A program made the position numbers and the translations under genes. Source: Candidatus Poribacteria bacterium (lineage in GTDB: Bacteria; Poribacteria; WGA-4E; PCPOR2b). Taken from it: DNA of 32,433 nt. Shown one piece after another: positions 1 through 32,433 of the stretch. The notes under the pieces were generated by a model that was not told where the DNA came from, did no database searches, and saw nothing but the letters and a program-made list of their open reading frames with translations. Within the stretch, counting starts at the first letter, position 1; every line of letters starts with the position of its first letter. The stretch is from positions 1-32,433 of the forward strand of contig JAJEAL010000065.1 in assembly GCA_022822785.1 (NCBI GenBank). The letters run 5' to 3'.

Positions 1-934
1 TTCCTAGCAACTCGGTGGGGTTGTCCCGCAGTGTGTCATAGATACGCTTGGCTTCACTTATCGGGACAACATCGCGGATTAAGGGGGCAATTTTTACCAA
101 CCCTCGATCGACAAGGCGGCACAGGTTCTGCAAGTCGTTGCGGTCGAAGTGGCTGTTCTGTTTCAGCCGAATCTCGCGTCCCTGACCGAGGTTAAAGGTA
201 TAGGTCACTTTGTCCCGTCCAGCGATGAATATTACTCGACCGCGCTGGCGCACAACACTGATGAGTCTGTCCTCCATGCCCGGCACGCCCGCAAAATCAA
301 TCACCGCGTCAAACGTTCCATCACCGATCCCTTTTTGCCATCTATCTCCCGAAACGTCCAGAACCGTCTCAGCTGCACCGATTCCGGTAGCAATCTCCAA
401 ACGGTTGGGGTTGATATCGCAGAGCGCGGCGCGGGCACCCATAACAGCGGCAATTTGTGCAGCCACCTGACCGATGATACCAGCGCCAACGATTAGCACC
501 TGTTCGCCCATTTTTAGCTCAGCGTTCCGACAGGTGCGCATGGCGACACTGGTCATCCCGAAAAGCGCAGCCTCCTTGCGGTCAACTGAGTCGGGCAGCT
601 TGATGAGCAGGTCATCCTCTGCCATCACGACATACTCTGCATGGATAGCGCTCATGTACAGCACATCCCCGACCTGCAACTCGCTGACGTCGGGCCCCAC
701 TTCAATCACCCGTCCTACGTTCTGGTAGCCGTCCCCACCGGTGGGCAGCTGTTCATCCGTGGGAGCGTAGTTCCCGCCGATCAGTTGGTTGCGTTCGGTG
801 CCGTTTGTTATCCCGGAATAGATGGTCTCGGTTCTGACTTCGTTACCGATAGGTCCCTCCGGTGGGGCCCAATCGTGGACAAGGGCCTTCTGACGTCTCC
901 CATCAGGTAGACGCTGAATACTCAACGTACGCAT
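1..934 (-). CDS. MDR-superfamily (zinc-type alcohol dehydrogenase-like) oxidoreductase, 3' end outside window
   Basis: The frame is open from ATG at 934 to the window edge (311 codons). Family members are usually 330-350 residues, so only a short C-terminus should be missing. A GroES-like N-terminal half is followed by a Rossmann fold with the dinucleotide motif GAGIIG near residues 150-155. An Asp after the second strand (CDINPNR) suggests NAD(H) preference. The segment that carries the catalytic-zinc Cys in classical alcohol dehydrogenases reads SGITNGTE here (about 40-47) and has no Cys. This resembles the BchC-like and sugar-acid dehydrogenase branches of the family. It is the last visible gene of the minus-strand operon, 13 nt after the ThuA-like gene. 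The substrate is unknown; oxidation of a sugar or polyol hydroxyl is an inference from context. Confidence 0.85.
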   Translation of the reverse strand, partial: MRTLSIQRLPDGRRQKALVHDWAPPEGPIGNEVRTETIYSGITNGTERNQLIGGNYAPTDEQLPTGGDGYQNVGRVIEVGPDVSELQVGDVLYMSAIHAEYVVMAEDDLLIKLPDSVDRKEAALFGMTSVAMRTCRNAELKMGEQVLIVGAGIIGQVAAQIAAVMGARAALCDINPNRLEIATGIGAAETVLDVSGDRWQKGIGDGTFDAVIDFAGVPGMEDRLISVVRQRGRVIFIAGRDKVTYTFNLGQGREIRLKQNSHFDRNDLQNLCRLVDRGLVKIAPLIRDVVPISEAKRIYDTLRDNPTELLG

Positions 935-947
935 TGATCGATTCCCC

Positions 948-1580
948 CTAAATCCGTCCCGCCAGCCACTGGATTCCTTGGGAAATTACTGTGCGGAAAT
1001 TTGGGTCAGAAAACACCTGATTGTCGTGCCCTGACTGAAAACAGAGTACGCGTACATTTTTGTGCTGCCGGGTCCACGCTAATGTCTTCATACTTTCGGG
1101 ATGGTCGGTGGTCAACAATAGGTCGCTGTCTTCCCCCGGGTCCGCCATAGTATAAATCTCGTCCACCATCTCCCACGGTGTTAAGCCGTGCATGGTCGGG
1201 TGCTGCGAATCTACAATATCAACATGCAGGTTTTGGTCAACCTTGTAACCGAAACGGCGATCTTGGATGCCGCATAAATCTGACCACAGTTGCCAGTCTG
1301 GAAACGCAAGGATGGCGTGGTGCAGCACCAATATCCCCGCTCCATTTTCGCCCAACGCTTCAATGGCTTCCCTGACTCTCCCCTCGTCGGGCGTCACCCG
1401 ATGAAAATTATAGAACACAAGGACATCGTACTGTTCTCGGACCTTGCCGGCGTCTGCAGCGAAGTTCTCCAAATCTTGCATGTAAAAATCGATTTCAGGA
1501 ATACCTCTAAACAACGTGTGAAACCCCGGCACATCGAAGGCGTGTTGCCCCGTGATCACCGCGGTCTTAATCTTGCTCAT
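948..1580 (-). CDS. ThuA-like domain protein (trehalose-utilisation / class I glutamine amidotransferase-like fold)
   Basis: The protein has 210 residues. I chose the ATG at 1580 because a GGAGG lies 6 nt upstream; the longer frame to 1604 would place that GGAGG inside the coding sequence and overlap the preceding gene. The ThuA family is recognised from the TAVITGQHAFDVPGFHTLF start, the central LVFYNFHRVTPDEG and GILVLHHAI segments, and the C-terminal SGHDNQVFSDPNFRTVISQGIQWL, which matches the usual ThuA ending. ThuA-like proteins adopt a flavodoxin/GATase1-type fold and sit in sugar-catabolic loci (trehalose, 3-keto sugars), but their chemistry is poorly defined. It lies 20 nt after the BNR gene and 13 nt before the dehydrogenase, so it is almost certainly co-transcribed. 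Confidence 0.85.
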   Translation of the reverse strand: MSKIKTAVITGQHAFDVPGFHTLFRGIPEIDFYMQDLENFAADAGKVREQYDVLVFYNFHRVTPDEGRVREAIEALGENGAGILVLHHAILAFPDWQLWSDLCGIQDRRFGYKVDQNLHVDIVDSQHPTMHGLTPWEMVDEIYTMADPGEDSDLLLTTDHPESMKTLAWTRQHKNVRVLCFQSGHDNQVFSDPNFRTVISQGIQWLAGRI

Positions 1581-1600
1581 AATTCCTCCAATCACAACGG

Positions 1601-2590
1601 TCAAGTCGGCAACTTTGCGCCAACATAGATAAGGTCATGCCGATTATAGTCAAAAGCGAAATGGACATACGCCTCGGCTGCGTCGACAAAGCCGTCTGGA
1701 TATTGCAGTTGTCCCGGAAAATCAATCAGGGTTCGCCGGCGTTGCCATGTCTCCATATCATCGTCGGAAGCCCACAACGCTAACGGATTTCGGACACCGG
1801 GCGTCGGATTCGGGTTATGGATCAGGACAATTCGTCCAGTGCTGAGGCGGTGCAGGCGGAACTTTGTGCCGGGGTTGGGGATATCAGTTGCTGTCGGTGA
1901 CGACCATGTGCGTCCCCGGTCTGTCGACTCGCTCCGCTTCAGAGAGCCGGTGCGGTCAGCACGAATGAGCATCACAAGCCGACCATCCCGCAATTCGACG
2001 AGATTATTCTCCGCCCACCCAGCTGTGGGACCGGTTTCAGTGGATTTCTCCCATGTGTGTCCCTCATCGTTACTGATTAGTGCCCCGTTGACCGCACTTT
2101 TGAAAGATCCATCTGCTAGCGGAGAGGCAACCGGGTTAGCCACAGTGTCGTAGCTTTGGAACGGTAGAAACCACTCATCCCAACTGCTGATGTAGAGGTT
2201 GCGTATGAAAGCTCGCCTCGGCAGCGGTGTGAAAGGAACGGGTTCATCCCACGTCTCGCCGCTGTCTCTGCTCGTCAGGACAAAGACCTGCCAATCCTCG
2301 AAACGACCGAGATGGCTCTCTCCTATGATGCGAATTTCCTCACCGTGGACAATGACCTCGGAGAGCAAGCAGGCACGATTGTCGAAACGGAGGACAGTTT
2401 CCGGCGGGCTCCAAGTCGCTCCCTGATCACTGGATCGACATATCGCTATATGATTTGCTAGCTCCGGCTCGTGCGTCCCGCCGGTCATGAAGATAATGCC
2501 CCACTCGCCGTTGGGGAGTTGACGTAACGCCTGATCGCACACGCAGTGATTCGGTGGCGACCCTTTGTACACATGTACACGCTGATCCAT
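1601..2590 (-). CDS. BNR-repeat (sialidase-fold) glycosidase-like protein
   Basis: Four canonical Asp-box motifs (S-x-D-x-G-x-T-W) can be read: SSDQGATW, SRDSGETW, SNDEGHTW and STDRGRTW. A fifth is degenerate (SDDDMETW). Together they indicate a six-bladed beta-propeller of the sialidase superfamily. I chose the ATG at 2590 (329 residues) because it clears the upstream gene, whose stop is at 2623, and has GGGAG upstream. An in-frame start at 2689 would overlap the PhyH gene by 67 nt. No signal peptide is seen, so a cytoplasmic location is likely, unlike many secreted sialidases. An Arg triad and Asp/Tyr/Glu catalytic set cannot be assigned with certainty by eye. It could be an exo-sialidase-like hydrolase or a related propeller enzyme acting on acidic sugars. 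Confidence 0.85.
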   Translation of the reverse strand: MDQRVHVYKGSPPNHCVCDQALRQLPNGEWGIIFMTGGTHEPELANHIAICRSSDQGATWSPPETVLRFDNRACLLSEVIVHGEEIRIIGESHLGRFEDWQVFVLTSRDSGETWDEPVPFTPLPRRAFIRNLYISSWDEWFLPFQSYDTVANPVASPLADGSFKSAVNGALISNDEGHTWEKSTETGPTAGWAENNLVELRDGRLVMLIRADRTGSLKRSESTDRGRTWSSPTATDIPNPGTKFRLHRLSTGRIVLIHNPNPTPGVRNPLALWASDDDMETWQRRRTLIDFPGQLQYPDGFVDAAEAYVHFAFDYNRHDLIYVGAKLPT

Positions 2591-2622
2591 GAAGTTTATC
2601 TCCCGCAACTCAAAAACTGGGA

Positions 2623-4128
2623 TCACAGAAACATATGTCTGCCCATATAGTTCATCAGGACGGTACGACGTTGTGTATCGCTCTTCCACGGGTAAGCCCC
2701 GTGTGTTTGCGCTCCCGCCATGAACATAAGCACATCCCCCGCTTTCATCGACACATGCTGGACGAGTCCCATAGGCTCATCGCAGGATTGGACACCCGGC
2801 GGCATAGGATACCTCGCCTTATGGGTGCCCGGCAGGCAGACGAACCCACCATCTGCTTCGGTCACATCGTGCAGCTGCCACGCCACATTCACGGAGTCAC
2901 AGTACGTTCGTCCATTCTGGAAAAAGTAGCTATTTCCGGGCCTCGCAGGATCGCTGCCACTGTGCAGCGCGTGCCCAGCAGTTCCCTTCACCGAGCATAT
3001 TGCTGTGGCGTTACCACACCGGAACCCACTCCCTTCCATCCAGTTTAATCGCTGTATCACCGCCGGATGTGCAATCATCTCTCGGAACGGATCGCAATAC
3101 GGTTTCGGTAGTTCAAACAGTCCCCCAAGATCGGGTCTGCCTGTTCCCGCAAGTGTCTTTGAGCCTTTATCAGGAGCACCGCCCACGACAATCCGATCTG
3201 CAAATTTGTCGATAGCCTCATTCGCGGCTTCAAGCCATGCTGCATCCATCACATTCCTAAGCACAAGATGTCCGCACAGATCCCAGAAGTAGAGTTCCTT
3301 TTCATCAATTGCCGATTCCGGATCGCGGGTATAGATTGACGGATGATGTACTTCAGGCGCCTCATCAATCCAACAGGTTTCTCCATCCGATTTCACCGCG
3401 GGTGGAGGGTAGGTGTGATAGAAATTCTGCCCCTGCATCACCGCCCGTTGCACCGGCGTCAACTCCGCGATCCACTCTGGGGCCGATTCCTTCTCGTTTG
3501 TGGCATCAGGGTCAATTGATCGGCGCGCAGTTTTAGCGATGTACCCGTATGCGAGCAGTCGCTGCGGACCTTTCCCTTTCCACGGTCTCATCCCGTGCAG
3601 CGTGGTTTCCGCGCAGAGCAGCAGGTCCCCCGCTTTAAGCGACGGCTGGACGGTCAATCCCATATCGTCCGCGCCGGTCAGTACATCTTTCGGTGTTTCG
3701 ACATAGTTCTTGTGACTAGCTGGAATCAGGACAAAACCGCCATCGCCTTCTTCTACGTCCGCCAACGCCCAAACTGCAAGTACGCCCTGACAGAACCGGG
3801 CATCGTTCTGTTGATAATAACCACGAGCCATGTCCCGCGGTTCGTTGCCGCCGACCAGTGGTCCGCCTACGTCTTTCTCATCATCTCCAATGAGACGCGG
3901 TTCCCGGTCAAGTTGGAACTCTTCCCCACAGATCTGGTTGAGATACCATGCCAACACAGGATGGTCACGTAGTTTTCCCAAAGACTCCGATAGCGGGGTA
4001 GTTCCCTTCTGATCGAGATCGCGGTTACCCGCCGCAATCTCTTCCTTGGTCAGGACATCCCGAACGATTAGATAACCAGCAACATCGAAGCAGTAGTTCT
4101 CTTCGTTACTCATCTGTTCTCTGTCCAT
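2623..4128 (-). CDS. Tandem phytanoyl-CoA dioxygenase (PhyH) domain protein
   Basis: The protein has 501 residues; ATG at 4128 has GGGAG 5 nt upstream, whereas the adjacent GTG at 4131 is too close to it. PhyH enzymes are Fe(II)/2-oxoglutarate oxygenases. Two copies are fused (about 10-205 and 275-500). Each carries a D-V-x-E-x-D-GGF-V-x-x-P-x-x-HK block followed by KAGD and HGxxPWK. The distal iron His is present in both halves (H178, H476). In the second half the proximal ligands are probably H389 and D393 in LHSGSD. The aligned position in the first half is Val (V92 in LVGGNE), so the N-terminal domain probably does not bind iron normally. It is the third gene of the operon. An active C-terminal domain with a structural or regulatory N-terminal domain is inferred; the substrate is unknown. 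Confidence 0.85.
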   Translation of the reverse strand: MDREQMSNEENYCFDVAGYLIVRDVLTKEEIAAGNRDLDQKGTTPLSESLGKLRDHPVLAWYLNQICGEEFQLDREPRLIGDDEKDVGGPLVGGNEPRDMARGYYQQNDARFCQGVLAVWALADVEEGDGGFVLIPASHKNYVETPKDVLTGADDMGLTVQPSLKAGDLLLCAETTLHGMRPWKGKGPQRLLAYGYIAKTARRSIDPDATNEKESAPEWIAELTPVQRAVMQGQNFYHTYPPPAVKSDGETCWIDEAPEVHHPSIYTRDPESAIDEKELYFWDLCGHLVLRNVMDAAWLEAANEAIDKFADRIVVGGAPDKGSKTLAGTGRPDLGGLFELPKPYCDPFREMIAHPAVIQRLNWMEGSGFRCGNATAICSVKGTAGHALHSGSDPARPGNSYFFQNGRTYCDSVNVAWQLHDVTEADGGFVCLPGTHKARYPMPPGVQSCDEPMGLVQHVSMKAGDVLMFMAGAQTHGAYPWKSDTQRRTVLMNYMGRHMFL

Positions 4129-4175
4129 CACGTCTCCCTCGGCACTTTGCCCTTTATTTTAATGTATGTCGCGTA

Positions 4176-5261
4176 TCACGCTAAGATTTCAACCAAACGG
4201 TTGGCGATAGCTTTCTCCTCGCCCGGTAGCAGCGTCATTGGATTGAACACCACACTATTCGTACCCCCGCCGTTCACGATGGATGGAGTGCCCTCTCTCA
4301 ACTCAGCGTTCACCTGTTCTGCGGTTTTCCCGCACGAAGAGTCAAGAGTAATCTGCACTGATGGATGCTGCTTGGCATCGACCACCTGTGCCTGAACCCC
4401 ATCAATCGATTCAGCGGCTTGAGCGATATACTCTGTTTGGGCACGCCATTCGGCATACTCCTCTTTCTCATCTTTCGCGAGGAAGATTTCAACAGCGGTG
4501 AGTAGTCCCATGACCTCCTCTTTCCCGACCTTCATACCACGCCCAATCGCGCTGTGGGGGTTAGAGTTGAGTCGTGCTGCTTCGACAAACTCCTGCTTCC
4601 CGATGACCAGTCCCGAATTTTGGGGCCCACGCATCCCTTTTCCGCCGCTGAAGTTGACCAACGATGCGCCCAGCCCAGCAATCTCTGTCAAATTTGAGCG
4701 TGGTGGCAACTGTGCTGCGGCATCGACGACCACGGGCACACCACGTGCGGTAGCCTCAGGAATAATCTCTGCAAGCTGCTCCTTCGGTTGGGCGCCGAAG
4801 AAGAAAACAATTGCCGCGGTATTTGGACCAATTGCATCAATCATATCTGCTGCCGAAACGGTTTCCCGGGTGCCAACCCTGACCAACGTTCCGCCGACCG
4901 CCTCGATTCCCTGATGGATGTAGAAATGCGAATCGACGAGGCTGATGATAAATTCGTTTTTTGCGCCGCTCGTGTCAGGTAATTTGCGAACGCGATCCAT
5001 ATCTGTACCTGTCAGACACGCTGCAGCAGAGACCTGTACACCACTCGCAGCTCCACAGGAGACAAATGCAGCTTCAACCCCAATCATCTCTGCTAATTTG
5101 TCGCCGACCTTTTCGTGGAGATCGTTGAGATGGATAAAGGAAGTTGACGCCTCGCGCATAGATTCGACCACTTCTGCCGGCATGATGCTGCCCCCAAGCG
5201 TTGTGATAGTTCCGCTTGCGTTAATAAAAGGTTTGATACCTATATCTTGATACGTTAGCAT
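4176..5261 (-). CDS. SelA-like / aminotransferase class V-fold PLP-dependent enzyme
   Basis: The protein has 361 residues; the start at 5261 is supported by AGGAGG 5 nt upstream. The N-terminal INASGTITTLGGS is typical of the SelA-like branch of fold-type I PLP enzymes, which includes selenocysteine synthase homologues and D-glucosaminate-6-phosphate ammonia-lyase (DgaE-like). K208 in SGGKGMRGPQNSG is the likely Schiff-base lysine. D180 in VVVDAAAQLPP is the likely partner of the pyridine nitrogen. SCGAASG (about 68-74) forms the phosphate-binding cup. True SelA is longer (about 460 residues) and has an N-terminal tRNA-binding domain, which is missing here. A beta-elimination or ammonia-lyase activity on an amino sugar acid or amino acid is more plausible than Sec synthesis. 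It is the second gene of the operon. Confidence 0.85.
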   Translation of the reverse strand: MLTYQDIGIKPFINASGTITTLGGSIMPAEVVESMREASTSFIHLNDLHEKVGDKLAEMIGVEAAFVSCGAASGVQVSAAACLTGTDMDRVRKLPDTSGAKNEFIISLVDSHFYIHQGIEAVGGTLVRVGTRETVSAADMIDAIGPNTAAIVFFFGAQPKEQLAEIIPEATARGVPVVVDAAAQLPPRSNLTEIAGLGASLVNFSGGKGMRGPQNSGLVIGKQEFVEAARLNSNPHSAIGRGMKVGKEEVMGLLTAVEIFLAKDEKEEYAEWRAQTEYIAQAAESIDGVQAQVVDAKQHPSVQITLDSSCGKTAEQVNAELREGTPSIVNGGGTNSVVFNPMTLLPGEEKAIANRLVEILA

Positions 5262-5285
5262 AGGAGCCTCCTAGATAAATTTTGG

Positions 5286-6164
5286 CTATAGATACAAATC
5301 CAACCAGTTTTTCGCATGGTTGTTGAAGTCAGTACATGATGAATGCCCCAGATCGGGGTAGATCATCAACGCTTTTTGACTGACAATCCGTTCAAACACC
5401 GGAACAATCGTATGGTACGGGCAAACGTCATCTTGCATTCCGATGTTGACGAGAATAGGACGGGTGATCCTTTCCACTAGATTGAGGGGGTCGAAATAGG
5501 CGAGTGTTTTGAGGACGGTTTCTTTCTGTTCTGGGTGTTGACTGAGATATTCGCCGAGTTCGACATACGGATTTGTCTTCACTTCAATCGAGAGTGGATA
5601 GTTGCACAGAAACGGCTCTTCGGCAACGCCGGCTTTTATTCGGCTATCCAAGGAGGTGGTTGCGAGCGTCAATCCACCGCCCTGACTGCGACTCCACATC
5701 CCGATCCGGTCCGCATCAATTTCGGAACGGCTCGCTAGGAAGTCGATACCGCGCACACAATCCATGTACGCCCCGCGATAAAAATACCTGTCCCGATCGG
5801 TAATATGATAGGTGAGGTATGTTCCCGATTCAATTTGCCATTCGGCTTTGCTTTCCCCTTGGCTTCGCGGAAACAACGTGAGGAGAGCGTATCCCTGAAG
5901 CACGAGCTGTGTGGGAATCTGTTTGCCCCCGCTATAACCGGGGACGGCTAGAATTGAGGGATATTTGCCGCGTGGGTTATCCTTCGGCACCGAGTACCAT
6001 CCCCGGAGCCTGATTCCGCCGAAACTGGTTAGGGTTACGTTATAGGTGTCGAACTCCCTAGCGCTCTGATCCGGCGCGGGCGAGAGTTCTGGCTGTATGG
6101 GAATGTTGTCGAGTTTGGTGCGTGTTCCTTCCCAAAACTCCCGGATATCATGTGGTGAGTACAT
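5286..6164 (-). CDS. Alpha/beta-hydrolase, acetyl xylan esterase (AXE1)-like
   Basis: The protein has 292 residues. This is an AXE1 / cephalosporin-C deacetylase-type alpha/beta hydrolase. The nucleophile is S160 in MWSRSQGGG, matching the family's GxSQGG elbow. The acid is D245 or D246 in NIGMQDDVCP, and the His is H274 in DLGHSS. The LTLFPRSQGES segment near 95-105 corresponds to the family's RGQG-type oxyanion region. There is no signal peptide, so it should be cytoplasmic. GGAGG lies about 10 nt before the ATG. It is the first gene of the six-gene operon, about 70 nt downstream of the mapped promoter. De-acetylation of an imported sugar or amino sugar is the likely role. Confidence 0.85.
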   Translation of the reverse strand: MYSPHDIREFWEGTRTKLDNIPIQPELSPAPDQSAREFDTYNVTLTSFGGIRLRGWYSVPKDNPRGKYPSILAVPGYSGGKQIPTQLVLQGYALLTLFPRSQGESKAEWQIESGTYLTYHITDRDRYFYRGAYMDCVRGIDFLASRSEIDADRIGMWSRSQGGGLTLATTSLDSRIKAGVAEEPFLCNYPLSIEVKTNPYVELGEYLSQHPEQKETVLKTLAYFDPLNLVERITRPILVNIGMQDDVCPYHTIVPVFERIVSQKALMIYPDLGHSSCTDFNNHAKNWLDLYL

Positions 6165-6242
6165 GCTTTGAATACCTCCGTTGAGCCTGAATCGTAGATC
6201 GACAGTAGGTAATCCCTTCTTATCTATATTCGTTAGTTTCTC

Positions 6243-6271
6243 ATCATACTGTTTTGTGGAGGGACTGTCAA
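6243..6271 (-). promoter_or_regulatory. Sigma70-type promoter of the minus-strand catabolic operon
   Basis: On the minus strand TTGACA (6266-6271) and TATGAT (6243-6248) are separated by 17 nt. This matches consensus except for one base in the -10 box. It leaves a leader of about 70 nt before the esterase start at 6164. Confidence 0.7.
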
Positions 6272-6348
6272 TAAAAATTTCTGATTGATGCTCATCTAAG
6301 TGCGGAGCGGTTGAAACTGACTTGCCAAAAATCAGATGATAATCTCAG

Positions 6349-6378
6349 TTGCCTTAATCGAGGTATCCGTGTTATAAT
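6349..6378 (+). promoter_or_regulatory. Sigma70-type promoter of the ferredoxin-yicC-gmk operon
   Basis: TTGCCT (6349-6354), an 18-nt spacer and a perfect TATAAT (6373-6378) precede the ferredoxin gene by about 100 nt. With the opposing promoter at 6243-6271 this accounts for the 6165-6486 divergent gap. I see no other feature in that gap. Confidence 0.6.
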
Positions 6379-6486
6379 TATGACAGATTAGTCGTCTGTC
6401 TAAAAATTATCTTCCTTACGTCTTGATTTTTACCACTCATTCCAACTGAAAGGGTTCTTTAATTCAAAGGAGGGAGCGCGTTTTTA

Positions 6487-6945
6487 ATGGCTTACTACAT
6501 AACAGAAGAATGTGTCGGTTGTATGGCATGCCTGACAAATTGTCCCGTCGATGCCATCACCGGTGACCGCAAAATGCTTCATATCATAGACCCGGATATA
6601 TGTATCGATTGCAGTGCATGTGGCATGGTCTGTCCGGTCGAAGCCATTCACGATCAGTATGGAGATGTCGCTAAATTCATTAAGCGTCCGAAAGATCGAC
6701 CGATCGCTGTAATCTATGAGGAGCTCTGCTCCGGATGTGATTTTTGTGTTCACATCTGTCCGTGGGATTGTTTAGAACTAAAAGATCCTGCGACCGGCGA
6801 ACACGCCGAGAGCTTCTTTGGTATCTGTGAGCTGGTGAAACCGAGAGATTGTGTCGGCTGTAAACTGTGCGAAGAGGTCTGTATCAAAGATGCAATCCGT
6901 GTTGAATCTCCAATTTTAGTTGAATTGCAGGAAGCGGCAGATTAA
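6487..6945 (+). CDS. Four-cluster 4Fe-4S ferredoxin-like protein
   Basis: The protein has 152 residues and four C-x2-C-x2-C-x3-C motifs in order: CVGCMACLTNC (about 9-19), CIDCSACGMVC (about 39-49), CSGCDFCVHIC (about 81-91) and CVGCKLCEEVC (about 120-130). Each could hold a [4Fe-4S] cluster, so it looks like two fused bacterial-type ferredoxins. There is no signal peptide or membrane segment, so it is a cytoplasmic electron carrier. AAAGGAGGG lies upstream. It is 2 nt from yicC, so co-transcription is likely, though no functional link to YicC or guanylate kinase is known. The redox partner cannot be named from this window. Confidence 0.9.
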   Translation: MAYYITEECVGCMACLTNCPVDAITGDRKMLHIIDPDICIDCSACGMVCPVEAIHDQYGDVAKFIKRPKDRPIAVIYEELCSGCDFCVHICPWDCLELKDPATGEHAESFFGICELVKPRDCVGCKLCEEVCIKDAIRVESPILVELQEAAD

Positions 6946-6947
6946 TC

Positions 6948-7832
6948 ATGATTAGAAGTATGACGGGCTACAGTCGGCATAAAGCGGAGACTACCTTCGG
7001 GCAGTTAATCATTGAGATGAAATCGTGGAATGCGCGCTACTGTAAAGTAACCGTCCGCACCCCGGAATTTCTCTCTAGGTTCGATCATCGGATCAACAGT
7101 GCCATACGGAATCGGGTCGCGAGAGGGCAGATTCAAGCCACCATCGAATGGGCTGAGGATATCTCAGTTTCAAATCAAGTGCCTGCGCTCAATTTTCGGC
7201 TGGCAGAGCAGTACCATCAAGCGCTTGTTAAGTTACAAAATCGGCTGCGATTAGGAAACGAAATCTCGTTACCGCTGCTGGTGCAACTCCCTGGCGTTTT
7301 AACCGCGCAGAAAGCCGATCTGGATGAAGAAGCGGTTTGGGAGGTACTAGCGTCTCACCTAGAAATCACTTTGGATGGATTGGAAGCAACCAAGCAGGCG
7401 GAAGGTGCTGCTATGCTTGAAGAGATTGAAGGAATTATCCGTTCTATCCAAGCGTTGAGCGGAAAGATAAAATCCGCTAGCGCAGATCTCGTCGAATCCA
7501 CGCAGACAAGGCTTGAAGCGCGTTTGAACGAACTCCTTGAGGGTCGTGTTAAAATTGATCCACACCGCCTCACGATGGAAGCTGGTGTTATCGCCTCCCG
7601 TTCAGACATCACGGAAGAGCTGGTGCGGCTCGATAGCCACTGTTCTCAGTTTATAGAATATTTGCAAGCGATTCAACCCATCGGCAGACAGCTCGATTTT
7701 CTGCTCCAGGAGATGAATCGGGAGGTCAATACCATCTCCGCTAAAGCGTCTCGATCCTCCATCTCTTACGCCGCGGTTGCCCTGAAAACAGAGATCGAAA
7801 AAATTCGGGAATTGGTTCAGAATGTGGAATAA
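6948..7832 (+). CDS. yicC: YicC/YloC-family endoribonuclease
   Basis: The protein has 294 residues, full length for the family. The diagnostic N-terminus MIRSMTGYSR is present, as is the C-terminal DUF1732 block (FLLQEMNREVNTISAKAS, then the KTEIEKIRELVQN tail). YicC homologues are reported endoribonucleases involved in RNA turnover. The ATG follows the ferredoxin stop by 2 nt, and the gene overlaps gmk by 11 nt. The yicC-gmk pairing is common in bacteria and suggests translational coupling. Confidence 0.92.
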   Translation: MIRSMTGYSRHKAETTFGQLIIEMKSWNARYCKVTVRTPEFLSRFDHRINSAIRNRVARGQIQATIEWAEDISVSNQVPALNFRLAEQYHQALVKLQNRLRLGNEISLPLLVQLPGVLTAQKADLDEEAVWEVLASHLEITLDGLEATKQAEGAAMLEEIEGIIRSIQALSGKIKSASADLVESTQTRLEARLNELLEGRVKIDPHRLTMEAGVIASRSDITEELVRLDSHCSQFIEYLQAIQPIGRQLDFLLQEMNREVNTISAKASRSSISYAAVALKTEIEKIRELVQNVE

Positions 7833-8454
7833 GCGTCCCGCCCACAAGGGGCTATTCATCCTTATATCGGGTCCCTCTGGAACCGGCAAAACGAGTGTAA
7901 TCAAAGGGCTCTGCGAAAGCGATGCAACATTAGCGTTCTCGATCTCTGCGACGACCCGCCCCCCCCGTTCCGATGAGATCGACGGCGTTGACTACTATTT
8001 TTTAGACCAAACCGAATTTGAAGACCAGATTAGTTCTGGTGGATTCTTGGAATGGGTAAAATATGGCGGACACTACTACGGGACCTTAAAATCCACAGTC
8101 GAATCCACAATTGCAAAAGGTAAGGACCTCATTTTAGAAATTGATGTACAGGGCGCAATGAAGGTCAAGGACCTCGGCTTCCGGTGTATTAGTATCTTTC
8201 TCTTACCTCCCTCCCTCAACAGTTTAGAGAAACGGCTTCGCAACCGCAAGACAGAATCCGATTCAGAACTTGAACAACGTCTACTGACAGCGAAATCAGA
8301 GTTTGCTTCTGTTAAAGACTACAACTACTGTATCCTGAATCCGGACCACAATGTCGAAGAAGCTGTGACTCAAATCCGCCACATCATCTCTGCAGAACGC
8401 TGCCGAATTGATGAGCAGCTTCTCGATGCAATCTCTCAAGAGTTTTGCCGCTAG
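7822..8454 (+). CDS. gmk: Guanylate kinase
   Basis: This enzyme phosphorylates GMP to GDP with ATP. The 210 residues include the P-loop GPSGTGKT (about 14-21), the GMP-binding region SATTRPPRSDEIDGVDYYF, and the lid and core segments GNxYGT-like HYYGTLKSTV and LEIDVQGA. The length is normal (about 205). The start overlaps the yicC end by 11 nt. In many bacteria gmk is followed by rpoZ and then coaBC. Here rpoZ is not found, and the next 2 kb are occupied by disrupted genes and an IS. Confidence 0.95.
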   Translation: MWNKRPAHKGLFILISGPSGTGKTSVIKGLCESDATLAFSISATTRPPRSDEIDGVDYYFLDQTEFEDQISSGGFLEWVKYGGHYYGTLKSTVESTIAKGKDLILEIDVQGAMKVKDLGFRCISIFLLPPSLNSLEKRLRNRKTESDSELEQRLLTAKSEFASVKDYNYCILNPDHNVEEAVTQIRHIISAERCRIDEQLLDAISQEFCR

Positions 8455-8521
8455 TACCTCTATCGGTAAAGCTATCCCCGCTCCCACAGTGTCTCCCGAT
8501 ACCAAGAGAAGGAGGATCGAT

Positions 8522-8768
8522 ATGAACGGAGATGACAGGGCAAAAACCCACAACACACCCCAAGTTGAAATCTCAGTTAGTAACTTCGGACCGATTGCAG
8601 AAGCGGATCTCGATCTGCGCCCACTGACAGTGTTTGTCGGACCGAGCAACACCGGCAAGACCTACCTCTCTGTGCTGATCTATGCGCTGCACCGGGTCTT
8701 TGAAGGATTTTTAGAATTTCTTCCACTGTATAACCTAGAGGTAGCTCCGCATTTAAGTGTGGTCATAA
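8522..8768 (+). pseudogene. 5' fragment of an AAA-family (AAA_15/AAA_21-like) ATPase, truncated by an IS
   Basis: From ATG 8522 (AAGGAGG 6 nt upstream) about 82 residues of a SMC/RecF-type AAA ATPase can be read. ISVSNFGPIAEADLDLRPL is the characteristic N-terminal strand, and VGPSNTGKTYL is the Walker A motif. The protein then runs into the IS end and a stop at 8785. Walker B, signature and sensor regions, normally a further 300 or more residues, are absent and do not resume beyond the IS. These proteins often act in toxin-antitoxin-like or defence loci, but the remnant should be inactive. Confidence 0.75.
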
Positions 8769-9890
8769 CAGATAGCGTTGAATAAGTTCGTTGATTTTGG
8801 CAGCCGGTCTTCCTCGTCGTCGAGGTGGTTGCCAAGGTGGCCGGGGGACTCGATAACAGAGCAACTGTTGCACCGTCCAGACCTGCTCAGTGATGTTAGC
8901 AACCATCGCTGGCGTTCTTTCTACCCATCGCCGACGGTTGTTAGGCAGATAAAGTCCGAGTCGGAGACTCCGATGCGGTGTGCAAAAGTTGTAGACACAG
9001 CCCATCAGATACATCGCACGCTCAATCGTTTGGAGATGGCGTGCCAATCCCCGTCCCCGACGCACCAACACACTGATGCGCGCGCGAAATGTCCCATTAA
9101 GCCTTTCGATGTAATTCACATGTGCAGTCATTGTGTGTTGCGTTTGTTTTAGCAAGGTCTGCCCCTGCTGCGATGTACCACAGACAATGCGTCTGACGAC
9201 CCCCATCACTCGCCTAGGTTGCTTTTGGGGGTGCTGCTTAATGAGCTGCACCATGCACAGATGATGCCACAAGCGAAGTCGAGGGCGTCCGGGCTTGCCA
9301 GTAAAGATGGGGTTGCCAAAGACCTGCTTAATCGTCGAAACATAGCTAGCCAAGCCGTCAACGCACAGCAACAACGGACGATACAACGCACACTGATGCA
9401 CCTATTGGATAAGCCGCCGAATCAGTGCACCGTCACGGCAACTACTGACCATACCAGCAATCCACAAGCGAGTCGGGACGGCAATCGCCAGTGCCACCCA
9501 CGCAATGCCACCTTGGTATTTGACACGTATCTCATCAGCTTGTACCTGACCCAGGTCACGCGGGTGATGCACCAGATGCTGATGAACCTGCTGGCAGTGC
9601 TCACCTGCGCGCTGCTGCCAACTCGCTACGGTTCTTTCATCTATGTCAAACGCGGCAACAATCGCTTGAAGCGGACACCCATAAGCCAAGAGCGTGACAA
9701 CCTGCGTGACAATCTCACACGAATACCGAAGACGGTAGAATACAGTCCCTTTGCTTTGAGTAAACGTCCGCTTGCACTCATGACAGATGTAACGGTTCTG
9801 CTTGCGACTATGAACACCTATATTCCCCCGACCCACTTTTCCCCTTGCCGGGCAGGCGGGATTGTGACAAAATATCTGTTGGGGATCCAT
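8763..9890 (-). pseudogene. Transposase interrupted by an in-frame TAG
   Basis: The frame from ATG 9890 encodes a Cys4 zinc ribbon (CHNPAC ... CHEC, about residues 8-38) and a helix-turn-helix (LQAIVAAFDIDERTVASW). Then comes a QADEIRVKYQGG strand that may carry the first catalytic Asp. The frame ends at TAG (9404-9402) after RRLIQ. It resumes at the next codon in the same frame with VHQCALYRPLLLCVDGL, probably the second Asp. It continues through YIERLNGTFRARISVLVRR, probably the catalytic Glu, and YNFCTPHRSL, and stops at 8763. Without the TAG it would be a single protein of about 375 residues. Because both parts share one frame, a nonsense mutation explains the break better than programmed frameshifting. 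AAAGGAG precedes the ATG. Confidence 0.75.
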
Positions 9891-9940
9891 TCGCTGACTC
9901 CTTTATTGTTGGGATACATAAAGATAGTCAGTGGATCCCC
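9881..9940 (-). promoter_or_regulatory. Stem-loop that would sequester the transposase RBS and start codon in read-through RNA
   Basis: Three paired blocks stack in an imperfect hairpin: 9881-9889 with 9932-9940 (9 bp), 9894-9899 with 9926-9931 (6 bp), and 9901-9906 with 9918-9923 (6 bp), around an 11-nt loop. In minus-strand RNA the 3' arm contains the AAAGGAG Shine-Dalgarno (9898-9904) and the transposase ATG (9888-9890). Confidence 0.6.
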
Positions 9941-9950
9941 TACTTGTCAA
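9921..9950 (-). promoter_or_regulatory. Putative transposase promoter inside the IS right end
   Basis: On the minus strand TTGACA (9945-9950) and TATCTT (9921-9926) are 18 nt apart. A start site about 7 nt past the -10 box would lie near 9914. That is in the loop of the 9881-9940 stem-loop, downstream of the stem's 5' arm. Confidence 0.5.
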
Positions 9951-9972
9951 GGCATTACTCAACACTTTACTG

Positions 9973-10314
9973 GAGTGCTACCAACAGCAAAGAGAACGAC
10001 TTTTAACCACAGATTATGTGATTGATGAAACGGTAACTCGGCTCAGATATGATTGGACTCACTTAGGAGCGGTTGAGTTTCTCAACTTTATTGAACGTGC
10101 TAAAAAAGCCACTGAAGAAGCAGTTGCTTTAACCGTCGCGGCAATCGACAGCGTTCTATTTCAAGAAGCAGAGGAGATCTTTCGTCAATACAACACTGCA
10201 AGGTTATCATTTACAGATTGCACCAGTTTTGCGGTTTGTCGGAGATGTAACATTTCAGAGGCGTTTGCTTTTGATCGACATTTTCCAATGATGGGAATAA
10301 CGCTATGTGGGTAG
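9973..10314 (+). pseudogene. 3' fragment of a PIN-domain (VapC-like) ribonuclease gene, N-terminus lost at the IS
   Basis: Residues beginning ECYQQQRERLLTTDYVIDET, continuing through EAEEIFRQYNTARLSFTDCTS and ending EAFAFDRHFPMMG match the second half of PIN-domain proteins. The central acidic residue is in VIDET, and later Asp residues are in SFTDC and AFDRHF. The first strand with the conserved DTS-type Asp (about 40 residues) is missing. A frame from GTG 9931 reads from IS DNA into this fragment and could make a hybrid protein, but it would lack an active-site acid. Intact PIN proteins are commonly Mg-dependent RNase toxins. No antitoxin gene is seen beside it. Confidence 0.65.
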
Positions 10315-10368
10315 TCGGTTTCACCCATATCGGTGTTTCTATTCGCTTATGTTAAGAAATCGTGCAAC

Positions 10369-10402
10369 AGAAACCGAGTTTTGCCGAAAAAACTCGGTTT
10401 CT
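10369..10402. repeat. 34-bp perfect palindromic repeat, copy 1
   Basis: The arms AGAAACCGAGTTTT (10369-10382) and its exact reverse complement (10389-10402) enclose the 6-nt loop GCCGAA. The same 14-bp arms recur at 32370-32403 with loop GAAGAA. Here it lies between the PIN fragment and coaBC and could act as a terminator, but the second copy's position does not suggest that as its general role. Confidence 0.85.
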
Positions 10403-10456
10403 CTTCGCGTTTTTCACTTTCTTTTTAGCCCATCATAAGTACAAGAAAACAACACA

Positions 10457-11665
10457 ATGATACAAGAAAACAAAACCATCCTCCTCGGCGTTACCGGCGG
10501 AATCGCCATCCATAAATCCATCGACTTAGCGAGCCAACTCGTGAAACAGGGGCATTCGGTGCACGTGGTCATGACAGAAAATGCTACCCGTCTGGTGCAG
10601 CCGACTCAATTTCAGGTCATCTCCCGAAACCCTGTATTGCTTGATCTCTTCGAGCTCGGCTCCGATTGGAAGCCGGTGCACATCGATCTCGCAGACAAAG
10701 CCGATCTGTTAGCAATCGTTCCCGCCACCGCAAACATCATCGGGAAGATGGCGAACGGCATCGCCGACAACGCGCTGTCTACCGTTGCGATCTCCGTCCA
10801 CTGCCCGATCCTGATCGCACCGGCGATGGAACAACACATGTATGAGAACCCGTTTGTCGCGGCAAATATCCAAAAATTAAGGGACCACGGTGTGGAATTT
10901 GTCGATCCTGTCAGTGGTGATCTCGCCTCCGGCAAACAGGGGATGGGACGGTTGAACACGGTTGAGGAGATACTCGGACGCATCACCCAAACCCTGAATA
11001 CGTCCCAAGACTTACGTGGGAAGCGGGTGATTGTCACAGCGGGCCCCACGCGGGAATATCTCGATCCAGTCCGCTTTATCAGCAACCGATCCAGCGGAAA
11101 GATGGGATACGCGGTCGCTGAAGCAGCACGGGATCGTGGGGCAGCGGTGATTCTCATCAGCGGGCCTGCGACAGCGGCACCGCCCCCAGGGGTCGAAACC
11201 CGATATATAGAAACCACACTGGAGCTGCAAGACGCGCTCCTCGAACGGTTTGATCAGACCGACATCGTCGTGATGGCGGCAGCGGTCGCCGACTACCGCC
11301 CACAAGCGTTCTCTCCGAACAAAATTAAGAAGAATACCGATCAATTGACCATCCCACTCGAACAAAACCCAGATATCGCACAAACGCTAGGGGAGCGCAA
11401 GCAGAAGGGGCAAATCACGGTCGGCTTCGCCGCCGAGACGAATGACCTCTTGCAGAATGCCCAAACGAAGTTGGTTAAAAAGAACTGCGACCTTATTGTA
11501 GCGAACGATGTATTGGCAGAAGGCGCGGGGTTTGAAGGTGACACCAACATCGTGACCTTGTTGGACCAAAGCGGGAACTGCGAACAGCTGCCCCTGCTCT
11601 CCAAACGCGAGGTCGCGGATCGGATCCTAGACCGCGTGATTGAACTGATTGGGGAGGGCGATTAG
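10457..11665 (+). CDS. coaBC: Bifunctional phosphopantothenoylcysteine decarboxylase / phosphopantothenate-cysteine ligase
   Basis: The protein has 402 residues, normal for CoaBC (Dfp), which performs two steps of coenzyme A synthesis. The CoaC half is flavin-dependent (about 1-185): LLGVTGGIAIHKS, catalytic His in VHIDLADKADLLAIVPATAN, and PAMEQHM at the substrate motif. The CoaB half follows from VIVTAGPTREYLDP, with the ISNRSSGKMG nucleotide-binding block, AAAVADYRP and the NKIKK lysines. Two CoaC positions differ from the E. coli pattern: PAMN reads PAME, and the flap ACG reads ASG (Ser for Cys). Such changes may be lineage-typical, but they affect residues implicated in decarboxylation and final reduction. 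Its stop directly abuts the next ATG. Confidence 0.95.
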   Translation: MIQENKTILLGVTGGIAIHKSIDLASQLVKQGHSVHVVMTENATRLVQPTQFQVISRNPVLLDLFELGSDWKPVHIDLADKADLLAIVPATANIIGKMANGIADNALSTVAISVHCPILIAPAMEQHMYENPFVAANIQKLRDHGVEFVDPVSGDLASGKQGMGRLNTVEEILGRITQTLNTSQDLRGKRVIVTAGPTREYLDPVRFISNRSSGKMGYAVAEAARDRGAAVILISGPATAAPPPGVETRYIETTLELQDALLERFDQTDIVVMAAAVADYRPQAFSPNKIKKNTDQLTIPLEQNPDIAQTLGERKQKGQITVGFAAETNDLLQNAQTKLVKKNCDLIVANDVLAEGAGFEGDTNIVTLLDQSGNCEQLPLLSKREVADRILDRVIELIGEGD

Positions 11666-12547
11666 ATGATCTTAATGAGTCCGAGCATACATCCGGGAAA
11701 AACTGCAGACGAGCGGGAGGCGTTCCTCCGCACAGTCGGCATCATGGGTGTGAGAACAGTCTCCATGAGCACGCCCGCCGATTGGAGCGATGCGGATGTC
11801 GAGGGGGTGCGGACGTTCCTCGAAGACAACGGTATCCGTCCGGGCGAGTTTAGCGGATTCCACACCGGGTTTGGCGCAGCGGATGAAGGCGAGTATCAAG
11901 CAGCCCTTGAACACTATCGCCGACAACTGCACCACGCTCGGATTTTAGGTGCACACTGCGTTGGATTCAGCGTCGGATTGACTTACAGATGTACGCCTCA
12001 AATGTGGTCTGACGAGGCGTGGAAGCGATGCCTCGACGCTGCGGTGGATTTGGCAGAAATGGCAGAGGCCGCGGAGATGGATGTTGCTGCACACCCTCAC
12101 ATTATGAGTCCGCTCTGCTCTGTGGAACGGCACAAAGAACTTTTTGAAGCGGTATCCTCACCTCGAATGAAAGCGCTGATGGACTGTGTCAACCTGACCT
12201 GGCCCCATCTGTTTTACAGGACCACAGAATTGGTTAATCAGATCTTCGATGAGTTGGGCGATAAAATCGTCGCGTTCCACGCAAAGGATGTGGCGATGTC
12301 GGCGGTGCAGCGGAACGAAAGTGGCTATCTATCCGTCGTGCGCGTAGATGAAGCAGTTCCTGGGGCAAAGAAAACAGATCTTTATTTAGAGTCGGGCGTT
12401 ATGGATTATGCAACTATCCTTCGACGGTTGGACGAATTAAATCACGATGTCACGTTGTATGTGGAACATTTCGGATACGAAGATACCGTTGCAGGTCAGC
12501 AATACATCCGGCATGTGGCCCGCGAGGTCGGTGTGACGATACACTAA
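11666..12547 (+). CDS. Sugar phosphate isomerase/epimerase-like TIM barrel (xylose isomerase-like, AP-endonuclease 2 superfamily)
   Basis: The protein has 293 residues, and its ATG immediately follows the coaBC stop, suggesting coupled translation. The fold is recognised from the strand order and putative divalent-metal ligands: VAAHPHIMSP, ALMDCVNLTWP, KIVAFHAKDV and LYVEHFGYED near the C-terminus. The GFHTGFG and LGAHCVGFSVG segments are typical of the family. Members isomerise or epimerise keto sugars, or act as inosose dehydratases or tagatose epimerase-like enzymes. The substrate cannot be read from the sequence. The gene is linked to coaBC by position only; no metabolic connection is evident. 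Confidence 0.85.
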   Translation: MILMSPSIHPGKTADEREAFLRTVGIMGVRTVSMSTPADWSDADVEGVRTFLEDNGIRPGEFSGFHTGFGAADEGEYQAALEHYRRQLHHARILGAHCVGFSVGLTYRCTPQMWSDEAWKRCLDAAVDLAEMAEAAEMDVAAHPHIMSPLCSVERHKELFEAVSSPRMKALMDCVNLTWPHLFYRTTELVNQIFDELGDKIVAFHAKDVAMSAVQRNESGYLSVVRVDEAVPGAKKTDLYLESGVMDYATILRRLDELNHDVTLYVEHFGYEDTVAGQQYIRHVAREVGVTIH

Positions 12548-12681
12548 ATCGACACAGATTGAGACCTACCAACTAACGATGCAATTGAACCCCCTGCTCC
12601 ATCTATAAAGAATAATAATCGGTGTACCCGACGAAATCTAGGGTAACTGTCCTCCTTACCCGAAAAACGAGGTCTTCGGAA

Positions 12682-13548
12682 ATGACGCTCTACCAACAGG
12701 TTCGTGAATTTCTCAAACGCACCGGCAGAAATCCCAACCAGAAACTCGGTCAACACTTCCTGATTGATCCGTATACCTTACAAGAGATAGCGTGGAACGC
12801 GGACTTGACCGAGACGGATCTTGTCTTGGAGATTGGGGCGGGGCTCGGGTTTCTGACATCGGAGCTGGCGGCTACTGCTAAGAGAGTTGTTGCGATTGAG
12901 ATCGACGACTTTTTGTACGCCGAACTGCAGCTCAAATTCTCAACAATGCCGCACGTCTCTCTGATTCAAGGAGATGCTCTCAAGTTAGATTTGTCCCCTT
13001 TGCTGAATAACTTTCCCCCCAACCAGACCAAAATCGTTGCCAACCTACCCTACTATATCACTACGCCGGTTCTATGGGAGTTGCTGAAGCATCACCGAAA
13101 AATAGATGCTTGTGTCCTGACGATGCAGACGGAAGTCGCGGAGCGCATCATTTCGCCGCCCGGAAACAAACGCTACGGTGCCCTTACTATTGGTGTCTCC
13201 TACTATGCCAATGCTGAAATTGTGGGTAGAATTCCGCCGGATCGATTTTATCCTTCTCCACAGGTTGACTCCTCCGTGCTAAGGCTGCAGATGCGGGATA
13301 CCCCCCACGTCAAAGTTGAAAATGAGCGGCTATTCTTTCGGATTGTCCGGGCTGCCTTTCAAGCTCGACGCAAAATGTTACGAAACGCCCTCTTGCAAAA
13401 CGGCGTTTTTATCTCTGCGGACGCACTGAATACTATTTGCGCTCAACTCGATATCGATCCACGGCGGCGTGGAGAAACGCTTGATATCGCCGAGTTTGCC
13501 GCGCTCGCAAACGGTTTGCATCGACAACTGACCGAATCAGCAAACTAA
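12682..13548 (+). CDS. rsmA: 16S rRNA dimethyladenosine transferase (RsmA/KsgA)
   Basis: This SAM-dependent enzyme dimethylates two adjacent adenines near the 3' end of 16S rRNA. ATG 12682 gives 288 residues and starts MTLYQQVREFLK; a GTG start 60 nt upstream would add an unconserved tail. GAGG lies about 9 nt before the ATG. Family motifs are NQKLGQHFLID (about 20-30), SAM-binding VLEIGAGLGFLT, AIEID, and the catalytic NLPYYITTP. The C-terminal helical domain contains FQARRKMLRNAL. The length is slightly above the usual 270. The preceding 12548-12681 gap shows no clear promoter. Confidence 0.95.
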   Translation: MTLYQQVREFLKRTGRNPNQKLGQHFLIDPYTLQEIAWNADLTETDLVLEIGAGLGFLTSELAATAKRVVAIEIDDFLYAELQLKFSTMPHVSLIQGDALKLDLSPLLNNFPPNQTKIVANLPYYITTPVLWELLKHHRKIDACVLTMQTEVAERIISPPGNKRYGALTIGVSYYANAEIVGRIPPDRFYPSPQVDSSVLRLQMRDTPHVKVENERLFFRIVRAAFQARRKMLRNALLQNGVFISADALNTICAQLDIDPRRRGETLDIAEFAALANGLHRQLTESAN

Positions 13549-13591
13549 GGTGTTTACGGGTTCCAACCAACGTGCCCCTAACGTAAGCACC
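13549..13591 (+). other. Hairpin downstream of rsmA
   Basis: GGTGTTTACG (13549-13558) and CGTAAGCACC (13582-13591) pair over 10 positions with one T/G mismatch, around a 23-nt loop. There is no T-run after it, so it may be a processing or weak termination structure between rsmA and the amidase gene. Confidence 0.3.
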
Positions 13592-13618
13592 TAGAAAAGA
13601 CGGATCTTAGAGAACATC

Positions 13619-15253
13619 ATGAAAATATATATATACACTCTCAGTCTGCTCTCATTACTGTTTCTTGCTTGCTCACAACGCCCGGTGCCCCCGGTGCCGG
13701 CACCGCCTGACGCATCAGCCCTTTATCGTGCCGCTTCGACCAAGCATCACCAGCTAGCGCAAGGGAAAATCCCTTCCACTGAGGCGGAGTGGGTATCCTT
13801 AATCCATGAATTTCAACGCGCTATCGATGCGGATGTAGAAGGGGAGTGGGCGGACGATGCCCAATATGCAGTTGCGTCTTGCTGGCTCTGGTTGGGACAG
13901 TCGAACGAACAGCCAGCGGTTGACAACGCAATTGACGCCCTCAATAAACTCCATCAAGATTACCCCGACTCACCTCATGCGGCGGATGCACATTACTGGC
14001 TAGGAGATAGTTATAGTCGGATTGGAGACCATAGCAAGGCGGTTGCTCAGTATCAGCTGGTGATTGGTCGCTACCCCAACCACTCGATCGCCGACAAAGC
14101 ACAATTACGACTTGGCAGGGCGTACGAAGCACAAGGGTACTTCATACTAGCACGCATTACATACGAGGCACTCTCTCGTCGAAGCCAAAATCGTCAAATC
14201 GTTGCCCAAGCGGAGATGCGAGCGTCGCGCCTTGATTCTGAAGAAACGGAGGAGGCAATACTTGGTGATTCTCCACCTGAAACGACATTGCCAGAATCCC
14301 CTCAAGTGGTTCAACTGAACCGACCTAAAATACCGTTGGAAGCGACCAAGCTTCCTCCGCCTGCACCTCCAGAAGTGCCTCGACTTAGTGCTAACGTGCC
14401 GCCACCGAAAAAAGCTGACCCTAAACCCCAAACCGTAACGCTGCCAAGAGAGCCGACACCTCCGAAGCCTCTCGTTGAAGAGGAAGCCCCACCACCGCCG
14501 AAGGCTAGCAAACCTGCCCCTGAGCCACCAAAAGCGCCGGAACCTATTCCCGATCCGTCGCTGGCACAGCAGCTGGGCTTGAGCGTCAAAACTATTGTGA
14601 TCGATCCGGGACACGGAGGTAAAGATCCCGGTGCTGTGAGTCAAGCGAGGCAAGAAAAACAGATTGTTCTCAGCCTATCAAAAACACTGCGCGACATCCT
14701 CGTTAAGAAAGGGTATAACGTCCGGCTGACGCGTGAAACCGATGTTTATATCCCGATCAGAAAACGGACGCAGTTTGCAACGGACCAGAAAGCCGACCTG
14801 TTCATCAGCATCCACGCCAACGGCAGCACCTCCCGTAAAGCCGCTGGCATCGAAACCTATTACCTCGCCCTCGCCTCCGACGAATCCGCCCGAATCACCG
14901 CTATGCGAGAAAACGCCGGGGCGGAATACAATATGAAGGAGCTAGATGCCCTGGTGGGAAGAATTTTCAAGGAAAGCAAAAGCACAGAGAGCCGTCGGTT
15001 AGCAGAGCTCATTCAAGCGCAGCTGGCATCAGGAAAACATGTGAAAAATCGGGGGGTCAAACACGCGCCTATGGTAATTCTAATTGGCGCAAAAGTGCCT
15101 GCGGTGCTTGTTGAGGTCGGTTTCATCTCAAATCCAACGGAAGGGAAGAAACTCACGACGAAGGCATACCAACGTCAACTAGCAACAGCGATTGCCGAAG
15201 GGATTGAGCAATACATCAAGAATATCCCGCCGGCAGCTGCAACCCAATCCTGA
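13619..15253 (+). CDS. Lipoprotein N-acetylmuramoyl-L-alanine amidase with TPR-like and proline-rich regions
   Basis: The protein has 544 residues. The N-terminus MKIYIYTLSLLSLLFLACSQ is a lipoprotein signal with a lipobox ending at C18. Residues about 75-205 form tetratricopeptide-like repeats (YPDSPHAADAHYWLGDSYSR, then YPNHSIADKAQLRLGRAYEA), similar to YbgF/BamD-type repeats. Residues about 220-315 are Pro/Lys-rich and probably form a linker. Residues about 324-535 are an Amidase_3 domain. Its zinc ligands are H332 (DPGHGG), E346 and H399 (SIHAN), and the catalytic Glu is E499 (VLVEVGFISN). It would cleave peptide stems from peptidoglycan glycan strands in the periplasm, anchored by lipid. 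The linker may let it span from an outer membrane to the wall, which is inference. No strong Shine-Dalgarno is seen. Confidence 0.9.
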   Translation: MKIYIYTLSLLSLLFLACSQRPVPPVPAPPDASALYRAASTKHHQLAQGKIPSTEAEWVSLIHEFQRAIDADVEGEWADDAQYAVASCWLWLGQSNEQPAVDNAIDALNKLHQDYPDSPHAADAHYWLGDSYSRIGDHSKAVAQYQLVIGRYPNHSIADKAQLRLGRAYEAQGYFILARITYEALSRRSQNRQIVAQAEMRASRLDSEETEEAILGDSPPETTLPESPQVVQLNRPKIPLEATKLPPPAPPEVPRLSANVPPPKKADPKPQTVTLPREPTPPKPLVEEEAPPPPKASKPAPEPPKAPEPIPDPSLAQQLGLSVKTIVIDPGHGGKDPGAVSQARQEKQIVLSLSKTLRDILVKKGYNVRLTRETDVYIPIRKRTQFATDQKADLFISIHANGSTSRKAAGIETYYLALASDESARITAMRENAGAEYNMKELDALVGRIFKESKSTESRRLAELIQAQLASGKHVKNRGVKHAPMVILIGAKVPAVLVEVGFISNPTEGKKLTTKAYQRQLATAIAEGIEQYIKNIPPAAATQS

Positions 15254-15290
15254 AGGTGGGTTGGATCACATCAAATTCGCTTACGCTTCA

Positions 15291-15431
15291 TCACATTTCT
15301 GAAAGCACCTGACGGAATTCATCGACTCCCGTCTTTGCCGCTTCGATCAACCGTTCCGGCAGTGGGTTTTCATGTGTCCTCACGACCTCCAAGTTCGGCT
15401 GTAAGGGGTGCTCAGAGGGGAACGGTTCGCT
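15291..15431 (-). pseudogene. Possible C-terminal remnant of a protein gene
   Basis: In the 15254-15580 gap the minus strand has an open frame ending at TGA 15291-15293. Its last 45 or so codons read like protein (PNLEVVRTHENPLPERLIEA, then KTGVDEFRQVLSEM). No in-frame ATG lies upstream before a TAA. It is either a decayed gene end or chance. The family is not recognised. Confidence 0.25.
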
Positions 15432-15488
15432 TGCCTTAATTTTTCTTTCGTGTCGGTGTTTTTTTTGAAAAGGAGAATTCCTAGTAAC

Positions 15489-15517
15489 TTGACTGCAATG
15501 GTGTGTAATGCTATAAT
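15489..15517 (+). promoter_or_regulatory. Sigma70-type promoter of the CehA-like gene
   Basis: TTGACT (15489-15494), a 17-nt spacer and a perfect TATAAT (15512-15517) lie 64 nt before the ATG at 15581. Only one base departs from consensus. Confidence 0.75.
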
Positions 15518-15580
15518 CGACCGCATCTTAATCGGTGACGAACCAACGGTGTTGTGTTATCACAATAAAGGAGAAGGTTG

Positions 15581-17032
15581 ATGGGAACAATACACGGGAT
15601 AATTCGAGACAGTGTTTCAGGTGAGCCGGTTGAGGCAAAAGTACATGTCCTGACGAGCAGCGGAAATTTTGTGCATCCCGCTAACAGCATCTTGAAAGTG
15701 GGTCCCGGCGATCCATTTTTTTATAGTGCAGGCGAGTTCACGGTGCATGTCCCTCGCGGATCAACGGATATTATCGTTGAACGCGGCACAGAGTATGAAC
15801 CGCTACGGAAAGTGGTCTCAGCCCCCTCAAAAGGGCACGTTGATGTCGAGTTGCAACTCAGACGGTGGACGGATCTTCCATCGCAAAACTGGTATCCGGG
15901 CAACACCCATCTTCACTACAGCGAGGATGAGATGCAGCCCGATGCTCGGTTGAATCTCGATCCAAAAGTCCATGATCTGAGTGTAACGGTGGTTAGTATC
16001 CTGCAGCGGCGTGAGTTGCCCTATGCCAGCAACAAGTACCCGATCGGGTTTATGACAGACTACTCAACCGCACATCATCTTGTGGACTGTGGAGAAGAAA
16101 ATCGGCACAACTACCGACGGGGTGGAATGGCTTACGGACATATCATGCTGCTGCGTATCCGCAATGTAGTGGAGCCGGTCAGTCGTGGCGATCTCGTCAG
16201 CGATTTCGATCCGGATTATCCGCCGCTCTGCTACGCCTGCGACGACGCAAAACGACAAGGCGGCATCGTGCTATGGTGCCACAACGGGATTGGAATGGAG
16301 GCACCGGTCGCGGCGGCGTTGGGCAAGTTAGATGCTTTTAACCTCTTTGATCCATTCTGGGCGGATCCCGAGTATGACATCTGGTATCATCTGTTGAACT
16401 GTGGTATTTCGCTGCCGGCGTCAACCGGCACGGATTGGTTTATCTGCTCAAACAACCGCGTCTACGTCCACACAGATCGGGAATTTACCTACGATAACTG
16501 GTTGCGGGGGTTACAGGAGGGTAATACATTCATCACGAACGGCCCAGCCCTATTTCTAACTGTGGACGGCACCATGCCCGGCGGCCAGATCGATTCCCCA
16601 AATGGAACGCCCCGCAAACTATCAGGATTGATTTCGTGGAATTCACACTATCCGATTAACCGCGTGGAGCTAGTCCACAACGGTAGCGTCGTGCAACGCA
16701 AGGAATTCAATGAGGTGCCTGCACAGAACGGTGAGTGGGAGTTTGATCTGGAAATCGAGACTGATGGTTGGATTGCCGCACGTGCCTATGGCGATGCACG
16801 GGATAGCTTTTCACAGGCGATATACGCCCATACCAGCCCGGTGCAGATTGGCACGGGCCGTCCGCCTGTTATTGCACAGGAGTCCGCAGGGTTCTTTGTC
16901 CGTTCAATTGACGCTTCTATCGACTGGATCAGTCGGATCGGGAAGTTCACGCAGGATAAGCAGCGGGAAGAGATTTTGCACCTATTCCATGAAGGACGCG
17001 AAGTCTATGCGGGGTTGACAACGGGGGGATAG
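15581..17032 (+). CDS. CehA/McbA-type PHP-like metallohydrolase
   Basis: The protein has 483 residues; the ATG at 15581 has AAGGAG upstream, and the TTG just before it is not needed. The N-terminus (about 1-95) is a beta-sandwich like carboxypeptidase regulatory domains. The catalytic part begins WYPGNTHLHYSEDE (about 105), where H-x-H is the first metal pair. It continues through AYGHIMLL, GGIVLWCHNG and the C-terminal STGTDW, a typical PHP/CehA ligand set. A C-terminal beta domain follows (about 340-450). CehA/McbA enzymes are carbaryl esterases; most relatives are uncharacterised phosphoesterases or hydrolases. No signal peptide is visible. Its stop lies 5 nt from the end of the convergent M14 gene. 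Confidence 0.8.
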   Translation: MGTIHGIIRDSVSGEPVEAKVHVLTSSGNFVHPANSILKVGPGDPFFYSAGEFTVHVPRGSTDIIVERGTEYEPLRKVVSAPSKGHVDVELQLRRWTDLPSQNWYPGNTHLHYSEDEMQPDARLNLDPKVHDLSVTVVSILQRRELPYASNKYPIGFMTDYSTAHHLVDCGEENRHNYRRGGMAYGHIMLLRIRNVVEPVSRGDLVSDFDPDYPPLCYACDDAKRQGGIVLWCHNGIGMEAPVAAALGKLDAFNLFDPFWADPEYDIWYHLLNCGISLPASTGTDWFICSNNRVYVHTDREFTYDNWLRGLQEGNTFITNGPALFLTVDGTMPGGQIDSPNGTPRKLSGLISWNSHYPINRVELVHNGSVVQRKEFNEVPAQNGEWEFDLEIETDGWIAARAYGDARDSFSQAIYAHTSPVQIGTGRPPVIAQESAGFFVRSIDASIDWISRIGKFTQDKQREEILHLFHEGREVYAGLTTGG

Positions 17033-17037
17033 GGCAT

Positions 17038-19641
17038 CTACTTCCCAAGGACGCTGTAGTAAATTGCATTGAACAGCATCTTAAATGTTCCGTGTGACTG
17101 TGCCCGATGCTGGGGTTTGAATCCGAACAGAATCACATGCCCCTGTCCCAGCTTAATATCCCAGAGTGCACCTTTCTGACGAATCCGTTTCTCCCCTTCA
17201 ATCCAACCGCTCATAAGTGGGTTGAAGTTGGGGTAAGCCGCCACCCTTTTTCCGCTCCTCGCCTGAAACGCGGGCCCCGATTTGAAAAAGACTGCCATCT
17301 CACGCTCCAAACCGTAACCGATTGGATGAGCCGTTTCAACGAAAACACGCAGCAACGAGCCGGGGGAAAAAAACTCGTTATCAGCCGCGTTTTGTGGTCC
17401 CGATTGGTTTGACTTCAGAACGTTGGCAATCTCCAGTCCAAAGTACGCGATTGGCAGCTCAGTTGCCCAGTTCAAACAGATAAGCGTACCGCCCTGTTCA
17501 ACAAAGGTACGAAGGTTCGCCGCGCCCTCCAATCCGATACCGCCCACATACTCCGGCGGGAGGCTTCCTTCCAGGTGTCCTTCAATCATCCTTGATGCTC
17601 TCATATCGGGCAGGATTATCGCGTCATACGATTCATCTAAATTTCCGGCGCGGATCTCGGCATCGGTCAAATTACGATAGGGAAACTCATGCTGCTCCAG
17701 CACCCACCGAGTCCACCCCTCATCCATATTTGCGACCCACGGTTTATAGAGCCCCAAGCGCGGCTGCCTCAACTCTGCTTTGAGATCTACATAGTGTTGA
17801 TTGAGGGCATAGATTTCAATCCCAACGGACTCAGCAAAATCGCGCAATTCGGCGGAATCGCTCCCCGGTATTCGGTCTGATTTAAGGATAATCGTCCCAC
17901 GGGGTAGGTGTAAATCTTTCCACGCGGTTTCTCTCTGCTGCTGATAGATTCTATATCGATCCTTTTCAAATAAGCGATTCAGTGCTACGGTTTCTAGGTT
18001 CGTTTGATTTTTGAAAACGTAGACGACCGCGTCTTGGAAATTAACCCCGTCAAGGTGGAGCTTGCCTTCCGCGGCAGGGATGCGCTCAACGAGCGTGAGA
18101 TCTGCCTCAAATGCCTCGACTGCCTTGATGACTTTGACTCCCATCTGCAACGGCAACGTCCAGCCTGCGATGTCATAGGGTCGTTCCGGCGGTGCACCCG
18201 GTGCCGGGATACGACGGGGATAGTATTGGACTTCAAGCAGATCTTTGGCATGTGCTCGAAACGGTTGTGCCATTGAGACAACGTAGGTGCCTTCAGGATA
18301 ATTGACACCATCAGCCGTGAAGCTTGTGTTTGCTCGATGGATTTTTACACCACCGCGCTGTAGAATCTGCAGCATCTTGAGGGCAGTATTCATATCCCGC
18401 TGGTCCATAGGCACAAGAAATGCACGCGGTGGTTCATGATGCCCCTTTTTGACGGCGTCCAGCCCCATCTTATAAAAATTGGTGAGAAACATCTCCTTCT
18501 GCTTGGCAACGATCGATAGAATTGAATATGCTGCCGCTTTCTCGTATTCGATAATATCGTGTAGCCGCCACCACCCACCGGGCCACGGTTCAGGAAAGTT
18601 GGTCTGCTGTGCATAATTGCTTAACCCCCGTCGATGCCCCCTCAAGCTCGATTTCGGCTGAAAAATTGGCGAGGCGATGTTGACACTGGCGGCCTCTGTC
18701 AAGATACCTACCATGTTGTGACGATACGGCACCGTACGAAACCCACCGTGCCACCACGTATCGTATACCGCGTTTGACAGTACACCGGTGAACCCCTGCG
18801 CTGTGAGGTCCAACGCCATCTGTGCGCCGATTAGGGCGAGTTCGCGTTGCAACAGGGGTGGGATATTTGGGTTGACGGGATGGAAATAGGGTGGAATCAC
18901 GAACCGTGCCCCTCTGTTACCCATCTGATGCACGTCGTAGACCACTTCAGGAAACCATTCCTTATAAAGAATTTTCGTTATTAACTGTGTTTCGACCTGT
19001 GTTAGCATGAACCAATCGCGGTTATTGTCGTGTCCGGTGTATTTGTGGTAGAGCCAAGGCATCGGTGCGCCTTCATATGGTGTGTTGACGGTGCGCTCGT
19101 ACCAATCAATTACCATATTCAGTCCGTCAGGGTTTGCGGACGGAATCAGCAAGAGGATGGTGTTTTCCAGAATCTCCGAAATCTCCGGGGTGTCCTCCGT
19201 AGCGAGTTCGTAAGCCAGCTCCATTGACATCTGAGACGAAGCGATTTCCGTTGAGTGGATGTTGCAGCTGATCATGACGACCGCTTTTCCTTCTCGTGCA
19301 AATTGCTTCAACTCTGTCAGGTTGTGTTCTTGTGGATTTGCCAGTTTCTGCTGGATGGTTTTGTAACGGTCAAGGTTTTCCAAATTTTCCGGCGAAGATA
19401 TCAGGACCAACACAAAATCGAGTCCGTCAGTAGTTTTGCCGCGCTCCTCTAAAATTACCCGGTCCGAATTGGCAGCCAACGATTGTAAATAGCTGGTGAT
19501 GGTTTCCCAGCGCGACAGTTTGTAATCCGCACCGACAGGGAAGCCGATTGCTTCCTCCGGGCTGATAATCTTCGCACTTACCGAACCGACTAGCAGTAAG
19601 CTAAAAATTCCGATGAAAATAGCACAATATTTTTCGCGCAA
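17038..19641 (-). CDS. M14-family zinc carboxypeptidase with C-terminal GATase-like domain, secreted
   Basis: The protein has 867 residues. The start is TTG at 19641 with AAGGAG 6 nt upstream. The signal peptide is about 1-23 (FIGIFSLLLVGSVSA). The M14 domain has zinc ligands H129 and E132 (NIHSTE) and H238 (DVHQMG), substrate Arg R208 (NNRDWF), and a likely catalytic Glu E316 (GILTEAAS). A long middle region leads to a C-terminal domain. There, YDAIILPDMRAS, an EQGGTLICLNWA strand-turn and a final GHVILFGFKPQHR resemble the class I glutamine amidotransferase-like domain found in large M14 peptidases. It probably trims peptides in the periplasm or outside the cell. A minus-strand promoter lies at 19693-19722. 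Confidence 0.9.
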   Translation of the reverse strand: MREKYCAIFIGIFSLLLVGSVSAKIISPEEAIGFPVGADYKLSRWETITSYLQSLAANSDRVILEERGKTTDGLDFVLVLISSPENLENLDRYKTIQQKLANPQEHNLTELKQFAREGKAVVMISCNIHSTEIASSQMSMELAYELATEDTPEISEILENTILLLIPSANPDGLNMVIDWYERTVNTPYEGAPMPWLYHKYTGHDNNRDWFMLTQVETQLITKILYKEWFPEVVYDVHQMGNRGARFVIPPYFHPVNPNIPPLLQRELALIGAQMALDLTAQGFTGVLSNAVYDTWWHGGFRTVPYRHNMVGILTEAASVNIASPIFQPKSSLRGHRRGLSNYAQQTNFPEPWPGGWWRLHDIIEYEKAAAYSILSIVAKQKEMFLTNFYKMGLDAVKKGHHEPPRAFLVPMDQRDMNTALKMLQILQRGGVKIHRANTSFTADGVNYPEGTYVVSMAQPFRAHAKDLLEVQYYPRRIPAPGAPPERPYDIAGWTLPLQMGVKVIKAVEAFEADLTLVERIPAAEGKLHLDGVNFQDAVVYVFKNQTNLETVALNRLFEKDRYRIYQQQRETAWKDLHLPRGTIILKSDRIPGSDSAELRDFAESVGIEIYALNQHYVDLKAELRQPRLGLYKPWVANMDEGWTRWVLEQHEFPYRNLTDAEIRAGNLDESYDAIILPDMRASRMIEGHLEGSLPPEYVGGIGLEGAANLRTFVEQGGTLICLNWATELPIAYFGLEIANVLKSNQSGPQNAADNEFFSPGSLLRVFVETAHPIGYGLEREMAVFFKSGPAFQARSGKRVAAYPNFNPLMSGWIEGEKRIRQKGALWDIKLGQGHVILFGFKPQHRAQSHGTFKMLFNAIYYSVLGK

Positions 19642-19692
19642 GACTCGCTCCTTATCCCAATTGTGTTAGACTATTTATGAAGAATCAGAGGA

Positions 19693-19722
19693 AGTATACC
19701 CCCAATCCCGGCTTGAAAGCAA
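19693..19722 (-). promoter_or_regulatory. Probable promoter of the M14 peptidase gene
   Basis: On the minus strand TTGCTT (19717-19722) and TATACT (19693-19698) are 18 nt apart, about 50 nt before the TTG start. It is weaker than the other promoters here. Confidence 0.45.
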
Positions 19723-19749
19723 GCAATTTCTAGGGATGATACAATGTGG

Positions 19750-19778
19750 TTGACAGTGCGTCTGTGTTCAACTACAAT
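19750..19778 (+). promoter_or_regulatory. Sigma70-type promoter of the acetamidase/formamidase-like gene
   Basis: A perfect TTGACA (19750-19755) and TACAAT (19773-19778) with a 17-nt spacer precede ATG 19824 by 45 nt. The promoter diverges from that of the M14 gene. Confidence 0.7.
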
Positions 19779-19823
19779 GGAAGCCAAGATTAACGCAAAC
19801 CTGGACGAAGGAGATAAGCACTT

Positions 19824-20759
19824 ATGCGCCACTTCACTCGAACACCCTACTATACTGGGCCGGACGATCCGGACCGCGGTCAGATCAGAGGCACCTTGGC
19901 GCTCGGCGAAACTGTTGTTATTGAAACAGTCGGTGGGCACGATCAGGACATCAGCATCACCGGAGAACTCAAGCCGGGTACTCCGTTACACATCACGACG
20001 CCGCGTGGGTCTCGTCCCGGCGGGCCATTTCAGATTGAAGGTATCGCCCCTGGCGATTGGGTTGCCATAGAGATTATTGACATGGAGGTGGGCCCTTACG
20101 GCTTCTACCGCAACGGTGGTCCCTTTTGGGGGAGCGTGCGTTTAATTGCGCCGGTACGAGACGGGTTGGTCCATTTCCCTCCGGACTTTGTAGTACCGAT
20201 TAGACCGATGATTGGGGTCGTTCAGTTAGAAGAGGTTGCCCCGCATGCGGGTGCCCTGGATTTAGGCGGCAATATGGACTTTAATTCTGTTCAACCTGGC
20301 AGCACCCTCCACATTCGCGCCCAAAAACCCGGTGGCCTCCTCCATCTTGGTGATGTCCACGCCCGGATGGGGGATGGCGAGTTAACCGGCACTGGGGTCG
20401 AGATCGACTCTGCGATTACGCTAAAGGTGGACCGCTCGCCCGGCTTCCCGACCGGTAATCCGGTGGTAGAGACTACCACGGTGGTAGAGGCAACTGATGA
20501 AATCCTCACCTCTGGCAAGGGTGCGACTTGGGAGGAAGCCCTGAAAGTTGCTTGGGCAAATATGGTAGGATTGATTGCGGACCGTTACGACACGACAGCT
20601 GAGCACGCGAATCTTATCGTTGGGACGATCGCCGATGCCCGGCCGGGGTACGCTGCCGGTGCCTTGAATCACCGGGGGTATAGCCAAAGCGGTTATGTGA
20701 CTTGCCAACTTGCTATCACCAAAGCGCTGCGTCGAACGGGAGAACCTTTTAAGCCGTGA
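19824..20759 (+). CDS. Acetamidase/formamidase (FmdA/AmdA) family amidohydrolase
   Basis: The protein has 311 residues. The FmdA_AmdA family is recognised from the pairing of DLGGNMDFNSV (about 150) with LHLGDVHARMGDGELTGTGVE (about 175-195), which carries the presumed zinc and substrate residues. An N-terminal beta-rich region includes ETVGGHDQDI, and GNPVVETTTVVEATDE lies near 220. Family members hydrolyse formamide, acetamide or related short amides to ammonia and an acid. The length matches the short bacterial/archaeal acetamidase subgroup rather than the roughly 400-residue formamidases. AGGAG lies about 10 nt before the ATG. It stands alone with its own promoter. Substrate specificity is unknown. 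Confidence 0.85.
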   Translation: MRHFTRTPYYTGPDDPDRGQIRGTLALGETVVIETVGGHDQDISITGELKPGTPLHITTPRGSRPGGPFQIEGIAPGDWVAIEIIDMEVGPYGFYRNGGPFWGSVRLIAPVRDGLVHFPPDFVVPIRPMIGVVQLEEVAPHAGALDLGGNMDFNSVQPGSTLHIRAQKPGGLLHLGDVHARMGDGELTGTGVEIDSAITLKVDRSPGFPTGNPVVETTTVVEATDEILTSGKGATWEEALKVAWANMVGLIADRYDTTAEHANLIVGTIADARPGYAAGALNHRGYSQSGYVTCQLAITKALRRTGEPFKP

Positions 20760-20904
20760 GTGGCCTGACGGTTTTCACAAAACTGATACGCTTGCTGAAT
20801 GGGGTTGGCTCACCACCATGGCCCATGCTACGCTTTTCTTGTGCTGACTTGTGGTTCGGCACATTTTTGCTGCGGTCGAACTGGGTGGGGTTCATTTTCA
20901 GCAG

Positions 20905-21738
20905 TTACAAGATAAACCGTACTTCCAAAAGCAGTAACCGCCCGCAAAACTCACCGATGAACACTGTCAACATAGCAATGTAAAGGAATCCGGTCGCAGC
21001 GCGGGTCGCGCCGACGACATCCCGCTGGATTGACTTATCACGTAGGCAGTCCCAAATAATGATGTATAGCAGCACTGATCCACCGAATCCAATGAGAATT
21101 CTCAACCAGAATGCGACCTGATGAAAAAAGTTCAGTGGACTCACATCCGCCGCTCCCCATCGCAGGTATACATTCGTTATAAAAAACAAAATTGACAATG
21201 CTAGCGATACCACGAAAATCTGATTGAACCGCTTCAGGTGGATGACGGGAAGGTTTGGGGTCACGAGATACCAGTGTCCAAACCACATACCGCTATTCAC
21301 AGTGCCTAATAAAACGGCGGAGACAAGAAATTGTGCGGACAACAGCAATCGTCCGGCAGGTATATCAATTAGTTCTCCATAAGATTGTGCGCTGTAGACA
21401 ATCCAAATTATACCACAGATTGTGCCGGCAATTAACAGGAAGCGGCTAATCAGGGCCTGCTTCAACCACAGACTAAGCGTATACAATAGGAGCAATGCAC
21501 AAAAGGCAAGCACAAAAATAGATTCGTATCCTTGCCAGGCGAGGAAGAAATTGCCGAAGCTAACCGGATTGCCGCTAAGTGCTAGGTTCGCGCAACGCGC
21601 AAAAACCATAACGAGTAGGTAAATCAGTGCCATAAGTCGGTAAAATCCGCGTCCCACCAAATCTTTGGGTATGAGCAGCAAGAGCGCAAGACCGCCGACC
21701 GCTAATTGACTGAAAACGATATAAAAGATAAGAATCAT
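20905..21738 (-). CDS. Conserved integral membrane protein with about eight TM segments
   Basis: ATG 21738 gives 277 residues beginning directly with a membrane helix (MILIFYIVFSQLAVGG). The in-frame extension to 21948 runs through the rplL terminator and looks non-coding. About eight hydrophobic segments are visible. The most distinctive motif, between helices 5 and 6, is GMWFGHWYLVTPNLPVIHL followed by KRFNQ, with two His that could bind a metal or haem. I do not recognise a named family. It lies in the same direction just after the rplL terminator. Its independent promoter is not obvious, and the Shine-Dalgarno is weak. The 20760-20904 gap shows nothing further. Confidence 0.65.
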   Translation of the reverse strand: MILIFYIVFSQLAVGGLALLLLIPKDLVGRGFYRLMALIYLLVMVFARCANLALSGNPVSFGNFFLAWQGYESIFVLAFCALLLLYTLSLWLKQALISRFLLIAGTICGIIWIVYSAQSYGELIDIPAGRLLLSAQFLVSAVLLGTVNSGMWFGHWYLVTPNLPVIHLKRFNQIFVVSLALSILFFITNVYLRWGAADVSPLNFFHQVAFWLRILIGFGGSVLLYIIIWDCLRDKSIQRDVVGATRAATGFLYIAMLTVFIGEFCGRLLLLEVRFIL

Positions 21739-21921
21739 GTCGGTTAGTACCCTACACTGAAAGCGTGATGCCCGAATTTGGTCGGGAGGTTCCCGAAACA
21801 TAGCGCGATAGTGTCTAGTATCTTCGTAGCTCTTGGATGAATCGGAGCGAAGGATACCGGAACGTGAAAAATGGACCAATAAACTAAAGCGACTTCTAGC
21901 GCACGACTTCTTAACGTGAGT

Positions 21922-21964
21922 CAAAAAAGAAAAACCCATCGTAGTCATGTGACTACAATGGGTT
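21922..21964 (-). terminator. Rho-independent terminator of the ribosomal protein operon
   Basis: On the minus strand a stem begins AACCCAT, one mismatch, GTAGTC (paired 21951-21964 with 21933-21946; loop 21947-21950). It is followed by a run TTTTCTTTTTT (about 21922-21932). It lies 26 nt after the rplL stop. The stem has 13 pairs and one mismatch, which is a strong terminator. Confidence 0.85.
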
Positions 21965-21989
21965 TGTGTGGGTCAAGGAAAGTTGAGAG

Positions 21990-22391
21990 TTAGATAATTT
22001 CTACCTCTGCATTGACAGCTTCTAACTTACTCTTAATTTCCTCAGCCTCTTCTTTGCTAACACCTTCCTTAATGACGTTTGGTGCAGCCTCAACTGCTTC
22101 TTTGGCTTCTTTAAGTCCGAGTCCTGTGACAGCCCGCACCTCTTTAATGACGGGAATCTTGTTGGGTCCAATCTCTTTCAATTGGACATCAAACTCGGTC
22201 TTTTCCTCTTCTTCAGGGGCAGCATCATCGGCGGCGCCTTCTGCAACGCCTGGCACCATGCCGGCCCCCATTACCATTGGGGCGGCGGCGGCACTCACAC
22301 CGAACTTATCCTCAAGTGCTTTTACCAATTCGGAAAGCTCTAAAACGGTCATTTCACTAATCTCATCGATTAGTTTTTCAACATCAGCCAT
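21990..22391 (-). CDS. rplL: Ribosomal protein L7/L12
   Basis: The protein has 133 residues. The N-terminal dimerisation helices ([20 protein letters not shown]) are followed by an Ala/Gly/acidic hinge (about 35-60). The conserved C-terminal factor-binding domain ([20 protein letters not shown], then [13 protein letters not shown]) comes last. Several dimers bind L10 to form the ribosomal stalk that recruits GTPase factors. AAAGGAA lies before the ATG. It is the last gene of the operon; a terminator follows and rpoB does not. Confidence 0.97.
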
Positions 22392-22424
22392 TGTTTTGTT
22401 CCTTTCTTAAAAGATTGAGATACT

Positions 22425-22444
22425 CTCCGCCCTAAAGGACGGAG
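22425..22444 (-). other. rplJ-rplL intergenic stem-loop
   Basis: CTCCGTCC and GGGCGGAG pair over 8 positions (one G-U) around loop TTTA on the minus strand. No T-run follows. It may be an RNA processing or stability element between rplJ and rplL. Confidence 0.4.
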
Positions 22445-22497
22445 ATTCTTTTGTTGATGAATCGCCGACCTTAGTTTGGAAATTGTGCTATCAATAG

Positions 22498-23064
22498 TTA
22501 AGCGGATTCAGCCGCTTTCTTCTGATCGACAATTGCCTGTAATACCGTCGTCACTTGACGAAGTGAACCGTTCAAAACATTAACAAGCCCGGTCAAGGGA
22601 GAACCTTGGTGCAGGACATTGACAAGCCCGGAGATGGGTGCTTTCAAGCCTCCCACAGCAGTCGCAATCAGTTGTTCCTTTGATGGCATATCGACTAGCT
22701 TTTCAGCTGCCGCAGCGTCAATGGTCTGATTACCAAGTATCCCAGCCTTAATTTTCAGGTTTTCATGTTCGTCGCTAAAACTTGCCAAAATCTTTGCCGA
22801 TGCTGCCGGATCGTTACTCAGCGCAACGGCTGTTGTTCCTTGAAGGTACGGTTCTATCCCTTCAATCTCTAGCTCTTGAGCAACAACACTGATAAGGTTG
22901 TTCTTATAGACCTTATATCGGACTTCCGCCTCACGGCACTGATCGCGTAACTCGTTCATCTCTGCGACCGTCAATCCTTGATATTCTGTCAGGATAATGA
23001 CCTCTGAGTTCTGGAAATCCTCTCGAATGCTTTCTACCTGTTGAATATTTTTTGGACTCGGCAT
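22498..23064 (-). CDS. rplJ: Ribosomal protein L10
   Basis: The protein has 188 residues (family about 165-180). It has an N-terminal globular domain with VIILTEYQGLTVAEMNELR and YKVYKNNL. A C-terminal alpha-helical tail (VLQAIVDQKKAAE) binds L7/L12 dimers. It anchors the stalk on 23S rRNA next to L11 and, with L12, binds its own mRNA leader to repress synthesis. A GGGAGAGGG stretch lies upstream of the ATG. The 238-nt gap before it carries the leader described at 23111-23275. Confidence 0.96.
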   Translation of the reverse strand: MPSPKNIQQVESIREDFQNSEVIILTEYQGLTVAEMNELRDQCREAEVRYKVYKNNLISVVAQELEIEGIEPYLQGTTAVALSNDPAASAKILASFSDEHENLKIKAGILGNQTIDAAAAEKLVDMPSKEQLIATAVGGLKAPISGLVNVLHQGSPLTGLVNVLNGSLRQVTTVLQAIVDQKKAAESA

Positions 23065-23110
23065 CCGATACCCTCTCCCTTCAGTTCAATCGTTTGCGCT
23101 CTACGGTATG

Positions 23111-23275
23111 CAAAAAAAAGCCTCCTGTCGTATAGGAGGCTTTTTTCCATATCTATGGAACGCACCTACCAATCCCCTCAATTTCGGTCTGAAAGTAGAA
23201 ATTGGTAAGATTTCGTCCGCCTCGGTAGGCTCGAATACGGGTTTAAGCAAATTTGCACCTACTGTCTACGACGAC
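23111..23275 (-). promoter_or_regulatory. L10 (rplJL) autoregulatory mRNA leader
   Basis: The minus strand contains the L10-leader landmarks: GTAGACAGTAGGTGC (23255-23269), then CTTAAA, then GCCTACCGAGG (about 23220-23230). The first and last pair to form the stem and internal loop recognised by the L10-L12 complex in many bacteria. A second GGTAGGTGCG (23161-23170) follows, then the terminator-like hairpin at 23114-23146. Identification is by eye; a covariance-model search for the L10 leader would confirm it. Confidence 0.7.
23114..23146 (-). terminator. Terminator/attenuator hairpin in the rplJ leader
   Basis: AGGAGGC and GCCTCCT arms flanked by six complementary A/T pairs enclose a 7-nt loop. 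A T-run follows on the minus strand. It sits 49 nt upstream of rplJ, at the 3' end of the L10 leader. It fits an attenuator that sets rplJL expression relative to rplKA. Confidence 0.8.
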
Positions 23276-23302
23276 ACCTAATGTTAATATAATATATTCA
23301 AT

Positions 23303-24001
23303 TTAACTAAACTGCCCCGGCTCCAGACGGATTCCAACGCCCATCGTTGATGAGACTGCAACTGTCTTAAGATATCTTCCCTTGATAGAGGACGGACGTG
23401 CTTGCACGAGGGCGCCCATCACCGCCTGAATATTTTCTTTAATCTGATTCTCATCAAACGATGCCTTGCCGACAGGGGCATGAATCACGCCGGATTCCTT
23501 TTCAACTCGATACTCGATCTGCCCAGCTTTAATGGTGCGGATTGTCTCTGCCACATCCATGGTGACGGTTCCTGTTTTTGCGTTAGGCATTAAGCCTCTC
23601 GGTCCGAGAACCCGTCCTAACTTTGGCATGATGGTCCGCATCAGATCAGGGGTCGCGATTGTTGCATCGAACTCTAACCAGCCATCGACAATTTTATCAA
23701 CGAGGTCATCGGTGCCAACCGCATCGGCGCCCGCTTCTTCTGCCTCGCGTGCTTTATCTCCTTGAGCGAAAACAACGACCCGTATCTCCTGACCGGTGCC
23801 GTGTGGTAAGGAAACAGTGCCTCGGATATTCTGATCCGCGTGACGGGGATCTACGCCAAGATGCACCGCCAAATCTATGGTCTCTGCAAATTTTGCTGAC
23901 GCAGACTTTTTCAGCAGCTCGACCCCCTCATCGAGATCATACAGCTTTAAGCGGTCAACGAGTTGTGAGGCCTCGCGGTATCTCTTCCCTCTTTTGCCCA
24001 T
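23303..24001 (-). CDS. rplA: Ribosomal protein L1
   Basis: The protein has 232 residues, standard length. Characteristic segments are [39 protein letters not shown], and [20 protein letters not shown] near 125-150. The C-terminus contains [10 protein letters not shown]. It binds 23S rRNA at the L1 stalk near the E site and in many bacteria represses rplKA translation. GGAGG lies 6 nt before the ATG, and the gap from rplK is 18 nt. Confidence 0.97.
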
Positions 24002-24019
24002 GCTTATCCTCCCTAGTGA

Positions 24020-24445
24020 TTATCTACTGATGGTAATTCCCATGCTCCGTGCAGTACCCGCAACCATTCGCATTGCAGATTCCAAACTGGTTGTATTCAG
24101 ATCGGGCAGCTTGGTTTGCGCTATTTCTTCAACCTGTGCCGACGTTACGGAAGCGACCTTATTTCGGTTGGGTTCGCCGGACCCTTTTGCGAGCTTTGCT
24201 GCATCTTTCAACAGCACCGCTGTCGGCGGCGATTTCACTTCAAAAGTGTATGAACGGTCTGCGTAACAGGTGACAATCGTCGTGACTACCAACCCCTGTT
24301 GATCTTGCGTTTGACCGTTAAAAGATTTAATAAACTCCGGGATGTTAATCATATACGGGGCAAGACTTGGGCCAACCGGTGGGTTTGGCGTTGCTTGTCC
24401 GGATATCAGCTGGAGTTTAACGACCCCGGCAACCTTTTTAGCCAT
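24020..24445 (-). CDS. rplK: Ribosomal protein L11
   Basis: The protein has 141 residues, standard length, with AAGGAGA before the ATG. It binds the 23S GTPase-associated region. The N-terminal domain reads GQATPNPPVGPSLAPYMINI where most bacteria have a sequence close to GQANPAPPVGPALGQxGxNI. The GQ-x-G turn is therefore replaced by AP-Y-M. The C-terminal rRNA-binding domain (KDAAKLAKGSGEPNRNKVAS, then VEEIAQTKLPDLNT) is conventional and ends in MRMVAGTARSMGI. The conserved Pro residues of the factor- and antibiotic-binding region are kept. Confidence 0.96.
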   Translation of the reverse strand: MAKKVAGVVKLQLISGQATPNPPVGPSLAPYMINIPEFIKSFNGQTQDQQGLVVTTIVTCYADRSYTFEVKSPPTAVLLKDAAKLAKGSGEPNRNKVASVTSAQVEEIAQTKLPDLNTTSLESAMRMVAGTARSMGITISR

Positions 24446-24461
24446 CGATATCTCCTTAATT

Positions 24462-25007
24462 CTATATCTTTTCTACTTGGTAATGATCCAGTTCAATTGG
24501 GGTAGATCTGCCGAGGATAGAAATCGTCAAATGTAAGCGTTGTCTACCTTCGTCAATTGCATTTATCTCGGCAGGAAATTCTTTAAACGGCCCGTCAATT
24601 ACCCGGACTTTATCGCCAACCGCGTGCTCGACCATCGGCGGCGCGGGCTGTTGCTCTTCGTCTGTCGACAGATTCAGAATATGTTGAACTTCTGCTTCAG
24701 TGAGCGGCGCGATGATATCCATGACGCTCGGGGTGTCCTGAATGAGATGCCAACTCTGTTGGCTTTCTTCATTTGGAGCGTCTGCACGAAGTTCGTGTGC
24801 TGTCTGGACGAGGAGGTATCCGGGGTAAGATGGACGTTCAAATGTCCGTTTTTTGCCGTTTTTGATTTCGACAACCTCTTTGGTTGGAACAATCACTTGG
24901 CAAACTTCCTGATCCAGCCCCAAGGCGCGTGCCCGTTGTTCAAGGTTCACTTTTACTTTTTTTTCATGTCCAGAGTAGATATGCAGAATATACCAAAAAC
25001 CGTCCAT
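24462..25007 (-). CDS. nusG: Transcription termination/antitermination factor NusG
   Basis: ATG 25007 (AGGTG about 6 nt upstream) gives 181 residues beginning MDGFWYILHIYSGHEKKVK, the standard NusG start. The frame extends 43 codons further, but that part overlaps secE and is not conserved. The NGN domain (about 1-120) contains KKRTFERPSYPGYLLV. The KOW domain follows (HAVGDKVRVIDGPFKEFPAE, about 130-180). NusG links RNA polymerase to Rho or the ribosome. It lies between secE and rplK, as in most bacteria. Confidence 0.96.
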   Translation of the reverse strand: MDGFWYILHIYSGHEKKVKVNLEQRARALGLDQEVCQVIVPTKEVVEIKNGKKRTFERPSYPGYLLVQTAHELRADAPNEESQQSWHLIQDTPSVMDIIAPLTEAEVQHILNLSTDEEQQPAPPMVEHAVGDKVRVIDGPFKEFPAEINAIDEGRQRLHLTISILGRSTPIELDHYQVEKI

Positions 25008-25047
25008 AACGCACCTACATTTGAAATCAGTTAGACCTGTGTGCCGA

Positions 25048-25425
25048 CTAACCCGTTTTAAGGAACAGGCTGCGTAACAAAGCGAGCCCGAAACCTTCGA
25101 CGGAGTAGCCGAAGACAAAATAGGCAACAGCCACAACTACTAATGGAATCAACGAGACTAAGGACGCAATTTGCCATCTCGATGTGTAGCGTCTGGCAGC
25201 CACAGTCACCGCTACAATGATTCCTATTAGTAAAATGACGCCGTGTATAGAAATCCAGCCGGGATATCCCGTATTTCCATCAACCATCCAGAGGAAAAGT
25301 CCCAAGAGCGCACAGGCGACAATCACCACAAGTGTATTGCCTTGCACTTCCTGACGATCGGGTTTAGAGACTTTCCCCCATTCAGCCTGAATGTCTCGAA
25401 TAAATCTCTTTATGCGTGTTATCAT
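25048..25425 (-). CDS. secE: SecE-like translocase subunit with extra C-terminal membrane segments
   Basis: The protein has 125 residues. The N-terminal half matches SecE: the cytosolic amphipathic part IKRFIRDIQAEWGKVSKPDR, then the membrane helix TLVVIVACALLGLFLWMVD (about 31-49). SecE is the essential small subunit of SecYEG and is usually about 60-70 residues. The usual V-x-WP-x-R-x-E element reads VSKPDRQEV, with Lys in place of Trp. Two further hydrophobic segments follow (about 62-80 and 87-106), then GLALLRSLF. E. coli SecE also has three segments, but its extra two precede the core. The position between tRNA-Trp and nusG supports the assignment. Confidence 0.85.
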   Translation of the reverse strand: MITRIKRFIRDIQAEWGKVSKPDRQEVQGNTLVVIVACALLGLFLWMVDGNTGYPGWISIHGVILLIGIIVAVTVAARRYTSRWQIASLVSLIPLVVVAVAYFVFGYSVEGFGLALLRSLFLKTG

Positions 25426-25449
25426 AGGTTATATAGCTAGAAAAAAGAG

Positions 25450-25523
25450 CAGGCCAGGAGGGATTCGAACCCCCAACATTCGGTTTTGGAGACCGACGCT
25501 CTAGCCGTTCGAGCTACTGGCCT
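25450..25523 (-). tRNA. trnW: tRNA-Trp (CCA)
   Basis: Acceptor arms AGGCCAG and CTGGCCT pair fully. The D arm contains TAGCTC. The anticodon loop CTCCAAA reads CCA, and the T arm GGGGGTTCGAATCCC is normal. It lies just upstream of secE, a common arrangement. Confidence 0.95.
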
Positions 25524-25547
25524 GCAAGACAAAACGGATTGAAGACA

Positions 25548-25700
25548 CTATCGAATCTCTCTGTGGGGTGTGTGCTTACGGCAATAGCGACAATACTTCT
25601 TGAACTCGAAACGTTCTTGCTGGGTTCTTTTGTTTCTCGTCGTAACATAATTTCGCTGTTTGCAATCATCACACGCCAGCGTGACTATATCTCTTGGCAT
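25548..25700 (-). CDS. rpmG: Ribosomal protein L33
   Basis: The protein has 50 residues, from ATG 25700 to TAG 25548. The sequence begins MPRDIVTLACDDCKQRNYVT and ends in the standard L33 style. It has two C-x2-C pairs (CDDC and CRYC), so it is the zinc-binding form. The FEFKKYC segment is typical of the family. It lies between tRNA-Thr(GGT) and tRNA-Trp, where tuf is found in E. coli and many others; rpmG before secE is common. Confidence 0.95.
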   Translation of the reverse strand: MPRDIVTLACDDCKQRNYVTTRNKRTQQERFEFKKYCRYCRKHTPHREIR

Positions 25701-25749
25701 AGTACTCACTCAATTTCGTTCGACTACCGTGAGTCAAAAAATAGGGTGG

Positions 25750-25822
<73 letters not shown>

Positions 25823-25859
25823 ATAACTAGGAAACAGACGTCCGGCAGCAATATCTGAA

Positions 25860-25932
25860 AGCGGGAGACGGGACTTGAACCCGCGACAATTGGCTTGGAA
25901 GGCCAATGCTCTACCAACTGAGCTACTCCCGC
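25860..25932 (-). tRNA. trnG: tRNA-Gly (TCC)
   Basis: Acceptor GCGGGAG pairs with CTCCCGC. The stem TTGGC/GCCAA encloses loop CTTCCAA, giving anticodon TCC. The T arm contains GGTTCAAGT. Confidence 0.95.
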
Positions 25933-25980
25933 GTTTTGCTTGGGACGTCACAGGTACACGTCTCCGACGCTTAGAAATGA

Positions 25981-26062
25981 TGGGCGGAGAAGGATTTGAA
26001 CCTCCGCAGGCTTAGCCAACAGATTTACAGTCTGCTCCCGTTGACCACTTGGGTATCCGCCC
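25981..26062 (-). tRNA. trnY: tRNA-Tyr (GTA)
   Basis: Acceptor GGGCGGA pairs with TCCGCCC. The loop CTGTAAA gives anticodon GTA. The long variable arm (TTGGCTAAGCCTGC region) expected for bacterial tRNA-Tyr is present, making it 82 nt. Confidence 0.95.
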
Positions 26063-26082
26063 ATTTGATAAGACAAAAAGGA

Positions 26083-26155
26083 AGCTGGCGAGAGGATTTG
26101 AACCCCCGACTAAGTGATTACAAATCACTCGCTCTACCAACTGAGCTACGCCAGC
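26083..26155 (-). tRNA. trnT: tRNA-Thr (TGT)
   Basis: Acceptor GCTGGCG pairs with CGCCAGC. The stem AGTGA/TCACT encloses loop TTTGTAA, giving anticodon TGT. It is the first gene of the operon, a few bases after the predicted transcription start. Confidence 0.95.
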
Positions 26156-26169
26156 AAACGCAACGGTGA

Positions 26170-26198
26170 ATTATACATGCCAGCTCTCAAATTGTCAA
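26170..26198 (-). promoter_or_regulatory. Perfect-consensus sigma70 promoter of the tRNA-rpmG-secE-nusG-rpl operon
   Basis: On the minus strand TTGACA (26193-26198), exactly 17 nt, and TATAAT (26170-26175) match consensus at all twelve positions. The expected start site near 26163 is within 10 nt of the first tRNA. Confidence 0.85.
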
Positions 26199-26231
26199 GT
26201 AGAAATTTATGCACCCGAAGGAATTATCGAT

Positions 26232-26804
26232 TCACTCACCGGAAAAGATTGGATGTGGCCGGAATCTATCGAACACGGTGTCTTCCTTGGCAAGCGTGCG
26301 CATCCGTTCGTCGAGATTAATTGCTTGTTGGAGCGAATCAATAGATTGCTTGTCCTCGTTTTTAAGCGCGTAGGCACAAGCCAAATTGTAGTGCAGGTGT
26401 GCAACATCTGGCGCAAACTTTAGTGCTGTTTCACAAGAGTTGATTGCCGAATCCGGTAAGTTCTGCTTTAGATAAGCGGTCGCCAGATTGATATAAGCGC
26501 CCACCGCATTCGGTCGCATTTCCAGTGTTTTTTGGAAGGCAGCGATTGCCGAGGCGTATTCCTCTTTACGAAGATAGGCTTGACCGAGATTATTGTATGC
26601 CGACGGTTCTTCGGTGAAAAAGATTGTCCGTTCTTTATTCTTGATGGCTTTGGTATATACCTCGATTGCTTTATCTAATTCCCCGTTGCTGAGATGAAAA
26701 AAGCCTTTGCGCGAATGGTCGTTGAACTGGCTCTGATGGTGCCAGACCCAAATAAACAGAACGGTTACGATGAGGCAGAACGCCATACTTATTTTTCTAA
26801 TCAT
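26232..26804 (-). CDS. Membrane-anchored or secreted TPR protein
   Basis: The protein has 190 residues. An N-terminal hydrophobic segment (about 5-22, MAFCLIVTVLFIWVW) is a signal anchor. Three or more tetratricopeptide repeats follow: GFFHLSNGELDKAIEVYTKA (about 34), AYNNLGQAYLRKEEYASAIA (about 69), AYINLATAYLKQNLPDSAIN (about 103) and HYNLACAYALKNEDKQSIDS (about 137). TPRs mediate protein-protein contacts; the partner is unknown. Its ATG lies 3 nt after the stop of the upstream PhyH gene, indicating translational coupling. It ends just before the opposite face of the tRNA operon promoter. Confidence 0.85.
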   Translation of the reverse strand: MIRKISMAFCLIVTVLFIWVWHHQSQFNDHSRKGFFHLSNGELDKAIEVYTKAIKNKERTIFFTEEPSAYNNLGQAYLRKEEYASAIAAFQKTLEMRPNAVGAYINLATAYLKQNLPDSAINSCETALKFAPDVAHLHYNLACAYALKNEDKQSIDSLQQAINLDERMRTLAKEDTVFDRFRPHPIFSGE

Positions 26805-26807
26805 TAT

Positions 26808-27668
26808 TTACTCAAAGAGTGTAAGCCAATCCTCAAGGTTATTCGCCACGGATGCCGGGTGCGTCTTGCTTCTTGCGATAAAGCCTGGCACTGTGTCGCG
26901 TCCGGTAGGCATCCGTGGATCGCTGTAGCGTAGGTCTAGGCTCCAACGGATGTGGTCGGAATAGTTCGGCACCGAACGGTGAATAGTCTTGTGCTGGATA
27001 AGTAACACACTACCCAACGGGACAGGACATTCCACCTGTTCGCCATCGGGCAACGCCTCATTGACAATGCCTTTAAAATTCCGCCCCGGTCCAAGCCCTG
27101 TGACATGGTTAATCAGTGGTGCTTTATGGCTTCCCGCTATCACCTCCATGCAGCCGTTCTCCACGGTTGCGTCCACAAGCGGAATCCAAAAGTTGATCAT
27201 GAACGTCTCTGAGGCGTCGGCTTCCAAATAGCCGAGATCTTGATGCCAAGGGACCACAGAGGTATCCTGATTCGGTAGTTTTGCGCGGATGTTGAACTGG
27301 GGATGTGCCAAAATCTCCGGGCCGATCAGCGATTCAACAATATCTAAGATGGCTGGGTGCGTCATCACGGCGAACATACCCTCCGTCTTCAGCTTGCCCT
27401 GCAATCCCTCAAACAGGGCATTCGAGAATGAGGTGTCAGATTGATCTGTGACGGCCTCCACAATCCGGGCGAGTCGGCGCTCGAAAGGTTCATCCTCAAA
27501 GAGCTCCGATAGCACTCCCTTTGCTTGCGCGTTTCGAGCGTTCCTGTCAACGGTTTCATTCAGCTCTGAAATCAGTAGTTCCAAGTTCTCAATGGGTAAC
27601 ACATCCTCCACCAAGAGGTAACCTTGGTCTTTGTAAAACGCAATCTGTTCAGCATCTAAGCCACGCAT
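26808..27668 (-). CDS. Phytanoyl-CoA dioxygenase (PhyH) family oxygenase
   Basis: The protein has 286 residues. It is a canonical Fe(II)/2-oxoglutarate oxygenase. The facial triad is H142 and D144 (PWHQDLGY) plus H230 (KTIHRSVPN), and R241 (HIRWSLDLRY) should bind 2-oxoglutarate. The GCMEVIAGSHK block (about 172-182) is typical. Unlike the tandem protein at 2623-4128, every key residue is present. GGAGG lies about 9 nt before the ATG. The family hydroxylates varied substrates (phytanoyl-CoA, ectoine, natural-product intermediates), so the substrate here is open. It is coupled to the TPR gene downstream. Confidence 0.9.
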   Translation of the reverse strand: MRGLDAEQIAFYKDQGYLLVEDVLPIENLELLISELNETVDRNARNAQAKGVLSELFEDEPFERRLARIVEAVTDQSDTSFSNALFEGLQGKLKTEGMFAVMTHPAILDIVESLIGPEILAHPQFNIRAKLPNQDTSVVPWHQDLGYLEADASETFMINFWIPLVDATVENGCMEVIAGSHKAPLINHVTGLGPGRNFKGIVNEALPDGEQVECPVPLGSVLLIQHKTIHRSVPNYSDHIRWSLDLRYSDPRMPTGRDTVPGFIARSKTHPASVANNLEDWLTLFE

Positions 27669-27725
27669 GGGGTATATCCTCCATTAAAGATTTAGCAGGT
27701 CACGTCTTTCCTTGTACACTACACA

Positions 27726-29117
27726 TCACTCCGCCAGCCATGTCCGTTCAAATACAAGGACTCCTCCCGATCCAACCTTGACTCCCCGGAGCTTGGACTG
27801 ACACAAAAAACTAGTAGGCAGCAGATAAAGCGGAATCAGGGAATTGGAACGGCCAATTCCTGGAGAGGTATCATTGCTGCCCGGCACAATCGGCATAGAT
27901 AGCAGCGCAAGCGTCGGTGCATCTTTCTCGACTTCTTTCGCCAACGTATCAGAATCCGCTGCTTTGACATTTACTTGCAACCCAATCTGACTGAGCGAAT
28001 CGCGTTCTAACCACGTTGCAATCGCACTACCTGTGTTGTCCGGTAGCTGTGCATAGATTAGGTTAAGCGGCCTATTCCAACCGGAATGTTTCAGTCGTCT
28101 GCGCGCCTTCACACGGTTATGAGGAAATGCAAAGGGGACGGCTATCATTTTGGACGGATTTTCTCCATATTGTAAATGTAAGAGTGCTTGCGGGTCAATC
28201 GCATATCTGAGCACATTGTGCCAAGTCGGTGTAGAGGAGGGCTGCGATAAATTGGACATCTGGTTCTCAACCGGGAGCCGCAGATATACAAGTGTCGCCG
28301 CGTCCGTCTGAATCAAGATGTCATCAAGCCGTTCACGCTGGCGACTTTCCGCTGCTGTGATGGAAAGTGGCAGCGCATCTAAAACCCCTGACTCAAATTC
28401 AAATAGGGCTTCGTCCAGGTTTGCATAATAGCGAAAAATTAGATTCTCCAGATAGGGACTGCCCCACAGGTAATCCGAATTCGCTGTCAATCGCACCTCT
28501 GTTCTGCTTAAAGATTGCAACCGAAATTGCCCTGTGCCGATGGGCTGCGAATCCCCTGGGGTCACGACCCATGCTGCCGGCGAGGTCAGCTTTTCTACAA
28601 ATTCAGGATCTCCGGTCTGCAGCTTAATTTGGAGGTAGGAGTCAGTAAGGACGCGAATCCCTTCAACCTGCGGTGCTGTATCGGTTCGATAGGCGTCAGC
28701 TCCCCGAATCAAAAATAAGGGGTGCGGGGATACTCGCCATACCCCCTCGCGCACGATTCGCTCCCAAGCCAGTTTTACATCGGTCGCTGTTACCGGTTTG
28801 CCGTTGTGGAACGTCAATCCTTGTGCAATTACAAACCCCCACGTTCGATGGTCGTTGGAATGCGTCCAGCTCTGGGCAATCGCCGGGCTGATTCGTCCAT
28901 AGCGATTCCGTTTGACCAATCCCTCGTAAAGGTTTGCCGCAACCTGTAGCTCTGCAAAGTTGAGATAGTTGAGCGCATCGAGGGTTGTAACTGGCTGAAA
29001 AATCGCTCCCTGTAAAGTGCCTCCGAATCTTGGGTGTGGCGCGGATTCAGCGGTGACTACTATCCAACAGAGAAGGGTAATTGAGAAAAAAAAGGTTAAC
29101 AAAATCTTTCGGCTCAT
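27726..29117 (-). CDS. Family-5 (peptide/nickel-type) extracellular solute-binding protein
   Basis: ATG 29117 gives 463 residues starting MSRKILLTFFFSITLLCWIV, a clear signal peptide cleaved near AESA. The frame extends upstream, but that part is not signal-like. The SBP_bac_5 hallmarks are FGGTLQGAIFQPVTTLDALN, YEGLVKRNRYGRISPAIAQS, the W-x-F-x-I-x-x-GLTFHNGKPVTATDVKLAWE block and IGTGQFRLQS. Members bind peptides or other solutes for ABC importers. Typical members are 500-560 residues, so this one is short. No ABC permease or ATPase gene is adjacent, so its transporter must be elsewhere if it has one. Confidence 0.85.
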   Translation of the reverse strand: MSRKILLTFFFSITLLCWIVVTAESAPHPRFGGTLQGAIFQPVTTLDALNYLNFAELQVAANLYEGLVKRNRYGRISPAIAQSWTHSNDHRTWGFVIAQGLTFHNGKPVTATDVKLAWERIVREGVWRVSPHPLFLIRGADAYRTDTAPQVEGIRVLTDSYLQIKLQTGDPEFVEKLTSPAAWVVTPGDSQPIGTGQFRLQSLSRTEVRLTANSDYLWGSPYLENLIFRYYANLDEALFEFESGVLDALPLSITAAESRQRERLDDILIQTDAATLVYLRLPVENQMSNLSQPSSTPTWHNVLRYAIDPQALLHLQYGENPSKMIAVPFAFPHNRVKARRRLKHSGWNRPLNLIYAQLPDNTGSAIATWLERDSLSQIGLQVNVKAADSDTLAKEVEKDAPTLALLSMPIVPGSNDTSPGIGRSNSLIPLYLLPTSFLCQSKLRGVKVGSGGVLVFERTWLAE

Positions 29118-29287
29118 GTCAAAAGAAAGCCTAAAACGCAAGCAGCGTGAAACGTGATACGTAAAATTATGGTGAGCAGTTGGAAGTGTGTTTTTCTGAA
29201 GCATAGTCTGGTTGCTGCCTATCAGTGTCATGTTCCTAACAGATGACGGAAGTGAATCCCGTCCCCTACAGCCGATGAAACGTTCTG

Positions 29288-30448
29288 TTATGTCGTCTTC
29301 GACATCTCTTCGAGGCTACTCAACAGCGCATCCATTTCAATCTGTAAATCACGCAATGTTTTGGAAACATCATCACTTTCAAGCCTAGCGTTACTCAGCC
29401 CTGTAGTTCTGATTTGGATGATTTTGGCATGTGTGTTATCAAGCGACACGCGAATTGTCGTCAACCGGGCGTCAATCTGCTGCCTCAGCTCCTCAAGCCG
29501 CTCATGATTTTCGATACGTTCCTCAAGTGTATGTAGTGCTTCCTCATATTGGGCGTATATCGCTGTGTTGGGTGACTCTGCCAGCTTTCTGGTGATTTCC
29601 ATTTTTTCAGTGTGCAGCGTTTGCATAGTCGTTGTTGCTAGGTAGTCGTCAATCTGTTGTAGACGGTGGGTTAGGTCGGCAGCTTTGGCAAAAACGTTAT
29701 CTAGATGTTCGATCGAGCCCTCCAATAGCAGCTTAACACTGTCGTCAGCGGATTGAATTTGTTGAAAGATGCGGTTACGGACGTCACGAATTCGTGAGAT
29801 AGGGCCGATATATTCGGCTTTGAGCGGGAAAGGGTATTCCTGCCACGGTTCAAGCATCTCCTGTTGGAAAGCTTCTTCCGGTTTGAAGATGTCGCGATAG
29901 GCTACTACTTGGATACAGACCGCAAGCGGGACCGTGATAAATAGACCGACAAAGAACCCCAAGGCACCGAGAGATGAGACGAGGGACACAACCAGCCCGT
30001 ACAGCCAAAATCGTGCACAATTCTTCCATGTAAACACGGTCTTGAACGCGGCACCGAAAGCCGAGCCAACATCTTTACCCTCATCAATCAGCAGGGGAAG
30101 CGCTAGCATCGACATCGCCCAGAGCAGCGGCACGACCAAGATACCGATTGCCGTTGTACACAACACAATAAATGCAATCAGAAATAGCCACCATAGGAAC
30201 AGGGCAGCCCAATATCGGCGGAATCCCTTGAAAATATCGCGAATCCGGGTTTTTTCTCGGCGCATCGCTTTCAACGCCATGTAATACAGACCCGCATAAA
30301 ATGGGGCAGCGAAAAATAGAAACGCTGGCGGGAAGCACATTAACGCGCCAAGCAGACTCGCAAAGGAAAAGGTGACCGGATGCCGTTTATACAGTTTCCA
30401 GCCCTCTGTAAACCATTGCTCAATTGTGACCGTGGGTTGACTTGCCAT
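29288..30448 (-). CDS. Integral membrane protein with a long cytosolic coiled-coil tail
   Basis: The protein has 386 residues. Residues about 1-190 hold several hydrophobic segments: FASLLGALMCFPPAFLFFAA (about 29-48), AALFLWWLFLIAFIVLCTTA (about 80-99), VVPLLWAMSMLALPLLI and the pair around 148-182. The opening TIEQWFTEGWKLYKRHPVTF resembles small membrane domains of the DUF975/GlpQ-associated type. Residues about 215-385 are charged and heptad-like (LEERIENHERLEELRQQIDA and similar), indicating a coiled coil. I do not recognise a specific family. A palindrome lies 32 nt upstream of its start. Confidence 0.75.
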   Translation of the reverse strand: MASQPTVTIEQWFTEGWKLYKRHPVTFSFASLLGALMCFPPAFLFFAAPFYAGLYYMALKAMRREKTRIRDIFKGFRRYWAALFLWWLFLIAFIVLCTTAIGILVVPLLWAMSMLALPLLIDEGKDVGSAFGAAFKTVFTWKNCARFWLYGLVVSLVSSLGALGFFVGLFITVPLAVCIQVVAYRDIFKPEEAFQQEMLEPWQEYPFPLKAEYIGPISRIRDVRNRIFQQIQSADDSVKLLLEGSIEHLDNVFAKAADLTHRLQQIDDYLATTTMQTLHTEKMEITRKLAESPNTAIYAQYEEALHTLEERIENHERLEELRQQIDARLTTIRVSLDNTHAKIIQIRTTGLSNARLESDDVSKTLRDLQIEMDALLSSLEEMSKTT

Positions 30449-30479
30449 CTATAAGTTCTCCTATCGTTTTGTGCGCCCG

Positions 30480-30496
30480 GAATTAAAGCTTAATTC
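30480..30496. promoter_or_regulatory. Operator-like palindrome upstream of the membrane/coiled-coil gene
   Basis: GAATTAA and TTAATTC form perfect 7-bp arms around AGC, 32 nt before the start at 30448. It could be a regulator site or chance in AT-rich DNA. Confidence 0.3.
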
Positions 30497-30654
30497 AACA
30501 ATGGAAACAGATTGCAAGATATTCGCCATTTTCCAATCGTCCCCCCGAATCCTTCCATCAAACACCAGTTTTTTCGTAGGGGGGGTCACCCCGCCCATCA
30601 ATGGTAGATTTTAGAATTATGGTGAATTTTAGAATTACTTGGACACTCTATACC

Positions 30655-30848
30655 GGCGCAGTTGGAAACAGCGCCTACCATACGGGAGATTGGACGGCGC
30701 AGTTGGAAACAGCGCCTACCAAATGGGAGACTGGACGGCGCAGTTGGAAACAGCGCCTACCAAACATGTGGATCGAAAGTGTCTACATATTTATATCGTT
30801 CACCATAATTGGACACTGCCAATCGGCGCAGTTGGAAACAGCGCCTAC
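30655..30848. repeat. Four copies of a 24-bp palindromic repeat, three in tandem with 41-bp period
   Basis: Identical copies lie at 30655-30678, 30696-30719, 30737-30760 and 30825-30848. Each has arms GGCGC and GCGCC around AGTTGGAAACA, then TAC. The first two 17-nt spacers are near-copies of each other (both end GGGAGA-T/C-TGGAC). The first and fourth copies share an upstream TTGGACACT. The wider block is bounded by imperfect inverted sequence (GGTGAATTTTAGAATTA near 30621 and TTTTTAGAATTCACC near 30898). The 30449-30969 gap holds these repeats and no convincing gene. Confidence 0.9.
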
Positions 30849-30918
30849 AGGCCCCGATAAATCGGGATCGAAACCGAGGGGTGAAAGTGTCTATTTATTT
30901 TTAGAATTCACCAAAGTT

Positions 30919-30953
30919 GTAGGTTGGGTTGAGCGGGAACGGCGAAATCCAAC
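30919..30953. repeat. Palindromic GTTGGGTT-type element
   Basis: GTAGGTTGGGTTGAGC leads into a GC-rich centre and AATCCAAC (30946-30953), which pairs with GTTGGGTT (30923-30930) with one G-T pair. The layout recalls dispersed palindromic repeats common in some bacterial genomes. Only one copy is in this window. Confidence 0.5.
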
Positions 30954-30969
30954 ACTCACAACCAGTCAA

Positions 30970-32226
30970 CTAATGAATCCGTTGCCCTCCCTGAAACACC
31001 GCTACTACACGGCTAAGAGCAGAAATATCGAGCGTTGGATCGCCATCGAACGCAGCCAGATCAGCAATTCTGCCCGGTGCAATGACGCCAATCTCGCTTC
31101 CCATACCAATGGCTTCAGCGGAAATACTTGTCGCGGAAGCAAGTGCTTCGGCAGGGGTGAAGCCGACACGAACTAAGAGTTGCAGATCGTAATCTATATG
31201 TCCAAACGCGAGGTCCCCCACACCGGAGTCCGTCCCTGGCACGATTCGATCCTGCATACCGTAGTCTAGCATACGCCGCATGACATCCAAGCGCACCTCT
31301 GCGCGCTCTTCAAGTCGATTTAGTTCTGCTTCTCTTTCGGGAGAGAGGGTGCCTGCTTCCTGTTGCTCGGTGAGTCTGACAATCGCAGGATAGCCTGTCC
31401 ATGCTTGAAGCGTTGGGCTGATCCAGATACCGGATTCGGCCATCATCTCGGCCAGCTTCGGATCGAAACGGAGTTGGTCGTCTGGGTCGAGAAACTCCGC
31501 GTGTTCCATCAGATCAATTCCGGCTTCAACCGCTCGCACCATTGATTCCTTCGCGCGACAGTGCGCTGCTGTCAAACGGTGAAAGTGATGCGCCTCGTGG
31601 ACAATAGCGTGAAGCTCTTCAACCGTATAACTTGCGCGTCCGGGGATCGTGCCTGCGGTACCGCCGCCGGAAGCCATTATTTTGATGTAATCTGCGCCTT
31701 CGTGTACCAAGCGGCGGACCGAACGGCGCACCTCTGCCTCGCCGTCGGCGACCTCATTGCACATGTGAAAATGACCGCCGGTACAGGTGATAGGCCGTCC
31801 ACTCACAAGCATCCGCGGTCCCGGAATGTAGCCGCGTCCAAGCCCTTCCTTAATCGTGAATCCGACTCGGTTCCGCGCGCCGTGTTCTCGGATGGTGGTG
31901 ATGCCCGCAGCGAGGTGTTTCCGTAGGTTCATCGCCCCGGTGAGCACCATCATCTCATCGGTTTCGGAGAACATCTCAACATAGCTACGTCCATCACCCG
32001 CCAGACTCAGATGGGTATGTCCATCAATTAGACCGGGAGTAACACAAGCGCGACTCAAGTCGATCTGCTCGGCATCCCGCGGTGCCTGCCGCCGAATCTC
32101 CCGCCGTGGTCCCACCGCAGTGATACGATCGCCCGTCACCAGAATCGCCTGATCCGCTATGGATTCTCCACCGACACCATCGGCCAATAGACCGGCCAGA
32201 ATAAGTTTTGAATTCGACTGCGCCAT
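30970..32226 (-). CDS. Amidohydrolase-superfamily metal-dependent hydrolase (imidazolonepropionase/prolidase-like)
   Basis: The protein has 418 residues. The metal ligands of this family can be read: H70 and H72 (GLIDGHTHLSL), K182 (ADYIKIMASGG, a likely carboxylated Lys), H222 (TAAHCRAK), H242 (LMEHAEFL) and D333 (VPGTDSGVG). N- and C-terminal beta segments form the usual composite sandwich, with AEAIGMGSEIGVIAPGRIAD near the end. Relatives act on dipeptides, imidazolone propionate or other cyclic amides; the exact substrate is not assignable. GGAG lies 8 nt before the ATG. There is no signal peptide, so it is cytoplasmic. Confidence 0.9.
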   Translation of the reverse strand: MAQSNSKLILAGLLADGVGGESIADQAILVTGDRITAVGPRREIRRQAPRDAEQIDLSRACVTPGLIDGHTHLSLAGDGRSYVEMFSETDEMMVLTGAMNLRKHLAAGITTIREHGARNRVGFTIKEGLGRGYIPGPRMLVSGRPITCTGGHFHMCNEVADGEAEVRRSVRRLVHEGADYIKIMASGGGTAGTIPGRASYTVEELHAIVHEAHHFHRLTAAHCRAKESMVRAVEAGIDLMEHAEFLDPDDQLRFDPKLAEMMAESGIWISPTLQAWTGYPAIVRLTEQQEAGTLSPEREAELNRLEERAEVRLDVMRRMLDYGMQDRIVPGTDSGVGDLAFGHIDYDLQLLVRVGFTPAEALASATSISAEAIGMGSEIGVIAPGRIADLAAFDGDPTLDISALSRVVAVFQGGQRIH

Positions 32227-32242
32227 GATTTGCTCCGTTCTA

Positions 32243-32270
32243 CGTATATTTTTGTATGCTCAATTCTCAA
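32243..32270 (-). promoter_or_regulatory. Possible promoter of the amidohydrolase gene
   Basis: On the minus strand TTGAGA (32265-32270) and TATACG (32243-32248) are 16 nt apart, only about 17 nt before the start codon. This is a moderate match. Confidence 0.4.
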
Positions 32271-32302
32271 TTTGTTACTTTAACCTAAGTTGCTAGGTTC
32301 TG

Positions 32303-32330
32303 TTGACATTTCATTGCAACCAGATAATAG
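32303..32330 (+). promoter_or_regulatory. Possible plus-strand promoter facing out of the window
   Basis: TTGACA (32303-32308) and TAATAG (32325-32330) are 16 nt apart. No plus-strand gene starts before the window ends. The palindrome at 32370 would lie in the transcribed leader. Confidence 0.3.
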
Positions 32331-32369
32331 AGAGACATAAATCGGTTCACTGACGTAACACCCCAGACA

Positions 32370-32403
32370 AGAAACCGAGTTTTGAAGAAAAAACTCGGTT
32401 TCT
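32370..32403. repeat. 34-bp perfect palindromic repeat, copy 2
   Basis: It has the same 14-bp arms as the element at 10369-10402, with loop GAAGAA instead of GCCGAA. It lies upstream of the amidohydrolase rather than after a gene on the same strand. Confidence 0.85.
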
Positions 32404-32433
32404 GGCATCTTTTCCAGTGATTTGAGGGTTTCT

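Follow-up and report, generated by a model that had tools for sequence, protein, structure and literature searches.

A left-end inverted repeat in an IS1-related insertion sequence of Candidatus Poribacteria: probable IS10-like control of the transposase by antisense RNA and fold-back

INTRODUCTION

The transposase start site of IS50/Tn5 is sequestered in RNA secondary structure. The same holds for IS200, according to the account of Beuzon et al. (1999) given in PMC2965389. RNA-OUT, the antisense RNA of IS10, has a length of 69 nt. Complementarity to the initiation region spans its first 35 nt, and its end is at nucleotide 47 of IS10, outside the mRNA start and in the transposase promoter (PMC5006887). 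Protection of IS10 from external promoters is claimed in the title of Davis et al. (1985), as cited in PMC2965389. In ISPpu9, the antisense RNA Asr9 is transcribed from a promoter at the transposase start; the −10 of this promoter overlies the ribosome-binding site of the transposase, and the −35 falls within the first codons (PMC8450116). Here we compare these systems with an element found in a Ca. Poribacteria contig.

RESULTS

The insertion sequence and its copies

The window, by which we mean the whole analysed stretch of 32,433 nt, carries the element on its minus strand (Table 1). The ends were defined by contig C12 of the same genome and, in G003, another Ca. Poribacteria genome, by seven left and five right ends. 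Contig C12 has positions 9903-9984 in common with the window and diverges beyond them, and all seven left ends in G003 start with GGTAGCACTCC, which fixes the end of the element in the window at 9982. The hairpin described below, which the first-pass annotation had placed at the end of the element (9943/9972), is therefore about 40 bp internal. Four pairs of left and right ends in G003 are flanked by identical 8-bp target duplications (AAGAGACG, ATTGGTGT, CAAGGCAC, and CCTAAAAA), and the window copy has no target duplication (flanks TTGCTGTT versus TCTAGGTT). Since its flanks differ and the duplication is missing, we take the window copy to be a rearranged copy or a repeat-induced assembly junction. 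Its neighbors are a PIN-domain (VapC-like) gene without a start (9931-10314) and a fragment of an AAA_15 ATPase gene (8408-8740).

Table 1. Positions of the element and its observed and predicted control signals in the window
Feature	Position	Strand	Basis
IS1-related insertion sequence, 1243 bp	8740..9982	-	Ends from C12 and G003 copies
Left terminal inverted repeat GGTAGCACTCCAGTAAAGTGTTG	9960..9982	-	Sequence and G003 copies
Right terminal inverted repeat, plus-strand reading GGTAGCTCCGCATTTAAGTGTGG	8740..8762	+	Homologous right ends in G003
Transposase frame, 375 codons and stop, TAG-interrupted at 9404-9402	8763..9890	-	Open in relatives
Hairpin (inverted repeat) over Shine-Dalgarno, ATG, and codons 2-4	9878..9943	-	Fold and covariation
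5' arm, complementary to ATG and codons 2-4, within promoter spacer	9932..9941	-	Fold and covariation
Shine-Dalgarno AAAGGAG, inside 3' arm	9898..9904	-	Sequence; paired in fold
−35 TTGACA of transposase promoter	9945..9950	-	TTG ahead of 5' arm kept in relatives
−10 TATCTT of transposase promoter, predicted start ~9914	9921..9926	-	−10-like hexamer in relatives
−35 TTGCCG of predicted antisense promoter, codons 14-16	9845..9850	+	Codon 15 GCA, codon 16 AGR
−10 TGA-CAAAAT of predicted antisense promoter, codons 6-8, spacer 17	9868..9873	+	A as third base of codon 6
Predicted antisense RNA, stem-loop from first bases, weak U-run here	9880..9945	+	Prediction

The best-scoring family for the transposase was NCBIfam IS1 (NF033558), with 34.2 to 44.5 bits, which does not reach the cut-off of 100 bits. 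A Pfam profile search of the transposase gave no family over the threshold, and the IS4 family was absent from its Pfam and NCBIfam matches. The predicted DDE catalytic residues, D119, D178, and E262, are invariant across seven relatives. The target duplications of the four G003 end pairs, 8 bp long, agree with the 8 to 9 bp expected of the IS1 family. A two-frame programmed frameshift of the IS1 type is absent from the full-length relatives, which have a single frame of about 365 to 415 codons. Single-frame IS1-like members exist. Because NF033558 is the best match but stays below its cut-off, the DDE residues and the 8-bp duplications are present, and the frameshift is absent, we classify the element as IS1-related rather than as a member of the IS1 family. 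A search of plasmids found no DNA relative, and a search of viral contigs found no protein relative.

The in-frame TAG of the window transposase lies between D119 and D178, ahead of both D178 and E262, and the window copy is probably defective, with no full transposase made. A reading of this TAG as a programmed stop was considered and dropped, as the aligned relatives have sense codons at that site.

Elsewhere in the window, positions 10340-10420 hold a palindromic interspersed repeat of about 80 bp (AACAGAAACCGAGTTTTGCCG...CGGTTTCT), which has some 40 further copies in the same genome with 83-93% identity and looks like a MITE or REP-type element. Five clustered tRNA genes (25450-26155) and a ribosomal protein L10 leader (23104-23289) lie on the minus strand.

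Hairpin and promoter in the window copy

The arms of the inverted repeat (9878-9889 and 9932-9943) are lengthened by a second helix to a minus-strand stem-loop of about 60 nt, and the ATG (9890-9888) and the Shine-Dalgarno sequence both lie within its 3' arm. The minimum free energy of the hairpin is −31.4 kcal/mol, compared with a mean of −14.2 (SD, 2.9) for shuffled sequences (z = −5.9), and none of 200 shuffles was as good. The transposase promoter, TTGACA-N18-TATCTT, matches at 10 of 12 positions, and its predicted start falls in the hairpin loop; a transcript that begins there forms no stable structure at the start site (z = +0.4). The first-pass annotation had described a stem-loop that buries the Shine-Dalgarno sequence and the ATG in its 3' arm, and a promoter that would start transcription in the loop. 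The stem-loop was borne out when the two transcript forms were folded, and the promoter is present as a sequence match. The pairing, which that annotation had expected to persist in other intact copies, is lost in none of the seven G003 sister copies: all of them preserve the base pairs of the main stem, and one copy is without a single leader A.

Covariation of the two arms

Relatives of the transposase comprised L024 from an Anaerolineae genome (54% identity) and further finds from its class (396 genomes) and its phylum (400 genomes), the source genomes being mostly metagenome assembled. Despite their diverged sequence, most relatives with a readable left end again fold into this extended stem, with the start codon inside it. 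Because MAFFT placed the arms 1 to 2 bases out of register, register-free duplex swap tests were used rather than per-column pair counts. The test set consisted of 28 nonredundant leaders (<80% identical) from Chloroflexota and Ca. Poribacteria. Cognate pairing of each upstream region with the codon arm (−2 to +12) averaged −14.8 kcal/mol, versus −8.8 kcal/mol with the arms of others, and none of 100,000 permutations was as extreme, with p-values that ignore phylogeny. Control segments taken 20, 40, and 60 nt further down showed no cognate preference, and a swap test with a narrower arm, run earlier, had the same outcome. Pairs of nearest relatives were used to limit the effect of relatedness; the cognate arm was stronger in 13 of 14 of them, and in the remaining pair, L080/L081, the two codon arms do not differ. 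The type of pair varies at most arm positions, at synonymous and amino-acid-changing sites alike. Covariation of the hairpin in other copies, proposed earlier as a check, was thus found. Two relatives, L093 and L097, fold poorly, and the fold scores of some others are modest.

Hairpins of 9 to 11 bp (z = −4.4 and −3.9) occur at the transposase start of two Deinococcus elements with transposases 44-45% identical to that of L024. Taken together, the Deinococcus and Meiothermus plasmid relatives with start hairpins are L102 (520-590, z = −4.4), L103 (530-600, z = −3.9), and L105 (495-595, z = −2.7). Judging from these sequences, the arrangement may extend to Deinococcota.

Read-through and self-made RNA

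A TTGAMA-like −35 stands ahead of the 5' arm in most relatives, and 16 to 18 nt further on comes a CATNCT-like −10, often with TG before it. The promoter spacer thus contains the arm complementary to the start codon, so that RNA made from the element's own promoter would be without the 5' arm. The predicted cost of opening positions −16 to +6 had a median of 17.1 kcal/mol in read-through RNA of the relatives, versus 6.0 kcal/mol in self-made RNA, and was higher for read-through RNA in 30 of 31 cases. The same truncation applied to 30 open reading frames of the window as a control shifted the opening cost by a median of 1.3. The same calculation gave 13.1 versus 3.7 kcal/mol for IS10, in line with the earlier appeal to IS10 logic as far as the model goes, and 11.5 versus 6.5 for E. 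coli IS1. By these predicted energies, a hairpin hides the start in read-through RNA and self-made RNA escapes it, as in IS10-type control.

Predicted antisense promoter and RNA

Mismatches in the stem are more often A.C than G.U on the sense strand (31 versus 16), so that the fold is at least as good on the opposite strand. This A.C excess led us to suspect an antisense RNA; the strand test had been planned to confirm pairing in the sense RNA, and its opposite result was followed by a search for an antisense promoter.

Over 278 codon columns of the transposase gene, the excess identity at synonymous sites was highest at codon 15 (rank 1) and codon 6 (rank 2), with codons 16 and 8 at ranks 5 and 6, and its mean was 0.19 over codons 1-20, versus about 0.06 elsewhere. 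The third base of codon 6 is A in 27 of 27 relatives, across six amino acids. Codon 15 is GCA in 23 of 25 relatives against a background of 16%, and codon 16 is AGA or AGG in 23 of 24 against a background of 9%, the p-values for these codons again ignoring phylogeny. In antisense orientation, these constraints fall on the TTG of a −35 (TTGCNG) and on the last T of a −10 (CAAAAT), with a 17-nt spacer between the two hexamers. Each of the two hexamers matches the E. coli consensus, which may not be that of Poribacteria or of many Chloroflexota, at 4 of 6 positions.

The predicted antisense start, about 7 nt past the −10, corresponds to sense position +11, the base of the stem, and the RNA predicted from it, about 60 to 70 nt long, is a single stem-loop of about 60 nt. 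Of 26 relatives, 20 have a U-run after the stem (5 or more U in 8 nt; 5% expected by chance), and 15 have UUGG or UUUGC in the loop region (3.7 expected). In the window, the predicted antisense RNA overlaps the self-made mRNA by about 35 nt (a 24-nt leader plus 11 nt). Sequence and codon constraint together point to an outward promoter in the first codons and a stem-loop antisense RNA, which are also features of IS10-type control. Rfam gave no match at the transposase start in the window and seven relatives. The RNA would escape Rfam because the sequence of its stem varies freely, the complementarity and the codon-embedded promoter being what is kept.

The U-run of the window copy is weak (CUACUUGUC). 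Its predicted antisense RNA gene is otherwise intact, despite the TAG in the transposase. With a weak U-run and an in-frame TAG, the RNA-level control system of this copy may be decaying.

DISCUSSION

We consider it likely that the left-end inverted repeat exerts IS10-like two-way control of the transposase at the RNA level, through an antisense RNA and through fold-back. An outward promoter in transposase codons 6-16 would drive synthesis of a short antisense RNA. Transcription would begin at the base of the repeat, and the RNA would form one long stem-loop and, in most relatives, end in a U-run. About 35 nt of it would be complementary to the start of the transposase mRNA, namely, the leader, the Shine-Dalgarno sequence, the ATG, and codons 2-4. 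With its loop oriented toward the 5' end of the mRNA, it would block ribosome binding, also in trans. RNA entering from neighboring genes would contain both arms and fold its own start site shut, and RNA from the element's own promoter would start in the loop, beyond the 5' arm, and remain translatable. Coding for the antisense RNA may be the main role of the repeat.

It has been proposed in the first-pass annotation that the repeat silences read-through RNA by folding back, and this could be all that it does, with no antisense RNA involved. The covariation of the arms and the promoter geometry agree with this proposal, and the geometry holds in the window copy and, according to the modeled energies, in diverged relatives. 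However, the proposal is incomplete: it misses the antisense layer and leaves unexplained the extreme codon bias at codons 6, 15, and 16 with its 17-nt spacing, the U-run, and the strand bias of the wobble pairs, so that fold-back by itself appears unlikely to us. A system in which pairing is selected solely in the antisense RNA, the folding of read-through RNA being a by-product without consequence, would account for the wobble bias and the predicted antisense promoter. Yet the sense strand is very costly to open in almost every relative, which would silence read-through RNA in any case, and IS10 has both effects together; we regard this possibility as quite improbable.

The repeat might also be a palindrome that acts in DNA, as a site bound by transposase or by a repressor, or as a cruciform, which would suit its position near the left end and its inverted symmetry. 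This is very hard to reconcile with complementarity that is kept while the sequence varies, with coding in one arm and about 42 nt between the arms, and with the overlap of the promoter and start signals of both strands. The modest single-fold scores of some relatives would be expected of a chance fold or of local composition, but the shuffles, the swap test, and the nearest-relative test leave such an origin practically no credibility. The covariation led us to reject both the operator (DNA-site) reading and the chance reading.

We therefore return to combined antisense and fold-back control. Since the element and IS10 have no transposase in common, the likeness between them is read as convergent, and control of the IS10 RNA-IN/RNA-OUT type with fold-back most likely evolved convergently in the IS1-related lineage, as judged from sequence. 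We also lean toward regarding the predicted RNAs as a previously undescribed, fast-evolving antisense RNA family of Chloroflexota, Ca. Poribacteria, and perhaps Deinococcota that coevolved with IS1-related transposase genes, in which promoter, stem, and terminator overlap the transposase codons and promoter within about 100 bp, convergent with the two-layer control of IS10. A literature search found no account of such control for IS1-like elements, although most subscription papers lay outside its coverage. If this interpretation is true, IS10-style control also exists in a transposase family unrelated to that of IS10, in phyla that have received little study, and the combination of an antisense RNA with read-through RNA that folds on itself is a solution that recurs and no peculiarity of a single element. 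The many natural variants of one antisense/target pair would be useful for working out pairing rules.

Among the described systems, IS10/Tn10 shares an antisense gene over the transposase start (predicted in the present element), an overlap of about 35 nt with the mRNA, and an mRNA start in the loop. The likeness extends to an antisense RNA ending in the transposase promoter, to read-through RNA folded shut, and to the same contrast in opening cost, as far as these are modeled. However, IS10 belongs to the IS4 family, and its transposase is unrelated. In the element described here, the codon arm extends over the ATG plus codons 2-4, and among relatives the sequence of the stem is free to vary. 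IS200 and IS50 likewise conceal the start site in a hairpin, but they belong to other transposase families, and in IS200 the element's own transcript is repressed too. E. coli IS1 has a related transposase with a zinc-binding N terminus and GGT- terminal repeats; it differs in its programmed frameshift and in that no arm pairs with the first codons (duplex, −7.4 kcal/mol). ISPpu9 resembles the present element in having the promoter of an antisense RNA, Asr9, at the transposase start, but it belongs to the IS110 family, and Asr9 stimulates translation (PMC8450116).
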